DNA of 61,698 bases from contig NZ_RDSD01000024.1 in assembly GCF_003712195.1 (NCBI RefSeq), forward strand, positions 1-61,698, read 5' to 3'. Made by a program: the position numbers and the translations under genes. This document shows positions 1-61,698 of this stretch, piece after piece; the stretch's first letter is position 1, and each line of letters opens with the position of its first letter. The notes below the pieces were generated by a model that ran no database searches, was not told where the DNA came from, and saw only the letters and a program-made list of their open reading frames with translations. This stretch comes from Proteiniphilum sp. X52 (GTDB lineage: Bacteria > Bacteroidota > Bacteroidia > Bacteroidales > Dysgonomonadaceae).

Positions 1-779
1 ACATCTGCAACAATATAAGAGTCCGTATACATATAATAGGTATTTGGATTTCTTTCTACAGTAACAGAATTGTTTTGCTCGGAAACAATACGGATATCCG
101 AAGAGACATTCCATGAGACGGGTATATTATTAGGTAGATTGATAGTGTATGTATAAGTTTCTTGACCACAAATATTTCGGGGGCCGGAGAGGGCAGGTCG
201 TTTAATATAATACTTTCTATTTGACCATGTGTATGGGCAATCGTTATATGCATGGATATATAGAGGCCAAGCCCCCCATTTCGATTTATATAACCCATTA
301 GAAAGTCTTACGGCTGAATGATCACAATTATCACTCCATCCATAAACTGTCCATGTCCAACAAGACCCATACCACACCTTACTTGCTAAACTTTCATTGC
401 TTACTTGTATGTAACTGCCATCATCCCAATATTTTGATATATTTTGGGGAAGCGGAGGAATACTGTTGGAATTATATGGATTGAAAGAGTTATAATCACT
501 ATCGAGAAAGGCATTAACCCAAACATTGTTTCCACCTTCCGAAATATTCCAGGCAAAAGAGTGACAATTATATTCCCGGGTGGCAGCACCAACCCTTTGA
601 ACGGAATCTGTCAGATTGTGGTCGGCTAACCAGCCCGCAGCTTGTGCTTCAAACAAAGCAACATCACCGGCAGAAAGAGTGTGTGCTTCTACAACAGTTC
701 CATTGGGAGTATATACTTGGGATAGCGACAAATTACAAATGCTCCCTAAAAATAGGGAGCATAAAATTATCTTCTTCAT
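1..779 (-). CDS. Secreted protein with NCHSFAW cysteine-hydrolase-like domain and Ig/PKD-like repeat (partial)
   Basis: The reading frame is open from an ATG at 779 down to the window edge (259 codons), so the 3' end is missing. Residues 1-20 are a signal peptide. Residue C72 sits in the motif YNCHSFAW. A second conserved-looking block around 152-176 has CDHSAVR, then SKWG and PLYIH. A Cys followed much later by DH and WG blocks resembles papain-fold/NlpC-type amidases; that is inference from the pattern, not a family match I can name. From about residue 199 (GPRNICGQ) the sequence looks like an Ig/PKD-type beta domain with alternating hydrophobic strands. It lies 14 bp downstream of a lipoprotein gene on the same strand, so the two are probably cotranscribed. 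Function unknown; an envelope-facing hydrolase is the best guess. Confidence 0.8.
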   Translation of the reverse strand, partial: MKKIILCSLFLGSICNLSLSQVYTPNGTVVEAHTLSAGDVALFEAQAAGWLADHNLTDSVQRVGAATREYNCHSFAWNISEGGNNVWVNAFLDSDYNSFNPYNSNSIPPLPQNISKYWDDGSYIQVSNESLASKVWYGSCWTWTVYGWSDNCDHSAVRLSNGLYKSKWGAWPLYIHAYNDCPYTWSNRKYYIKRPALSGPRNICGQETYTYTINLPNNIPVSWNVSSDIRIVSEQNNSVTVERNPNTYYMYTDSYIVAD

Positions 780-793
780 GGTGTTGTCGAATT

Positions 794-1375
794 TTACTTA
801 TTGCAATGATTTGAAATAATCTGCATTAAAAAATCATTAAAATCTTTATCATTATAAATACCATATTCAAACTCATGTTGGCTACAATAATCGGAAATAG
901 ACTGTAATATTTCTTTTTCTCCTTCTATTGACAGCAGTTGAGTAATCAGTTGTAAGCCTGTTTGTCTTGCCATCATCGGATTACTGTATTTAACATCAAA
1001 CTTGATTTTCTGCTTTTTCATGGACAAACATAAAAGTTCTTTTCGTTGCTTGGAGTTTAACTGCAGCAAAAAGTCTTTTTGACTCATCAGATACTCGACA
1101 CAAGCTATTCTAATGGCTTCGTTGTCTGACATAGATGAATAATCCGTCTGATATGTGTTGCCGTGAGCTATATAATAATCAATGTAGCTATCAAAACCGG
1201 AAAACTCATTTTTCAGAATTTCATATTCATTATTAGCTATAATAAAATTTTCTGTTTCTTTTGGAATATTAAACAGCTCCTGATGCTTAAATTCAGAGAT
1301 ATTAATATTTTGTCGTTGACATGCTATCATGCCAAGCAACATACTACAAGTTATCAGTATCTGTATCTGTTTCAT
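794..1375 (-). CDS. Predicted lipoprotein of unknown family
   Basis: 193 residues with a lipoprotein signal: hydrophobic stretch ending LLGMIAC, so C19 is the likely lipidated cysteine, followed by a polar mature protein rich in helices. The middle contains ACVEYLMSQKDFLLQLNSK, a pattern (C-[VL]-E-x-[LI]-[LMI] then a Leu/Lys-rich helix) also seen in the products at 1548-1841 and 24772-25569; I read these as paralogues. No catalytic motif is visible. Its ATG overlaps the stop of a 55-residue ORF by 4 bp (translational coupling), and the secreted cysteine-motif protein follows 14 bp downstream, so this is a three-gene unit. Role unknown; a lipoprotein partner or inhibitor of the downstream secreted protein is speculation. 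Confidence 0.8.
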   Translation of the reverse strand: MKQIQILITCSMLLGMIACQRQNINISEFKHQELFNIPKETENFIIANNEYEILKNEFSGFDSYIDYYIAHGNTYQTDYSSMSDNEAIRIACVEYLMSQKDFLLQLNSKQRKELLCLSMKKQKIKFDVKYSNPMMARQTGLQLITQLLSIEGEKEILQSISDYCSQHEFEYGIYNDKDFNDFLMQIISNHCNK

Positions 1376-1539
1376 TTTAATTCTTGTTTTGCTTGATCCA
1401 TAATAAACTGAGCCTTTGCAATCGTATTGTTTTCCTTCAAGTGGAGAATTCTTTGAAATTCTTTATATTTCAAAGAGGTTGAATTTAATTTATCCATTGT
1501 TCTTAAACTTAATTTCACAGTAGGCATCACACTATACAT
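1372..1539 (-). CDS. Small 55-residue ORF coupled to lipoprotein gene
   Basis: An ATG at 1539 opens a 55-codon frame that ends TGA at 1372-1374, overlapping the lipoprotein ATG by 4 bp (ATGA). The peptide begins MYSVMPTVKLSLRTMDK and is basic and helical, with no signal peptide or membrane segment. It fills what would otherwise be a 170-bp hole between the truncated gene at 1548 and the lipoprotein. The ATGA junction and lack of stops argue that it is translated. No family is recognised; an alternative is that it is the residual tail of a longer degraded gene. Confidence 0.5.
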   Translation of the reverse strand: MYSVMPTVKLSLRTMDKLNSTSLKYKEFQRILHLKENNTIAKAQFIMDQAKQELK

Positions 1540-1547
1540 TGAATACA

Positions 1548-1841
1548 CTATGCTTTTTTATCGTATTTGTTAACCGCTTCTTCCAAAAGGCTCTTTAACA
1601 TCTTATTATCTAATTGCTCAATCATTGACTTATGAGATAATAGAAGTTCCACACATAGTATATTGAAAGCATATTCTCCTTTTTGTAAATCACTCCAATT
1701 TTTTTGAACATTTAATGGTTCCAGCATCTTATAATGGTTCACTAAACCATAGGCTGATTTTTCTCGCTTGAATAATTCTTCAAAACCTTTGATGTTCAAA
1801 ATAATCATTCCCTCCGGGTGTGTAATGATTATTGTAAACAT
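1548..1841 (-). pseudogene. 5'-truncated paralogue of the neighbouring lipoprotein, fused to a hairpin repeat
   Basis: The frame runs 97 codons, but the first ~19 codons are encoded by an interspersed palindromic repeat also present at 6293-6397, so they are not native. From about residue 20 the product is a helical segment containing FNILCVELLLSHKS followed by an EQLDNK helix, which parallels the CVEYLMSQK..LQLNSK block of the lipoprotein at 794-1375. There is no signal peptide or lipobox. I read it as the C-terminal half of a lipoprotein paralogue whose 5' part was lost at the repeat. It could still be expressed as a cytoplasmic remnant. Confidence 0.5.
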
Positions 1842-1853
1842 GTCGGTTTCATA
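1789..1853 (-). repeat. Interspersed hairpin repeat, copy A (5' part)
   Basis: About 65 bp nearly identical (three or four differences) to the reverse complement of 6293-6358. It contains an inverted repeat AATAATCATT/AATGATTATT around an inner CCC(G)GGG turn. Copy B (6293-6397) is the longest; copy C (60722-60776) matches the other half of B. Confidence 0.75.
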
Positions 1854-2067
1854 TTGTTTGTTGCCCTTTTTCGCGCCTTTGAACTTTCATTTCTTTTAAG
1901 TAGCCCGCCACATTTCAATAAATGAAAATCCAAACCCATCAAAAAATGGCTAAAAAACAATGAATGAAAAAATTCAAAACAGCTTCTAAATAATTTTACT
2001 TATTCGAGCAAGAACAAAACTGTTCCGAAAAGCGTTTCAAAGGTAATCCTTTTAAACAGGTACCACT

Positions 2068-2289
2068 ATGAACAAGAAAGTGATCGGAACCAATGCAGGC
2101 ATTATATGGAACCTGCTGAATGACTACCAAAAGTGGGACATACCGAAGCTATCCAAGGCCTCCGGGTTATCGGAAAAAGAGGTCTATACCGCCATCGGAT
2201 GGCTGGCGCGTGAAAACAAGATCGAGATCGATTCTTCAACTGATGATGGCAACGAGCTGTTTTATCTTGTAGTAGAATACTATTTCTAA
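2068..2289 (+). CDS. Winged helix-turn-helix protein (DUF2582 type)
   Basis: 73 residues with the look of a compact winged-helix domain: helix at 9-18 (AGIIWNLLNDY), then KLSKASGLSEKEVYTAIGWLARE as the helix-turn-helix, and a two-stranded wing ending FYLVVEYYF. This matches the small Bacteroidota DUF2582 family. It has no effector domain, so it could be a DNA-binding accessory protein or a nucleoid-type regulator. It stands alone on the plus strand between a minus-strand operon and convergent galE, and is followed by a hairpin terminator at 2317. Confidence 0.85.
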   Translation: MNKKVIGTNAGIIWNLLNDYQKWDIPKLSKASGLSEKEVYTAIGWLARENKIEIDSSTDDGNELFYLVVEYYF

Positions 2290-2316
2290 GTTTTTAGCAT
2301 TCAAAACAATGAAAGG

Positions 2317-2352
2317 AGGGTGACTCTCATCGCATTTGTGAAGCGCACCCTC
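2317..2352 (+). terminator. Hairpin terminator after the winged-helix gene
   Basis: GAGGGTG and CACCCTC arms are separated by about 21 nt and followed by TTTT. It lies between the convergent genes at 2289 and 2381. Confidence 0.5.
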
Positions 2353-2380
2353 TTTTGCATTCCTTTTGTCAGGAGAACCA

Positions 2381-3412
2381 TTACATCGTCCCTTTTTCCC
2401 GGAGACGTTGCTGCCATTTCCAGGCCGAAGCCATGGTATCCTCAATGGTTTCAACTGCTTTCCAGTGCAGCACCTTATTGGCTTTATCGGGTTGAGCCCA
2501 GATCTGTTCAATATCACCTTCCCTTCGCCCGACAATTTTATAATTCAAAGGCTTCCCCGACACTTTTTCGAATACTTTGATCAGCTCCAGTACGGAAAGG
2601 CCGGTTCCGGTTCCCAGATTAAATATCTCCACCTTCTCATCCGACTTCTCTTCAAGCATCCGTTCAATAGCGATCACATGCGCTTTGGCCAGGTCTACCA
2701 CGTTGATAAAGTCACGGATACAAGAACCATCGGGAGTATTATAATCGTCGCCGAATACGCTTAGTTGCTGGCGTATGCCGATCCCTGTCTGCGTGATATA
2801 AGGCACCAAGTTCTGCGGCACGCCTAACGGTAGTTCCCCGATCTCGGCCGACGGATGAGCGCCGATAGGATTAAAGTAACGAAGGATGATACTCTTGACA
2901 GGAGCGCCCGAATGTACAAAGTCGCGGATGATCTCTTCGTTGATCTGCTTGGTATTTCCGTAGGGTGATGCGGCCGGTTTGACAGGTGCATTCTCATCGA
3001 TCGGATTTGTATCAGGCTCTCCGTAAACGGTACATGAAGAAGAGAACACGATGCCTTTCACATTATGCGGCGGCATCAGTTCCAACAGGTTAATCAACGA
3101 CACTATGTTGTTGCGATAATACAACAACGGTTTTTCCACCGATTCCCCTACCGCCTTGCTGGCTGCAAAATGGATGATTCCGTCGAAGCTATATTTCCGG
3201 AACAATGCCTTCATCGACTCAAAGTCGGTGCAATCGAGTTTATCAAAAACAGGGCGTTTTCCGGTAATGCGGGTGATGCCTTCCAATACATCGGCATTGG
3301 AATTGGACAGATTATCAATAATCACCACTTCGTAGCCGGCCTGTTGCAGTTCGACCACGGTATGGGAACCGATGTATCCGGTTCCTCCTGTCACAAGAAT
3401 TTTTTTTGCCAT
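2381..3412 (-). CDS. galE: UDP-glucose 4-epimerase
   Basis: 343 residues, the usual GalE length. It interconverts UDP-glucose and UDP-galactose in the cytoplasm (Leloir pathway; precursor supply for surface glycans). The N-terminus carries the Rossmann NAD motif GGTGYIGS (9-16) and DNLSNS. The catalytic region has SSSCTVYG and a YxxxK pair in PYGNTK near residue 150. The substrate-binding block RYFNPIGAH and the C-terminal GTGTGLSVLELI motif are both present. Its own ATG is preceded by a repeat-rich spacer, so it is likely transcribed separately from the upstream tricorn remnant. Confidence 0.97.
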   Translation of the reverse strand: MAKKILVTGGTGYIGSHTVVELQQAGYEVVIIDNLSNSNADVLEGITRITGKRPVFDKLDCTDFESMKALFRKYSFDGIIHFAASKAVGESVEKPLLYYRNNIVSLINLLELMPPHNVKGIVFSSSCTVYGEPDTNPIDENAPVKPAASPYGNTKQINEEIIRDFVHSGAPVKSIILRYFNPIGAHPSAEIGELPLGVPQNLVPYITQTGIGIRQQLSVFGDDYNTPDGSCIRDFINVVDLAKAHVIAIERMLEEKSDEKVEIFNLGTGTGLSVLELIKVFEKVSGKPLNYKIVGRREGDIEQIWAQPDKANKVLHWKAVETIEDTMASAWKWQQRLREKGTM

Positions 3413-3504
3413 AATATTTTATCAAATTACAAATTACTAATTATCGATCTTTCCATACCTCCCAGTCTACCAATCACCTTATCTCCAAGTCTCGACTCCC
3501 AACT

Positions 3505-3617
3505 ATTTTCATTTTTCATTCTTCACTCTTCACTCTTCACTCTTCATTCTTCACTCTTCACTCTTCATTCTTCATTCTTCACTCTTCACTCTTCATTCTT
3601 CACTTTTCACTCTTCAA
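3505..3617. repeat. Degenerate short-period repeat (CTTCACT/CATTCTT phrases)
   Basis: The spacer between galE and the tricorn remnant consists of about 15 units of a 7-8-base phrase of the CTTCACT/CTTCATT type. It runs into the last codons of the 3600-3941 ORF. Similar phrase-like repeats occur in other gaps (48811-48905, 50011-50100). Confidence 0.8.
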
Positions 3618-3941
3618 CAGTTCCTCCACTGCGCGTTTCAGTTGCATATCATCACCACTGAGCAGTGATTCCGGAGAATTATATACCTCCACATCAGGTT
3701 CCAGTTGATTGTTTTCCATCACGGTACCTTTGGTATCCACCACAGTCACCTGCGGGATACCGAATACCAGCGACGGATCGATCTGTGTCTCCCACCATAC
3801 GGCGGTCATGGTTCCGGGAAGGGGCACCACGGCGGGACCGTCCGGGGAGATCACACTATTACGAAGCCAAAGGGGGGCTTCCTGGGCACGCAGCCAAAGC
3901 GCGGCCAGTAAAAGCAGGGAAGAAAGCAGGATTTTTCTCAT
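3600..3941 (-). pseudogene. Tricorn-type S41 protease with most of its middle deleted
   Basis: 113 residues. The first ~35 are the typical start of a secreted tricorn-homologue protease: a signal peptide (MRKILLSSLLLLAALWLRAQ), then EAPLWLRNSVISPDG, which in the family opens the first beta-propeller blade. Residues ~36-113 are the family's extreme C-terminus: PLPGTMTAVWWETQ, then VVDTKGTVMENNQLEPD and an AVEELLK helix. Full-length members are around 1,000 residues, so the propellers, PDZ domain and most of the catalytic domain are missing, yet the frame is kept. The junction lies near residue 35-38. It still encodes an exportable mini-protein but cannot be an active protease. Followed by phrase repeats. 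Confidence 0.75.
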
Positions 3942-4104
3942 TGAAATATTTATTGGATCATGGGCGGTCAGAGGGTATCATACCGTTTACAGCCGTTAAT
4001 TTGCAAAATTACATAAAATTTATAAAACCTAAAACCCTAATAGGGTGAAACAGGCCCTGATTATCGAAAAGGGACAATCACATTGCGATATTCGTTTTTT
4101 TTAG

Positions 4105-4112
4105 TATTTTTG
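4105..4112 (+). promoter_or_regulatory. Bacteroidota -7 box (TATTTTTG)
   Basis: TATTTTTG matches TAnnTTTG and lies 36 bp before the ATG at 4148. It favours that ATG over the in-frame GTG at 4127, which would leave only about 10 nt of leader. Confidence 0.5.
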
Positions 4113-4147
4113 TTTAATATTGATCCGTGTTGCGCGCACAAACAGAT

Positions 4148-5134
4148 ATGGGATACAGTGTAAAAGCATATTATCGTAAAGAGGATCTTCCTCCGATGGA
4201 GGAAATCAATTTTTTCCACAGCCCCTCATCGTTCGATTGGTACGGCACCAGTCCCGCCTATACCCCTTTCATGCTTGTTGTTTTCGAGGATGAGGTGGCG
4301 GTAGCCGCCATGTTTGCCGTCATTGTACGGATCAATCGTTTCCTGAGAGGTAAACTGTTTAAAAGATGCGTCATCTCTCAACAGCCGGCTTTCTTCAAAA
4401 AAAAACTGCCTCAGATAGAGATATTCGACGCCCTTATTGCCCATTTGGTAAAAGAGGTACGTAACCGGGTTTTTTTCATCCGCTATGAAAATCTGGGCAA
4501 CGCCATTTTCGGTTATAAGGGGTTTCGGGAAAACGGATTCTATTCGGTAAAATGGATCAATGTCCGGAACTCGCTCCAACGTAAAAGAAGAATCTGGGAT
4601 CAGCTCTCGAAGAGCAGGAAGAACCAGGTCAACAGGGCCTTGAAAAAGGGGATCGGGATAGAGGAATTCACCTCTGAAGAGAAATTACCGGAGATGTACA
4701 AGCTGATCCGTGACACAAACAACAAAAAAATATCGCGCCGGCTCCCACCCTTCCAATATTTCAAGAATTTCTTCTGTCACTATATAAGGCGAGGCAAAGG
4801 AAAAATATTGCTTACCCGCTATCAGGGTAAAATTATCGGGGGCGCCATTTTGGGATTCGAGAAAAAAGAGACGGTCTATTGCCTTTACTATTGGGGCAAA
4901 TCGAAACGGTACAAATTACTCTACCCCACCATTTTCACCATTTATCAGGCGATGCAAGTATCGGAAAACAAGGGTTTTCATTATTTCGATTTTATGGATG
5001 TGAGTTTTCTGAATAAAAATGCCGGCCGCTCCCGGTTCCTGCTCCAATTTGGCGGTAAACAGCGGGCCACGAGGCGCTGGTACCGGTTCAACTGGGGATT
5101 ACTCAACTTTTTCGCAAACCGCATTTATGATTGA
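4148..5134 (+). CDS. FemAB/GNAT-fold acyltransferase-like protein
   Basis: About 328 residues from the ATG at 4148 (an in-frame GTG lies at 4127). The layout is that of tandem-GNAT FemAB-type proteins: an N-terminal half with FFHSPSSFDWYG and a C-terminal half with a basic helix (SKSRKNQVNRALKKG), RDTNNKKISRRLPP, then GKIIGGAILGF and FDFMDVSF. Proteins of this group transfer amino acids or acyl groups to peptidoglycan precursors or glycans using tRNA- or CoA-linked donors. The exact substrate cannot be told here. It is monocistronic, with a convergent head-GIN gene downstream. Confidence 0.75.
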   Translation: MGYSVKAYYRKEDLPPMEEINFFHSPSSFDWYGTSPAYTPFMLVVFEDEVAVAAMFAVIVRINRFLRGKLFKRCVISQQPAFFKKKLPQIEIFDALIAHLVKEVRNRVFFIRYENLGNAIFGYKGFRENGFYSVKWINVRNSLQRKRRIWDQLSKSRKNQVNRALKKGIGIEEFTSEEKLPEMYKLIRDTNNKKISRRLPPFQYFKNFFCHYIRRGKGKILLTRYQGKIIGGAILGFEKKETVYCLYYWGKSKRYKLLYPTIFTIYQAMQVSENKGFHYFDFMDVSFLNKNAGRSRFLLQFGGKQRATRRWYRFNWGLLNFFANRIYD

Positions 5135-5157
5135 GACAAACGCGCCGAAGCCACTTC

Positions 5158-5178
5158 CCGATATTGCGATGTATCGGA
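5158..5178. terminator. Weak hairpin between convergent genes
   Basis: CCGATA and TATCGG arms with an 8-nt loop, followed by AAAA. It sits between the genes ending at 5134 and 5214 and could serve the plus-strand gene weakly. Confidence 0.3.
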
Positions 5179-5213
5179 AAATGGCTTTAATTTGCATTGT
5201 GGCTGTGTTATTA

Positions 5214-6059
5214 TCAGCTGAATTTCAATGAACTGCTTTTATTTACTCTTTTGTTTACCTCGCCCGGATTACCGAAACAGGTTACGTCGGCTGAACCCGA
5301 CACAGTGATATCGAGGCGGCCTGTGACACGGATACTACCGTTTGCGGCACCTGAAAAATCGGCATTACAATTATGCGCGTTGAGTTTGGAAGCAGAAACA
5401 TCACATCCTCCACTCGCGGTCAGGGTAAGCTCGCCGGTCTTCCCCGTCAGTTCAATGTTACAACCGCCGCTGGCGGAAATCCGGGTCGTTTGTGCGGATA
5501 TATCATACAATTCCACATCACTGCCACCGCTCACATCGGCTCTTACGACCTGCGCGGAAATAAAGCTGATCCCCGCATCACATCCGCCCGAAAACTCTCC
5601 TTTAAATTGCCTACACTCCAGCCTTAAATTTTCCAGATCGGTGCCCCCACTCAGTGCAAGCTCGAAATCGCCGGTTTTTAGGGGTGTTTCAAAACCGATA
5701 TCCACACCACCCGATGCATCTATCTTTCCTAAATCCGTAACGGTGACATATGCCTTTTGGATTGTGTTTCGCCTGTTACCTAAGTCGCGAAGGGAGAATG
5801 TCCGGTTGTTTTTCTTATTATAGATATGCAGCGTGCCGTTTTTGACTTCCACAACGGCCCTGTCCGACACCTCTTCGCTCACTTCTATGGAAACCGACTG
5901 ACGGTCGCCCTGGCGTACAATAACATCCCATCCTCCCGACGCATTGATGGCGGTAAATGGTGCCACCTGAGGGTTCTTTTTTATGACTCTGTTTTGCGCC
6001 GGAGCGCTGATAAATGCCACAGTGGCAAGGATAATAGTGAATAATGTCTTCATTGTCAT
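5214..6059 (-). CDS. DUF2807 head-GIN domain secreted protein
   Basis: 281 residues: signal peptide cleaved after SAPAQ, then a right-handed beta-helix/GIN-type repeat domain. The motif [ADS]-SGG recurs (INASGGWDV, DASGGVDIG, ALSGGTDL, FSGGCDAG, VSGGSDVEL, ASGGCNIEL, ASGGCDVSA) at about 20-residue steps. That is characteristic of the putative auto-transporter adhesin head-GIN family, which is surface or periplasmic and of unproven function. The second ATG (6053, MKTLF) is an equally good start. A long AT-rich 5' region with an interspersed repeat precedes it. Confidence 0.9.
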   Translation of the reverse strand: MTMKTLFTIILATVAFISAPAQNRVIKKNPQVAPFTAINASGGWDVIVRQGDRQSVSIEVSEEVSDRAVVEVKNGTLHIYNKKNNRTFSLRDLGNRRNTIQKAYVTVTDLGKIDASGGVDIGFETPLKTGDFELALSGGTDLENLRLECRQFKGEFSGGCDAGISFISAQVVRADVSGGSDVELYDISAQTTRISASGGCNIELTGKTGELTLTASGGCDVSASKLNAHNCNADFSGAANGSIRVTGRLDITVSGSADVTCFGNPGEVNKRVNKSSSLKFS

Positions 6060-6292
6060 CAGTGTTTAATTTATACTTTTATGGTAATTATTTTTTAATC
6101 CACCACTTTATTGTTAGACGTAATTTACGCTCATTTGGTTACATCATTCTTTATCTTTTTTCACTATTTTCTTTCTTTCATCCTGCCAGTAAATGAATAA
6201 CTTTCTTCCTATAATTACCCCCTGAGAATTCAAATTTTTAAAATAAATTAAATCATTAATTAATAGATGTTTATATATCGAACCATTTACGT

Positions 6293-6397
6293 ATGAAACC
6301 GACATGTTTAAAATAATCATTAAACACCCGAAGGGAATGATTATTTTGAACATCAAAGGTTCCATATACCGAAATAAAAAAATAAAATAATCATATG
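6293..6397 (+). repeat. Interspersed hairpin repeat, copy B (longest)
   Basis: 105 bp in the 360-bp gap between two minus-strand genes. The first half repeats 1789-1853 and the last 55 bp repeat 60722-60776 with two mismatches (both in reverse orientation). It holds a perfect inverted repeat AATAATCATT/AATGATTATT around CACCCGAAGGG, and a short open frame starting MFKIIIKHPKGMIILNIKG. Nothing else recognisable lies in 6060-6421. Confidence 0.8.
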
Positions 6398-6421
6398 AAA
6401 AATTTAAACGGTTTCTAAATT

Positions 6422-7468
6422 CTAGTGCGGAAAATAATAGGGCAAATAATTTGATTTAAAGCGAGAAGAGAATCGGTAGGTAGTGTACGCGCCAAGAATA
6501 CCCACGCCATTATCTATATTGGAATAGACCTGCACCGGTTCGGCAAAGGGGCCATAATCTTCGGCATTCAAGGCTTTATTGCCTGAAATGAGGTAATGGT
6601 ACATATCCTTTGAAATCTCACCTATCTCTATGATATATTCCACTGTCACCTCTTCACGGGAACTGTTCCCGTCATTTATTTCCTCTCCATTGACATAAGT
6701 CGCGGACTCCAGAATATCAGACAATGAGAAATCGAAAAGGATATCTTTCCCGTCCACAAACAGATCCGAAAAAAGGTTATCCGTCCTGTCCGACTCTTCC
6801 TCATCACCGAAAATACCCTCAAAGATATTACCGGTATCCGTAATATTGTTCTTCAATACTTCACTGAGTTTCAACCCCACTTTCCTTTCCGTGATGAGCG
6901 TGCCATTATCTGAGAAGTACTGTGAGGCTTTTATAAAATAATAATTCTCTTCGTGGGCTGCATCCGTCAATCTCAGTTGTAGCCGCATATTACGGGATGT
7001 GGTTTTAGTTACGGTATTGGCTTGATAGGGATTACTGTATTCCTCTTCCTGGACAGTCACTGTGGAATCATTGACCACGACACGGGGTTTTTTCGGGATC
7101 CGGGTTTGAGACGTGACCCTGCTGAATCCCTCGGCAACAACCTCAATCTTTATATGATCACCCGGCATTGGCAAGTAGGTCCCCCTGTATAATCCATTCT
7201 CACCACGCGAGAGTTGTTCTTTCAGATCGTCATTGGCAAATACGGATACTATCGCATTGGAAATCGGATTGAACGAGGCTATTTCCCCAAGCACAAAACG
7301 GCTTTGGGACAGATGCAGGGAAACAACCGAATCAGGGGTAAGCAATGCATTCACCACCACTAGCGGATCGGTGATCTTACCTTTGAATTCGATCTCTTTT
7401 TCGCAGGATATAAAACAAGACGCGAAGATGAATAGCGGAAGGGTAAAGGATTGATATGCCCGTTTCAT
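6422..7468 (-). CDS. DUF4249 lipoprotein, partner of TonB receptor
   Basis: 348 residues with a lipobox at ASCFISC (C22), followed by EKEIEFKG and the DUF4249 start PLVVVNALLTPDSVVSLHLS. The N-terminal part is a beta-rich transthyretin-like domain (AIVSVFANDDLKEQL, ENGLYRGTYLP). The family is found almost only in Bacteroidota, next to TonB receptors. It follows the receptor gene by 17 bp on the same strand, so the two are an operon and very likely an outer-membrane complex (surface lipoprotein lid or ligand binder). The ligand is unknown. Confidence 0.9.
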   Translation of the reverse strand: MKRAYQSFTLPLFIFASCFISCEKEIEFKGKITDPLVVVNALLTPDSVVSLHLSQSRFVLGEIASFNPISNAIVSVFANDDLKEQLSRGENGLYRGTYLPMPGDHIKIEVVAEGFSRVTSQTRIPKKPRVVVNDSTVTVQEEEYSNPYQANTVTKTTSRNMRLQLRLTDAAHEENYYFIKASQYFSDNGTLITERKVGLKLSEVLKNNITDTGNIFEGIFGDEEESDRTDNLFSDLFVDGKDILFDFSLSDILESATYVNGEEINDGNSSREEVTVEYIIEIGEISKDMYHYLISGNKALNAEDYGPFAEPVQVYSNIDNGVGILGAYTTYRFSSRFKSNYLPYYFPH

Positions 7469-7485
7469 TGTCTCACAAATTAATC

Positions 7486-9933
7486 TTAGAATTTAATTGT
7501 ATAGCTTACCGAAGGGATAATGGGAAAGAGCGTGGCCTGCCGCAAAACCTTTTTTGTTTTCCGTTCATCCGTCTCCTGATTCACGGAGGTTTCATCCCAT
7601 ACATATACATAGAAAGGATTCAGGCGGTTGTACACGTTGTAAATACTGACATTCCATGTGCGGAGGTTTCCCCGTTTGGTCTTTTTGTGGAAATTCACTC
7701 CCAGATCCAGCCGGTGGTAATTGTTGTACCTGAAATTGTTCCGTGCCTCCACATAAGAATAGGCTGCGGGTGAATAGGATTGATGCCTGTAAGTGGGAGA
7801 ATCGGCTGCCGCATATTCATGGAAGGCGAAGGTTGCGGCATTCCCCGTGCTGAATACCCATGAGGCGGACAAATCTATCTTTTCCGAGAACTTATGCGTG
7901 CCGGTAATGCTGATGTCGTGCCTTCTGTCGTACTTGGCGGGAAACCGCTTCCCATTGTTAATGGTATTTCCGGGGCGGTCGAAGAGCCTGTCGGATTTAG
8001 ACCAAGTGTATCCTATCCATCCGGTCGTATTCCCGAATGAACGTTGGGCCAGGAATTCTACGCCATAAGCTATCCCTCGTCCCATGCTCACCTTCTCTTC
8101 CCAATTGGTGGATACTCCCATAAACGAGGCGCCATCCTTATATTCAAGCAGATTGTCCATTGTCTTGTAATAGCCTTCCACGGAGAAATCAGCGACATGC
8201 GGAAGCGAATAGAATGCTCCCAAGGCATACTGGTGTGATTTCATCGGTTTGATTTTTGATGTGGCCGGCACCCACAAGTCCGTCGGCAGGCTGATGGTGT
8301 TATTGGAAAGCATGTGGATGTACTGACTCATGGAAGCATAGCCGGCTTTCAACGACAAGTTGTCGGTAAGCAGCAGCCTCAATCCCGCACGCGGCTGCAA
8401 AGAGAAGTAGCTGCCGTTCTGCACGTGAAATGAAGAGAAATGCGCCCCCAAATTCACTTTCAGCATTTTTCCGAGTGAGATGTTATCTTCAAGGTAAGCC
8501 GCCGTCTCATGGCCATATATTTTGGGGCTTCCGGCTACAGTATCGATGTTTTGCTCTGTCTGGCTCGTATCCATGACTTTCAGGGAAACAACATCGGGAG
8601 CAAATGTATGGTAAGTGTAAGAGGCACCGAATTTGATGTCGTGATTGACGTTGGGCGTGAAATCAAAATCGGTTTTCAGTGTCCAATCCTGTATTCCGGA
8701 ATTATAGGTGAGCCGCGTTTCTTCTTTCGTTTGGGGTTGACCAGAATTGGAAGGATGGCGGGTTTCGCTTTCGTGGCCGCTGCCTAATGCAGAGCGGTAA
8801 CGGGTGAATGAAGCGGTAGTATTCATAAACAGTTTGTTGTTCAGGATGCGGTTCCAGCGGAGTGCGGCAATGGCATTGCCCCAATCCCAGTCGAGCTTCG
8901 TATGATCTCTGGATTCCAGATTATCACCATATGAATGTCCGTCTTGCGCTTTCAGGTAAATTGCATCATCCCCGAAATAGGTGCTCAGGTATAGTTTGTC
9001 CTTATCCGATAGCTTATGGGTGAACTTGGCGTTTATATCGTAAAAGAAATATCCCGCCCTGTTCACTCCTCCGTTTTCATTGTCCTGTGCCATTTTGATG
9101 ATCGGCTGGGCCAGCACATCGATATAGGTTCTACGCAATGATAGGTTGAACGTGGTCTTTTCTTTTATGATAGGGCCTTCCAACTGTAATTTGGATGAGA
9201 TAAGGCCGATGCTTGCCGTGCCACGAATTTTTTTATCGTCTCCGTCTTTCATCCGCACGTCCACCACAGATGAAAGTCGTCCGCCAAACCGCGCGGGAAA
9301 ACTGCCTTTGTAAAGGGTCACGTTTTTCAGCGCGTCGCTGTTGAACACGGAAAAGAAACCGAGCATGTGATTGACATTATACAGCGGCACCCCGTCCAAC
9401 AGGAGCAGGTTTTCATCCGGCCCGCCTCCCCGCACATACAGCCCGGCCGATCCTTCGGTACCCGATTGTACACCCGGCAACAGTTGCAATGCTTTGATCA
9501 GGTCATTTTCCCCAAGGAGGGTCGGGATATTTTTTATCTGCTCGATGGGTACTTCCACGGCACTCATCTGCGATCCCCTCACTCCTGTTTCGGAGCGGTT
9601 TCCAATCACCGTCACTTCCTCCAGCATGTTATCCAGATCCAACTGGATGTTCAACACCGTGTCGCGCTGCAGGTGAAATTCCTGTTTTGATGCTCTGTAT
9701 CCGATATAAGAATACTCGAGGGTCACATCCCCGGCCGGTAACGTCAGCGAATAGTAGCCAAAGCTATTGGTTGCCGTTCCTTTAGCGGAATTTGAGTCGA
9801 AAACAGTAGCGGAGATAAGGGTTTCACCGTTTACCCTGTCGGTAACGTATCCGCTGATAGTGTAACGTTGCGCGAGTACCGGATGGGCGATCATATACAG
9901 CAGCATCAGGTAAAGTGGGGTTTGTTTCCTCAT
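7486..9933 (-). CDS. TonB-dependent outer-membrane receptor with CarboxypepD-like N-terminal domain
   Basis: 815 residues. A signal peptide ends HPVLAQ (1-22). A carboxypeptidase-regulatory-like domain follows (YTISGYVTDRVNGETLISA, ~23-105). The plug spans about 120-225, with IPTLLGENDLIKALQLLPGV and YVRGGGPDENLLLLDGVPL. The rest is a 22-strand-type barrel ending in IIPSVSYTIKF with the C-terminal aromatic residue. It would import a ligand across the outer membrane using TonB-ExbBD energy. It is transcribed with the downstream DUF4249 lipoprotein; no SusD-like gene is present, so a glycan substrate is not indicated. Confidence 0.95.
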   Translation of the reverse strand: MRKQTPLYLMLLYMIAHPVLAQRYTISGYVTDRVNGETLISATVFDSNSAKGTATNSFGYYSLTLPAGDVTLEYSYIGYRASKQEFHLQRDTVLNIQLDLDNMLEEVTVIGNRSETGVRGSQMSAVEVPIEQIKNIPTLLGENDLIKALQLLPGVQSGTEGSAGLYVRGGGPDENLLLLDGVPLYNVNHMLGFFSVFNSDALKNVTLYKGSFPARFGGRLSSVVDVRMKDGDDKKIRGTASIGLISSKLQLEGPIIKEKTTFNLSLRRTYIDVLAQPIIKMAQDNENGGVNRAGYFFYDINAKFTHKLSDKDKLYLSTYFGDDAIYLKAQDGHSYGDNLESRDHTKLDWDWGNAIAALRWNRILNNKLFMNTTASFTRYRSALGSGHESETRHPSNSGQPQTKEETRLTYNSGIQDWTLKTDFDFTPNVNHDIKFGASYTYHTFAPDVVSLKVMDTSQTEQNIDTVAGSPKIYGHETAAYLEDNISLGKMLKVNLGAHFSSFHVQNGSYFSLQPRAGLRLLLTDNLSLKAGYASMSQYIHMLSNNTISLPTDLWVPATSKIKPMKSHQYALGAFYSLPHVADFSVEGYYKTMDNLLEYKDGASFMGVSTNWEEKVSMGRGIAYGVEFLAQRSFGNTTGWIGYTWSKSDRLFDRPGNTINNGKRFPAKYDRRHDISITGTHKFSEKIDLSASWVFSTGNAATFAFHEYAAADSPTYRHQSYSPAAYSYVEARNNFRYNNYHRLDLGVNFHKKTKRGNLRTWNVSIYNVYNRLNPFYVYVWDETSVNQETDERKTKKVLRQATLFPIIPSVSYTIKF

Positions 9934-10093
9934 AAAATTAAATAACGAGCAATACTCACTGTTGTTTTTTACGTGACATGCTTATATGATGCGGAACCGG
10001 CAAAAATCACTCATCCGAAATCGTTAATATACTGAAAAATCACTCTGTCTCCCACGCCACTTGCAATATTGCCATTGTAGTGTATATTTTTAT

Positions 10094-11107
10094 TTATCTA
10101 AACCAATTGACAGGATTGACTTTTCTCAAAAAAATCGCTCTTTTCCTTTTTCTTTTATACCTTTGCCAGTCTTTCCTCTCTTTTTTGTTATAGTATTTTA
10201 CATAAATATCGTCCTGTTGCGAAGGTTCGAAATTTGTAAAACTCCATTTAATTATTTTATCATTTTCAGCCATTTGATACCCAAACGGTGAGATTTCTTC
10301 CAAGGTTTCCAGTTTAATATCATGTAGTTTTAATTCAATATCGGCTTTTTCTATCAAGCCATACCATCCTGAACCAGTCTCCAGAATATACTTAAAATAT
10401 CTATAATCAGCACCATATCCTTGTCCGGATGGCAGTGAATACTCTACTTTTATTTGTTTCCTTTCATTTTTGTAAAAATGAACATTCCATACATACCACG
10501 GAAAATTACCTTTTTCCATTTGTTTTCCAAAGGGTTGCCAAAGGTCTGATCCGAAATGTGGTTTTGTCTCTCTCCATTTAAACAAATCCTCCAAAGCTGC
10601 CCTGGCTGCTTGATATGATGGATTTGAAGAATATTGAAAAAATACATTCTCTTCTATAGTCACATTATTTGCTGAATATATGCTATCCATTTTCCGCTGG
10701 TATTCTTTCTCAATATGGTATATATACATATAAGCATTGTAAATGCTATCTAACTCTGAAGGCACGCCAATATCCTCTTCTGTCAGCATTTTATTGTCAA
10801 CAAAAATCCTGAAATGCGATTTATCATCATCAGAATAGTCACCCATAGACCAGTATTGAAAATTCATTACCGGAAATCCAACCTGAATAGTTATGCTTTC
10901 CCCATGGTTTAATAATTCAAAAGTACATGATACTTTGGCTGAATCATTAAACAAGTCAGCATAAACATATTCTTCTGTCATCTGGATTTTACAACTGTCA
11001 TTTGTATAAATTCCTTTGACAACAATCGGGTTGGGAGCAATGTCAGCGTTAACCCTGGTAAATAATAAAAAAGCAGTCAATATTAAATAAAATAATCTCC
11101 TATTCAT
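10094..11107 (-). CDS. Secreted protein, DUF4424-like
   Basis: About 337 residues from the ATG at 11107 (MNRRLFYL; an ATG 15 bp upstream is also in frame). A signal peptide ends VNADIAPNP. The mature start ADIAPNPIVV, then KIQMTEEYVYADLFND, CTFELLNHGES and IQVGFPVMNF resemble the DUF4424 pattern, in which membrane-associated proteins describe a beta-rich domain after an IAPNP motif. No catalytic signature. The C-terminus is strongly basic (KERKDWQRYKRKRKRA). It is monocistronic. Function unknown. Confidence 0.7.
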   Translation of the reverse strand: MNRRLFYLILTAFLLFTRVNADIAPNPIVVKGIYTNDSCKIQMTEEYVYADLFNDSAKVSCTFELLNHGESITIQVGFPVMNFQYWSMGDYSDDDKSHFRIFVDNKMLTEEDIGVPSELDSIYNAYMYIYHIEKEYQRKMDSIYSANNVTIEENVFFQYSSNPSYQAARAALEDLFKWRETKPHFGSDLWQPFGKQMEKGNFPWYVWNVHFYKNERKQIKVEYSLPSGQGYGADYRYFKYILETGSGWYGLIEKADIELKLHDIKLETLEEISPFGYQMAENDKIIKWSFTNFEPSQQDDIYVKYYNKKERKDWQRYKRKRKRAIFLRKVNPVNWFR

Positions 11108-11138
11108 TATTTGATGATACATTATTTATTATCTTATC

Positions 11139-11166
11139 CTCCTAATGGTTTTAGTTTCATTAGGAG
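11139..11166. terminator. Perfect hairpin upstream of the DUF4424-like gene
   Basis: CTCCTAATG (11139-11147) pairs exactly with CATTAGGAG (11158-11166) around a 10-nt T-rich loop. No clean T-run follows, so it may be a regulatory stem in the 5' leader of the minus-strand gene rather than a terminator. Confidence 0.35.
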
Positions 11167-11469
11167 TAGCAGAGTATCTCATTGTTGGATAACGCGGGGA
11201 TTAGAACAAGGGGCCAAGGGCAATTGAAGATACCAGCAGGAACTCTGAAGACTCCATTCGACCCGCGAACGATGGGCCTACAAACATGTTTCATAAAAAT
11301 GATAATAATTAAAGTAAAGTATGTATTTCTTTCGTTTTGCTAAAGTGTTCCTATTTCGCATCCTCAAGGGAAAGGATCTTCGTCATAAGAATATTTCTCA
11401 TGATACCGGATCATCTGAAAATAATTCATATGAAGCGCCTGCAAATCTAAAATATTTTTTTCAATCTTA
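11167..11469. other. Intergenic region without a recognised gene
   Basis: About 300 bp between a minus-strand gene and the composite element. A GC-richer patch at 11189-11280 differs from the AT-rich remainder and might be a gene or structured-RNA remnant, but both strands are interrupted and I recognise nothing. Confidence 0.4.
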
Positions 11470-11517
11470 ATTATATATCCTCAGAAAAATAATAGAATTA
11501 TAAAAATAATTTATCAG
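11470..11517. repeat. 48-bp target duplication, left copy
   Basis: 48 bp starting ATTATATATCC and ending TTATCAG, identical to 14248-14295. It abuts the left IS end (TAGTTTGAC at 11518). The pair brackets the composite element. Confidence 0.9.
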
Positions 11518-12359
11518 TAGTTTGACTCAATAAATTTTCGATTTTTTTGATAAAAGACCCCCAAAGGTCTTTTTTTGTCAAATATTTTTCTATATTTATA
11601 ACATTGTTGCAGATATGAAACTCAATATTGTCAAGTCCAAGAACTGTACTATTCTCTACGCGGCACGTTCTTACAGGAGCGAAAGCGGCAAAAGCACGTC
11701 CAAAGTGGTCAAGCGTCTAGGGACTGTTGAAGAACTGCGCGGGAAGTTGAATGGGGAAGACCCGATTGAATGGGCAAAGACTCAAGTTGCCGGGATCACC
11801 GCACTTGAAAAAGAAGGGAACAAGCACGTCATTATTGACTGCAACCCCATGGCGCTTATCTCCAAAGGCGAGCGGCGCTCGTACAACGGCGGCCGTTGGA
11901 TCATCGAGAACGGCTTCCGCATCATGAAGACGGACTTCGATGCCCGGCCGTCTCACTTGCTTCCTGGCACTGCTGGTATACAAGTATCTGGAGAAGAAAG
12001 TGAACCGTGGCGGGAAGCACTTCACAACAGATGAGATAGTGGATACACTCAGGGGGATGGACTTCCTAAGCATACCTGGTGAAGGATATATCCCCACTTA
12101 TACCAGGACGGACTTGACCAATCATCTCCATGGCAGTGCCGGCTTCAGGACGGATACCCAGATAGTCACCAAACAGAAGATGAGAAGTATCATCTCACAG
12201 ACAAAGAAAAGAGAAAAAGAGGATTGACAGGGAGGGGGCTCCCCCCCACCTCTATATACCACAAAGTCAGAAAAAAAAGCAAGGCCACAAATCGCCCCTG
12301 AATCGGCCTGTGGCCTTGATCTATCACCACTCTGACAAAACCAAAGCGTCAAACACCGG
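11518..12359 (+). mobile_element. IS1634-like element copy 1, internally deleted
   Basis: Both ends are present: the left end has TAGTTTGAC then the AAAGACC/GGTCTTT hairpin (11555-11580), the right end has the CAAGGCCACA-type hairpin and GTCAAACACCGG at 12348-12359. About 1.15 kb of interior is missing relative to 21271-23284. Confidence 0.9.
11615..12227 (+). pseudogene. IS1634-like transposase, two internal deletions
   Basis: Codons 1-94 correspond to the start of the family protein through RRSYNGG. The frame then jumps directly to RWIIENGFRIMKTDFDARP near the C-terminus. The join sits on CAACGGCGGC, a 10-bp sequence that occurs twice in the intact gene (22893-22902 and 21777-21786); the 1,116 bp lost is an exact multiple of three. 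A second loss of 38 bp after DARP shifts the frame, so the C-terminal part (LALLVYKYLEKK ... TKKREKED, to 12227) is read in another frame. The catalytic D residues are missing; it cannot be active. Confidence 0.9.
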
Positions 12360-12394
12360 AAGGTAAGGATTTTTTGAAAAATGGGAAAATTACG

Positions 12395-13294
12395 CTAATT
12401 CCAAAATTTTTGTGAATGCCAATCGATTGGAAAATCCATCGCTCGAAAATCAACCGTTGGATAACGCTGAGACAACTCTATTAGCCTTTCTTTTAATTTG
12501 TTATTTGGAGTTATCGTATGCAACAGATATTTTATCATACATATTTTATAGTAGATACGCCTTCGGTCAGTAGTCGTGTCATCAATCCATTTATAAGTAG
12601 GATTTCTTAGTTCAGAAGGGATGTTAGGTAGCTCACGGTTCCACATTCTTCCGTGATGGCAACAAATATTTCGAATGTTAGCGAGTACCATCAACCAAGA
12701 AGCCAGCACGGGTGCCTGCAGTCCGAAGGATTTGGCAATCTGCTTTTGCAAACGCCTATCGGCAATATTTATATACAAATTACCAAGAACGCCCAACGGT
12801 ATTATTTCTGCCAACATCCAGGAAGGCGGATACTGATTACTGTAATTCTGTTTGAAATGGAGAATGAAATCTTCTTTGGATTTTGAATGTTCAGCGTCTA
12901 TTAATGATAGACTTTGGATGTATCGATTTCTATCTCTAAAATATATCGGATTTGTCAGCCAAAATATATCGTTTAAGAAGCTACATCCTCTATTAACAAT
13001 TTCTGTGCGTATGGCAATTTCAATTTTCTCAATTTCATTAAAAAGCAACAAACGTAACTTTCTGTCGAAACGATACATATCCAACACCTGATTAAATGTC
13101 GCTCCCGCTTTGTATAAATGTTGATTTTTAGGAGTTTGAAGTAGAGGATAGAAATAAGCACTTAGCCTAAAATATCCGATGTGCTTCAAATAATCCTTCG
13201 CCCGATCATCATTATCAATAAGTAACCCTCGTTCTTTTAAGAGATTTAGTTGCTCGGGAACCGATAGAAATCCTTTGTTGAATGTCTTCTTCAT
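12395..13294 (-). CDS. AbiD/AbiF-type abortive infection protein (Abi_2, HEPN)
   Basis: 299 residues matching the Abi_2 (AbiD/AbiF) layout. The N-terminus has the family's opening SVPEQLNLLKERGLLIDN, then DYLKHIGYFRLSAYFYPLL. The centre has YRFDRKLRLLLFNEIEKIEIAIR. The C-terminal half has the HEPN-type RxxxxH in RNICCHHGRMWNR, the likely RNase site. Members protect against phages by arresting infected cells; lactococcal AbiD/AbiF are the founding examples. The gene is complete, with ATGA overlap to the upstream topB-fragment frame, and is the only intact gene inside the composite element. It has no obvious antitoxin partner, so it probably works alone. Confidence 0.9.
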   Translation of the reverse strand: MKKTFNKGFLSVPEQLNLLKERGLLIDNDDRAKDYLKHIGYFRLSAYFYPLLQTPKNQHLYKAGATFNQVLDMYRFDRKLRLLLFNEIEKIEIAIRTEIVNRGCSFLNDIFWLTNPIYFRDRNRYIQSLSLIDAEHSKSKEDFILHFKQNYSNQYPPSWMLAEIIPLGVLGNLYINIADRRLQKQIAKSFGLQAPVLASWLMVLANIRNICCHHGRMWNRELPNIPSELRNPTYKWIDDTTTDRRRIYYKICMIKYLLHTITPNNKLKERLIELSQRYPTVDFRAMDFPIDWHSQKFWN

Positions 13295-13596
13295 ATGAAT
13301 AGGAAGGTATATAAATAAAACGACCTGCCGATTTGAGCATTGTTAAGAGGCTTGGCAGGTTCTACATAGTGCAAAAGTACAATTTTGTTTTTACCTGACC
13401 AAATTATTGAGTAAATAATACCGATTTTTCTTATTTTTTCATTTTCGTCCGCGGGAGGAAACTCAAACTCTGTGCTTCCATCTTCTTTCAACACGATATA
13501 AGTGTCAAACGTTTTTCCCGTTTTGCTTTTTAGCCCTTTCAATAAAGAAGATTTTTTATTTGTTAGAATAGCTTTTACATCAATTTCCGAAAGCCG
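13291..13596 (-). pseudogene. C-terminal fragment of DNA topoisomerase III, cut by IS copy 2
   Basis: Just inside the IS end the minus strand encodes RLSEIDVKAILTNKK, then LLKGLKSKTGKTFDTYIVLK and STEFEFPP. This is the repeated zinc-free C-terminal segment of TopB-type topoisomerases (LSxKxVxxLLTxxKT..IKGFKSKxGKxFDA). Everything upstream is missing, replaced by the IS. After FEFPP the frame continues 45 codons without resemblance and ends overlapping the Abi ATG. Accessory topB genes are common on Bacteroidota conjugative elements, so the cargo probably came from one. Confidence 0.65.
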
Positions 13597-13597
13597 G

Positions 13598-14247
13598 TAG
13601 TTTGACACAATAAATTTTCGATTTTTTTGATAAAAGACCCCCAGAGGTCTTTTTTTTGTCAAATATTTTTCTATATTTATGGCATTATATAGCATTGTGC
13701 AGATATGAAACTGAATATTGTCAAGTCCAAGAACTGTACTATTCTCTACGCGGCACGTTCTTACAAGAGCGAAAGCGGCAAAAGCACGTCCAAAGTGGTC
13801 AAGCGTCTAGGGACTGTTGAAGAACTGCGCGGGAAGTTGAATGGGGAAGACCCGATTGAATGGGCAAAGACTCAAGTTGCCGGGATGACCGCACTTGAAA
13901 AAGAAGGGAACAAGCACGTCATTATAGACTGCAACCCCATGGCGCTTATCTCCAAAGGCGAGCGGCGCTCGTACAACGGCGGCTACCTGTTCCTTCAGAA
14001 AATATATTACGAACTGGGCCTGGACCACATCTGCAAGAAGATAGCGAAGAAACACAAGCTGCTGAAGTATGACCTGAACGGCATTCTTTCGATGTTGGTA
14101 TACACCCGGATACTGTATCCGGGGTCCAAGCGGTCCTCGTTGGAAGATGCAAGGAAGTTCCTCGAGCAGCCGGAGTGCGCGTTGGAGCAGCGTGTCATCG
14201 TGACCTTCTCGTTCAAGTATCAGGAAAATCAAAGTGTCAAACACGGG
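13598..14247 (+). mobile_element. IS1634-like element copy 2, internally deleted
   Basis: The left end (CCGGTAGTTTGACACAAT at 13594) and the AAAGACC/GGTCTTT hairpin are intact. The right end is shortened to the last ~20 bp (AATCAAAGTGTCAAACAC, 14227-14244), lacking the right-end hairpin. About 1.36 kb is missing relative to the intact IS. Confidence 0.9.
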
Positions 14248-14307
14248 ATTATATATCCTCAGAAAAATAATAGAATTATAAAAATAATTTATCAGTCTGC
14301 CATATAG
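13705..14307 (+). pseudogene. IS1634-like transposase, truncated and run through the IS end
   Basis: Codons 1-154 follow the transposase from its start through CALEQ. The frame then jumps to RVIVTFSFKYQE, skipping 603 bp (exactly 201 codons). The join falls on TGGAGCAG, which occurs at both breakpoints in the intact gene (22686-22693 and 22083-22090). After KYQE the sequence goes straight into the terminal IS end and the flanking repeat, adding about 30 foreign codons. The N-terminal 40 residues match IS copy 1 rather than the intact IS. Catalytic D and E residues are lost. Confidence 0.9.
14248..14295. repeat. 48-bp target duplication, right copy
   Basis: Identical in all 48 positions to 11470-11517. 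It starts right after the right IS end (GTCAAACACGGG). Confidence 0.9.
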
Positions 14308-14521
14308 TGTAAGTAAATCTTCCTTTACAAAAATAATAGCGAATAAACACAAACAGCTTATATTTCATTTATTTTCAATCTATTAAGATCAGATTTGTTT
14401 GCCATGACACGGTATTGAAACGTGAGATTCAGAAAAGCACCATCTTTTAACTAATAATATTAGTTTTATAACGAAAATATTTAGTTACTTTGCCGGTATA
14501 AACTTCAAAACAGACCAAATT

Positions 14522-15451
14522 ATGCGAAACAAAACAGTAGCCAGCGGATGTATAATATTTTTCTTTCTTTTGACAACCGGAAACCTTAACGCTATGCAAG
14601 CGGCAAAAAATAATCAGCTTGATCCCCCGCCGCAACAGGAAGAATTGGATAAGGCTTTTCTCCGTATTATTTATGTGTTCGACCAGCAAGCAACAAAAGA
14701 GGATGAGAAAATTTTAATCACTGACACGATGGCATTGGATATTGCACAAAACTGGTCGGTGTACTATGATTGGAACAAAGAGCGGAGAGACTCTGTCGCC
14801 AAAGTAAAAGATCAGAAATTAATACAAACACTTAAATCGGTAAATGTATTGAAAGATCCCGAGAATGAAATTTTCGAGCGTTTTGAAGCCATGCACCGAA
14901 AACCCGAAATTATGAACGACCGGAAAGGTGAAGATGCGCGGATATTTAAGAACCGGTCTGACAACACAACTATTACCATAGACAAAGGTCCACTTACCGG
15001 AGCGGGTAAAGGTATATATCTCCGATTAAAAGAACCAATACCTCCCATGGATTGGCAAATATCGGAAGATACTATTTCCATAATGGGTTACCTTTGTTAC
15101 AAAGCTACAGTCCCATTCCGGGGACGTAATTATACGGCATGGTTTTCACCGGAAATACCGATCAACGAGGGGCCATGGAAGTTATACGGTCTGCCCAGAG
15201 CGATCCTGAGTGCAAAAACGGAGGATGGGTTATTTCGCTTTCAGGCGATTGGAATTGAGCAGATCAAAGACGTACCTATCCGGTTTCCGTCCGACAGAGA
15301 CTTTGAAGAAGCCAAAACTCTGAAACAGGTTAACGATTACAGAAGGTCGAAACTGAAAGACATATCGCTCAGTTATATGGATAATGGCACGATGACTATA
15401 TTGAGGAAAAGAAACCCTGTGAAATACAATGATTTGGAATTGAGTGAATGA
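14522..15451 (+). CDS. GLPGLI family protein
   Basis: 309 residues. A signal peptide ends GNLNAMQA. The signature of this Bacteroidota family, normally GPxKxxGLPGLI, is seen here as GPWKLYGLPRAIL around residue 220. Upstream blocks fit too: YLCYKATVPFRGRNYTAWFSPEIPI, a conserved beta segment. It is a periplasmic or surface protein of unknown activity, nearly always beside an outer-membrane receptor-like gene. Its stop overlaps the next ATG by 4 bp, so the pair is translationally coupled. A weak -7 box (TTACTTTG) lies around 14488-14495. Confidence 0.9.
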   Translation: MRNKTVASGCIIFFFLLTTGNLNAMQAAKNNQLDPPPQQEELDKAFLRIIYVFDQQATKEDEKILITDTMALDIAQNWSVYYDWNKERRDSVAKVKDQKLIQTLKSVNVLKDPENEIFERFEAMHRKPEIMNDRKGEDARIFKNRSDNTTITIDKGPLTGAGKGIYLRLKEPIPPMDWQISEDTISIMGYLCYKATVPFRGRNYTAWFSPEIPINEGPWKLYGLPRAILSAKTEDGLFRFQAIGIEQIKDVPIRFPSDRDFEEAKTLKQVNDYRRSKLKDISLSYMDNGTMTILRKRNPVKYNDLELSE

Positions 15452-18081
15452 TGAATGTGGCAAGGCGTTATTTACTGATCTCGCTGCTGATTTGTAGCTG
15501 TTTCCCTTCGTTTGCCCAACAGGAGATCAAAGGAAGGGTGCTGGATTCACAAGACCGCAAACCCGTTGTTTCGGCCACAGTCACGATGCACCCTGTGGGT
15601 TCTTCCTCCATCCTGGCCTATACCATGACCGCGGAAGACGGCACATTCATCCTGAAACGCAACCACCTCCCCGACTCGGTCACGGTGACCGTATCGGCCA
15701 TGACCATCGAACGGCAGTCGAAGACCGTAAAGAGTGATGCCAAACTGGTGGAATTTCTGGTTACCGAGAAGACGATGGAATTGAAAGAGGTGGTCGTGAA
15801 AGCGCCCAAAATACGCCAGTTGGGCGACACCATCCATTACGACGTGGCCAGTTTCATGGATGAGACCGACCGCAGCATCGGCGACGTGCTGGAAAAACTG
15901 CCCGGCGTGCAGGTGCTCTCTTCGGGACAGATCCTTTACCAGAACAAGGAGATCAGCAAATTCTATATCGAGGGGCTCGACTTGCTCCAAGGCAAATACG
16001 GCCTGGCCACCCAAAACGTGGATGCCTCCAAGGTGGCATCGGTGCAGATACTCGAGAACCACCAGCCCATCAAGGCACTCAAAGGGATGGAGATACCCGA
16101 GAATGCCGCCATCAACCTGAAACTGAAACAGTCGGCCATGGGTGCTTTCTTTGCCACGGCACAACTGGGGACAGGGCTTCCTCCAATCCTGCTCAGCAAT
16201 GAGGCCGTGGGCATGCGCTTTACCCGCTCGCAACAAAACCTGCTGGTGTATAAGGGCGACAATACCGGAAGGGATATCAGCAAAGAGTTGACTTCCTATT
16301 ACGACCATTTCGGAAGCGGCCCCTCCAACCTCTTATCGGTGATTGCCCCCGCCCCGCCTTCCATCAGGGAACAGCACTATCTTTTCAACGATGCCCACCT
16401 GGTATCGCTGAACGATTTGAGAGGGATCAAGAAAGACCTCGCACTCACCACCAACATAAACTTCCTGCACGACAAACAGAAAAGCAGCAGCTTCTCACGG
16501 CAGGATATCTACCTGACTCCTTCCGATACCCTGCAGATAGCGGAGGAGATGGATGCCCGCCTGCTGAAACGGGAACTGGAAGGGTCAGTCACCCTCGAAG
16601 GCAATACCGACAACTACTTCCTGAACAACAAACTCAATGTACGCTCTTCATGGAATACCCATACAGGCAATATCGCGGGTAGTGAACCGGTGGCCCAGTT
16701 CCTGCAGCTCCCCTCCTTCCATATTGAAAACGACTTCGACTACCTGCGGCGGAATGACTCACGGCGAAACCGGATAAAGGCAAACGTGGCATATACCACC
16801 CGGCGCCATTCGCTGGATGTCTCACCCGTATTGTTCGAAGAGTTGAAGAATTCCGGCCCGCTTATCCGGCAGGATATTTCTTTCGACCGGTTCAATGCCT
16901 CGGCCAGCGTATCCGGACATAGGGACCTGCAACGGTTTAGCTTCGGGCACACTGCCGGAGCCTCCTTCCTGCATTACAGGATGGAGTCGGGCCTGCTTTC
17001 GGGCACTGCCCATACGCCGGTTGCCGCAGATACCTTGCAAAACAATGCCAGCCGTACGGAAGCAAAACTCAATTTCTCCCCGTCGTTCGGGTACAGGCCT
17101 CCATCAGGTCTCCAATTGTACTTTTCCTTTCCCCTGGACTACCTGTTCCTGAACAGGGAAGACGGGATAAGACAGACTAGGCAAAAGAGAGGGCATCTGC
17201 TCGTTTCACCCTACCTGTGGTTCCAATATCCATTCAGTACCAGACTGGCTATCTTTTCCAATATTTCCTTTTCCAACCATATCGGTTCGGTGAATGAGGA
17301 TTACAGGGGATATATACTGAACACCTACCGCAGCATGAACCGCAGCGACGGGTTGTTGTCGAAAAACAGCCGCACATGGGCAAACCTAAGCTTCAATTAT
17401 AAGAACCCGTTCACCACCCTCTTTACATCACTGCGTTTGTTCTACAACAACACATTGCGCAATATGATTTACGATGTAGGATACAACGGTATCCTGAGCA
17501 GCAGCGTAGCCATTCTCCATCCCCACACCTCGCATGATTGGGGTGCGGTTTATTCCATCGGTAAAAGCATCGATGCGATCAACTCCGAAGTGAGATTCAG
17601 TACCGGTTATGACCGTAATCAATCGGCAACCCTGCACCAGGGGATAGTCTCCGGCTACAGTTCAACCGGCTATTCCCTTTCCCCTGGTATCACTACCGAT
17701 ATCGGGCGACGGATGATTATAAAATACGGTGCTTCCTACCGGCATAGCCATACCAGAATCAGGGACAATGAAATGGCACCGGTAAATTATTTCACACAGG
17801 ACATCGCCTTATCGCTGATCCCCGCGAAAGGGTTTACCCTGACCGCTTCAATCAACCATTACTATAATAACATGATCGAATCGTCTGCCCGTTCATCCTG
17901 GTTCGGAAACCTGGGAGCACGGTACAGGATGAAGAACGCGGACTGGATGCTCGACTGGACAAATATTTTCAACAGCCGGCAATTCGTGACCTATTCCTAT
18001 AGCGATATCAGCAGTTATTATTCGGTATATGAATTGCGTCCGGCGGAAGTGTTGTTAAGGGTAAGGTTCAAAATACTGTGA
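15448..18081 (+). CDS. Outer-membrane TonB-receptor-like beta-barrel protein, GLPGLI partner
   Basis: 877 residues (a second ATG follows immediately). Signal peptide 1-24 ending SFAQQ. A carboxypeptidase-regulatory-like domain (EIKGRVLDSQDRKPVVSA) spans about 25-110, then a plug-like segment with GDVLEKLPGVQVLSSGQ and FYIEGLDLLQGKYG. The remainder is a large beta-barrel ending in LLRVRFKIL. It lacks a clear TonB box, so it may be a receptor-derived barrel working with the GLPGLI protein rather than a classic importer. Codon choice is more GC-rich than in the neighbouring IS flanks. A terminator lies 240 bp downstream. Confidence 0.9.
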   Translation: MMNVARRYLLISLLICSCFPSFAQQEIKGRVLDSQDRKPVVSATVTMHPVGSSSILAYTMTAEDGTFILKRNHLPDSVTVTVSAMTIERQSKTVKSDAKLVEFLVTEKTMELKEVVVKAPKIRQLGDTIHYDVASFMDETDRSIGDVLEKLPGVQVLSSGQILYQNKEISKFYIEGLDLLQGKYGLATQNVDASKVASVQILENHQPIKALKGMEIPENAAINLKLKQSAMGAFFATAQLGTGLPPILLSNEAVGMRFTRSQQNLLVYKGDNTGRDISKELTSYYDHFGSGPSNLLSVIAPAPPSIREQHYLFNDAHLVSLNDLRGIKKDLALTTNINFLHDKQKSSSFSRQDIYLTPSDTLQIAEEMDARLLKRELEGSVTLEGNTDNYFLNNKLNVRSSWNTHTGNIAGSEPVAQFLQLPSFHIENDFDYLRRNDSRRNRIKANVAYTTRRHSLDVSPVLFEELKNSGPLIRQDISFDRFNASASVSGHRDLQRFSFGHTAGASFLHYRMESGLLSGTAHTPVAADTLQNNASRTEAKLNFSPSFGYRPPSGLQLYFSFPLDYLFLNREDGIRQTRQKRGHLLVSPYLWFQYPFSTRLAIFSNISFSNHIGSVNEDYRGYILNTYRSMNRSDGLLSKNSRTWANLSFNYKNPFTTLFTSLRLFYNNTLRNMIYDVGYNGILSSSVAILHPHTSHDWGAVYSIGKSIDAINSEVRFSTGYDRNQSATLHQGIVSGYSSTGYSLSPGITTDIGRRMIIKYGASYRHSHTRIRDNEMAPVNYFTQDIALSLIPAKGFTLTASINHYYNNMIESSARSSWFGNLGARYRMKNADWMLDWTNIFNSRQFVTYSYSDISSYYSVYELRPAEVLLRVRFKIL

Positions 18082-18244
18082 ATAATTCACTGTTGCCCAT
18101 TCGTCATTACTATCCTATGTACGACTAAAAACAAAACAATTCCCGAAAATATGTAAACAAAGATCAACCAATATTCTTTTAGGTACAAGAGTAGGCTTGA
18201 AAGTACTAAATAAAATTAAAAGGCCAATATTTCCTGCCGGATTG

Positions 18245-18276
18245 TTTGGAGAAACGGAATCATCGTCTTAATTTTG
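18245..18276 (+). promoter_or_regulatory. Promoter-like pair TTTG / TAATTTTG
   Basis: TTTG (18245-18248) is followed 20 bp later by TAATTTTG (18269-18276), matching the Bacteroidota TTTG/TAnnTTTG pair. No annotated plus-strand gene follows before the convergent plsC; only a short terminated segment does. Confidence 0.5.
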
Positions 18277-18282
18277 CAACGT

Positions 18283-18350
18283 GTTTTTCATGGTATTAGA
18301 TTTAAGGTTAACAATGAAGATTGGTTGTCGTGAGACAACCATTTCTTTTT
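18283..18350 (+). ncRNA. Candidate small RNA (promoter plus terminator, no gene)
   Basis: A promoter-like pair ends at 18276 and an excellent hairpin terminator begins at 18322, which would give a transcript of about 65-70 nt in the gap between two convergent genes. A 22-codon frame (ATG at 18290, MVLDLRLTMK) runs through the hairpin, so a micro-peptide is a less likely alternative. No known RNA family is recognised. Confidence 0.35.
18322..18350 (+). terminator. Intrinsic terminator
   Basis: TGGTTGTC / GACAACCA, perfect 8-bp stem with a GTGA tetraloop, then TTTCTTTTT. Confidence 0.85.
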
Positions 18351-18396
18351 ATATATAGGCCCGAACAATTCTGCCAATTTTAAAGATCCGCTCCTT

Positions 18397-19134
18397 TTAT
18401 TTGTATTGCTCCCATAATGCGGAAAAGATGGTATCCCTGGTTTTATCGATCAAGCCAGGTATCTCTGCCTCTGCAAGTGATGCGGTGGGTATTGGCCGAT
18501 GGATCACAAGTTCCATTTTTCCGGGCCTGAGACGAAAACCATCCCTCTTCAGGACATCATAAGCACCGTTTATAGTCAGAGGCACCACGGGAAGGCCCAT
18601 ATCATGGGCCAGACAATAGGCGCCCCGTTTAAAACGCCCCATTTTACCACTCCGGGTACGTGCTCCCTCCGGAAATATCACCATGGAGACGCCATCCACT
18701 ATCTGTTCTTTCGCCTTCTTAATAGAGGCTGCCCGTGCCTTAGGATTGGTATTGTCCACAAACACGTGACCGGCCTTTTCTGAGGCAAATCCCACGAACG
18801 GGATTTTCCGCAGACTTTGCTTTTGCATCCATTTGATATTCTGGTTCAGAAAACCATACACCAGGAAAATATCAAATGCGCTCTGGTGATTGGCAACAAA
18901 CACATAGGATTGTCGCCGATCCAGGTTTTCATGCCCTCTGGTCTTCACACGACAAAGCGCGAGCCAACAGGTCAACCTCGACCACCATTGGGGAGGATAG
19001 TAACCCCAGAACTTGCTTCCGAAGAGGGGAGCCATCACCATTACCGTCAATGCCGTGATAAGGGTAAGCACAATAAAGATCGGCACAAATATGAGCCATT
19101 GATACAAAAAAACAAGTTTTTTTTTCATCACCAT
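18397..19134 (-). CDS. plsC: 1-acyl-sn-glycerol-3-phosphate acyltransferase
   Basis: 245 residues, inner-membrane enzyme of phospholipid synthesis that acylates lysophosphatidate to phosphatidate. An N-terminal hydrophobic anchor (about 8-38, WLIFVPIFIVLTLITALTV) is followed by the catalytic NHQSAFD (NHx4D) near residue 80, the FPEGARTRSG motif near 155, and VPLTINGAYD. A second ATG at 19128 is possible. Monocistronic, convergent with the candidate small RNA region. Confidence 0.93.
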   Translation of the reverse strand: MVMKKKLVFLYQWLIFVPIFIVLTLITALTVMVMAPLFGSKFWGYYPPQWWSRLTCWLALCRVKTRGHENLDRRQSYVFVANHQSAFDIFLVYGFLNQNIKWMQKQSLRKIPFVGFASEKAGHVFVDNTNPKARAASIKKAKEQIVDGVSMVIFPEGARTRSGKMGRFKRGAYCLAHDMGLPVVPLTINGAYDVLKRDGFRLRPGKMELVIHRPIPTASLAEAEIPGLIDKTRDTIFSALWEQYK

Positions 19135-19375
19135 TCAGTTTTAGTGTGGTCACTCTTCATTTTTACCAGCCTCCCTGTCTCTCGTCCACATCCACGGAAA
19201 CTTTTTCACAAAAATATACAATTTGAGCATTGCAAAGCGATAAAAAGTCATTTTTTTATCTGCGAAGTTCATTTTTTCGCTGAATATAAAATTTTTATCT
19301 CAAATTATTTCCTTGTTTGTTGAATTTTGTGTTTATTTGCGTTACGAAATCAGAAACATAAATTATTATACACAC

Positions 19376-19660
19376 ATGAAAGAATTAGCGAGAAACATCG
19401 GGGTATTGGTAATGCTCATTGGCGTTGCTATTTTGGTGATTCCCTTTTTGACGTGTGCAACCAATAACACCAATTTAATCATCGGACTGATATTGGTAGT
19501 TGAGGGATTACTGGGACACATCTATGTGAACAACATGAAAAAAGGCAGTATGGTGAGTAATATTATCTGGGCAATTATATTGTTGATAGTCCCCTATGCC
19601 ATCTTCTTCATTTCAAAGAGAATGGCTTATTCCGAAGAAGAAATAGCTGCTTATAACTGA
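19376..19660 (+). CDS. Small membrane protein
   Basis: 94 residues from the ATG at 19376 (the frame extends upstream but no transcript would include it). Three hydrophobic segments: 9-27 (GVLVMLIGVAILVIPFL), 33-50 (NLIIGLILVVEGLLGHIY) and 60-80 (SNIIWAIILLIVPYAIFFI), with a short acidic tail. The pattern is that of small uncharacterised Bacteroidota membrane proteins. Followed by a strong terminator at 19711, so it is its own transcription unit. Confidence 0.8.
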   Translation: MKELARNIGVLVMLIGVAILVIPFLTCATNNTNLIIGLILVVEGLLGHIYVNNMKKGSMVSNIIWAIILLIVPYAIFFISKRMAYSEEEIAAYN

Positions 19661-19710
19661 AAAAACCATCTGTTTCACCACAGAATATAAAGATTACGAG
19701 AAAAAAATAC

Positions 19711-19741
19711 ACACCCCGGGGTTTCAACCCGGGGTGTTTTT
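19711..19741. terminator. Strong bidirectional terminator
   Basis: ACACCCCGGG / CCCGGGGTGT, perfect 10-bp stem, 7-nt loop, followed by TTTTTG on the plus strand and preceded by an A-run that serves the minus strand. It separates the small membrane gene from convergent nfeD. Confidence 0.95.
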
Positions 19742-19799
19742 GATTTTCCCCTACTTATCGCCAGTACCAGTATTAGAATAGCATTCAAGGGAGATTAAA

Positions 19800-21194
19800 T
19801 CACCTTTGCGCACTTTTCCCTACCACATACAACTGGAAATTCTCATACCGCTTCACCACCACTTCATCTCCTTTATCAATGAAACCTTTCAGTGAGATGG
19901 CATCGTAAAAGTCACCATCCACATTCACCATGCCCGAAGGACGAAGATCAGTGGCCGCCACACCGCTCTTGCCCACCATGGAAACCGGCTCCATCGATAC
20001 GGACACATATCCTTCCTGATCGGCATGCAATGCCGCGAACCGCAGGAAGCCGGGTTTGCCGATCCGGCCCGACAGGTAAATAATAAGCACCAGCCCCATA
20101 CCCGTACCACCTAAGACAACCATCAGCGCCTTGAACATTTCCATGGCGGGTAATCCTTCAAAGTTAAACCGTATATTGCCTATGAGTGCGAGCACCAATG
20201 CCGAAAAGACAAAGACTATTCCCAGAATACCGGTTATCCCGAAACCGGGGACGACAAATATTTCAAAGACAATAAAGATTAGCCCCAGGACAAACAGCAG
20301 CACTTCCCAGTTCTGGGCATACCCCGTCAGGTAAAGGGGCGTGAAATAGAGGATCGCGGCCGTAACGGCTGCGGCTGTGGGGAAGCCTACGCCGGGCGAC
20401 TGCAATTCAAAATAGATACCTCCTATGATAAACATGATGAGGAATGCCTGCACGATCCCGTTGGTAAGAAAACCTCTGACCTTATCATAAAAAGAGGGAT
20501 TATAGGTCTCTAAAGTGTAGTCGCTGTACCCCAGATGGGTCACGATCACTTCATGCACACTTTCCGCGATACCGTCGCAATAGCCCAACTCGCTAGCCTG
20601 GCTGGCTGTAAGGGTGAGTATCTGTGTGGAGTCGGCAAAACCGGGTATCACAACCTTTTCATCCACCATCGCCTCGGCAATTTTCGGTTCGCGTCTCCAT
20701 TTTTTAATGGTATCCCCATTGTTAACAGTCACTATCTGGCCATGGCTCTCGGCTGTGGCACGCATGATACCGCGCATATAGGACTGATGTTTGTCGGATG
20801 CCCTTTCACCGCTCCCTCCTTCCACCACTGTCGCAGCACCGATAGAGGCACTGTTGCGCATAAAAATACTGTCGCAGGCAATGGAGATCAGCGCGCCGGC
20901 GGAAGCGGCATTATTGTCAATAAAAACATATACGGGAAGGGATGCATTCAGAATGGCCGTGCGCATAGAATCGGCCTCCAGCACGCTCCCTCCATAAGTA
21001 TTCATATGTAAAAGCACTGCGGCCGCATCTTTTCCGGCGGCCTGATGAAGTCCGTTCTGGAGATATATCCATGTATTACTGCCTATATTTTCCTTTATAT
21101 TGATCCGGTATATCATGGGTTTGGCATCCTGCGCCGAAAGATCAAAAGAAAGGATCAGAAGAAACAGGGACAATATGATTTGAAATTCTCTCAT
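19800..21194 (-). CDS. NfeD family membrane-bound serine protease
   Basis: 464 residues. Signal peptide ending LSAQ. A ClpP/crotonase-like protease domain (~25-225) holds the serine in NNAASAGALIS near residue 100 and the lysine in SDKHQSYMRG near 150. Four or five membrane segments follow (GIVQAFLIMFIIGGIYF, AAAVTAAILYF, VLLFVLGLIFIVFEIFVV, ILGIVFVFSALVLALIGNI, MVVLGGTGMGLVLIIYL), then the NfeD OB-fold domain (~390-464, with GKSGVAATDLRPSGMV). These full-length NfeD proteins usually cooperate with a stomatin/SPFH protein, but none is adjacent here. Its first 50 codons and leader are duplicated beyond the IS (23285-23512). Confidence 0.93.
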   Translation of the reverse strand: MREFQIILSLFLLILSFDLSAQDAKPMIYRINIKENIGSNTWIYLQNGLHQAAGKDAAAVLLHMNTYGGSVLEADSMRTAILNASLPVYVFIDNNAASAGALISIACDSIFMRNSASIGAATVVEGGSGERASDKHQSYMRGIMRATAESHGQIVTVNNGDTIKKWRREPKIAEAMVDEKVVIPGFADSTQILTLTASQASELGYCDGIAESVHEVIVTHLGYSDYTLETYNPSFYDKVRGFLTNGIVQAFLIMFIIGGIYFELQSPGVGFPTAAAVTAAILYFTPLYLTGYAQNWEVLLFVLGLIFIVFEIFVVPGFGITGILGIVFVFSALVLALIGNIRFNFEGLPAMEMFKALMVVLGGTGMGLVLIIYLSGRIGKPGFLRFAALHADQEGYVSVSMEPVSMVGKSGVAATDLRPSGMVNVDGDFYDAISLKGFIDKGDEVVVKRYENFQLYVVGKSAQR

Positions 21195-21270
21195 TTTTCA
21201 CAAGGTTTAATACAACAAAGATAATAGATTTTGCGATTCACTATTCATTTTAATTTAAAATGTCTATATT
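21043..21270. repeat. 228-bp IS target duplication, left copy
   Basis: Identical over 228 bp to 23285-23512. It holds nfeD codons 1-50 and the intergenic region up to TGTCTATATT, where the IS begins. Confidence 0.95.
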
Positions 21271-23284
21271 CCGGTGTTTGACACTTTGATTTTGTCAGAC
21301 TGGTGATAGATCAAGGCCACAGGCCGCTGTACGGGCGATTTGTGGCCTTGCTGTTTTTTCTGACTTTGTGGTATATAGAGGTGGGGGGGGGAGCCTCCTC
21401 CCTGTCAATCCTCTTTTTCTCTTTTCTTTGTCTGTGAGATGATACTCCTCATCTTCTGTTTGGTTACTATCTGGGTGTCTGTCCTGAAGCCGGCACTGCC
21501 ATGGAGATGATTGGTCAAGTCCGTCCTGGTGTAAGTGGGGATATATCCTTCACCGGGTATGCTTAGGAAGTCCATCCCCCTGAGCGTATCCAATATCTCA
21601 TCTGTTGTGAAGTGCTTCCCGCCACGGTTCACTTTCTTCTCCAGATACTTGTATACCAGCAGTGCCAGGAAGCAAGTGAGAAAGTGCGCCTTGATCCTGT
21701 CGTCCCTTCTCACGTATACCGGCCGGGCATCGAAGTCGGTTTTCATGATACGGAAGCCGTTCTCGATGATCCAACGGCCGCCGTTGAGTTCGATGATGGC
21801 CGGGGCCGGGTCTTCGAGGTCCGTACACAGGGCATAGAAGCCGTCGAAGCGCGCCTCCTGGTCTATCATCTCCTGATTGAGCGAGAAGTTCTCTATCTGG
21901 GCCAGCTCACCGTCCGCGGTGACATGCTCGGCCTTGATGAAGCGCTTGGCATCGTTGGGGCTCTTCTTCTTTGAGGTGGCACCCCGTCCCTTGGCAAGCA
22001 AAGCTTTGGCGCGGGCTATCTGACGTTCGCGGACATGGCGGAGGTACTCCTGATACTTGAACGAGAAGGTCACGATGACGCGCTGCTCCAACGTCTCTCC
22101 AGTTGACATCAGCGTGGGGTCCCAGCGTTCCTTGAAGAAGAGAGTCTCATGGTACTCCTTTGCGTCCAGGATGCTGATGTCATACTCCTCCTTGCCCCGC
22201 GAACCGGCAATACGCCACCCCTTGCTGTCCAGGGCCCATTCCCGCAGGTGCTTTTTCAACTTCTTCAGTGACTGCACGGTAATGAATGACCTGTCTCCCA
22301 CGCTGTCATTCTTGCGGTTCTCATAGCTTGAAAGGCCTCCATCGGTGCAGACCACCAGCTTGGACAGGCCGAACTTGTCCCTCAGTATCTGCTCCATCGG
22401 CTTGAGCGTGCCGGTCTCCGCCGTGTTCCCCGGCTCGACGCACATCGCCAGCGGGAAGCCGTCGTGGTCCATGAACAGGCCCATCTGCACGATGGGCAGC
22501 GGACGGTTCTCCTTGCTGTGGCCATACTGGCGCAAGCCGCTTTCCTCTTCACACTCGAAGAAGTAGTTCGTCAGGTCATAATACACCACCCGCGTATTGC
22601 GCTTCCCGAGTTTGAGACTGCGTTTGTACACGCCGGCCTGTATCTCGTTGAACTCACCGGCCAGCAGCGACAACGCCCTGTACACCTGCTCCAGCGCGCA
22701 CTCCGGCTGCTCGAGGAACTTCCTTGCATCTTCCAACGAGGACCGCTTGGACCCCGGATACAGTATCCGGGTGTATACCAACATCGAAAGAATGCCGTTC
22801 AGGTCATACTTCAGCAGCTTGTGCTTCCTCGCTATCTTCTTGCAGATGTAGTCCAGGCCCAGTTCGTAATATATTTTCTGAAGGAACAGGTAGCCGCCGT
22901 TGTACGAGCGCCGCTCGCCTTTGGGGATAAGCGCCATGGGGTTGCAGTCAATAATGACGTGCTTGTTCCCTTCTTTTTCAAGTGCGGTCATCCCGGCAAC
23001 TTGAGTCCTTGCCCATTCAATCGGGTCTTCACCATTCAACTTCTCGCGCAGTTCTTCAACAGTCCCGAACTTCTCCACAACTTTGGTTGTGCTTTTTCCG
23101 TCATCTGCGCGATACCCCTTGATGGCATAGAGGTAGGTGAAGCGTCCGCTTTTCTTGGCTACTAGTCTCATGTTTTTAATATCTACCAATATATACCACA
23201 AATATAGAAATAATATTTGACAAAAAAAAGACCTCTGGGGGTCTTTTATCAAAAAAATCGAAAATTTATTGTGTCAAACTACCG
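21271..23284 (-). mobile_element. Intact IS1634-like insertion sequence
   Basis: 2,014 bp. The ends are CCGGTGTTTGACAC (21271) and, reading inward from 23284, CGGTAGTTTGACAC, giving imperfect terminal inverted repeats sharing GTTTGACAC. A single transposase gene fills the interior. Each end carries a hairpin: AAAGACC/GGTCTTT with a T-run at 23229-23245 and CAAGGCCACA/TGTGGCCTTG at 21312-21350 followed by GTTTTTTC. Both are oriented to stop transcription entering the element. Flanked by a 228-bp direct repeat; IS1634-family elements are known for long, variable target duplications. Confidence 0.93.
21405..23171 (-). CDS. IS1634 family (IS4 group) DDE transposase
   Basis: 588 residues from the ATG at 23171 (MRLVAKKSGRF); the frame extends 27 codons further up into the IS terminus, but that part overlaps the entry-side terminator. 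DDE residues fit YYDLTNYFFE (first D), VVCTDGGLS (second D) and GGRWIIENGFRIMKTD (E, with the Rx3Ex6K spacing typical of IS4-group enzymes). A basic linker RGATSKKKSPNDAKR lies between. This is the only complete transposase of its type in the window and could act on the two defective copies at 11518-14247. Its first ~40 residues differ strongly from those copies, the rest hardly at all. Confidence 0.95.
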   Translation of the reverse strand: MRLVAKKSGRFTYLYAIKGYRADDGKSTTKVVEKFGTVEELREKLNGEDPIEWARTQVAGMTALEKEGNKHVIIDCNPMALIPKGERRSYNGGYLFLQKIYYELGLDYICKKIARKHKLLKYDLNGILSMLVYTRILYPGSKRSSLEDARKFLEQPECALEQVYRALSLLAGEFNEIQAGVYKRSLKLGKRNTRVVYYDLTNYFFECEEESGLRQYGHSKENRPLPIVQMGLFMDHDGFPLAMCVEPGNTAETGTLKPMEQILRDKFGLSKLVVCTDGGLSSYENRKNDSVGDRSFITVQSLKKLKKHLREWALDSKGWRIAGSRGKEEYDISILDAKEYHETLFFKERWDPTLMSTGETLEQRVIVTFSFKYQEYLRHVRERQIARAKALLAKGRGATSKKKSPNDAKRFIKAEHVTADGELAQIENFSLNQEMIDQEARFDGFYALCTDLEDPAPAIIELNGGRWIIENGFRIMKTDFDARPVYVRRDDRIKAHFLTCFLALLVYKYLEKKVNRGGKHFTTDEILDTLRGMDFLSIPGEGYIPTYTRTDLTNHLHGSAGFRTDTQIVTKQKMRSIISQTKKREKED

Positions 23285-23436
23285 TGATGAAGTCCGTTCT
23301 GGAGATATATCCATGTATTACTGCCTATATTTTCCTTTATATTGATCCGGTATATCATGGGTTTGGCATCCTGCGCCGAAAGATCAAAAGAAAGGATCAG
23401 AAGAAACAGGGACAATATGATTTGAAATTCTCTCAT
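23285..23436 (-). pseudogene. Duplicated 5' end of nfeD
   Basis: Contains the nfeD ATG (23436) and about 50 codons (signal peptide plus mature start), then runs into the IS end. It was generated by the target duplication. It retains the nfeD leader, so transcripts from it would enter the IS and meet its entry-side terminator. Confidence 0.9.
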
Positions 23437-23512
23437 TTTTCACAAGGTTTAATACAACAAAGATAATAGATTTTGCGATTCACTATTCATTTTAATTTAA
23501 AATGTCTATATT
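23285..23512. repeat. 228-bp IS target duplication, right copy
   Basis: Same sequence as 21043-21270. Here the run continues into TGTACTTC, restoring the -7 box TATATTTG of folK. Confidence 0.95.
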
Positions 23513-23513
23513 T
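23506..23513 (+). promoter_or_regulatory. folK -7 box (TATATTTG)
   Basis: TATATTTG matches TAnnTTTG, 18 bp before the folK ATG at 23532. The left copy of the duplication ends inside this box (TATATT), so only the right copy is a complete promoter. Confidence 0.6.
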
Positions 23514-23531
23514 GTACTTCAATTTATCAGT

Positions 23532-23978
23532 ATGAGCGCAATTTTACTAAGCATAGGATCAAACACGTTCGCCAAAACCAATATCGACAAAGCCAAGAGA
23601 ATGCTTTTATTTCTTTTCCCCGATATTGTTTTCAGTGAGCCCATCCTGACTGAGCCGGAAGACGATAAGTATGCCTACCTTTTTCGGAATGTGCTTGCAA
23701 AAGCCAATACAGAAATGTCTCCGGAAGAGGTTATTGACAAGATCAAACAAACGGAACGGGCTGTAGGACGAACTCCCAGGGATAAGTATTTAGGCAGAAT
23801 GATCATTGATATCGATCTGATTCAATATGACGGTCGGATTCTCCGTCCGCAGGACTATGAGAGGGATTACGTCCAGCAGCTATTACCCACCCTGTCGGAC
23901 CTTGAGGTAACGATTCCCGGCATGCCGGACACTGCCGATACGATAACAGACACTGAAATCACGGAAGAGGAAGATTAA
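23532..23978 (+). CDS. folK: 2-amino-4-hydroxy-6-hydroxymethyldihydropteridine pyrophosphokinase
   Basis: 148 residues from the ATG at 23532 (an upstream in-frame ATG at 23502 precedes the promoter box). HPPK transfers pyrophosphate from ATP to hydroxymethyl-dihydropterin in folate synthesis. Visible family features: SIGSNTFAKTNIDKAK at the start, and VGRTPRDKYLGRMIIDIDLIQYDG, the counterpart of the R..R..PR.IDIDIL signature with the metal-binding D pair. The segment between is shorter than in E. coli FolK, typical of Bacteroidota forms. The tail after ~135 is acidic and probably disordered. Confidence 0.85.
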   Translation: MSAILLSIGSNTFAKTNIDKAKRMLLFLFPDIVFSEPILTEPEDDKYAYLFRNVLAKANTEMSPEEVIDKIKQTERAVGRTPRDKYLGRMIIDIDLIQYDGRILRPQDYERDYVQQLLPTLSDLEVTIPGMPDTADTITDTEITEEED

Positions 23979-24002
23979 CAGGTATCTTGGGAATAAATTC
24001 AA

Positions 24003-24055
24003 GCAACTCCATCCACACTTGTAATGCTTTGACAAGGTAGACGGAGTTGTTTAGG
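24003..24055 (+). terminator. Imperfect hairpin after folK
   Basis: CAACTCC and GGAGTTG arms with an inner CTTG/CAAG stem, then TTT. Likely folK terminator. Confidence 0.4.
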
Positions 24056-24117
24056 TGTTTCCGAACTCAATTTCGTAAAAGATAACAGTAGTGCATTTCT
24101 CGATTTTTGTTTAGCTT

Positions 24118-24741
24118 TTAGTTGGTAACATTCAACGTTATAACACAATAATCCCCCACACCACAACTATTCGTTGCCCGACATACAAGCTGGTATGTTC
24201 CCGGATCATAAAAAGCAATATCGACAAAACGACCAGAAGGATAAACAGAGTTTCGGCCTCTGGGGTTCAATATCCATTCGAAATTGGACGGGATCGGAGC
24301 TCCATCTGGAAGAATGGCTTCATATCGAGCTTCCTGTCCATTCGGAGGGCTTTGCAGCCCTGCAATTCTTTGTATTGCCGGCGCCCCAAAATGGACTCTC
24401 AATGGAGCTACATTAGTCGTGCAGTTGCTATACACAATTTTGCACTGAATCATATCCGAACCATTCCTTGTTTTTCTATATACAGCTTTACTAGTACCCT
24501 GACCTGAAACCAGTGTTAGATTACTGTTATTTGTACCCCACAGCACCGTGAATCCCTGTGGTAATACATCGAATGTAAACTCTCAACCAATATTTTTTCA
24601 AATCATCTTTTTCCTTTGACGTATAATCCGCTCCTATAAACTGACCTGCTACAACAGGAGTATTATTAGGAGTATAAATAATTACATTAGTATATTGTGC
24701 ATTAGCATATGCACTAATCATCATTATTGACAAAATAAGAT
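24118..24741 (-). pseudogene. Frameshifted secreted Ig/PKD-like protein
   Basis: Two overlapping minus-strand frames make one protein. The 5' part encodes a signal-like segment (SIMMISAYANAQYTNV), then TPNNTPVVAGQFIGADYTSKEKD. The frame breaks near 24575-24595. The 3' part resumes with FTFDVLPQGFTVLWGTNN and continues as one or two beta-sandwich domains (YEAILPDGAPIPSNFEWIL, FYDPGTYQLVCRATNSCG) to 24118. The sandwich pattern with paired Cys resembles the C-terminal part of the protein at 1-779. No ATG precedes the signal segment in frame, so the start is also damaged, unless a TTG or ATT is used. A sequencing indel could explain the shift. Confidence 0.55.
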
Positions 24742-24771
24742 TTATCTTACATACTTAATGTATTTTCATAA

Positions 24772-25569
24772 CTATCTTTTTAAGTCATTCAAAAAAAGTT
24801 TCGCGTATTTTTCAACTACATCATAAACACATATATCATACCCCCATGTATTTTCACTAAGACCATTTCGTTGAGGGTCACCCACACCATCTTCTGTCTT
24901 GAAAGCGCTGTATTTACCATCCTTATTTGCTTCTGTAAGGAATGGAGTATAGTTACCTGCTTTCATGATAGCAACCAGGATATGTCTCGGTTCTTTCAAC
25001 AACTTCTTCTCCCGATTCATCATCTTCAACGCCATCATCATAAATTGAACCCTCTCTTCCTCTTTTAGTAAAGATATACACGCATCACTTGCTATTATCA
25101 TTTCCAAACATTTCTTGCGCCCTATTACTTCTTCACCCTGTTCTATCATCGAAAGATACCGTGATGCTAAAACTTCAACACAGTTATCCCTACCGAAAAT
25201 CTCTTTTAAAATTTTGTCATTATTGACCATATTGTTGAACTCTGTCACTCCCGGATGGAGAGAATAAGAACACGCCTCACACCATGGCCCCAATACCCGT
25301 TCAGGATGGGTAAGGTAAGTATCTAATAAACCGCATGTACTCATGGATCGGATTGTTTCATCGCTGACAACAAATGCTTCTGCGTCTTTTATTGTCCAGT
25401 TAGCAGAATACTGAATCCCATCGGAAACGCTACCACATCTCTGTTGATAAGTCCCATATCTGGATTTGATTGCATTCCAGTCATCTCTCGTTACAGACGA
25501 TAAATCATCGTCTTGCGAACATCCAGCAAACACCAATGCCAGATATGAAATATAAAGGAGTTTTTTCAT
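24772..25569 (-). CDS. Predicted lipoprotein, same family as left-edge lipoprotein
   Basis: 265 residues from the ATG at 25569. Lipobox LALVFAGC (C17), then SQDDDLSS. Two halves are visible: an N-terminal one with IRSMSTCGLLDTYLTHP, then FNNMVNNDKILKEIFGRDN and VLASRYLSM, and a C-terminal one with KKCLEMIIASDACISLLKEEER. The first half parallels the lipoprotein encoded next (SSSDEIVDFFVDFP ... GFLIMLSSFNIF ... LLSRKDVGKDLIGQFY), the second the one at 794-1375. It is all-helical, with no enzyme motif. The gene is 18 bp from its upstream neighbour, so they form an operon with the frameshifted Ig-like gene. Confidence 0.75.
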   Translation of the reverse strand: MKKLLYISYLALVFAGCSQDDDLSSVTRDDWNAIKSRYGTYQQRCGSVSDGIQYSANWTIKDAEAFVVSDETIRSMSTCGLLDTYLTHPERVLGPWCEACSYSLHPGVTEFNNMVNNDKILKEIFGRDNCVEVLASRYLSMIEQGEEVIGRKKCLEMIIASDACISLLKEEERVQFMMMALKMMNREKKLLKEPRHILVAIMKAGNYTPFLTEANKDGKYSAFKTEDGVGDPQRNGLSENTWGYDICVYDVVEKYAKLFLNDLKR

Positions 25570-25587
25570 TGTAATCATTTTTGATTG

Positions 25588-26022
25588 TTAACGTTTTTGA
25601 TAAAATTGTCCGATCAAATCTTTTCCTACGTCTTTTCTTGACAGCAAATGTTGAAAAATATTAAAACTGGATAGCATTATAAGGAATCCTTCTTGAGGGG
25701 TGTTAAATGCCGTAAAGTATCCAAACAGAGGAAAATCAACAAAAAAGTCTACGATTTCATCTGAAGATGATCTCATCAATACATCTTCAGGAATCTGAAC
25801 GGCAGCTATTCGTTCTTCCTCGCTTTTTAACAAGCTCCATTCTACTGTTCCTGGCTTTACACGATAAACCCATGCTCGTTCTTTGGCAAGGCGAGTTTGT
25901 GCCTGTTCACTCGATTGTTCTTCCTCTGGAACTTTCAGTTTGGCTTCTTCTTCACACCCTCCAATCATTACGAGTAGAAATATGGAAATCACCGTAAATA
26001 ATAAAAATGTTTTTGTTTTCAT
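25588..26022 (-). CDS. Predicted lipoprotein, short member of the same family
   Basis: 144 residues from the ATG at 26022. The frame extends 35 codons further upstream into IS66 debris, which would put the signal peptide internally, so the later start is preferred. Lipobox LLVMIGGC (C23), followed by an acidic Glu-rich linker, then a single helical module SSSDEIVDFFVDFPLFGYF - TAFNTPQEGF - SSFNIFQHLLSRKDVG - LIGQFY. That module recurs in the next lipoprotein. I know related uncharacterised Bacteroidota proteins by pattern only. Role unknown. Confidence 0.75.
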   Translation of the reverse strand: MKTKTFLLFTVISIFLLVMIGGCEEEAKLKVPEEEQSSEQAQTRLAKERAWVYRVKPGTVEWSLLKSEEERIAAVQIPEDVLMRSSSDEIVDFFVDFPLFGYFTAFNTPQEGFLIMLSSFNIFQHLLSRKDVGKDLIGQFYQKR

Positions 26023-26063
26023 TCCGTTTGATTCTAAGTGAATGATAATACAAAGAACCCTTA

Positions 26064-26407
26064 CTACCTGCAAACTTTGTGTACAACGGTGGCGTAGTTC
26101 TCGGCTCCTTCTTCGGAACGAAAACACCCGCTGACTTTCAATTTCGTCTTGGCCGGTCTCAATGCTTTTTCGGAGTTGTTGTTCGTGGGAGGAACCTCAG
26201 GATTGGAGAGGAAAGTAAAGATATAATCCCGGTGTTTGGCAATGCCTTTTTTGAGTTTATCAAGTTCGGTATCCTCTCCGTTTTCTTTCGTGTAAACCGG
26301 AGGCCTTTCAAGCAGTTTCCCCAGCCTTTCTTCCATCTCTTTCCTGACCTCTTCCCCAATGTCGTTTCCGTTTCGGTGATGGACGGAGTCCCGGGGTTTA
26401 CCACGAC
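26064..26407 (-). pseudogene. IS66-type transposase fragment
   Basis: About 110 codons. RNGNDIGEEVRKEMEERLGK leads into HRDYIFTFLSNPEVPPTNNNSEKALRP, then KLKVSGCFRSEEGAENYA. The pattern V.P.NN.xE.xLRP.K...KxSGxFRSExGAE is the C-terminal DDE_Tnp_IS66 block. Everything upstream is absent and the fragment starts right next to the stop of the RSH gene (26413). It has no ends of its own visible; old debris. Confidence 0.75.
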
Positions 26408-26412
26408 CACCT

Positions 26413-28614
26413 TCAATTCAATCTTGAAACGGATTTCACACCTTTCACCGCGCGCATTTTTTTAATTAGCTGGTCGAGCATCGAAGTATCTCCCAGCATC
26501 ACAGCGATATTTCCCTGGAAAAGGCCGTCGTTGGAATCAATGGTGATGGAACGCATCTGCACACCCTCCTCTTTCGAAATGATGGACATCAGGTTGGCCA
26601 CAATATTGAGTTGATCATTCCCTATCACCCTCAACACAATAGTATAACTGGAAGAGCTTGCCTTACCCGACCAGCGGGCCTTCAATATGCGGTAACCGAA
26701 CCGGGAGAACAGATCATGGGCATTTGGACAACTCGCGCGATGTATTTTGATCCCCTGCGAAGAGACAAAGCCGAAAATATCATCTCCGAAAATAGGATTG
26801 CAACATCTCGCCAGTTTATAATCCACACCGGTCAGGTTCTGGTCGATAATCAACTCATCGGAACCTGTCATTTCAGGTGAGGGCTTCTTTAAAGTAAACT
26901 CTCCGGCACTCACCACAGGATGGCTCTCCCTGCCTTCCGACTCCTTACTTTCCAATTCCAGATAGCGGTCGATCACCCAGTTCACGTCGATTTTTTCCGA
27001 AGCGATATCCACGTAAAAGTCGGTGACAGTCTTATATCTGAGTTTTTTGATGAGTTGCATCAGATGTGGTTCATCCACTTCAATTTTCCGGTTCCTCATC
27101 CGCCGTAACAGCGTTTCCTTTGCGATATCCACCTGCTTGCCGGCCTCCTCCTTCAGCAACTGGCGTATTTTGGTCCGTGCTTTTGAAGTTACCGCGAAAC
27201 TCAGCCAATCCTGCTTGGGTGTTTGATGCGACGAGGTATTGACCGCTACCTGGTCGCCGCTTTTCAGGACATGCCTGATGGGCACATTTTTCCCGTTCAC
27301 CCTTCCCGACATACAGGCAGCTCCCAGGTTGGAGTGAATGGCGAAAGCGAAATCGAGCACTGTCGCTCCTTTGGGAAGCTTGAGCAGATCTCCCTTCGGG
27401 GTAAATACAAAAATTTCCTCGTCGTACAGGTCGAGTTTGAAATCGGTCAACTTCTGGCTCAGATTGGTTTCGCTGTCTTCCAGCGACTCCCGCAGCGAAC
27501 TCAGCCAGTTATCCAGGGCCGTCTCCCCCTTTACGCCTTTGTATTTCCAATGTGCTGCCAGCCCGCGTTCGGCGATCTCATCCATCCGTTTCGACCGTAT
27601 CTGCACTTCCACCCATCTTCCGTCGGGTCCCATCACCGTAATATGAAGCGATTCGTATCCATTGCTTTTGGGAATGGAGAGCCAGTCTTTCAACCGCTTG
27701 GGGTTGGGCTGATACATATCGGTGATGATGGAATATACCTGCCAGCATTGGGCTTTCTCCTGTTCCGGCGGTGAATCGAGTATCACCCGGATCGCGAACA
27801 GATCATAAATATTTTCAAATTCAATCTTCTGTTTTTTGAGCTTGTTCTGGATGGAATGGATCGATTTGGTACGCCCCTTGATATCATATTTCAGCCCTGT
27901 TTTATCCAGACGTTCCTTTACCGGCCCGATAAACTCACTGATATAACGGTCACGCGACCGCTTCGTCTCATTCAACTTATGGGCAATAAAATCATACTGC
28001 TCCCGGTCGGTATATTTCAGGGAGAGGTCTTCGAGCTCCGACTTGATGGTATAGAGACCCAGCCGGTGTGCAAGAGGGGCATACAAATAAGTGGACTCCA
28101 CCGCCAGATCCAACTTGTGTGACGGCGCTCTCCCCTTCGCATCGCGCATACGTTGCAGCTGTCGCGCTATCATAATGAATACCACCCGGATATCCTCAGC
28201 GATGGAAAGCAGCAACTTGATATAGTTTTCCGACTCCACCGCCGTCTTCTTATCACTGAATTGATTCACTTTTTTCAATCCCCTGAGAATACTCTCCACC
28301 TCACTGCCAAATAGCCGCTCGATCTCATCCGGAGAATGGTCACCGGCCGCGACGCTATGAAAAAGCAAGACCGCGCATACTGCCGGTTGCCTCAGCCCTA
28401 TCTCATCAATAATAATCACGGCCGTCCGCATGGCCGACACCAGGCGATACAGCGTCTCGCTGCCAGGCTGCTCTTCCGCTTTTTCAAAGGACCGGCGCAA
28501 CAACTCTTTCAGTCCCCACACCCTTCGCAGATCCCATTCCTGCCTGAAAAAGGAATAAAGCCTGCCATAGAGTCGTAAAAACTCACCACGGTCCGTAAAA
28601 GTATCCTCTCTCAT
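26413..28614 (-). CDS. RelA/SpoT homologue, synthetase-type (hydrolase site degenerate)
   Basis: 733 residues with full RSH architecture: HD-type N-terminal domain (~40-190), synthetase domain (~240-370), TGS (~395-455, IFVFTPKGDLLKLPKGATVL), zinc-finger/helical part and ACT (~660-733). Synthetase motifs are intact: GRTKSIHSIQNKL, YDLFAIRVI, RLKDWLSIPKSNGYESLH (RXKD type) and EVQIRSKRMDEIAERG. The hydrolase signature HDxxED is not: the corresponding stretch is LLFHSVAAGDH. It should therefore make (p)ppGpp but not degrade it, implying another RSH elsewhere. Single gene with a divergent mannosidase upstream. Confidence 0.9.
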   Translation of the reverse strand: MREDTFTDRGEFLRLYGRLYSFFRQEWDLRRVWGLKELLRRSFEKAEEQPGSETLYRLVSAMRTAVIIIDEIGLRQPAVCAVLLFHSVAAGDHSPDEIERLFGSEVESILRGLKKVNQFSDKKTAVESENYIKLLLSIAEDIRVVFIMIARQLQRMRDAKGRAPSHKLDLAVESTYLYAPLAHRLGLYTIKSELEDLSLKYTDREQYDFIAHKLNETKRSRDRYISEFIGPVKERLDKTGLKYDIKGRTKSIHSIQNKLKKQKIEFENIYDLFAIRVILDSPPEQEKAQCWQVYSIITDMYQPNPKRLKDWLSIPKSNGYESLHITVMGPDGRWVEVQIRSKRMDEIAERGLAAHWKYKGVKGETALDNWLSSLRESLEDSETNLSQKLTDFKLDLYDEEIFVFTPKGDLLKLPKGATVLDFAFAIHSNLGAACMSGRVNGKNVPIRHVLKSGDQVAVNTSSHQTPKQDWLSFAVTSKARTKIRQLLKEEAGKQVDIAKETLLRRMRNRKIEVDEPHLMQLIKKLRYKTVTDFYVDIASEKIDVNWVIDRYLELESKESEGRESHPVVSAGEFTLKKPSPEMTGSDELIIDQNLTGVDYKLARCCNPIFGDDIFGFVSSQGIKIHRASCPNAHDLFSRFGYRILKARWSGKASSSSYTIVLRVIGNDQLNIVANLMSIISKEEGVQMRSITIDSNDGLFQGNIAVMLGDTSMLDQLIKKMRAVKGVKSVSRLN

Positions 28615-28705
28615 TTTCTTTGATTTGTTGCTTTTCCATTCACAAATTTATAATTTTCTCCCGAATATCAAAGAAGAAGCGGCTAAAAGTTCAGGAACAA
28701 ATGGC

Positions 28706-28713
28706 TATATTTG
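28706..28713 (+). promoter_or_regulatory. -7 box of the beta-mannosidase gene (TATATTTG)
   Basis: TATATTTG matches TAnnTTTG. It covers an upstream in-frame ATG (28711), so the start at 28738 is the usable one. Confidence 0.6.
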
Positions 28714-28737
28714 CAGGCAAAATCAAATCCGTTTGTT

Positions 28738-31308
28738 ATGCGAAAAAATCTATCTTTTTTATTTCCTCTTATTCTCGTAATGCCCTTTATTTTATCAGCG
28801 CAGCAGCGTGAAATCCTTTTATTGAATGAAGGCTGGGAATTTTCACAAATGAACAAAGGGCAGTGGTATGCTGCGGAAGTGCCGGGATCGGTACAGCGCG
28901 ACCTGGTGCGGCATAATGTGCTGCCTGACCCTTTTTATGGCACCCACGAAGAAAAAGTGCAGTGGGTGGAGGATGAAAACTGGGATTTCAGAAAAACGTT
29001 CACCGTGACGGATGACCAGTTACAGTACGACGAGGCGCAACTCTTTTTTGAGGGACTGGATACCCATGCCGATGTGTTTCTGAATGGTTCACGCATTCTC
29101 CGCTCCGAAAATATGTTCATCGGATATAAGGTGCCGGTGAAGCAATTACTCAAGGAGGGGGAAAATCACCTCTATATTCGTTTTTATTCGCCCATACAAC
29201 TGATGATGCCCGCCAGGACTACTTTTGGATACGATTATCCGGCGGGGAACGACCACCGGGAAGAAAAGCTAAGCATATATAACCGTAAAGCTCCCTATCA
29301 TTTCGGATGGGACTGGGGCATACGGATTGTGCAGATGGGTATCTGGAAACCGGTGTCATTGAATTTTTACAACGATGCCCATATAGAAGATTATTATGTA
29401 AAGCAGACCTCCGTGACGGAACAGTCCGCCAAGATCGACAATCAGATAGAGATCCATTCCCTATCCAACGAACCGGCACAAGCCGTCATCACCATTGAAT
29501 ACGGTTTGCAGGGTAATGTGAGTGCAGGCAAGCCGATTTCAAAGAATATCACCTTGCAACCGGGTAAAAATCAACTCTCTCTACCCCTGGAAATCAATCA
29601 ACCCAAAAGATGGATGCCGGCGCATTGGGGAGAACAACATCTCTATGATTTTACGGTGACCGTTGTGTCGGGCAACCGGGAAATCGCAAAAAAAACTGTC
29701 CGGACAGGTTTGCGTTCAGTTCGGCTGGTACAGGAACCGGATGAGCACGGCAAATCATTCTACGTGGAAGTGAACGGTATGCCCGTTTTTGCCAAGGGAG
29801 CCAACTACATCCCCGGTGAGATCTTCACAACCCAACAGGATGCCGGTTTTTACGAAAGACTGTTTGACAACATCACCGCGGCCAACATGAATTTTGTACG
29901 CGTATGGGGAGGTGGCATTTATGAAAACGAGGAGTTTTACCGTCAGGCCGACGAAAGGGGTGTCTTAGTATGGCAGGACTTCATCTTCGGTTGCGTGCCC
30001 TACCCTTCCGACGATGCTTTTCTGGCCAATGTGCGGGAAGAGGCGATCTACAATATCAAACGTCTCCGCAACCACGCTTCGCTCGCCTTCTGGTGCGGCA
30101 ACAACGAGATAGAAGAGGGCCTTAATCACTGGGGTTGGCAAAAAGAATACCCGGCCGAAGTGATGGAGGCATGGTTCAAAGGGTACGATAAAACATACCG
30201 AGAACTGATCCCCGGATTAGTGAACGAATTTGACGGTACACGCAGCTATATCCACGGATCGCCTTATGACTCGAACTGGGGAAATCCCGAGAAATTCGCC
30301 GCAAGCGACGCGCACGACTGGGGGTTGTGGTACGGGCATCTCCCATTTGAAGGAATGGCAGACCGGTTACCCCGCTTCGCCAGCGAATTTGGCTTTCAGT
30401 CATTCCCTGAAATGAAAACCATCCGATCTTTCGCTCCCGAGGATCAATGGAGCCTTGAAAGTGAGGTCATGACGGTGCATCAGAAAGCATCGACCGGCAA
30501 CTCCCTTATCAAAAAATATATGGATATGTATTATCCGGAACCGGGAAATTTCGAGGATTTTGTCTATATCGGTCTGGTGATGCAGGGCAACGGCATGGAG
30601 GAGTCGGTGGAAGCGATGCGTCGTGGAAGGCCCTATTGCATGGGAGCGCTTTATTGGCAAATCAACGACGACTGGCCGGTGGTTTCCTGGTCGAGTATCG
30701 ACTACTACAACAACTGGAAAGCGCAACACTACCGTATGCGGGATGTGTTGGCTCCCCTGGCCTTGGGCGTCGAGTCTAAGGATGGTAAACTGAATTATTA
30801 CACTATGTCCGATTATCTCCAGGACCATGACAACCTCAGCTTGACCGTGCAGGTGATAGACTTCTCGACAGGAAAACGGAACGAATTTACCGAGCGTGTC
30901 AATGCCAAAGCCAACGACAGCCGGATCGTCAAAACATTCAATATCTCAGCACTGGTAAGTGAAGCAGAAAAGAGGCATACCATGATACATGCTTTCCTGA
31001 GCGACAGTAAAGGGAATGTGATCTCTTCCAAGGATCATTTCTTCTACTGGCCCAACAAACTGGAATTGCCGGAAACGGAAGTGAAAACCAATGTGCAATA
31101 CCGCGACGGAGAATACAGGGTGACCCTTTCAAGCAAAAAGCTGGCAAAAGACGTCTTTGTGGAGATACCCATCCAGGGCGCCCGCTTCAGCGATAACTTC
31201 ATCGATCTGCTACCGGGAGAGAAAAGAACCATCACCATCACTTCCCCCGCACTGAAAGCGGCTGACAAAACCCCTATTACGGTGAAACATGTCAGGGAAA
31301 CTTACTAA
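28738..31308 (+). CDS. Beta-mannosidase, GH2 family
   Basis: 856 residues. A signal peptide ends PFILSAQQ, so it acts in the periplasm or at the surface. Domain order: jelly-roll sugar-binding domain (~25-200, WEFSQMNKG ... VPGSVQRDL, typical of GH2 mannosidases), Ig-like domain, TIM barrel (~300-620), C-terminal beta domains. The general acid/base is the E in WCGNNEIEEG, the nucleophile the E in RFASEFGFQSFPE. MNFVRVWGGGIYENEEFY is the barrel motif specific to mannosidases. It removes terminal beta-mannose from oligosaccharides such as N-glycan cores or mannans. No SusC/D partner is adjacent. Confidence 0.93.
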   Translation: MRKNLSFLFPLILVMPFILSAQQREILLLNEGWEFSQMNKGQWYAAEVPGSVQRDLVRHNVLPDPFYGTHEEKVQWVEDENWDFRKTFTVTDDQLQYDEAQLFFEGLDTHADVFLNGSRILRSENMFIGYKVPVKQLLKEGENHLYIRFYSPIQLMMPARTTFGYDYPAGNDHREEKLSIYNRKAPYHFGWDWGIRIVQMGIWKPVSLNFYNDAHIEDYYVKQTSVTEQSAKIDNQIEIHSLSNEPAQAVITIEYGLQGNVSAGKPISKNITLQPGKNQLSLPLEINQPKRWMPAHWGEQHLYDFTVTVVSGNREIAKKTVRTGLRSVRLVQEPDEHGKSFYVEVNGMPVFAKGANYIPGEIFTTQQDAGFYERLFDNITAANMNFVRVWGGGIYENEEFYRQADERGVLVWQDFIFGCVPYPSDDAFLANVREEAIYNIKRLRNHASLAFWCGNNEIEEGLNHWGWQKEYPAEVMEAWFKGYDKTYRELIPGLVNEFDGTRSYIHGSPYDSNWGNPEKFAASDAHDWGLWYGHLPFEGMADRLPRFASEFGFQSFPEMKTIRSFAPEDQWSLESEVMTVHQKASTGNSLIKKYMDMYYPEPGNFEDFVYIGLVMQGNGMEESVEAMRRGRPYCMGALYWQINDDWPVVSWSSIDYYNNWKAQHYRMRDVLAPLALGVESKDGKLNYYTMSDYLQDHDNLSLTVQVIDFSTGKRNEFTERVNAKANDSRIVKTFNISALVSEAEKRHTMIHAFLSDSKGNVISSKDHFFYWPNKLELPETEVKTNVQYRDGEYRVTLSSKKLAKDVFVEIPIQGARFSDNFIDLLPGEKRTITITSPALKAADKTPITVKHVRETY

Positions 31309-31409
31309 TGTGAAAAGGTGGAAAAGCGGGAAAGGGGAAATATGAGGCGCCACATGATAAAAGAAGTAATTGGCAATTAGAAATCAGCCAATGGGTAATT
31401 AAAAACGCA

Positions 31410-32789
31410 ATGGGGAAAAAAGAAGACTTTTCAATATTATTGGTGGTGGCGGTCACCTCCTTTATGGGTACTTTTCTGGTGTCGGCGGTCAATATCGCCC
31501 TGCCCACCATTGAAAGGGATCTGGCGCTCAATGCCATCGAGCTGAGCTGGGTCATCACCGCTTTTATACTGGCCATGGCGCTTTTCATGCTTCCGGCGGG
31601 AAGCTGGGGCGACAGGAGCGACAACCGGCGATTATTCAAACTGGGGCTGATATTGTTCACCGTCTCCTCAGCCATCTGTTATGTGGCACCCAACGGGTAT
31701 TGGCTCGTTGGCGCACGCTTTCTGCAGGGTATTGGCGCTGCTTTTACCGGCACGACGGGCCAGGCTATCTTAGTATCGTCGTTCCCGGCCGAGCGACGGG
31801 GGCAGGTACTGGGCATCTCCGTGGCTTCCGTCTATGGGGGACTGGCGCTGGGCCCCGTCATCGGTGGGATTATCACTCTTCATGTCGGCTGGCGCTCCCT
31901 TTTCCTGATTGCCGCTATCTTCGGGCTGCTCACCATCCTTATCTCCCATCTTTTCCTGAAGAATGATGAAACCAAACACACATCTGCAAAAGGCGGAGAC
32001 AAAACAGGCACCTTCCTTTTCATGGTGGGACTCGCCGCATTGGTCTACGGCTCCTCACTGATCCCTTCCGCTGTGGGTTGGGGAATGATGACCGGGGCAG
32101 TAATGCTGATTTTCCTTTTCTGGAGATATGAAAGCCGGGCGGAACATCCGATGCTCGACACGCGGCTCTTCTCCCACAACCGCCTTTTCACCTACTCCAG
32201 CCTGTCGGCACTTATCAATTATACCGCCACCTTCGCCATCGTCTTTTTCCTCAGCCTCTACCTGCAAAAGGTACAGGGGCTCTCGCCACGCGACGCGGGC
32301 GCGGTAATCGTGGCGCAACCGGCCATGATGGCCCTCTTCTCTCCCATCGTGGGAAAACTGTCCGACAAGATACAGCCGCGCTACTTTGCCACCACCGGCA
32401 TGGCCATGTGCACAACCGGATTAGGCATGCTGGCTTTCCTCGGCCCCACAACGGCCATCTGGATCATTGTCGCCATCCTTATATGGGTGGGAGTCGGCTT
32501 TGCCCTTTTCTCCTCTCCCAACATGAATACCATTATGAGTTCGGTAGAGAGACGGCAATATGGACAAGCTTCGGGACTCGCCTCTTCCATGCGGGTATTC
32601 GGACAGATCATAAGCATGAGCATTGTCACCCTGATCTTCGCGCTGTTGTTCGGTAACCGGTCGATAGAGGAAGTACCCAATTCCGTTTTTTTACAGGCCA
32701 TGCGATGGGGATTTATCATCTTCTCCCTGATCGGCGTGCCGGGTATCTACTTCTCATTCAACCGTGGAAATTTGAAAAGAAAAGTGTAA
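31410..32789 (+). CDS. MFS transporter, DHA2-type drug/proton antiporter
   Basis: 459 residues and about 14 membrane segments. The first loop has GSWGDRSDNRRLFKLG, the MFS motif A form G..xDRxGRR; LSWVITAFILAMALF and FLQGIGAAFTGTTGQAI follow. SVYGGLALGPVIGGIIT is motif C (GP.xGG), the antiporter signature. The 14-TM QacA/DHA2 group exports amphipathic drugs or biocides in exchange for protons. The 100-bp spacer to the mannosidase contains phrase-like sequence; it may be read from the same transcript. Confidence 0.9.
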   Translation: MGKKEDFSILLVVAVTSFMGTFLVSAVNIALPTIERDLALNAIELSWVITAFILAMALFMLPAGSWGDRSDNRRLFKLGLILFTVSSAICYVAPNGYWLVGARFLQGIGAAFTGTTGQAILVSSFPAERRGQVLGISVASVYGGLALGPVIGGIITLHVGWRSLFLIAAIFGLLTILISHLFLKNDETKHTSAKGGDKTGTFLFMVGLAALVYGSSLIPSAVGWGMMTGAVMLIFLFWRYESRAEHPMLDTRLFSHNRLFTYSSLSALINYTATFAIVFFLSLYLQKVQGLSPRDAGAVIVAQPAMMALFSPIVGKLSDKIQPRYFATTGMAMCTTGLGMLAFLGPTTAIWIIVAILIWVGVGFALFSSPNMNTIMSSVERRQYGQASGLASSMRVFGQIISMSIVTLIFALLFGNRSIEEVPNSVFLQAMRWGFIIFSLIGVPGIYFSFNRGNLKRKV

Positions 32790-32865
32790 AAGGCTGAGAA
32801 ACTGTTTTGATTTTTTTCATCCATTGTTTTTCAGCAATTTTTTGTTGGGTCTTGAATAAAAGTCA

Positions 32866-34683
32866 TCACAGTTCTTCCCTCAATATTTTTTGTAAAAGAT
32901 AAGTGGCATTGAGATTTCTGGAAACACCTCTCTGTATTTTATAACTATACCGCTCTTCTTCGGAAAGAGATATCTCGAAACAATAATTTAGAAACAAGCC
33001 AGGCAGGTCATTCTCCAATTTTGCCAGTTCCAGGTCGTGGGTAGCGATAATGCCCGTCACGGGTAATTCCCTCATTTTTTTCAGGAACAATATCGAACCG
33101 TCAAGTTTATCTTTGGAATTGGTTCCCTTTAACAGTTCATCCAGAATGATTAAAGTATGTTGGTGAGAACGGCAATACCTTATCAGCTCCCTCATCCTTT
33201 CCAACTCCGCCTTGAAATAAGAGGTCCCCGATGAGAGATCATCTGTGTTGCGCATACTGCTGAATAAATGGAAAAGGGTGAAACTGAACTTCGAGGCACA
33301 CACATTCATGCCACTGACCGCCAATATATAATTGGCACCCACCGTGCGCAGGAAGGTGCTTTTCCCGGCCATATTGGCGCCGGTAATAATCAGAAACTGT
33401 TTTTTGATGATGAGTATGTCATTGTTTACCCGTTTTTCTTTGGATATAAACGGATGCCCCAACCCGGATGCATCCAGAAGAAGATCTGCGCGTGCCGTGA
33501 TTTCCGGCTGGATGAATTCAGGCAGATTAAACATATAGGTAGCCTGCGACACCCTCGCTTCCATTTCCGCCAATGTACTGATCCAGGATTGGAGATGACA
33601 CAGATAATTGTTTTTCCACCGGTAGAATTGCCGTAACAGGAACAGGTCCCTCAGAAAAAAGCCGTTGAGCAACACAAGGATATAAGCATTATGGCGCTGG
33701 TCAAATTTCTTCAACAGGATGGAAAGCTCCTTCAACGCTTCACGAGAGTTGTGGATGCCGAATAATTTCTCTTTTAAAGTCCTGTTCTGGGAAGCTTCAA
33801 AAGTTTCCTGATGCACGACATGCAACAAATCGGCATGTATCCGGTTATTTTTATGGAGAAAACCTATGTCGGCACCGACTTTGTTCAGCGCCTGGCTAAA
33901 GATCACCGGCAAGAAAAGCTGAATCATGAACAAGGTGACGAATACCGCCCAGGGCAGGTACCCCAACCATGCCAATATCAGCGATGTCAGGGTAATAGCG
34001 ATAGAGATACAGAGAAGGAGTAACCCTGTTTTGGAGGTCAGCAGGGTATTGTCACCCTTGTGGGTAGTGATCAGCCTGTAGTCATTTTTCTCTTCATCGA
34101 AACCTTTGCAGACAGCCATGAACTGATGCCTGAAATCATCTTTTCGCACCAATTCCGAAAGCGACTCCTGCCTTGCCACAATCTCTTCTTCGCTTTTCGG
34201 AATTGAACTCAGCTTCTCAGCCAGGATAGCACCTGCCTCATGCGTCACTGTCCGGTTGATCATATGATAAATGGAGTTCTCACCGAAAATATCCAGGTCA
34301 TAAGAATAGGCATGCTTTTTATCAATAAATGGTTCTCCGTTATCGAAAGGGCTGTAATCGCCATCCAGAAAACTGATTTCATCCGTGTACACTCGCTGTA
34401 AAGCCCCATGATAAGCCCTCTTTTGCAGATAGTGCTCATCCCACTTGTACAACAACGAGAAAACTGCAAGCGAAAGTGCGGCGAGGATAAAACAGATTGT
34501 CCTGTCCCATCCCCATCGATAGGTGGCAATCACCAGGAAAACACCTGTGAGAAAGAACAGCAGCTTCAGAAAAGGGAATATCCTTAACCGGGATCTTATC
34601 TTATTCAACGCTATACTATTCTCCTCTATTTTGCTTTTATAATAGTCCTTGTTCATTTCTTCAATCGATAAATCACTATTCAT
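32866..34683 (-). CDS. Membrane-anchored MutS-like ATPase
   Basis: 605 residues. There is no mismatch-recognition domain. The N-terminal half has membrane segments at ~33-52 (FLKLLFFLTGVFLVIATY), ~57-75 (ICFILAALSLAVFSLLY) and a long pair near 220-265. Then come the MutS core/lever helices and the MutS-V ATPase: Walker A GANMAGKST near residue 437, FSSMRNTDDLSSGTSYF, Walker B LIILDELLKGTNS, and the H-loop TGIIATHDLELA. Such membrane MutS-related proteins are common in Bacteroidota, function unproven; a role in mismatch repair is unlikely without the recognition domain. Monocistronic, divergent from proS. Confidence 0.85.
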   Translation of the reverse strand: MNSDLSIEEMNKDYYKSKIEENSIALNKIRSRLRIFPFLKLLFFLTGVFLVIATYRWGWDRTICFILAALSLAVFSLLYKWDEHYLQKRAYHGALQRVYTDEISFLDGDYSPFDNGEPFIDKKHAYSYDLDIFGENSIYHMINRTVTHEAGAILAEKLSSIPKSEEEIVARQESLSELVRKDDFRHQFMAVCKGFDEEKNDYRLITTHKGDNTLLTSKTGLLLLCISIAITLTSLILAWLGYLPWAVFVTLFMIQLFLPVIFSQALNKVGADIGFLHKNNRIHADLLHVVHQETFEASQNRTLKEKLFGIHNSREALKELSILLKKFDQRHNAYILVLLNGFFLRDLFLLRQFYRWKNNYLCHLQSWISTLAEMEARVSQATYMFNLPEFIQPEITARADLLLDASGLGHPFISKEKRVNNDILIIKKQFLIITGANMAGKSTFLRTVGANYILAVSGMNVCASKFSFTLFHLFSSMRNTDDLSSGTSYFKAELERMRELIRYCRSHQHTLIILDELLKGTNSKDKLDGSILFLKKMRELPVTGIIATHDLELAKLENDLPGLFLNYCFEISLSEEERYSYKIQRGVSRNLNATYLLQKILREEL

Positions 34684-34822
34684 TAGTTAAAGTCTATACT
34701 AACAGATATTTTGCAGGGTATCCATAGCCCAGAAGTATCACTTGAATTAAAAAACACGCCGCCAAAGATACAATTTTTTGAGGTTTCCATCCTCCCTCAT
34801 TTCACCTTAGCACATTAATTAT

Positions 34823-34830
34823 TATCTTTG
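34823..34830 (+). promoter_or_regulatory. -7 box upstream of the proS repeats (TATCTTTG)
   Basis: TATCTTTG matches TAnnTTTG. Transcription from here would place all three 72-bp repeats in the proS 5' leader (about 240 nt). Confidence 0.6.
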
Positions 34831-34850
34831 CACCCGCAAAGAAAATATTG

Positions 34851-35073
34851 GAACTATTTCGTTAAGCAAGTGCAAAGTGAATTTATTTACTTTGCCGAGC
34901 GCAGAAATAGTCTAATGTAATTGAACTATTTCGTTAAGCAAGTGCAAAGTGAATTTATTTACTTTGCCGAGCGTAGAAATAGTCTAATGAAATTGAACTA
35001 TTTCGTCAAGCAAGTGCAAAGTGAATTTATTTACTTTGCCGAGCGTAGAAATAGTCTAATGTAATAGAACTAT
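34851..35073 (+). repeat. Three tandem 72-bp palindromic units upstream of proS
   Basis: Units begin at 34851, 34923 and 34995, with a 7-bp start of a fourth at 35067, an exact 72-bp period with only a few substitutions. Each unit has an outer inverted repeat ACTATTTC/GAAATAGT and an inner one GCAAAGT/ACTTTGC with an AT-rich loop. The inner right arm (TTTACTTTGC) also resembles a -7 box. Units could act as RNA stems in the proS leader, as repeated promoters, or as protein-binding sites. The rest of 34684-34850 is AT-rich with no gene. Confidence 0.9.
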
Positions 35074-35079
35074 AACAAA

Positions 35080-36561
35080 ATGGCTAAAGAATTGAAGGAG
35101 CTTACGCCCCGCAGTAAAGATTACTCCCAATGGTACCTCGACTTGGTGATTAAAGCCGAACTGGCAGAAAATTCCGCCGTGCGCGGTTGTATGGTGATCA
35201 AACCGTATGGTTACGCGATATGGGAGAAGATGCAGCGTCAGTTAGACGACATGTTCAAGGAAACAGGACACATGAATGCCTATTTCCCGTTGTTCATCCC
35301 AAAGTCTTTTCTTAGCCGTGAAGCCGATCATGTGGAAGGGTTTGCCAAAGAGTGCGCCGTGGTAACACACTACCGCCTTAAAAATGCACCCGACGGCAGT
35401 GGCGTAGTGGTCGATCCGGAAGCCAAACTCGAAGAAGAACTGATTGTACGTCCCACTTCGGAAACCATCATCTGGAGCACCTACAAGAACTGGATACAAT
35501 CCTACCGCGACCTGCCGATTCTTATCAACCAGTGGGCCAACGTGGTGCGGTGGGAGATGCGTACGCGCCTTTTCCTGCGTACAGCCGAATTCCTATGGCA
35601 GGAAGGCCATACAGCCCATGCCACAAAAGAGGAAGCCATCGATGAGGCACAACGGATGATCAATGTCTATGCGGAATTCGCGGAAAAATATATGGCCATG
35701 CCGGTAGTGAAAGGATTGAAATCGGAATCCGAACGGTTCGCCGGCGCTATCGACACTTACACTATCGAGGCATTGATGCAGGACGGTAAAGCGTTGCAAT
35801 CAGGCACCTCCCACTTCCTGGGACAGAATTTCGCCAAGGCGTTCGACGTGCAATTCACTGACCAGGGCGGGAAACGCGACTATGTATGGGCCACCTCTTG
35901 GGGTGTTTCCACCCGGTTAATGGGCGCCCTGATCATGTCGCATTCCGACGACAACGGACTGGTGCTCCCCCCCAAACTGGCTCCCTATCAGGTGGTGATC
36001 GTCCCTATATATAAGAATAGTGAACAACTGCAACAGATCAACGAAAAGGCAGCCGGCATCATAGACCGGCTGAAAGCCCTCGGCATCAGCGTGAAATACG
36101 ACAATGCCGACAACAAGAAACCGGGATGGAAATTCTCGGAATATGAACTCAAGGGGGTGCCGGTACGTCTGGCCATGGGTGGACGCGACTTGGAGAACAA
36201 CACCATCGAGGTAGCCCGCCGCGACACTCTCACCAAAGAGACGCTGCCCTGTGACAATATTGAAAACCACATCAAGTCTCTGCTGGACGAAATGCAGGAA
36301 AACATCTACAAGAAAGCGGCGGATTTCCGCGCTTCCCAAATCCGCGAAGTGAACTCCTACGAGGAATTCAAAGTGGAGATAGAGAAAGGCGGATTCCTGC
36401 TCTGCCACTGGGACGGTACTCCCGAAACGGAAGAGCGCATAAAGGAGGAAACCAAGGCGACCATCCGCTGCATTCCGCTCGATGGAGACAAAACACCCGG
36501 TCAATGCATGGTAACGGGCAAGCCGTCGGCACAACGGGTACTCTTTGCACGGGCGTACTAA
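35080..36561 (+). CDS. proS: Prolyl-tRNA synthetase (archaeal/eukaryotic-type)
   Basis: 493 residues, the ProS3 (short, no INS editing domain) length. It charges tRNA-Pro with proline. Class II motifs: [24 protein letters not shown], motif 2 [23 protein letters not shown], and [14 protein letters not shown] with [12 protein letters not shown] as motif 3. An anticodon-binding domain (~290-390, [10 protein letters not shown]) and the C-terminal zinc-ribbon-like extension ending in LFARAY, where the terminal Tyr is conserved, are present. The leader holds the triplicated palindromic unit. menA follows 51 bp downstream. Confidence 0.96.
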
Positions 36562-36612
36562 AAACCGAAAATTCATTTTTAGCGACGTGGATCTTCACTA
36601 TTCACTATCCCC

Positions 36613-37518
36613 ATGGCAACAGTAAAAGACTGGCTTTCCGCTTTTCGTCCGCGGACACTTTTCCTGGCTGTGGCCACTGTCGTCCTGGGAAGCGGGCTGG
36701 CCTTGCACGAAGGGAGTTTCAGTATGACCACCTTCATGCTCACCCTCCTGTTGGCTGTCTCCATCCAGATACTGGCCAATCTTTCCAACGATCTGGGTGA
36801 TTTTCAGAAAGGGACCGACACTACCGGTCGCAGGCAAGGGCCCACACGCACCTTGCAAAGTGGAAAGATCACACCCCGGGAAATGAAAGGGGCTATTGCC
36901 CTATTCTCCTCCATCTGTATCCTTACCGGACTTTCTTTGATTCTGAATATCATTGCTTATATTCACTGGTCTTCCGCGGCCATACTAATCGGCCTGGGAG
37001 GATTAAGCATTCTCGCGGCACTCTTTTATACGCTGGGAAAGCGCGCCTACGGCTATAGAGGTTGGGGTGACTTGCTGGCTTTTATCTTCTTTGGCCCCGT
37101 ACCGGTGATAGGTACCTATTTTCTTCATACCCACGGGTTCAGTTTTGAACCGGTCATGCCTGCCATTGGGATGGGACTTATCAGCACCATGATATTAAAT
37201 ATCAACAATATGAGGGATATAGAAAATGACAGAGCCTCGGGGAAAATCACCATTGCTGTGAAATTGGGGCTTAGCCGGGCAAAAGCATATCATGGGGGAT
37301 TGACCCTCGCCTCATTTTTCTTTTTTCTCGGATACAGCAATCTATACGAACCGGTACCTTGGTACCGCTACCTTTACCTGCTCATTTTTCTCTTTTTGTT
37401 CAGGATGATGGATGGCATTCGCCGGAAAAACGGCCATGCGCTCGACCCCTATCTCAGGCTTACATCGCTATCGGGATTTTTGCTGTCATTGCTGTTTTCG
37501 GCATGTATCAACATCTAA
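36613..37518 (+). CDS. menA: 1,4-dihydroxy-2-naphthoate polyprenyltransferase
   Basis: 301 residues, eight or nine membrane helices. It attaches the polyprenyl chain to DHNA in menaquinone synthesis at the inner membrane. UbiA-family aspartate motifs: NLSNDLGDFQKGTD near residue 60 and NNMRDIENDRASGK near 200. The start FRPRTLFLAVATVVLGSG is typical of MenA (not UbiA). Probably transcribed behind proS; 200 bp of unremarkable sequence follow before the next gene. Confidence 0.92.
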   Translation: MATVKDWLSAFRPRTLFLAVATVVLGSGLALHEGSFSMTTFMLTLLLAVSIQILANLSNDLGDFQKGTDTTGRRQGPTRTLQSGKITPREMKGAIALFSSICILTGLSLILNIIAYIHWSSAAILIGLGGLSILAALFYTLGKRAYGYRGWGDLLAFIFFGPVPVIGTYFLHTHGFSFEPVMPAIGMGLISTMILNINNMRDIENDRASGKITIAVKLGLSRAKAYHGGLTLASFFFFLGYSNLYEPVPWYRYLYLLIFLFLFRMMDGIRRKNGHALDPYLRLTSLSGFLLSLLFSACINI

Positions 37519-37775
37519 AGCGGACGGGGAACGGCATAAGAAACTCTCCCACCCGACCCTTGTCGAACCCATAAACAAAAGAAGCATTCACTTTGAATTC
37601 ATCTGGCAATTCCAATTGATAAACTCTGCCGGACTCGCTCCAGTTTGAATATGAAGTGACCGAGGTATAGTATAATTTTTACAACAGAAAAAATTTAACT
37701 CAATATCATAATTCAATTTTGCATTTCAATTATTTTGTTAACTTTGCGCTACTTACACATTCAATAATTGGTAAT

Positions 37776-39314
37776 ATGTTCGATAACAGCCAACGCGCTT
37801 TTATAGCCATTAACAATAGTGCGGAAGTATGCCTTGTACCCAGGATGGCAAACCGCCATGGTCTTATTACCGGCGCGACCGGTACCGGAAAGACCGTCAC
37901 CTTGCAAACATTGTCCGAAACATTCAGTGACATGGGAGTGCCCGTGTTTGCCGCCGATATGAAGGGCGACCTGTCCGGAGTGGCAAAAACAGGAGGCAAC
38001 AAGGAGAGTGTTGCAAAACGGGTTGAGCAATATAACCTGCCGGAAAAAGGATTCGAATACAAACCGTTTCCTGTACGCTTTTGGGACGTATTCGGCGAGC
38101 AAGGGCATCCGGTACGCACTACCGTCACCTCCATGGGGCCGCTGCTGCTGGAACGTCTGCTGGATCTGAACGAGACACAGGGAGCCATTCTTTCCATGGC
38201 CTTCCGGATTGCCGACGATAATGACCTGCTGCTGATCGACCTCAAAGACTTGCGGAAGATGTTGCAATATGTGGGCGACAACCGGACGCAGTTCACCACC
38301 CGGTACGGAAACATCTCCCCGGCAAGTATCGGCGCCATCCAACGGGGATTGATCCGGCTCGAAAACGAAGGCGCCGACAAATTCTTTGGCGAACCGGACC
38401 TGGAAATCACCGATTTCATCCAAACCGAACAAGGCAAAGGAGTAATTAATATCCTGGCTGCCGACAAGTTGATGAGATCACCACGGGTATATACCACTTT
38501 CCTGTTGTGGTTACTCAACGACTTATATGAAACACTTCCCGAGGTGGGTGACCTGGAAAAGCCCAAGCTGGTCTTTTTCTTCGATGAAGCCCACCTGCTG
38601 TTCAACGACATGCCTGCCTCACTACTCGAAAAAGTAGAGCAGATCGTCCGCCTGATCCGTTCCAAAGGCGTGGGTATTTATTTCTGCACCCAAAATCCGG
38701 CAGATATTCCTCAAACCATCCTTGGGCAGCTGGGGAACCGTGTGCAGCATGCGCTGCGCGCCTACACGCCAAACGACCAGAAAGCAGTACGAGTAGCGGC
38801 CAACACCTTCCGTGCCAATCCCGCATTCGATACCGGCGACGCTATTACCCAGCTCAACACAGGGGAGGCGCTTGTCTCGTTTCTTGACGAGAAAGGGGCT
38901 CCGCAAATGGTGGAGCGTGCCAATATCCTCCCGCCGCAGGGACAGATAGGACCAATAACGGTGGGTGAACGAGATCAGCTGATACGCAGCTCCCTGATTT
39001 ACGGCGTATACGAAAAACTGATCGACCGGGAATCGGCCTTTGAAATATTGTCCAAAAAACAGGAGCTGCTTGAAGAAGAACGGCGTCTCGCCGCAGAGGA
39101 AAAAGAGCGTGTCCGTCAGCAGAAAGAAGCACAGAAGGCTGCCCTCGAAGAAGAGAGAGCAAAGCGCACGGCAGCACGGCAACGGAAAGCCGATCAGGGT
39201 TATCTGGGTGATATCCTCAACCAGGTAGGAAAAAGCGTACAACGGCAAGTCAGCAACGAACTGGGAAAAACCATCACCCGCAGTATTTTCGGGACGCTTT
39301 TCGGAAAAAAATAA
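37776..39314 (+). CDS. HerA-like ATPase, DUF853 (YjgR type)
   Basis: 512 residues from the ATG at 37776. Upstream in-frame starts precede the TTAACTTTGC box and are unlikely. FtsK/HerA-fold ATPase: Walker [11 protein letters not shown] (~32-41), then [14 protein letters not shown], Walker [13 protein letters not shown] near residue 270, and the sensor region [11 protein letters not shown]. The C-terminal ~70 residues are a charged coiled coil ([20 protein letters not shown]). The family is widespread and its role unclear; a DNA- or protein-translocating ATPase is inferred. Confidence 0.9.
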
Positions 39315-39403
39315 GAGACTATTTGAATTTGTTTCCTCTTCCTTGTTTTGGCCATCATGGCAGGTATTTGATCCAAATAAGAGGAAGAAATATACAAAGA
39401 GTG

Positions 39404-39514
39404 ATGAGGCGGAACGTCATCCTCTTTTCCGGCACCATTGCCGCTAATATCAAGGTAGGCAATCGCAATGACACACCGACGACTGTTTTCATGGGCGCGG
39501 GGCCGGCGAGGTGA
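39404..39514 (+). pseudogene. Possible scrap of an ABC exporter ATPase
   Basis: A short frame reads RRNVILFSGTIAANIKVGN. It resembles the Q-loop stretch of MsbA-type exporters (xxVLFSGTIAENIRYGN) but has no Walker motifs around it. It sits in the 360-bp gap before the DUF368 gene. Chance resemblance is possible. Confidence 0.25.
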
Positions 39515-39568
39515 AATTTGAGCGTGATCTTTTCGTCATCTGAAGGTGCTCAAAACATATAAATATTA

Positions 39569-39610
39569 TATCTTTGCAACTATTTCATGCCTCCCGAGCA
39601 AGCGGGAGGC
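39569..39610 (+). promoter_or_regulatory. -7 box and perfect hairpin in the leader of the DUF368 gene
   Basis: TATCTTTG (39569-39576) matches TAnnTTTG. Just after it, GCCTCCCG (39589-39596) pairs exactly with CGGGAGGC (39603-39610). The stretch ACTATTTC and AATTATTTACTTT around the stem echoes pieces of the 72-bp units before proS. Confidence 0.5.
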
Positions 39611-39677
39611 AAATTATTTACTTTCTACTGGGGCGTGAAAACGACTGGAAGAAAAAACCATCATATAACAGGGAATA

Positions 39678-40592
39678 ATGAAGGAACAAGAGAGCGGGAT
39701 TATAAGAGAACAAAAACAGATTAACCCCGTGGCGGACTGGTTTATCCGTCTTCTGAAGGGTGTCCTCGTGGGGATCGGATTTATCCTTCCCGGACTGTCG
39801 GGTGGCGTGTTGGCTGTTATCTTCGGCATCTATGATCCGTTGATCCGCTTTCTTGCCGATATCCGGCGGAAATTCCTGAAAAATGCACTTTACTTTCTTC
39901 CCGTGGCAATCGGTGCCGCTATCGGGATCGTTCTCTTTGCCGTAGTGGTAGAAAAGGCTTTCGGCAAATATGCCGCGCTGTTTGTCTCTCTTTTCGTGGG
40001 ATTTGTGGCAGGAACTTTTCCGTCTCTCTATAAAACAGCCGGGAAGCAGGGAAGAAAATCGTCAGACATGGGCATTCTTATTGTCACCACGATCGCCATT
40101 TTTGCGCTGATGTTGGTCGGCGGACAACAACTTACCGAAGTAACCCCCAACCTCATGGTATGGCTCGGATCAGGGCTGCTGATGGGACTGGGACTGATCG
40201 TCCCGGGGATGAGCCCTTCCAATTTCCTTATCTATTTCGGCCTTTATGACAAGATGGCAATCGGTATTAAAGATTTTGATTTTGGTGTCATTATTCCGCT
40301 GATTATCGGGTTTATCGTCTGTGTGCTGCTCTTTGCCAAGTTGGCTTCCTGGCTTTTCAGGAGATATTACTCCGGCATGTACCACTTCATTCTGGGAATG
40401 GTGGTGGGCTCCTCACTGGCCATTTTCCCCACCGTAGTTTTCCCGGCATTCACCGCTGAACAACTTGCCGCGGCCGGGTTAACTTTTTGGGGAGCGTTGC
40501 TTATGAGCCTTCTGCTTTTCATAGCAGGCACCGTCGCCTCATGGCTCTTCAGCAAAGTGGAAGAGAAATATCCGAGGGAAGAAATGTTTTAG
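39678..40592 (+). CDS. DUF368 membrane protein
   Basis: 304 residues, 8-9 membrane helices. The DUF368 hallmark GIGFILPGLSGGVLAVIFGIYD appears near 31-52 and is echoed in the second half by MGLGLIVPGMSPSNFLIYFGLYD, so the protein is an internal duplication, as the family is. DUF368 (PopT) and DedA-like proteins have been proposed to recycle undecaprenyl phosphate; for PopT-type DUF368 proteins this is supported in other bacteria and inferred here. Monocistronic. Confidence 0.9.
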   Translation: MKEQESGIIREQKQINPVADWFIRLLKGVLVGIGFILPGLSGGVLAVIFGIYDPLIRFLADIRRKFLKNALYFLPVAIGAAIGIVLFAVVVEKAFGKYAALFVSLFVGFVAGTFPSLYKTAGKQGRKSSDMGILIVTTIAIFALMLVGGQQLTEVTPNLMVWLGSGLLMGLGLIVPGMSPSNFLIYFGLYDKMAIGIKDFDFGVIIPLIIGFIVCVLLFAKLASWLFRRYYSGMYHFILGMVVGSSLAIFPTVVFPAFTAEQLAAAGLTFWGALLMSLLLFIAGTVASWLFSKVEEKYPREEMF

Positions 40593-40599
40593 ACAAGTT

Positions 40600-41010
40600 T
40601 CACTCCTCTCCAGCGATCCTGATCCTCGGGTTTCTCCCTTTCAGCTCGGCTATCAGGCCGTCTATATCCGCCTCATTGACTCCCAGCACTTCAAAACCCC
40701 GTACCTTGTCGATGCGGAGTTGGTTCTTCTTTATTTTTTGCAATCCTATTATATCACCAATAGCTATTCTTCTGTTTTTTGAAAACAATTTCAGTACAAA
40801 ACGGATCTCCAAAAAATTCCGTTCAGTGACAGCATACTCCTTTATGGTGGTCGAGAGAATGAAAACAATGGCAAAAGCAAAGTAAATAAAATCCATCCAG
40901 ATTCTCTCGCCGTGTCTGAACCTGTAAATAACCACACCTAAGAGGAAGAGTGAAACAATTCCCCAGAAAAGATTCCCAAGTCCGTTGTCCGCTTTATATC
41001 TTTTTTCCAC
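40600..41010 (-). CDS. Small membrane protein with PH-like domain
   Basis: 136 residues. Two membrane segments at the start (11-27, GNLFWGIVSLFLLGVV; 39-55, DFIYFAFAIVFILSTTI) are followed by a beta-rich soluble part: YAVTERNFLEIRFVLKLF, RRIAIGDIIGLQKIKKNQ, RIDKVRGFEVLGVN. That order is typical of bacterial PH-like (bPH/DUF304-type) membrane proteins. It ends 8 bp from convergent DUF368. Function unknown. Confidence 0.7.
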   Translation of the reverse strand: MEKRYKADNGLGNLFWGIVSLFLLGVVIYRFRHGERIWMDFIYFAFAIVFILSTTIKEYAVTERNFLEIRFVLKLFSKNRRIAIGDIIGLQKIKKNQLRIDKVRGFEVLGVNEADIDGLIAELKGRNPRIRIAGEE

Positions 41011-41328
41011 AACCGTTGAATTAAAGTTATATTACTCCGGGAACACATTCGTTTGTTTCTGAATACTTTCCAAATATATTGCTCAAATATACACTTATTT
41101 CTGAAAAAAGGGTTTAAAAAATGAAAATAATCGGAGAATAGATCAACAGGTTGTTTTTGTCGACGAAACCGGCTTTTCAATGGACAAACCGTGTAATCTC
41201 ATCGATACAACACTGAATATATGACACTTAAATAACAAAAAAGGGTATTTTCCCTTTAAACTTTTGCTTACCTTCGGAGGTCATAAGAGCAGATCATATT
41301 TTTATTCACTTTTTAAAATGGATGTATT
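41011..41328. other. Intergenic region, divergent promoters
   Basis: AT-rich, no gene. A 36-codon plus-strand frame at 41110-41220 contains QVVFVDETGFSMDKP, similar to the VxxxDETGFxxxP start of IS630-type DDE domains; too short to call. CTTTAAACTTTTGC near 41260 may be a promoter for the gene at 41329. Confidence 0.4.
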
Positions 41329-41781
41329 ATGAAGAAGATTGTATTCATGGCGATGGTTGCCATATTCACCCTGAGTTTTACCCTTGAGGCTCAGGATACG
41401 ACAAGAAGTGGAAGGGACAACAGGCAGGATACCCGCAGCGGTATGAGATGGACGGCCAAGGAACGTGCCGACAATATGGAGAAGCAATTGGGACTGACTG
41501 CCGACGAGAAAGCGAAAGTGCAGGCTTTATTTGAACAACAGGATGCCAAACGGGCTGAGCAGATTGCCGAACAGAGAGCAAAGAGAGATGAGCAGATGCA
41601 GGATCGCGTCAAACGTCGCGAAGAGATGCAGGCATTGCGTGAAAAAGAGATGGCCGAAAACGATGCTGAACTGGAAGCTATTATCGGAAAGGAAAAGATG
41701 GAACAGTGGAAGCAGTATCGAGCCGACCGCCAGAAAGAGATGCGTAGTTCAAACCGCGAGGGAAGAAGGGGGCCTCGTTGA
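41329..41781 (+). CDS. Periplasmic coiled-coil protein (Spy/DUF4890-like)
   Basis: 150 residues. A signal peptide ends TLEAQ. The mature protein is very charged and almost entirely helical: MRWTAKERADNMEKQLGLTADEKAKVQALFEQQDAKR, then repeats of RxxRDEQMQDRVKRREEMQ. LTADEKAKVQALFEQ corresponds to the LTxxQ-type turn of Spy/CpxP-like chaperones; small DUF4890 proteins of Bacteroidota share this. Likely an envelope chaperone or stress protein (inference). Followed by a good terminator. Confidence 0.75.
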   Translation: MKKIVFMAMVAIFTLSFTLEAQDTTRSGRDNRQDTRSGMRWTAKERADNMEKQLGLTADEKAKVQALFEQQDAKRAEQIAEQRAKRDEQMQDRVKRREEMQALREKEMAENDAELEAIIGKEKMEQWKQYRADRQKEMRSSNREGRRGPR

Positions 41782-41870
41782 GGTTGAATAGGATGACCTT
41801 CACAAGAGGTATCCGACAACCGGCATATGAGCCTTCATTGAATCAATTAAATAACTACGGGTAAATTCGA

Positions 41871-41901
41871 AAAGCCGCCTCACACAACGGGGCGGCTTTT
41901 T
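41871..41901. terminator. Bidirectional intrinsic terminator
   Basis: AAAGCCGCC / GGCGGCTTT, perfect 9-bp stem, 11-nt loop, then TT. Serves convergent genes at 41781 and 41904. Confidence 0.9.
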
Positions 41902-41903
41902 GG

Positions 41904-42731
41904 TTAGTAATATTTCCGGTACATCTGCCTGAATGCTGCTGTTGTTTTAAACCGGTCGAGCCAACTATTAAGACTGTCCAGCAGCACGGGAGAATCTTTT
42001 CGCACTGCCCAGGATTCCATTTGAGTGAAACTGATATCAGTCTCAATATCTATCTCCGGCAGGACCGTGGCCAGACGCAGGGCCATTTTCTCATCGCATA
42101 CCGTAAAGTCTATATCGCCCGACGCCACCATTATCACCAACTGTTCCGTTTCATAGGTGGTGTCTTCCACTATAAAAATAGTGTCTCCTATCTCATGGGA
42201 AAGATTCTTGAGCCGAAGGATAACAGGTGACTCCGCGGCTACATGGATGGTTTTCCCGGCCAAGTCAAGATGTTGGCGAATGGGCTCTATACGGTCGTTA
42301 TACTCCCGCTTCCGTTGTACCAGCACCTGCTTGTTCAGCGTGATAGGATGGGTAAAGGCAAAGGTGTCTTTCAATTGTATATTGACCGGGATATTACGGG
42401 CGACCAAGTCGTAGCGCATTGCCTGCAGCCCTTCCAGATTCTCATCAAGACTGTTCTCCAGAAAGAGATTCACTTTTATCCCCCATTCTTTCTCAAGAGC
42501 CAGAATCATCTCCCGCTGAAAACCCTGTAACGAATCTCCTGAAACATACAATCCGATACTATTGTAGTCTGTCACCACATTCAATTCATCAGATGCTATT
42601 ATCTCATGATAATCGCGCGGAGCCGGAAGAATGTTCCGGGAGGCTTTCATACCGGTCCTGAGCAGTATCATCACCACTACAGCGGCTATCAACAAAAGAA
42701 GATAGAGATATAAACGTTTTCGGGGCTGCAA
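41904..42731 (-). CDS. Periplasmic solute-binding protein, family 3 (MltF-like N-domain)
   Basis: 275 residues. An uncleaved membrane anchor (7-25, LYLYLLLLIAAVVVMILLR) precedes a type II periplasmic-binding fold: ELNVVTDYNSIGLYVSGDSLQGFQREMI, DLVARNIPVNIQLKDTFAFTHP, then AGKTIHVAAESPVILRL and DIDFTVCDEKMALRL. It ends right after the second lobe, so it lacks the lytic transglycosylase domain of MltF. It lies 11 bp from the porin gene on the same strand, an arrangement that suggests a shared function at the envelope (ligand unknown). Confidence 0.85.
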   Translation of the reverse strand: MQPRKRLYLYLLLLIAAVVVMILLRTGMKASRNILPAPRDYHEIIASDELNVVTDYNSIGLYVSGDSLQGFQREMILALEKEWGIKVNLFLENSLDENLEGLQAMRYDLVARNIPVNIQLKDTFAFTHPITLNKQVLVQRKREYNDRIEPIRQHLDLAGKTIHVAAESPVILRLKNLSHEIGDTIFIVEDTTYETEQLVIMVASGDIDFTVCDEKMALRLATVLPEIDIETDISFTQMESWAVRKDSPVLLDSLNSWLDRFKTTAAFRQMYRKYY

Positions 42732-42742
42732 ACTGTAAAAGA

Positions 42743-44848
42743 TTAATTATGTAAATTCACTGAAACGCCAAGCCTGAAGATAGCGGGGTTGACGGGATAC
42801 CCTGGCAATGAAAAATATTCTTTTGGATTCATGAACTGCGAGGCCACATTATAATACATCACATAAAAACGGGTCTGTTTCAGGTGCATGTTGGCATAGA
42901 CCGTTGCTATGGGATAATTGCCGATCTCTTTCTCCCGCTGATTGTAAAATTGCAACAACGCCGGCTCATAACCAGGTATATAATACTTTGTATGGTAATG
43001 CGCATCCACACCCAGTTGCAAGGTGAGCTCGTTCACAATTTTGGTCTTCAGATACATATTGGAATAAACGCTGAGATGAGGCACAGGGATTACTTCCTGA
43101 TTGCTCGAAGCCTGGTAAACCACCTGGTTATCCCAGTTGAATATGCCAAAACGCAGGTGCTGCTCTATACGCGCGGTCACCAGTTGCACATTACCGCCCT
43201 CCTGGGCAATCTGCCTCTCACTGTTATAATAAATGAAATTCTGCAGGTTCTCCACCCCTGCGCTTAACGTGGTGTTTGTAAACGGTATATGTAGCTTACC
43301 TCCGACATAGACCCTGCGAATATCACCAAAATTATGGTTCCAACGGAAATATTTTGAGTAATAATTCTCTTCGAGATATTTAGGTTTTAAATTTTTAATG
43401 TAGGCATGCGCGGAGAGGGTAGTCCGCTTTCCGGCAATATCAAAACCGGTCTCCACATCCCCCATCGCCCTGAATTCACCCAGGTTCGCTCCCAATACCC
43501 CCAGATCGGCGCGGATATTAAACAGGAGATTATCGCCCTGCTGTTTATTCAGCACACCTCCTATGGTAACGGCACTTTCCCGGTGCCGCGTCATTCCCGG
43601 CCCCACACTATCCTTCATGGAATAATTGCGCAGATCATGTTCCAGAAAAGCGGTCAGCCCGAATTTCACCCACTCTTTGAATCCTTCCCGCAGCCCCAGA
43701 GAAACAGTGTTCTTCACCGACGAGAAACGGATACTGTCATCCACGGCCTCCTCATAGAACCGATTGGGATAAAACTGGTCTATCCGGTGCATATACACGC
43801 CATCCACATTCACAAAGGCGGTATCATGCGACAGGAACCGCCGATATTGCTGGGTGAACTGCGATGAAAAACCTATACTCGCCACAGGAACAAACTGTCC
43901 CTGCCCTTTGTGTGACGAATCGGCCGGTGCCTCCACATACCCCAGATTGTACCTGCCTGACAAAAAGAAACGGTTATTGCGTAATGAGTTCCATGTATTG
44001 GTGAATTTCACCGGGATATCCCTCGACGTGAAATTCTGTTGAACGGAATCAGGATGCGTGATAAAGCGCTCATCCGTTATTCCACCGTTCTCGGCATTGA
44101 CCAGCGATCCAATATTCATGAAAGCATGGGCTTCAATCCTGTCGGAAAGGTAATTTCCAAAGAGTGAGAAATTATTATGCTTCACCGCTTGAGAGTTGTA
44201 ATAACCCCGGGCATTGATCAAATCGACGTCTAATCCCACATTCAGGCTTTTCCCGAAATTAGAGACCAATCGTGCTTCAAAGCGTTCCTCTCTGGTTTGT
44301 TTGGGAGCAGCACGGTTGTAACTCAATCTGGAATAGGGTACCCTTGTATTGACGAACAACACCTCTTCCGGATCTTTCAGATAGAGATAGTAAGCATTGT
44401 TGAATATAAACTGTTCGGTTTCCGGCCTGTCGGCAAAGATCTTCGAGAAAGCCGGCGATCCCAGTGGCGCCAAGAAGCCCATGGCTACCGATTGTCCGTC
44501 GGGAAGGATGCTCTGTTGGTAATTATGGAGTAATGTGTCCGAAACGGCAGGCAGACGGTTACCGGTACGGGCATCGATCTTCCAGATAGTCATTTGTGCC
44601 AGCCGGCGAAGCGAATCGGCCTCCGCCCCATGATCGTTTATCAGGTGATCGAGGTGCGACGCCTGTCGGGGCGACCTCGAATTCAACTTCTGGCCGTTAG
44701 GTTCCGGAATCTGCCGGGGAAGAAGATCCAGCGAATCAGGATTCGTCGTGATCTGCGATGAATCGGGCAGAATAACGCGTGCCTGCGAATAGGTGGCCGT
44801 CACGCAGAGAACACATGCCAGAAGGGATATGAACAACTTTTCTTTCAT
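42743..44848 (-). CDS. Putative outer-membrane porin (Porin_10 type)
   Basis: About 701 residues from the ATG at 44848 (another ATG 9 bp earlier). Signal peptide ending TATYSQA. A short linker is followed by a long beta-barrel with alternating strands: FIFNNAYYLYLKDPEEVLFVNTRVPYSRLSYN, FFLSGRYNLGYVEAPAD, LSAGVENLQNFIYYN, ending FRLGVSVNLHN. It has no TonB plug. This is the Bacteroidota putative-porin family, probably a passive channel. First gene of a two-gene unit with the solute-binding protein. Confidence 0.88.
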   Translation of the reverse strand: MKEKLFISLLACVLCVTATYSQARVILPDSSQITTNPDSLDLLPRQIPEPNGQKLNSRSPRQASHLDHLINDHGAEADSLRRLAQMTIWKIDARTGNRLPAVSDTLLHNYQQSILPDGQSVAMGFLAPLGSPAFSKIFADRPETEQFIFNNAYYLYLKDPEEVLFVNTRVPYSRLSYNRAAPKQTREERFEARLVSNFGKSLNVGLDVDLINARGYYNSQAVKHNNFSLFGNYLSDRIEAHAFMNIGSLVNAENGGITDERFITHPDSVQQNFTSRDIPVKFTNTWNSLRNNRFFLSGRYNLGYVEAPADSSHKGQGQFVPVASIGFSSQFTQQYRRFLSHDTAFVNVDGVYMHRIDQFYPNRFYEEAVDDSIRFSSVKNTVSLGLREGFKEWVKFGLTAFLEHDLRNYSMKDSVGPGMTRHRESAVTIGGVLNKQQGDNLLFNIRADLGVLGANLGEFRAMGDVETGFDIAGKRTTLSAHAYIKNLKPKYLEENYYSKYFRWNHNFGDIRRVYVGGKLHIPFTNTTLSAGVENLQNFIYYNSERQIAQEGGNVQLVTARIEQHLRFGIFNWDNQVVYQASSNQEVIPVPHLSVYSNMYLKTKIVNELTLQLGVDAHYHTKYYIPGYEPALLQFYNQREKEIGNYPIATVYANMHLKQTRFYVMYYNVASQFMNPKEYFSLPGYPVNPAIFRLGVSVNLHN

Positions 44849-45137
44849 CGGATGCAAATATAAATATAGTGAAAGCCGAGAGAAACGCCAAACTTGTCTG
44901 CATTTCCAAGGCGCATCCTATATTATGCAAATCTACATAAAAAATTGCCATCCCCCGATAATCGAGCCCGCTTTTCTCTCATTTTTGAGTTTTTTTAGGA
45001 TGAAATACGACCCAAGGATCGCGCCTCCAATCTCACTTGTCGACCATCCCATTACGTTTATTTCACATACTCCGACACAGGATGGGCATCTGTTTAAAAA
45101 AATACTCCTTATTATGGATTGTTTTCAATAATTTCAT

Positions 45138-45145
45138 TATCTTTG
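45138..45145 (+). promoter_or_regulatory. his operon -7 box (TATCTTTG)
   Basis: TATCTTTG matches TAnnTTTG; TTG at 45119-45121 sits at the -33 distance. The box lies 20 bp before the leader-peptide ATG. Confidence 0.65.
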
Positions 45146-45164
45146 TCCCATCAAAATAATAAAA

Positions 45165-45221
45165 ATGAAAGCAAACTTGTTCCATCATCATCATTTTCAC
45201 ACTTGCAATCAGGCGAGTTGA
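45165..45221 (+). CDS. hisL: Histidine operon leader peptide
   Basis: 18 codons, MKANLFHHHHFHTCNQAS, with five His in a stretch of six residues (45183-45200). It is the sensor of a transcription attenuator: when charged tRNA-His is scarce the ribosome stalls on these codons. The last codons (CAGGCGAGTT, 45210-45219) double as the antiterminator arm. A terminator follows at 45258, then hisG at 45342. Confidence 0.88.
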   Translation: MKANLFHHHHFHTCNQAS

Positions 45222-45293
45222 GGTTGGTATGTACGAACAGAAAAAGCATATATGCATAAACCCGTCTGAAGGAACTCAGGCGGGTTTTTGTTT
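45210..45293 (+). promoter_or_regulatory. his attenuator: antiterminator arm and terminator
   Basis: Terminator: AAACCCGTCTGA (45258-45269) pairs with TCAGGCGGGTTT (45276-45287), loop of 6 nt, followed by TTG TTT. The 5' arm can instead pair with CAGGCGAGTT (45210-45219) at the end of the leader peptide, whose sequence nearly copies the terminator's 3' arm. A ribosome finishing the peptide covers 45210-45219 and lets the terminator form; one stalled at the His codons leaves it free. A GCATATATGC palindrome (45246-45255) lies between. Confidence 0.8.
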
Positions 45294-45341
45294 AACATTC
45301 AATCGGACCCATCCGGGCCGATTGAGTAAAGTGACTAAAAA

Positions 45342-46199
45342 ATGGAAACAATCAAAATCGCTATTCAAAAAAGCGGACGGTTAAGCGAAAAATCCCTCGA
45401 CCTGCTCACCGAGTGCGGCATCAATGTCTCCAACGGCAACCGCAAACTGAGAACGGAAGCACACAACTTTCCTATGGAGATCCTCTTCCTGCGGGATGAC
45501 GATATCCCGCAATATGTGGAACAAGGTGTGGCAGATATCGGTATCCTGGGGCAAAACGAGGTATGGGAAAAAGAAAAGGATGTAATAGAGATCGAAAAAC
45601 TGGGTTTCGGAAACTGCCGCCTTTCTCTCGCCATCCCGAAAGATGAAGTTTACACCGGACTCGATTATTTCAATGGCAAGCGAATAGCGACAAGCTATCC
45701 CAGGATACTGAAAAAATTTTTCCGGGAGAAAGGAATGGATGTGAAGATTGAAGAACTGGGGGGAAGTGTGGAGATTGCTACCGGAATCGGCCTTGCCGAC
45801 GCCATCTTCGACATAGTAAGTACCGGAAGTACCCTCATCATGAACGGGTTGAAAGAAGCCGAAGCCATCATCAAAAGCCAGGCTGTGCTCATTGGCAACA
45901 AAAACCTTTCGACTGCCAAAACCGAACTGCTGGAGCGGTTGTTATTCCGTATAAAGGCTTACAAAAACGGACGCGATAAAAAATACGTCTTGCTTAATGC
46001 ACCCAACGGGATCATCCCCGATATTGTGAAATTATTGCCCGGCATGCGTTCTCCCAGTATCCTTCCGCTGGCCGACAAAGGTTGGAGCAGTGTCCACTCC
46101 GTGATTCATGACGACGATTTCTGGGAAATCATCGATGAACTAAAGCGCCTGGGTGCCGAAGGAATCCTTGTAGTGCCCATTGAGAAGATGATCCTCTGA
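45342..46199 (+). CDS. hisG: ATP phosphoribosyltransferase, long form
   Basis: 285 residues, the HisG-long length, with its own C-terminal ACT-like regulatory domain (~215-285, APNGIIPDIVKLLPGMRSPSILPL). It catalyses the first step of histidine synthesis, ATP plus PRPP to phosphoribosyl-ATP, and is the feedback-inhibited step. Visible motifs: IAIQKSGRLSEKSLDLL, RDDDIPQYVEQGVADIGILG, and the PRPP-binding block DIVSTGSTLIMNGLKEAE. First structural gene after the attenuator. Confidence 0.96.
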   Translation: METIKIAIQKSGRLSEKSLDLLTECGINVSNGNRKLRTEAHNFPMEILFLRDDDIPQYVEQGVADIGILGQNEVWEKEKDVIEIEKLGFGNCRLSLAIPKDEVYTGLDYFNGKRIATSYPRILKKFFREKGMDVKIEELGGSVEIATGIGLADAIFDIVSTGSTLIMNGLKEAEAIIKSQAVLIGNKNLSTAKTELLERLLFRIKAYKNGRDKKYVLLNAPNGIIPDIVKLLPGMRSPSILPLADKGWSSVHSVIHDDDFWEIIDELKRLGAEGILVVPIEKMIL

Positions 46200-46273
46200 A
46201 TTGATGTGATAATTCGATGATGTGACGATGTGCCAATTGATCTTCAAATCAATAAATCAGTAAATCAGTTATA

Positions 46274-47800
46274 ATGAAAACCATTTCAAACCCTTCGCAA
46301 AGCAAAAGGAAGAAACTGGCCGAACGCCCTATGATCAGGCAGCGGAAGTTGATGAATATTGTGGAAAAGATATTTTACAATATCCATCGAAAAGGAGATA
46401 AGGCAGTGCTCACCTATAGCCGTCAATTCGACTGGCCTGCCCAGGAGACATTGGAAGTGGATCGTGAGACCATTGAACAGGCGGCGGGATTAGTGCCCGA
46501 ACGGCTAAAACAGGCTATCGCAATGGCACGAAAGAATATAGAAACCTTTCACCGTTCACAGCAGGAAGAGACACGCAAAGTGGAGACCGCTCCCGGCGTG
46601 TTCTGCTGGCGTGAATCGCGTCCAATCTCCCGGATAGGCATTTATGTGCCCGGCGGCACTGCCCCGCTCTTTTCCACCGTGCTGATGCTCACGGTACCTG
46701 CAAAAATCGCTGGATGCGGCGAAATAATATTATGCACGCCCCCTGACGAGGAAGGGAAAATCCATCCCGCCATACTCTATGCCGCCGCGCTGACGGGAGT
46801 GACGAAAATATTTGCTGTAGGAGGGATCCAGGCTATCGGAGCAATGGCTTTCGGCACGGAGAGTATTCCAAAGGTTGATAAACTATTCGGCCCGGGCAAC
46901 CAGTACGTAATGGCTGCCAAACGGTCTGCCCAGTATTATGGCACGGCTATCGATATGCCAGCCGGGCCGAGTGAACTTCTGGTCATTGCCGACCACACTT
47001 CCAACCCGGCATTCGTGGCTGCAGACCTATTGTCACAAGCTGAACACGGACCAGATAGCCAGGTGATCCTGCTTTCAGACAATAAAAAGGTGATCAAGGC
47101 GGTCAATAAAGAGCTTGATGTACAGCTGGAAAACCTGCCCAGGAAAGAAATCGCGTCACGGGCTCTTAAAAACAGCAAGGCTATTCTCTTCAAAGATTTG
47201 GATGAATGTATCGACTTCAGTAATTTCTATGCTCCGGAACACCTTATCCTGGCTACCGAAAATCCGGTACTATTAAGCCGGGATGTCACCACAGCCGGTT
47301 CCGTATTCCTCGGACATTATAGTTGTGAGAGCGCCGGCGATTATGCCAGCGGAACCAATCACACCCTCCCCACAAGCGGACATGCGGCGGCTTACAGTGG
47401 TGTATCACTCGACAGTTTCGTGAAAAAGATCACCTTCCAACAACTTACCGAAGAGGGAGTGACAAGCATCGGCAATACAGTGGAGATCATGGCTGAAGAG
47501 GAACAACTCATCGCCCACAAGAATGCCATGACTCTTCGTCTGGGAGCGGTGAAGGCAAGGCAGATAACGCTGACAGGTTACACGCAGGAGCAGGAAAAAG
47601 AACAGGAACAGGAACAAGGACAGGAACAAGGACAGGGACAAGGACAGGGACAAGGACAAGGACAGGGACAAGAACAGGGACAAGAACAAAAACAAGAAAT
47701 ACAACAAGAGGAATCTCAAGCATCCTCACAATCAGAGTGGTACGATGCCGAAGAGCTGACTCAAAAAGAACACCAAGAAGACGAAAATGGAGAAATTTGA
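46274..47800 (+). CDS. hisD: Histidinol dehydrogenase with Q/E/G repeat tail
   Basis: 508 residues; the catalytic part ends near 434, the usual HisD length. It oxidises histidinol to histidine in two NAD-dependent steps. Family motifs: IGIYVPGGTAPLFSTVLM, DMPAGPSELLVIAD, the zinc/catalytic residues in SQAEHGPDSQ, FYAPEHLIL, AGDYASGTNHTLPTSG and EEQLIAHKNAMTLRL. Then comes an odd 70-residue tail: about 40 residues of QEQ/GQG repeats encoded by CAGGAA/CAAGGA/CAGGGA hexamers (47583-47700), then an acidic stretch ending ENGEI. The tail's stop overlaps the hisC start by 14 bp. Confidence 0.95.
   Translation: MKTISNPSQSKRKKLAERPMIRQRKLMNIVEKIFYNIHRKGDKAVLTYSRQFDWPAQETLEVDRETIEQAAGLVPERLKQAIAMARKNIETFHRSQQEETRKVETAPGVFCWRESRPISRIGIYVPGGTAPLFSTVLMLTVPAKIAGCGEIILCTPPDEEGKIHPAILYAAALTGVTKIFAVGGIQAIGAMAFGTESIPKVDKLFGPGNQYVMAAKRSAQYYGTAIDMPAGPSELLVIADHTSNPAFVAADLLSQAEHGPDSQVILLSDNKKVIKAVNKELDVQLENLPRKEIASRALKNSKAILFKDLDECIDFSNFYAPEHLILATENPVLLSRDVTTAGSVFLGHYSCESAGDYASGTNHTLPTSGHAAAYSGVSLDSFVKKITFQQLTEEGVTSIGNTVEIMAEEEQLIAHKNAMTLRLGAVKARQITLTGYTQEQEKEQEQEQGQEQGQGQGQGQGQGQGQEQGQEQKQEIQQEESQASSQSEWYDAEELTQKEHQEDENGEI
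47583..47700 (+). repeat. Hexanucleotide microsatellite inside hisD
   Basis: About 20 units of CARGRA type (CAGGAA, CAAGGA, CAGGGA). A period of six keeps the frame when units are gained or lost. Confidence 0.9.
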
Positions 47801-48803
47801 TCTGGAATCGCTGGTACGCCCCAATATCCGGGCATTAGACCCCTACTCCAGCGCGCGAGATGAATTCACGGGTGATGAGGGTATCTTCCTCGATGCTAAC
47901 GAAAACCCGTTCGGACAAAGGAATCGTTATCCCGACCCTCATCAGCGCCTGTTAAAAAAAGCCCTCTCCGAAAGAAAACAGATCCCGGTGGAGAACATCT
48001 TCATCGGGAACGGCAGCGATGAGGCAATCGACCTGGTTTACCGTATCTTCTGCGAACCGCGACAAGATCGTGTAATCATCTGTCCCCCTACTTACGGCAT
48101 GTATGAGGTATCAGCCAATATCAACAACGTGGAAGTGCTCCGGGTGCCGCTGACCGATCAATTCAAATTGGACATCGACAAAATACTATCCCTTCAGGCA
48201 CGATGTATCTTCGTCTGCTCACCCAATAATCCCACAGGGAACAGTCTTCAAAATGTGGAACGGCTGCTTCAGGAGTTCCGGGGCATCGTGGTAGTCGATG
48301 AGGCCTATATCGACTTCAGCGGCGGTAACAGCTTTCTAGAAAAATTGCCCGATTATCCCAATCTGATTGTGATGCAGACTTTCAGTAAGGCATGGGGATT
48401 GGCTGGGGCACGTGTAGGCGTAGCCTATGCAAGCGCTGAGATCATCTCATTGATGGACAAAACAAAACCTCCCTACAATGTAAGTTCACTGAATCAGGCG
48501 GAAGCGCTCAGGGCGTTATCTAATCCTCTTGAATTTGAGCGGCAACTCTCCATCATTCTGGAGCAACGCGCATTGCTGGAAAAAGAGTTGAAAGGTTTGT
48601 CCGTGGTACATCATGTCTATCCTTCCGATGCCAATTTCCTGCTGGTAGAAGTGACGGAAGCCAATGAGATTTATCGATATCTGGTCGGGAAAAAGGTGAT
48701 TGTCAGAAACCGCAGTGCTGTCATCCGCAATTGTCTCCGTATCACGGTCGGCACACCGGAAGAAAACCGGATGCTGATAAGCGAATTGAAAAATTATAAT
48801 TAA
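47787..48803 (+). CDS. hisC: Histidinol-phosphate aminotransferase
   Basis: 338 residues. PLP enzyme (fold type I) that converts imidazole-acetol phosphate to histidinol phosphate. The PLP lysine is in TFSKAWGLAGARVG near residue 205; upstream are DANENPFG, CSPNNPTGN and DEAYIDFSG. It overlaps the hisD tail, so its translation is probably coupled to it. Confidence 0.95.
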   Translation: MEKFDLESLVRPNIRALDPYSSARDEFTGDEGIFLDANENPFGQRNRYPDPHQRLLKKALSERKQIPVENIFIGNGSDEAIDLVYRIFCEPRQDRVIICPPTYGMYEVSANINNVEVLRVPLTDQFKLDIDKILSLQARCIFVCSPNNPTGNSLQNVERLLQEFRGIVVVDEAYIDFSGGNSFLEKLPDYPNLIVMQTFSKAWGLAGARVGVAYASAEIISLMDKTKPPYNVSSLNQAEALRALSNPLEFERQLSIILEQRALLEKELKGLSVVHHVYPSDANFLLVEVTEANEIYRYLVGKKVIVRNRSAVIRNCLRITVGTPEENRMLISELKNYN

Positions 48804-48810
48804 GAATGGA

Positions 48811-48905
48811 GAATTATTAAGTTCTAAGTTCTAAGTTCCAAGTTCTCAGTTCCAAGTTCTCAGTTCTCAGTTCTCAGTTCTAAATTCTAAATTCTAAATT
48901 CTAAG
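48811..48905. repeat. Degenerate short-period repeat (AAGTTCT/AAATTCT phrases)
   Basis: About ten units of a 9-base phrase GTTCTAAGT / GTTCTCAGT / ATTCTAAAT fill the hisC-hisB spacer. No gene. Confidence 0.85.
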
Positions 48906-48915
48906 TGCAAAATAT

Positions 48916-50004
48916 ATGAAAAAAGTATTATTTATCGACCGTGACGGGACGTTGATCATAGAACCTGAGGATCAACAGATCGACAATCTGGAAAAACTGG
49001 AATTTTATCCGAAGGTATTCCGGAACCTCTCCCGTATCGCCGGCGAATTGGAATACGAATTGGTGATGGTTACCAACCAGGATGGGTTGGGTACTCCCTC
49101 ATTTCCCGAAGAGGCTTTCTGGCCGGTACAGGACAAAGTCATCAAGGCTTTTGAAAATGAGGGAGTACATTTCAGTGAAGTACTGATCGACCGGTCTTTT
49201 CCCCACGAGAACCTACCCACCCGAAAGCCCGGCACCGGTATGCTCACCCATTATATGAGAGGAGGATACGATCTGGAGCATTCTTATGTAATCGGAGACC
49301 GGCTAACAGATGTACAACTGGCCCAAAACATGAAGTGTAAATCTATCTTACTGAATAATGATTCATATCCGGGAGTCACACTCCATACTACGGACTGGGG
49401 AGAGATCTATCAGTTTCTGAAAGAGGAGCCACGCAGAGGGAAAGTACACAGAAAGACATCCGAGACCGACATCTTCGTCGAGGTGAACCTTGACGGCAAA
49501 GGGGAAAGCGATATATCAACCGGACTGGGATTCTTCGACCATATGCTTCACCAGATCTCCCGCCACGGCAATATCGACCTTGCCATTCGCGTCAAAGGTG
49601 ACCTGCAGGTGGATGAGCATCACACGGTAGAAGATACGGGAATCGCCCTGGGGGAAGCTTTTACACAGGCGTTGGGAAAAAAGAAGGGAGTGGAACGGTA
49701 TGGTTTCCTGTTACCGATGGATGATTGTCTGGCACAAGTGGCCATTGATTTCGGAGGACGCCCCTGGTTAGTATGGGAAGCGGAATTTCAACGCGAATTC
49801 TTGGGTGATCTTCCCACGGAAATGTTCATGCACTTCTTCAAATCGTTCAGTGACAACGCCCGCTGCAATCTCAATATTAAAGCGGAAGGCGACAATGAGC
49901 ATCACAAGATCGAATCTATATTTAAAGCCTTTGCCCGGGCAATAAAGATGGCAGTAAAGCGAGATGGAACAGAAGGTGTGCCCAGCACGAAAGGAACACT
50001 GTAG
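48916..50004 (+). CDS. hisB: Bifunctional histidinol-phosphatase / imidazoleglycerol-phosphate dehydratase
   Basis: 362 residues, fused form as in enterobacteria. Residues 1-165: HAD phosphatase with FIDRDGTLI (nucleophile D8, D10), VTNQD and RKPGTGM, plus [11 protein letters not shown]. Residues ~175-362: dehydratase with [32 protein letters not shown] and [20 protein letters not shown], the paired metal-binding His/Glu motifs. It catalyses steps 6 and 8 of the pathway. Separated from hisC by phrase repeats but on the same strand. Confidence 0.96.
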
Positions 50005-50010
50005 TGGATG

Positions 50011-50100
50011 TGATGATGGATTGGTTTGTGAATGGGGTGACGAGATGGCGGGGTGACGAGATGGTGATAAAATCTGAATTGAATCAACGTCAGGTGGAGT
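50011..50100. repeat. Phrase-like repeat in hisB-hisH spacer
   Basis: Repeats of GGGGTGACGAGATGG and GTGATGATGG type; no gene or clear terminator. Confidence 0.6.
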
Positions 50101-50147
50101 CAAGATCAATATAATAATATAAATTTTGAATTTGAAATAATTCAACA

Positions 50148-50732
50148 ATGATAGCGATAATCAAATACAACGCTGGCAATATCACATCGGTCAAAAATGC
50201 GGTCGAACGGCTGGGTTATGAGTGTCAGGTGACCGATGATATGGATGCAATTCTATCTGCTGGGAAAGTCATCTTCCCGGGTGTGGGAGAAGCAAAATCA
50301 GCAATGAATCATTTGGAGAGTAAAGGATTAGATAAAATTATTCCATCTTTGGTTCAACCCACATTGGGTGTTTGCCTTGGGCTTCAACTGATGTGCCGGC
50401 ATTCGGAAGAGGGTGATAGAAAGTGCCTTGGCATCTTCGATGCGAAAGTGAAAAAATTCCCCGCAACGGATATTGTCCCCCACATGGGATGGAACAATCT
50501 GGAGGTCGGGGTTAATCCACTTTTCAACGGTTTCGGTGAAGATGATACCGTTTATTTCGTGCATGGCTATTATGCGGAAATATGTCCCCAAACTATTGCC
50601 CGCTGCGACTATGTCTTGCCCTTCAGCGCCGCAATGCAAAGAGACAATTTTTATGCCACACAGTTCCATCCTGAAAAATCGGGTGACGTGGGCGAAAAGA
50701 TCCTGAAGAATTTTCTGGACCTATCACGCTAA
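50148..50732 (+). CDS. hisH: Imidazole glycerol phosphate synthase, glutaminase subunit
   Basis: 194 residues. Class I glutamine amidotransferase that feeds ammonia to HisF. Oxyanion strand FPGVGEAKSAM, nucleophile Cys in GVCLGLQLMC near residue 79, and the His-Glu pair in ATQFHPEKSGDVG near 178. NAGNITSVKNAVERLG at the start is the HisH signature. Confidence 0.96.
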   Translation: MIAIIKYNAGNITSVKNAVERLGYECQVTDDMDAILSAGKVIFPGVGEAKSAMNHLESKGLDKIIPSLVQPTLGVCLGLQLMCRHSEEGDRKCLGIFDAKVKKFPATDIVPHMGWNNLEVGVNPLFNGFGEDDTVYFVHGYYAEICPQTIARCDYVLPFSAAMQRDNFYATQFHPEKSGDVGEKILKNFLDLSR

Positions 50733-50782
50733 TGTGCCAATATGAATAATGTGAATCAATGTGCCAGTATGAAAATCGAAAA

Positions 50783-51502
50783 ATGAGAATTATTCCAGCC
50801 ATAGATATTATCGGCGGCAAGTGTGTACGCCTCACCAAAGGCGATTATAACACACAGAAGATATATAACGACGATCCGCTCGAAGTAGCCAAAAAATTTG
50901 AAGCGAACGGTATCCGATACCTGCATGTGGTGGATCTCGACGGCGCCCGCTCGAAGCATATTGTCAATCATAAGATTTTACACGATATCGCCTCGAAAAC
51001 CTCGTTGAGAGTTGATTTTGGCGGTGGCATCAAATCAGATGAAGACATCCGTATTGCTTTCGAGAATGGAGCGTCACAGATTACCGGTGGAAGTGTCGCG
51101 GTACAGCAACCTGACACTTTCCGTCAATGGCTCGGCACCTACGGGCCGGAAAAGATTATTCTTGGCGCCGACAGCAACCATCGGAAAATAGCGACACACG
51201 GTTGGATGCAACAATCGGAACTGGAGGTGGTCGATTTTATTTCTGATCACGCAAAGAAAGGTATCGTCTATGTCATCTGCACTGATATTCAGAAAGACGG
51301 CATGCTACAGGGTACCTCCAACGAATTATACCGAGAGATCATCGAAAAAACCGGCGTGAAACTGATTGCCAGTGGAGGCGTTTCTTCAATCGACGATCTG
51401 CAGGTATTGAAGCAGCTTGGTTGCGACGGGGCAATCATAGGAAAAGCGTTCTACGAGGGAAAAATCACTTTTCGTGAATTGCGGGAGTTTATTAGTGGAT
51501 AA
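50783..51502 (+). CDS. hisA: ProFAR isomerase
   Basis: 239 residues from ATG 50783 ([18 protein letters not shown]); an in-frame ATG 24 bp earlier lies in spacer sequence. TIM barrel with the first catalytic Asp in PAIDI and the second in CTDIQKDGM, phosphate-binding VDFGGGIKS and [11 protein letters not shown]. Isomerises ProFAR to PRFAR. Confidence 0.96.
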
Positions 51503-51583
51503 GGAAAGGCAAATAAGGGAAAACGGGAGAGGGAGGCCGGGGAGATCTCCTCATCCCGGATCTCAAATCTAAAATAAAAAGCA

Positions 51584-52336
51584 ATGCTGAAAAAAAGAAT
51601 TATTCCCTGTCTTGATATCAGGGACGGACGTACCGTCAAAGGGGTCAATTTCGTGGATATCCGCGACGCGGGCGATGCGGTGGAACTTGCCAAGCGATAT
51701 GTGCGGGAAGGTGCGGATGAATTGGTCTTTTTAGACATCACCGCTACTGTCGAGAGGCGTAAAACGCTCACGGAACTGGTGACGCGTGTCGCACAGGAGA
51801 TCAATATCCCGTTCACCGTGGGGGGAGGTATCCACTCGTTAGACGACGCGCGCGCCATAATCCAGGCCGGGGCCGATAAGGTCAGTCTGAACTCTGCAGC
51901 TGTCAAGCGACCGGAACTGATCACCGAAATTGCCGGTCAATTTGGAAGCCAGTGTGTAGTACTTGCTATCGATACTCATTACGAGAATAATGAATGGATC
52001 GTATATACCCATGGGGGTAAAACGCCGACGGACCTCCGCACCGTCGACTGGGCAAAGGAAGGCGAACACCGTGGCGCGGGGGAGATCCTGCTTACCTCGA
52101 TGAATAACGACGGCACGAAGGATGGTTTTGCCATCGACATTACAGCCGCTGTCAGCGAAGCGGTACGCATCCCGGTGATCGCTTCAGGCGGCGCCGGAAC
52201 CGTTGCACATTTTTCTGAAGTATTCACACAAACGAAAGCAAGCGCGGCACTGGCGGCCAGTATTTTTCATTTCGGGGAGATTTCCATCCCCACACTCAAA
52301 GATTATTTAAAAACTCAAAATATACCCATACGATGA
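51584..52336 (+). CDS. hisF: Imidazole glycerol phosphate synthase, cyclase subunit
   Basis: 250 residues. TIM barrel; catalytic D11 in [17 protein letters not shown] and D131 region in [11 protein letters not shown]; phosphate sites [11 protein letters not shown] and [23 protein letters not shown] is the family signature. Partners with HisH. Its stop overlaps hisIE by 4 bp. Confidence 0.96.
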
Positions 52337-52920
52337 ATATCGATTTTTCAAAATCGGGAGGATTAGTTCCTGCCGTCATTCAGGATACGCTCAGCTTACA
52401 GGTGTTGATGGTCGGCTATATGAATGAAGAAGCGTTGAAGAAAACAGAGCAAGAAGGAAAGGTGACTTTTTTCAGCAGAAGTAAGAACCGCCTCTGGACA
52501 AAAGGGGAAACATCGGGCAATTGGTTGATCGTCGACGAGATCCTGACGGATTGCGACAGTGACACCATCCTTATCAAAGCCTATCCGCAGGGGCCGGCCT
52601 GCCATACCGGTTCCGCATCCTGTTTCGGCGGCAAACAATCGAAAGGATTTCTCTATGAACTGGAAAATGTGATAGAGAAGCGGATCACCGAAAACCCGGA
52701 AGGCTCCTATACTTCAAAACTGTTCAGCCGTGGTGTGAACAAAGTGGCGCAGAAGGTGGGGGAAGAAGCCGTGGAGTTGGTAATCGAAGCGAAAGACGAC
52801 AATATCGATCTGTTCAAAAATGAAGCTGCTGACCTGCTCTACCACTTCCTGATCCTGTTAAAGACAAAAAAACTCAAACTGGAAGATATTGAAGCCATAT
52901 TGGTTGAGAGGCACAAATAG
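52333..52920 (+). CDS. hisI: Bifunctional phosphoribosyl-AMP cyclohydrolase / phosphoribosyl-ATP pyrophosphatase
   Basis: 195 residues, HisIE fusion. Residues 1-105 are the zinc cyclohydrolase: [35 protein letters not shown] and [12 protein letters not shown]. Residues ~110-195 are the MazG-like pyrophosphatase: [18 protein letters not shown] and [13 protein letters not shown]. Steps 2-3 of the pathway. Last gene of the operon. Confidence 0.96.
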
Positions 52921-53035
52921 TTAAAAAACCCGGACGATCCTACATTAGAACTCAACAATTTCAAAAACAAACTGTTGGTCTGGTTCTGTCTTGTATTCGT
53001 TTATGTACGAAGAGTATGTTTTTACGGATATTGTT

Positions 53036-53142
53036 TTATGAGTCCACTTTAAAAACTTCTTGCGAAGAAAATCACATTTTGATTATCAGGAAGTTGAGAT
53101 ATTAAAAACTCCACATTTTGACTTTTTCAAGTGGACTCATAA
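53036..53142. mobile_element. MITE-like palindromic element
   Basis: 107 bp bounded by a perfect 14-bp inverted repeat TTATGAGTCCACTT (53036-53049) / AAGTGGACTCATAA (53129-53142). No coding capacity. The ends resemble termini of Bacteroidota insertion sequences, so it may be a miniature derivative. The rest of 52921-53332 has no gene; a TA microsatellite follows at 53158-53176. Confidence 0.6.
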
Positions 53143-53157
53143 ATGGTATAAGTGTCG

Positions 53158-53176
53158 TATATATATATATATATAT
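53158..53176. repeat. TA dinucleotide microsatellite
   Basis: Nine to ten TA units just downstream of the MITE-like element. Confidence 0.9.
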
Positions 53177-53332
53177 CAGTGTTTACCTGAAATTCTCAAA
53201 TAGAAAGCATATTTGTCAGTTAAAATGCTTCATTTTACATATTATCCGATAGTTAACATATCAGAATACATGCAGGGAAAAATTATAAAAAGATTTCGGA
53301 GACGGGTAATTATTTTAATAAAAAAAGTTGTT

Positions 53333-53340
53333 TATTTTTG
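53333..53340 (+). promoter_or_regulatory. -7 box of the sigma-factor operon (TATTTTTG)
   Basis: TATTTTTG matches TAnnTTTG, 45 bp before the ATG at 53385, followed by CCATTTTTCC. Confidence 0.5.
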
Positions 53341-53384
53341 CCATTTTTCCGGATATATTGCGTCTAATATAGAAAAAGAAGATA

Positions 53385-53876
53385 ATGGAGGGGAATAAAA
53401 AAGAGCATGCCTTTGTAAAAATCGTTCAGGAACACGAACGGATCATCTATAAAGTCTGCTCTTTCTATGTTTCGGACACCTTTCCCCTTGCCGATCTGTA
53501 TCAGGAAGTGGTTTGTAACTTGTGGCGAAGTTTCCCGAAATTCAGGAATGAAAGTTCTCCCGGAACATGGATTTACCGAATTGCCTTGAACACCTGTATC
53601 TCGGGTATACGCAAGGAGAAGAAACGCCCGAAATGCGATTACACTATCGAAGATTTATCCGATTGGTTTATCGAACAGGACAGCCTGAACGAAAATATCC
53701 GTGAAATGTACCTGCTGATCAATCGGTTGAAAACACTCGAAAAAGTGGTTGTCCTCCTTTATCTCGAAGAAAAATCCTATCAGGAAATCGCCGACATCAC
53801 CGGCTTGACATTAAGTAATGTGGCCACAAAGCTGAAACGTGCAAAAGAGAAACTCAGAGAAATGTCACACCTCTAA
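53385..53876 (+). CDS. ECF-type RNA polymerase sigma factor
   Basis: 163 residues. Region 2 (~20-85): YKVCSFYVSDTFPLADLYQEVVCNLWRSFPKFR and GTWIYRIALNTCI. Region 4 (~115-160): VVLLYLEEKSYQEIADITGLTLSNVATKLKRAKEKL, a complete helix-turn-helix. Typical Bacteroidota ECF sigma. The likely anti-sigma gene starts 15 bp downstream. Confidence 0.93.
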   Translation: MEGNKKEHAFVKIVQEHERIIYKVCSFYVSDTFPLADLYQEVVCNLWRSFPKFRNESSPGTWIYRIALNTCISGIRKEKKRPKCDYTIEDLSDWFIEQDSLNENIREMYLLINRLKTLEKVVVLLYLEEKSYQEIADITGLTLSNVATKLKRAKEKLREMSHL

Positions 53877-53890
53877 AAAAAACAGGAATT

Positions 53891-54484
53891 ATGGAATTAG
53901 ACGAATTAAAAAACACGTGGGCTGCGCTAGACAAACGGTTAAAAGAGAACAATACACTGAACGAAGTTATCATCCTGAAAATGATACAAGTAAAAGTGGA
54001 AAAAACGTTAAACAGGTTAATATTTTGGGATATTTTTTCGGTTTTCATCCTGATTGCGGTCATTCCCGTCATAGTTTATTGGCTCGACAAATACTCAGGA
54101 AGACTACTGTTCGGGGATATTGCAGTTATCTATGGGGGTATTATTTGCGTCGTTTCCGCTATATGGTATATATATAAGATTCGGGAATTAATAAAAATAG
54201 ACGTTACGGAAAATATCCGCGACAATATTTATTACACCAATAAATATGCGGTTCTAGTTAAAAGGGAAAAACTGATCATGGCATTTGTCGGGCCCAGCAT
54301 CGCTTTACTTTGCATCGCTGCGTATGCCGAAGCGAAAGTAAGTGTTTCGTTATGGATATTGTTGGGGTCCATGTTTGTTTTAGCGTCCCTGATAACCGCA
54401 TGGTCATATAAAAGGCTTTACCAAAAAAATATAGATTCGATCCTGAAAAGCCTCGGAGAGATCAAAGAACTGGAAGAAGAATAA
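53891..54484 (+). CDS. Membrane protein, likely anti-sigma partner
   Basis: 197 residues. A cytoplasmic helix at the start (ELDELKNTWAALDKRLKEN) is the N-terminal pattern of the small anti-sigma-like proteins paired with Bacteroidota ECF sigmas. Four membrane segments follow: ~44-63, ~73-90, ~127-145, ~150-168. It lacks a zinc HxxxCxxC motif and a FecR domain. Cotranscribed with the sigma gene; the role is inferred from context. Confidence 0.75.
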   Translation: MELDELKNTWAALDKRLKENNTLNEVIILKMIQVKVEKTLNRLIFWDIFSVFILIAVIPVIVYWLDKYSGRLLFGDIAVIYGGIICVVSAIWYIYKIRELIKIDVTENIRDNIYYTNKYAVLVKREKLIMAFVGPSIALLCIAAYAEAKVSVSLWILLGSMFVLASLITAWSYKRLYQKNIDSILKSLGEIKELEEE

Positions 54485-54551
54485 ACATCGCCAGCCAAAA
54501 GATTTAGCGGTAATCGCATAACACACGAAAGTTCAATAAAGTATAGTTTAT

Positions 54552-55376
54552 ATGAACGGATTCCTATATATTCACTGGGATGTGAATCCGAAGCTGATAG
54601 ATGCAAACGGATTCAGTTTGGGATATTATAGTTTGTTATTTGTCGGAGGACTGATATTAAGCGCATGGATCGCAAGAAAGATCTTTCAAAAAGAAGGATT
54701 ATCGGACAATGACTATGAAAAGCTGGCTCTCTATTGTGTGGTGGGCATTGTATTGGGCGCCCGCTTAGGACATTGCCTGTTTTATCAGCCTGATTATTAT
54801 CTGAAACATCCCTTAGAGATGATTCTCCCATTTTCATGGGAAGGCGGCCGGTTCGTGTTGACTGGTTACAGGGGGCTGGCCAGCCACGGAGGAGCAATCG
54901 GCTTAATCATAGCCGTCCTGGTTTTCAACCGAAAAACAGGTATTCATTATCTTACGGTTTTTGATTATATCGCCATTGCAGTTCCGCTGGGAGGGGCGTT
55001 TATCCGGTTAGGTAATTTAATGAATTCCGAAATAATTGGAAATCCGACCAATGTATCCTGTGCATTCATCTTCGAAAGGGTTGATCAGGTTCCCCGCCAT
55101 CCCGCCCAATTATATGAAGCGATCGCATATCTGATATTTTTCGTACTGGTTTACAACATCTATACAAAGAAGAGAGAAACATTGAAACGAGGATTTTTAT
55201 TTGGTTTGGTGTTGATGTTGATCTTCACTTTCAGATTTTTTATTGAATTTCTAAAACAGGAACAGGTCGATTTTGAGAGAGGATTGGTGCTGAATATGGG
55301 ACAATGGTTAAGTATTCCTTTTATTCTATTGGGTGTTTATCTGGTATTTTTTTATAAGGAACCGATAAAAAAATAA
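54552..55376 (+). CDS. lgt: Prolipoprotein diacylglyceryl transferase
   Basis: 274 residues, seven membrane helices. Transfers diacylglycerol from phosphatidylglycerol to the lipobox Cys of prolipoproteins. Lgt motifs: GARLGHCLFYQPDYY, ASHGGAIGLIIA (the essential HGG(A)), GGAFIRLGNLMNSEIIG (Lgt signature) and the late Arg in FRFFIEFLKQEQ. It has its own gap of 67 bp from the anti-sigma gene. Confidence 0.95.
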   Translation: MNGFLYIHWDVNPKLIDANGFSLGYYSLLFVGGLILSAWIARKIFQKEGLSDNDYEKLALYCVVGIVLGARLGHCLFYQPDYYLKHPLEMILPFSWEGGRFVLTGYRGLASHGGAIGLIIAVLVFNRKTGIHYLTVFDYIAIAVPLGGAFIRLGNLMNSEIIGNPTNVSCAFIFERVDQVPRHPAQLYEAIAYLIFFVLVYNIYTKKRETLKRGFLFGLVLMLIFTFRFFIEFLKQEQVDFERGLVLNMGQWLSIPFILLGVYLVFFYKEPIKK

Positions 55377-55502
55377 AATACAAGAAATAAACACTATCTT
55401 ATCAGTTTTGTATTTCGAAAATTGATTGAATTCCCTCAAAACAAGGATAAGGGTATCTATGAAAGATCTAAACCGTTCATTTTTCACTAACTTTGAGGCA
55501 CA

Positions 55503-56468
55503 ATGAATGGGCATTACATGGTGGAAGCTTTTCTTAAAATACGATTTAAGCAATTATACCGGGGTCTGACGGGGATCGGGTTGTTCCGTATTGTTTTCCT
55601 GGTCTTATTGTTCGCTTATCTGTTACTCTTCCTGTTCGCATCAACGAAAAAACAACCCGGTTCGCTGTATGTTGCCGCCGGAACGGTATTCATCATCCTG
55701 AGCCTGCACATTCGACGAAAAGACAAACTATTCCTGAAAACCTGTTTTGAAAAGCATACACAAATTTATTTGTCGGAATATGCAGCGCTTGCGTCCATCG
55801 TCATTCTATTTCTGGCCGTTCATTTGCAATGGATCGCGTTGCTGGTGCTATTGAGCAGCATTTTCCTGATTGCCAGGACCGACATCAAACCACGACACCT
55901 CCACACACTGAATACCAAGTTTCAATCCTTTATTCCGGCATCCTCCTTTGAATGGAAAGTGGGAATAAGGCAATCGTTTTTTATCTTTGTTCCGGTATGG
56001 ATCATCGGCTTTTGCTCTTCTTTTTTTATAGGAAGCGTGCCGGTAGCATTGTTGACTCTCGGCATTATCATTTCCGGTTTCTACAGTCAAAACGAACCGT
56101 ACCAAATGGTTATTCTATATGAAAAAAGCGTCAACCGGTTTTTGTACGGTAAAATCGGAATGCAGATAACATTATTTGGCATAGTCGCTTTCCCTCTGAT
56201 CCTTATCTTTATCGTTTTCCATTCCAATAAATGGTATATTCCGGTCATTGAATTTCTGATCCTTACATCGATACATGCCTATCTGGTATTGACCAAATAC
56301 GCTTTTTACGAGCCAAACCGGAATTCACAGGCCGCACAGATTATCGGAGCCATCGGGATGGTAAGCATGTTCATCCCGGTTCTCCTGCCTGTTATATGGG
56401 CGTTATCCGTTCTGTTTTATATAAAATCGCAGAAAAACTTAAACATCTACTTACATGATTTCCATTAA
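55503..56468 (+). CDS. ABC transporter membrane protein
   Basis: 321 residues with about eight hydrophobic segments (~25-45, 55-70, 96-125, 160-205, 225-248, 285-310) and no recognised domain. Its stop overlaps the ATPase ATG by 14 bp, so it is the likely permease of that ABC pair. ABC-2-like exporters of this type move peptides, lipids or drugs; the substrate is not apparent. An alternative start is the ATG at 55518. Confidence 0.75.
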   Translation: MNGHYMVEAFLKIRFKQLYRGLTGIGLFRIVFLVLLFAYLLLFLFASTKKQPGSLYVAAGTVFIILSLHIRRKDKLFLKTCFEKHTQIYLSEYAALASIVILFLAVHLQWIALLVLLSSIFLIARTDIKPRHLHTLNTKFQSFIPASSFEWKVGIRQSFFIFVPVWIIGFCSSFFIGSVPVALLTLGIIISGFYSQNEPYQMVILYEKSVNRFLYGKIGMQITLFGIVAFPLILIFIVFHSNKWYIPVIEFLILTSIHAYLVLTKYAFYEPNRNSQAAQIIGAIGMVSMFIPVLLPVIWALSVLFYIKSQKNLNIYLHDFH

Positions 56469-57141
56469 AGACCTAACTATATCGTATGATAAACAATCCA
56501 CCGTTATTGATTCTCTGGATTTATCCATGGAAGAAAACAGCATACACGGTATCGTGGGGTTAAACGGAGCAGGAAAAACAACACTGTTGAACGCGATATA
56601 CGGATTGATAAAAATGGATTCCGGAGAAATACACCGTGCGGACCAGAAAATTACCAAAAGGGATATATCCTACCTGACTACGGAAAATTATTTCTATTCG
56701 AACATTACCGGCAGGGAATACATCGGGTTATTCCGGAATGTGCGTTTTGACCTGGATAAATGGAACGAACTGTTTTCGTTGCCGCTTGACGAACTGATCG
56801 ACCATTACTCCACAGGAATGAAAAAGAAACTGGTGTTACTTTCCATCCTGAAACAGGATAAACCAGTCCTGATCCTCGACGAACCGTTTAACGGGCTTGA
56901 TATGGAAACATGCCGCATTATCCGTTCTATCTTATTGCGATTAAAAGAGCGGGAAAAAACCATTATCATCACATCGCATATTATGGAAACATTAACCAAT
57001 CTATGCGATTACATCCATTATCTGGAATATGGAAAAATAGTCCTGACTACAGATAAAACCCATTTCCAAGAATTTGAAGACACTCTTTTCAAATCAATAG
57101 AAAATAAGAATATCGGGTTAATCACGGAATTAATCGATTGA
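56455..57141 (+). CDS. ABC transporter ATP-binding protein
   Basis: 228 residues. Walker A GLNGAGKTTLLNAI (~37-50), Q-loop region LTTENYFYSNI, signature YSTGMKKKLVLLS (degenerate LSGGQ, typical of ABC-2 exporters), Walker B PVLILDEPFNGLD, H-loop ITSHIMETL. Pairs with the overlapping membrane protein. Its last 12 bp overlap the 3' end of the convergent methyltransferase gene. Confidence 0.92.
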   Translation: MISIKDLTISYDKQSTVIDSLDLSMEENSIHGIVGLNGAGKTTLLNAIYGLIKMDSGEIHRADQKITKRDISYLTTENYFYSNITGREYIGLFRNVRFDLDKWNELFSLPLDELIDHYSTGMKKKLVLLSILKQDKPVLILDEPFNGLDMETCRIIRSILLRLKEREKTIIITSHIMETLTNLCDYIHYLEYGKIVLTTDKTHFQEFEDTLFKSIENKNIGLITELID

Positions 57142-58383
57142 TCCTTTCCGGCAAATAATCCACACGTTCTGCCCTTCAGCAAGCGTAGTGGCAAACAGGT
57201 AGATATCACCGCCGTCCGCTAATCCCGTTTTGCGGCGGATCTCGGCAACCGTCATAGGGAAATTACGGACTGCGATGTTCGCTTTTTTCGTATCCTGTAA
57301 AAAGGTTTTTATGTTTTTCTTATTCGGGACAAAAAACGCCTCTACTTCAAAGACACGGCCGGGAAAATCCGCCACAAGTTCGTCAGATGTATATAAATGG
57401 CTGTTGGCATGCAGTTTTTGGAGGTTGTATGCTTGCGCAACCGATTTAAAAGCGCCCGCTTTCAGGATCGATGTGTTGGGCTCATATAAATAACGCCCGG
57501 GTTCGCCGGCCAACGGGATTGACGCATTCCGTTCCTGCTCCGGCGTGAAAGAAAAAATCTCTTTTCCTCCCGACCTTCCAAGGTTCACGGCCACAAACAG
57601 CGGTTCATTCACTGCTCTCTTCGACAATAGGAAAAGCAACTCCTTACACTCGTTATCTACCGAAACGATATGTACCGCACTTACACAACGGAGGGTTTTT
57701 ACCGCCAAGGAAAGGTCCAGCATGGGCGAATACTTCACCATTACCCTACCCGATTTTTCGAGCAGCCACGGTCTTATTTTCAATAGATCGGGACTGCAAT
57801 CCTCAATCCTGAACAGTTTCCGTCCGGCATCATCGCGCCGGGAAGGATCGAGATAGATAAAATCCAGAGGTGTGGTCTCTTTCAGGAAACGTTCCGCCCC
57901 GCCACAATAAATCGTCGCGTTTCCCAGTCCCAGCACTTGGAAATTGTGCTCCGCCATCCGGCATAAGTCTTCATTTTGTTCTACATAAAACGCTTCCCGG
58001 AAATATGGAGACAGGAACGAAAAATCAACTCCCATTCCTCCGGTCAAATCGGCGAAAGTATTGTTTTCCCACTCCACTGAACCGGCGTTTGTCGTCTCAA
58101 CAAAGGAAGTCAAATCGGCAAACGAGGCGTTTCTTCCCGAAACCAGCGAAGCTTTGTAGCGGGCTGTCAGTTCCGACGAAGACTGTTCCAACGAAAGATG
58201 CGGCGGATAAATGATATCTTCCTCCGCATACCACGAAGGTATTTTCTTTTCTGCCATTTGCCGCCCTGCAATCTGCGTCAATAACAAAGGCATATCATCA
58301 CGTACAAAACGCAAGGCTGTCCTGCGCACGTCTTCGCGTTCATGCGCAAGGATAAACCGCTTTTGTTCGGGAGTCAGTCGCAT
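57130..58383 (-). CDS. THUMP-like, class I SAM-dependent methyltransferase
   Basis: 417 residues. N-terminal helical domain (~1-95), Rossmann methyltransferase core with motif I FADLTGGMGVDFSFLS (~107-122), acidic VEQNEDLC, motif IV as DFIYLDPSRRDDAGRKLF (~175), then a THUMP-like C-terminal part (RIFEVEAFFVPNKKNI, VRNFPMTVAEIRRKTGL). Such proteins are uncharacterised in Bacteroidota and probably modify RNA (inference). Confidence 0.85.
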   Translation of the reverse strand: MRLTPEQKRFILAHEREDVRRTALRFVRDDMPLLLTQIAGRQMAEKKIPSWYAEEDIIYPPHLSLEQSSSELTARYKASLVSGRNASFADLTSFVETTNAGSVEWENNTFADLTGGMGVDFSFLSPYFREAFYVEQNEDLCRMAEHNFQVLGLGNATIYCGGAERFLKETTPLDFIYLDPSRRDDAGRKLFRIEDCSPDLLKIRPWLLEKSGRVMVKYSPMLDLSLAVKTLRCVSAVHIVSVDNECKELLFLLSKRAVNEPLFVAVNLGRSGGKEIFSFTPEQERNASIPLAGEPGRYLYEPNTSILKAGAFKSVAQAYNLQKLHANSHLYTSDELVADFPGRVFEVEAFFVPNKKNIKTFLQDTKKANIAVRNFPMTVAEIRRKTGLADGGDIYLFATTLAEGQNVWIICRKGSID

Positions 58384-58384
58384 A

Positions 58385-58440
58385 GGGAGATACCAAAAAA
58401 TAAAAACAACCTTACTTTGACAAGCAGGCTGTTTTTATCA
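58385..58440. terminator. Candidate hairpin between methyltransferase and rpmA
   Basis: AAAACAACCT and AGGCTGTTTT arms at about 58401-58436, followed by TATC. Likely rpmA terminator. Confidence 0.45.
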
Positions 58441-58502
58441 ACTAAAAAACTATATTTTATGGTTCAAGTTCCATTTTACCGGAACTCCAAAGGCAATTGC
58501 TG

Positions 58503-58772
58503 TTAGGCTTCTGCCTGTACTTTAGGTTGTACCGACACGAACGAGCGGTTGTCCCTCCTTTTACGGAAAACCACCACGCCGTCTACCAGTGCAAACAAGG
58601 TATGATCCTTACCCATACCCACATTCTCTCCGGGATGATGAGCAGTCCCGCGCTGACGCACAAGGATATTACCGGCTTTTGCCGTTTCACCACCGAATAT
58701 TTTCACGCCCAATCGTTTACTTTCCGATTCACGGCCGTTCTTGGAACTACCTACACCTTTTTTATGTGCCAT
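58503..58772 (-). CDS. rpmA: 50S ribosomal protein L27
   Basis: 89 residues. Starts [22 protein letters not shown], then [18 protein letters not shown] and [17 protein letters not shown]. No N-terminal extension of the Firmicutes type. Acts near the peptidyl-transferase centre. Cotranscribed with rplU, 20 bp apart. Confidence 0.98.
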
Positions 58773-58792
58773 TTCCTTCTGATTTTAACTGA

Positions 58793-59104
58793 TTAAGCAA
58801 TAATCTCTTTTACTCTCACTTCTGAAAACTGTTGACGGTGACCGTTCAGTTTCCTGTATCCTTTTCTTCTTTTCTTTTTGAAAACAAGGACTTTGTCGCC
58901 TTTCACATGGGAAAGGACTTCCACTACCACTTTTGCTCCCTCGATGACCGGCGCACCTACTGTTACAGCACCATCCTTATCCACGAGCATTACTTTCCCA
59001 AATTCCACCTCAGCGCCCTGGTCGGCATTGATCCTGTGGACAAATAATTTTTGGTCTTGTTCCACTTTAAACTGTTGACCCTGAATGTCTACAATGACGT
59101 ACAT
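58793..59104 (-). CDS. rplU: 50S ribosomal protein L21
   Basis: 103 residues, typical length. [22 protein letters not shown] opens the family; [21 protein letters not shown] is the rRNA-binding C-terminal loop. First gene of the rplU-rpmA operon; its leader can form a GCCGC/GCGGC stem. Confidence 0.98.
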
Positions 59105-59185
59105 ATGAAAAATAACCTGAAGTTACGTGCCTGAGGCGGGCCGCTCCCCGCGGCCTCTTTTCTGGCCTATTGGCAAATTGAGGTG

Positions 59186-59193
59186 CAAAATTA
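59186..59193 (-). promoter_or_regulatory. rplU -7 box (TAATTTTG on minus strand)
   Basis: Minus strand TAATTTTG matches TAnnTTTG, about 82 bp before the rplU ATG. The leader between contains GGCCGCGGGGAGCGGCC. Confidence 0.6.
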
Positions 59194-59221
59194 CACAATT
59201 AAATCGTAAAACCCAAACAGA

Positions 59222-60724
59222 TCAGTTGTTTTTTTCCAAACTCCGGTATGCATTCCCTATATTTTCGATGATATCGGAAGCGACGAAACTGCGGGGATGG
59301 ATGCGCCCACCCGTGATGTCGGCGGTCACTCCATGCAGGAAAACCCCTATCCTGGCGGCTTCTACCGCTTGATACCCCTGCGCCAACAAACTGGTGATCA
59401 TACCGGCCAGCACATCCCCGCTTCCGGCGGTAGCCAGTGCGGGCGTGCCACTGCTATTGACGTATATTTCTTTTCCATCGACAATCAGCGAATAAGCTCC
59501 CTTTACCACTATTATCACATCATATTTGCGTGCAAAAGACCTTGTTCTCTCTATCTTGTCATAATCGTCGCGCCACTCACCAATGAGCCGCTGGAGCTCT
59601 TTGGGATGGGGAGTCAGGATGGTTTCCGACGGCAGAAGGGGGAGCCATTCAGGATGCCCGGCCAGGATATTCAACCCGTCGGCATCCACCACCAACGGAG
59701 TATTGTTCTTGCGCAGGAAGTGGTACATTGCCCGCGCTGTTTCCTCATGCAATCCCATACCCATACCCATACCGATCGCGTCCGGCTTCAGTTCGTGGTC
59801 AATAGAGGTAATATGCTCCTCCCCTTTATCTTCAAGGGCCATCGCTTCAGGGAAATAGGATTGTATGGCCGCCACACCACATTTGGGCAGATGAGCCGTA
59901 ACCAATCCACAACCGGTTTTGAGTGCCGCTTTCGACGCCAGGGAAACCGACCCGCATTTGCCGAGGCTTCCACCGATAATAAGCGCATGCCCCAGAATTC
60001 CTTTATGGACAAATTTGGAGAGCGGTTTCAGCAGCTCTCTGATTCTCTTCTTTTCCGTCAGGTAAATATCCGTCTCCACTTCAGCGATAGCTTCCTGGTT
60101 TAAGCCGATATTTACAATACGGACATTCCCGGCAAACCCGGCATTTTCGGGAAGAAACAGCGCCAGTTTAGGGATCTGGAACGTCACCGTTTCGGTCGCT
60201 TTCACCGCAAACTCCGTTTTCCGGTCGGGAAACAGTCCACTCGGCGCATCGATACTGATCACCTCTTTTCCGCACTCATTGATCCGAGCGATCACTTCGG
60301 CAGCGGTTCCGCTTACTTCCCGCGACAATCCTGTACCGAATATACCGTCGATCACCACGTCAAAGGGCGACAGATCGGGAATATCCTCGTGGTGAAGAAT
60401 CTTTTTATAGGGGATATTTTCAGCTTTCACGCGGCGGATATTGTGGGCACAGTCTTCGCTATATCTATTGCCGAACTCCACCATATAAGCCTTCACCGGA
60501 TACCCCGATTTATGTAGCAGGCGGGCTACCACCAGCGCGTCGCCACCGTTGTTGCCCATCCCGGCAAAGATGATTACGGATGTATTCCTGTCGGTGTATT
60601 TCTCCGTAAAAAACCGATAAAAAGCAGTCGCCGCACGTTTCATTAACTCAAGTGAGGAGATTTCCTCCCGTGCGATCGTTTCCGCATCTATCTTGCGGAT
60701 CTGTTCCGATGTAAGGATTTTCAT
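59222..60724 (-). CDS. nnrD: Bifunctional NAD(P)H-hydrate epimerase / dehydratase
   Basis: 500 residues, NnrE-NnrD fusion. Residues ~1-210: YjeF_N epimerase with FAGMGNNGGDALVVARLL and VIDGIFGTGL. Residues ~225-500: ribokinase-like ADP-dependent dehydratase with HALIIGGSLGKCGSVSLASKA, VVDADGLNIL, LTPHPKELQRL and GTPALATAGSGDVLAGMI. Repairs hydrated NAD(P)H. Its ATG lies inside the start of the interspersed repeat copy C. Confidence 0.96.
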   Translation of the reverse strand: MKILTSEQIRKIDAETIAREEISSLELMKRAATAFYRFFTEKYTDRNTSVIIFAGMGNNGGDALVVARLLHKSGYPVKAYMVEFGNRYSEDCAHNIRRVKAENIPYKKILHHEDIPDLSPFDVVIDGIFGTGLSREVSGTAAEVIARINECGKEVISIDAPSGLFPDRKTEFAVKATETVTFQIPKLALFLPENAGFAGNVRIVNIGLNQEAIAEVETDIYLTEKKRIRELLKPLSKFVHKGILGHALIIGGSLGKCGSVSLASKAALKTGCGLVTAHLPKCGVAAIQSYFPEAMALEDKGEEHITSIDHELKPDAIGMGMGMGLHEETARAMYHFLRKNNTPLVVDADGLNILAGHPEWLPLLPSETILTPHPKELQRLIGEWRDDYDKIERTRSFARKYDVIIVVKGAYSLIVDGKEIYVNSSGTPALATAGSGDVLAGMITSLLAQGYQAVEAARIGVFLHGVTADITGGRIHPRSFVASDIIENIGNAYRSLEKNN

Positions 60725-60776
60725 ATGATTATTTTATTTTTTTATTTCGGCATATGGAACCTTTGATGTGCAAAAT
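60722..60776 (+). repeat. Interspersed hairpin repeat, copy C (3' part)
   Basis: 55 bp matching the reverse complement of 6343-6397 with two mismatches. It is the immediate 5' leader of nnrD and includes its start codon. Confidence 0.85.
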
Positions 60777-60809
60777 ATTCACTAAAGTTAGATATTTATT
60801 TTCTAAAGA

Positions 60810-60944
60810 TCAACCAGACGGAAGTTCAATATTCTTATATCTTGTGTGGATAGCCACCATCAACGCGCCGAACAATACCGCCATAACGATCATGGCATGG
60901 CTGGCCAGCCCCTCTACGGTAAAATGAGGTTGCAGGCTTTATCA
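60810..60944 (-). pseudogene. Membrane-protein remnant
   Basis: A minus-strand frame of about 43 codons without a start reads FTVEGLASHAMIVMAVLFGALMVAIHTRYKN, one clear membrane helix with a basic tail, ending at TGA 60810. Looks like the last helix of a lost membrane protein. Nothing else recognisable in 60777-61160. Confidence 0.3.
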
Positions 60945-61160
60945 TGAAAGAGAACTTTATCCATACCGGATAAGAAGAAAAAAGAGCAAAAAAACAATTG
61001 CAATAGAATGAAAGCAGCTTCGATCTTTTGGAGAAGATTTCCAGGAATAGTGTTTTTTCTTAAAGAGATGACTTCACCGATGAGCGATCAACAGGCAGGT
61101 AAACAATGGATAAAAAAGTTGAAATGGCAAAACAGGAGGGACTGAAAACCAGAGCAACAC

Positions 61161-61185
61161 AAAAAAACCACCATAGCGTGGTGGT
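61161..61185 (-). terminator. Terminator of the tRNA-Leu operon
   Basis: On the minus strand ACCACCA / TGGTGGT (3-5-nt loop) followed by TTTTTTT. It lies 8 bp after the 3' end of tRNA-Leu(GAG). Confidence 0.9.
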
Positions 61186-61192
61186 GTTAAAG

Positions 61193-61276
61193 TGCGCAGG
61201 ATGAGACTCGAACTCACACGCCGTAACCGGCACTACCCCCTCAAAGTAGCGTGTATACCAATTTCACCACCTGCGC
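61193..61276 (-). tRNA. tRNA-Leu (anticodon GAG)
   Basis: Acceptor arms GCGCAGG / CCTGCGC pair fully. D-arm GGTGAAATTGGTATACAC, anticodon stem CTACT/GGTAG with loop TTGAGGG, long variable arm, T-loop GTTCGAGTC. CCA is not encoded. Length 84 nt, class II as expected for Leu. Confidence 0.93.
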
Positions 61277-61284
61277 ATTTGCAG

Positions 61285-61368
61285 TGCCCAGAACAGGACT
61301 CGAACCTGCACGTTGTTGCCAACACTAGTCCCTGAAACTAGCGCGTCTACCAATTTCGCCATCTGGGC
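61285..61368 (-). tRNA. tRNA-Leu (anticodon CAG)
   Basis: Acceptor GCCCAGA / TCTGGGC, D-arm GGCGAAATTGGTAGACGC, anticodon stem CTAGT/ACTAG with loop TTCAGGG, long variable arm, T-loop GGTTCGAGTCC. No encoded CCA. It lies 8 bp upstream of tRNA-Leu(GAG), same strand, so one transcript. Confidence 0.93.
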
Positions 61369-61467
61369 ATTCTCATTCAATTAAATAGAAAAACAGGCCT
61401 CCGCCTGTCGCTATCCGAAAGCTCCTGTTTCCAGCCATATGAACCGTCTGTTTCCGAATCGCGGATG

Positions 61468-61475
61468 CAAAGATA
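61468..61475 (-). promoter_or_regulatory. tRNA operon -7 box (TATCTTTG on minus strand)
   Basis: Minus strand TATCTTTG matches TAnnTTTG, about 100 bp before the first tRNA. An ACAGGC/GCCTGT stem lies between at 61392-61410. Confidence 0.55.
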
Positions 61476-61621
61476 ATAGTTTTTTTATACCTGAACGAAT
61501 ATTTTAAAAATTTATTTCAGGTTTATACGGTAAACACAGAAAAGCAAAAAACAGACCTGTAATACCGGATGATAATGGGTTCCGACAATGCTAATTTTGA
61601 CAGAGAGATATTGGGTCTCCA

Positions 61622-61698
61622 ATCGAGTAGGTAGGGGGATTACTCCCCCGCCCTCTCACACCACCGGACGTGCCGTTCGGCATACGGCGGTTTAATTT
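61622..61698 (-). mobile_element. Group II intron 3' end (domains V and VI), rest outside window
   Basis: On the minus strand 61690-61661 reads CCGCCGTATGCC - GAAC - GGCACGTCCGGTGG. That is a domain V hairpin with the CGC triad, a GAAC loop and the two-base AC bulge. It is followed by GTGTGAGAGG and a domain-VI-like stem GGGGGA/TCCCCC, then CTACTCGAT, a usual intron 3' end (about 61622). The intron-encoded reverse transcriptase would lie beyond 61698. Confidence 0.75.

What the first reader, a model, noticed from the sequence alone, without database searches (positions are those of the whole stretch)
11470..14295. Composite transposon of two crippled IS1634-like copies carrying an AbiD/AbiF HEPN defence gene
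Seen: identical 48-bp direct repeats (11470-11517, 14248-14295) bracket two same-orientation, internally deleted IS copies with an intact Abi_2 gene (RNICCH, the RxxxxH HEPN motif) between them. The repeats flank the whole unit, not each IS. The outer ends match the intact IS at 21271-23284. Known: IS1634-family elements leave long, variable target duplications. Inference: the unit inserted as one piece and can be moved in trans by the intact copy 7 kb away, making a non-autonomous defence-gene carrier.
Basis: partly seen in the sequence, partly recalled or inferred. Interest (0 to 1): 0.85.

Follow-up and report, generated by a model that had tools for sequence, protein, structure and literature searches.

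The report
Relic composite transposon carrying toxin-RNA module
Two damaged copies of a jumping gene frame a bacterial toxin gene with its probable RNA antidote and seem to have arrived in this genome as one block, leaving an unusually long 48-letter footprint; the parts are known kinds, but the long footprints are worth following.

Summary
Exact 48-bp repeats (11470-11517, 14248-14295) occur only there in the genome. Two congeneric species have the empty site with one copy. Inside are two same-orientation, internally deleted IS1634-family copies around a 1.2-kb cargo: a complete AbiF gene, its Rfam abiF RNA (RF03085) and the tail of a topB gene cut by the second IS, so the cargo came from elsewhere.

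Best reading: a composite transposon that inserted as one unit and is now probably stuck. It encodes no whole transposase, and its outer left end lacks 2-4 terminal bases. Recombination of cargo into a resident IS is not excluded. Mobilisation by the nearby intact IS is unproven; that IS differs from both copies in one 5' block. No second unit was seen in 101 family or 393 order genomes, own included, with few candidates scored per genome.

Beyond the brief: 21 of 51 IS1634-family loci have exact flanking repeats of 33 to at least 602 bp, against 0 of 2550 mismatched flank pairs. All 21 fall in one 29-row clade that includes this IS. Long variable target duplication looks like a clade trait. 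IS1634-family composites and AbiF-RNA modules are already published.

The parts
11470..11517 (+). left copy of the 48-bp target-site duplication
   Evidence: exact repeat; only two copies in the genome; one copy at the empty site in G001 and G004
11518..12359 (+). IS copy c1, IS1634 family, internally deleted; both ends differ from the canonical ends and the left end lacks the terminal CG(GT)
   Evidence: NF033559 fragments below cut-off
12360..13594 (.). cargo segment between the two IS copies
   Evidence: its two ends share no repeat
12395..13294 (-). abiF gene (Abi_2/AbiD-F family, RxxxxH motif), intact, 299 aa
   Evidence: Pfam Abi_2 2.1e-53, PADLOC AbiD 4.2e-69, PDB 8vz6 'Abi family protein' 4.4e-94, conservation
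13323..13359 (-). abiF RNA (Rfam RF03085), probable RNA antitoxin/regulator
   Evidence: 60.9 bits, E 3.6e-10, gathering score 37
13372..13403 (-). promoter-like site TTTG-N20-TACTTTTG just upstream of the abiF RNA (Bacteroidota-type consensus, recalled)
   Evidence: a TAnnTTTG upstream of abiF in 77 of 80 relatives, counted without a control
13444..13594 (-). C-terminal remnant of a topoisomerase III (topB) gene, cut off by IS copy c2
   Evidence: PF13342 2.4e-13; 90% nt match to topB of G003, 82-83% in G086 and G081
13595..14247 (+). IS copy c2, IS1634 family, internally deleted; left end canonical (CGGTAGTTTGACAC), right end as in the G088 IS
   Evidence: first 586 bp: 19 mismatches to the G088 IS, 39 to the intact window IS
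14248..14295 (+). right copy of the 48-bp target-site duplication
21271..23284 (-). intact IS1634-family element; the only full-length match in the genome
   Evidence: NF033559 8.4e-107
21043..21270 (.). one copy of the 228-bp direct repeat flanking the intact IS
   Evidence: exact repeat with 23285-23512
23285..23512 (.). other copy of the 228-bp direct repeat flanking the intact IS

Best explanation
This is a relic composite transposon. Two copies of one long-duplication IS1634-family element inserted in the same orientation on either side of an abiF toxin / abiF-RNA module; one of them landed in a topB gene, probably of a conjugative element (inferred from the topB remnant). The transposase then used the left end of the first copy and the right end of the second as one unit (inferred) and put it into an intergenic site here with a 48-bp target duplication (the insertion and its duplication are shown by empty sites). 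Both copies carry internal deletions, at least two of them across 8-10-bp repeats, so the unit encodes no whole transposase. The outer left end lacks its last 2-4 bases, so it is probably immobile even in trans (inferred). The cargo keeps its RNA, a promoter-like site and an intact protein. It most likely works as an RNA-neutralised HEPN ribonuclease toxin giving abortive infection or addiction (inferred from published homologues).
For: Exact outer repeats, found nowhere else in the genome. Empty site with one copy in G001 and G004, 2 of the 38 other genus genomes searched; the other 8 genomes with any match have short partial ones (one search aligned G004 only, its G001 alignment being on the wrong strand). 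No repeat around either IS alone. Same IS lineage has long repeats: 228 bp in the window, 99 bp in G088. topB remnant abutting c2. c1 and c2 share their 5' part with 7 mismatches in 367 and a 12-nt gap. Cargo ends share no repeat, against a circle carrying a single IS with its own duplication. abiF RNA and gene intact.
Against: No second insertion of the unit: 0 others in 101 family genomes and 393 order genomes (own genome included in both), but only the best 4 and 2 candidate stretches per genome were scored. One-piece movement rests on one event. Outer repeats do not exclude a resident IS that later gained the cargo by recombination. c1 is a mosaic: its 5' block is G088-like, its 3' part closer to the intact IS, which could itself reflect recombination between IS lineages. 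The degenerate outer left end is odd for an end that was recently used. Whether the deletions preceded insertion is unknown. Toxicity and phage protection were not tested.
Confidence: 0.7

Rival explanations
1. Homologous recombination instead of composite transposition: a single IS first inserted here with the 48-bp duplication, and later a circular molecule carrying abiF and an IS copy recombined into it, giving IS-cargo-IS inside the original repeats.
For: It gives the same anatomy; c1 and c2 share a near-identical 5' part of 367 bp. c1 is a mosaic of two IS lineages. The outer left end is degenerate while the inner left end is canonical.
Against: A circle with one IS and its own target duplication would leave a repeat at the two cargo ends; none was found. 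Otherwise the circle would come from a donor already carrying IS-cargo-IS, so this route needs more steps. c1 differs from canonical at both its ends and c2 has canonical or G088-like ends, rather than an inner/outer split.
Confidence: 0.22
2. Stepwise build-up at the site: insertion of one IS, insertion of a second element with cargo next to it, then deletions that removed the inner duplications, so the outer 48-bp repeat marks only the oldest insertion.
For: Both copies have lost internal sequence, so deletions happen here.
Against: Both inner IS ends are complete and lie directly on cargo; the topB match runs right up to the c2 end. Several extra events are needed.
Confidence: 0.05
3. The 48-bp repeat is a dispersed repeat or chance and has nothing to do with insertion.
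For: None found; the sequence is AT-rich.
Against: Two copies only in 4.43 Mb; one copy at the empty site in two species; shuffle expectation 0.
Confidence: 0.01

Closest known systems
Tn6097 of Paracoccus ferrooxidans (two ISPfe2 copies, IS1634 family; PMC3281130, passages and section 18 read)
   Same: composite transposon bounded by two IS1634-family copies, flanked as a whole by a target duplication; carries a truncated gene next to one IS
   Different: Tn6097 has two identical, convergent copies, is 17.8 kb with a 6-bp duplication, and was caught moving; here both copies are broken, in the same orientation, with a 48-bp duplication and a toxin-RNA cargo
IS1634 (Mycoplasma mycoides) and IS1549 (Mycobacterium smegmatis), as reported in PMC2266710 (passages and section 14 read)
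   Same: long, variable direct repeats (8-514 bp in that review)
   Different: described there as properties of the IS; here the same kind of footprint surrounds a composite unit
AbiF-RCd22 of Clostridioides difficile, and the Prevotellaceae AbiF-RNA complex cited there (PMC12373285, passages read, among them parts of the abstract)
   Same: Abi_2/AbiD-F HEPN protein preceded by an abiF RNA motif (RF03085); RNA neutralises the toxin
   Different: C. difficile copy is in a prophage and has two RNA motifs; here one motif, between two IS1634-family copies
IS1634-family element of G088 (same family, other genus)
   Same: c2 96% identical over its first 600 bp, same right end, 99-bp direct repeat
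   Different: transposase frame open, solo; c1's 3' part is less like it than like the intact window IS

Membership tests
Composite transposon | two copies of one IS flanking unrelated cargo | tested here: met
   c1 and c2 share their 5' part with 7 mismatches in 367; cargo contains abiF and a topB remnant
Composite transposon | target duplication around the whole unit and not around each IS | tested here: met
Composite transposon | same unit found at more than one site | tested here: not met
   no second unit in 101 family genomes or 393 order genomes, 4 and 2 candidates scored per genome. Hence described as a relic, by anatomy.
Composite transposon | unit seen to move | not testable with these tools
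   needs a transposition assay
Composite transposon | intact outer terminal repeats (needed for present mobility) | tested here: not met
   outer right end canonical; outer left end lacks CG(GT) and has one change
IS1634 family | transposase matches NF033559 above its cut-off | tested here: met
   intact IS 358 bits vs cut-off 100; fragments in c1 and c2 match below cut-off
IS1634 family, long-duplication group | long variable direct repeats | tested here: met
   48, 99 and 228 bp in this lineage; 21 of 51 family loci with 33 bp or more, all in one clade
AbiF / Abi_2 (AbiD-F) toxin | Abi_2 domain with RxxxxH | tested here: met
AbiF type III-like toxin-antitoxin module | abiF RNA upstream on the same strand | tested here: met
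   RF03085 at 13323-13359; also in 12 of 12 relatives scanned out of 80 fetched
AbiF type III-like toxin-antitoxin module | toxicity, neutralised by the RNA; phage protection | not testable with these tools
   inferred from PMC12373285

The most novel reading that the evidence does not exclude
A deep clade of IS1634-family transposases, found in Bacteroidota and on a Bacillota plasmid, makes target duplications of about 30 to over 600 bp as an inherited property of the enzyme. Insertion into a gene can then leave a whole copy of the gene behind. The same machinery can move composite cargo, here a self-sufficient toxin-RNA module, with the same long footprint.
Probability: 0.4. Interest if true: 0.6.

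Novelty: new member of a known kind. Interest (0 to 1): 0.42.

Why it matters
Empty sites show a long-duplication IS1634-type insertion whose footprint encloses a whole cargo unit, and the cargo is an AbiF toxin-RNA module, the kind proposed as ancestor of Cas13 (PMC12373285, passages). The wider survey gives a handle on an old puzzle: a 2008 review (PMC2266710) says no mechanism had been proposed for the variable long duplications of IS1634 and IS1549. Two copies with identical transposases in one genome (G590) have 326-bp and 131-bp repeats, so length is not fixed by the enzyme's sequence, while the trait clusters in a clade, so the capacity probably is.

Tried and rejected
Dispersed repeat or chance: rejected. 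Intact window IS as a straightforward parent: not supported, because of the 5' block, but c1's 3' part is closer to it than to G088, so the ancestry is mosaic and unresolved. Single-IS circle as the cargo's form: no repeat at the cargo ends, tested with offsets 0-5, lengths 4-399 and 90% identity. Same unit in plasmid and phage records: plasmids gave one 69% match over 12% of the query, in the abi part, phages none. topB-abiF junction elsewhere: no match spanning both in 393 order genomes, 2 candidates scored per genome; topB C-terminus in 0 of the 80 abi loci, many of them cut by contig ends. Relatives of the transposase in viral contigs: none; of AbiF: one, 47% identical. A close transposase match in 393 order genomes: own genome only at E 1e-60. 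Empty site for the intact IS: could not be tested, because homology to G001 and G004 ends at window 19740 in the stretches fetched. Short duplications could not be read reliably, so 'none' in the survey means no exact repeat of 14 bp or more. One search failed (script error) and was rerun.

Survey limits: one search listed 85 places in 49 of 395 phylum genomes (at most 3 candidates scored per genome, E 1e-60 or better). I used 70 of the 85 (30 given as loci, 40 fetched; most of the 15 left out lie near contig ends or are weaker matches) plus 18 other loci. Of these 88, 79 had a transposase ORF hit and 51 had an ORF of 450 codons or more with 700 bp on both sides. Dropped although they show repeats: L204 (89 bp), L224 (49 bp), L183 (623 bp); L184 (109 bp). 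The 51 include the window IS and the G088 IS, which were known to be long beforehand. Two of the 51 have 14-15-bp repeats and 28 none. By score, 21 of 37 loci with 70 bits or more to the window transposase have long repeats and 0 of 14 below. Inside the clade 8 of 29 rows show no long repeat, and near-identical pairs can differ (L216 408 bp, L217 none). The tree has long branches and a midpoint root.

Papers: nine searches. IS1634 + target site duplication + Bacteroid: 0 papers. (Abi with composite transposon) gave listings only, of which no paper was opened. All this covers only the open-licence PMC library.

Full report
Observation. The 48-bp repeats are exact and unique to this place. Between them lie, left to right on the + strand: IS copy c1, a 1235-bp cargo, and IS copy c2. 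Both IS copies point the same way. c1 keeps IS positions 3-392 and 1499-2014 less 39 nt; c2 keeps 1-603, 1192-1237 and the last 23 nt. The first deletion in c1 lies across the 10-bp repeat CAACGGCGGC and the first in c2 across TGGAGCAG, so slippage or short-homology deletion is likely. Neither copy encodes a whole transposase. Neither copy alone has a direct repeat of 4 bp or more at its ends (within 5 bases); the unit has 49.

Insertion. A query of the joined flanks with one 48-bp copy was searched in 39 genus genomes, own included. 11 of 39 had any match at E 0.001. Besides the own genome, two (G001, G004) match straight across the junction; the other 8 are short partial matches. The alignment shows one, slightly diverged copy of the 48-bp sequence, and the neighbouring homologous stretches are 92-94% identical. 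The unit is thus an insertion relative to two related species and the repeat is a target duplication. The site lies between the ORFs 10094-11122 and 14522-15451.

Cargo. The gene at 12395-13294 is AbiF-like: Pfam Abi_2 2.1e-53, PADLOC AbiD 4.2e-69, and a PDB chain called 'Abi family protein' at 4.4e-94 (8vz6). In an alignment with 80 relatives, 74 columns are conserved at 95% or more and the window protein differs at 3; R208 and H213 of RxxxxH are kept. It is the only Abi_2 gene found in the genome. Upstream, on the same strand, lies the Rfam abiF RNA (60.9 bits, gathering 37), preceded by TTTG-N20-TACTTTTG. The RNA family was found in 12 of 12 relatives scanned, chosen from 80. A simple alignment score to its core beat every shuffled control in 78 of 80. 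In C. difficile such an RNA binds and neutralises AbiF (PMC12373285, passages read). I infer the same here.

Origin. At 13444-13594 lies the C-terminal end of a topB gene, running up to the c2 end. In G003 the matching topB sits among genes that I read as conjugative-element genes from their ORFs. The cargo therefore probably came from another element. The nearest abiF among the 80 loci kept of 237 relatives (82% aa, Bacteroidales UBA1392, L048) has the RNA but neither this IS nor topB. Of the 80, two (L112, L060) have a distant transposase of this kind nearby at 26-31% identity; none has this IS. Many loci are cut short by contig ends.

IS lineage. In its first 586 bp c2 has 19 mismatches to the IS of G088 and 39 (of 567) to the intact window IS; the excess lies in one block at about IS 75-225. 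c1's 5' part behaves likewise (17 against 42). c1's 3' part goes the other way: 20 of 466 to the intact IS, 36 of 466 to G088, again mostly one block. So neither known IS is a simple parent and the lineages are mosaic. The intact IS is the only full-length match in the genome, although repeats may be collapsed in a 96-contig assembly. c2 has a canonical left end and the G088-type right end; c1 differs from canonical at both ends and, as the unit's outer left end, lacks CG or CGGT. Trans-mobilisation of the whole unit is therefore doubtful; c2 alone is the better candidate.

Long duplications. Window IS: 228 bp. G088: 99 bp. I then surveyed IS1634-family loci from family and phylum searches and from plasmids. 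Of 51 loci passing the filters, 21 have exact flanking repeats of 33 to at least 602 bp, while 0 of 2550 left/right pairs from different loci reach 20 bp. A tree of the 51 transposases (49 distinct) puts all 21 in one 29-row clade (support 95/99) and 0 of 22 outside it; within the clade 8 rows show none, so the label needs 8 changes (at least 7), against 16.1 on average in shuffles, 0 of 500 as low. The 8 could be old insertions with decayed repeats, rearranged copies or true short duplicators. The literature I saw gives 5-6 bp for the IS1634 family with two long exceptions (PMC2266710), and 6 bp for Tn6097/ISPfe2 (PMC3281130) and ISGka5 (PMC8024623, passages read).

Weighing. One-piece transposition explains the anatomy with the fewest steps (0.70). 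Recombination of a donor circle into a resident IS gives the same picture and cannot be excluded (0.22). The lack of a second unit in 101 family and 393 order genomes (4 and 2 candidates scored per genome) means mobility as a unit rests on one event. I rate the finding a new member of a known kind (IS1634-family composite transposon, probably dead), with the duplication clade as the more interesting lead.

Noticed in passing
window 19800-23512: The intact IS lies inside the 5' part of the gene 19800-21194, but the 228-bp duplication repeats its upstream 76 bp and first 152 bp, so an intact copy of the gene remains. Long duplications can make insertions harmless.
   Followed up: partly
L199, L225, L226 (G590): Three IS1634-family copies with identical transposases in one genome: flanking repeats of 326 bp, 131 bp and none.
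   Followed up: partly
L178 1432-4137 (Carnobacterium maltaromaticum plasmid): The closest plasmid relative of the transposase (51.5% aa) shows two overlapping pairs of long direct repeats, 175 and 144 bp, hinting at more than one event.
   Followed up: no
L183 588-3650 (Aliarcobacter plasmid) and L184 1222-3304 (Mycoplasmopsis gallopavonis): Long direct repeats of over 600 bp and of 109 bp around IS1634-family transposases in two further phyla; both fell outside the survey filters.
   Followed up: partly
L112 5001-7358 and L060 2-1621: abiF genes with a distant IS1634-like transposase or fragment about 0.4 kb away, possible further associations of the two.
   Followed up: no
window 11195-11290: Just left of the unit, G001 and G004 carry several hundred extra bases relative to the window, so this intergenic region has other insertions or deletions.
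   Followed up: no
window 10918-11517 and 12360-12959: A shared 12-mer, GTTGGATAACGC, occurs once left of the unit and once in the cargo, away from the IS ends; probably chance.
   Followed up: no
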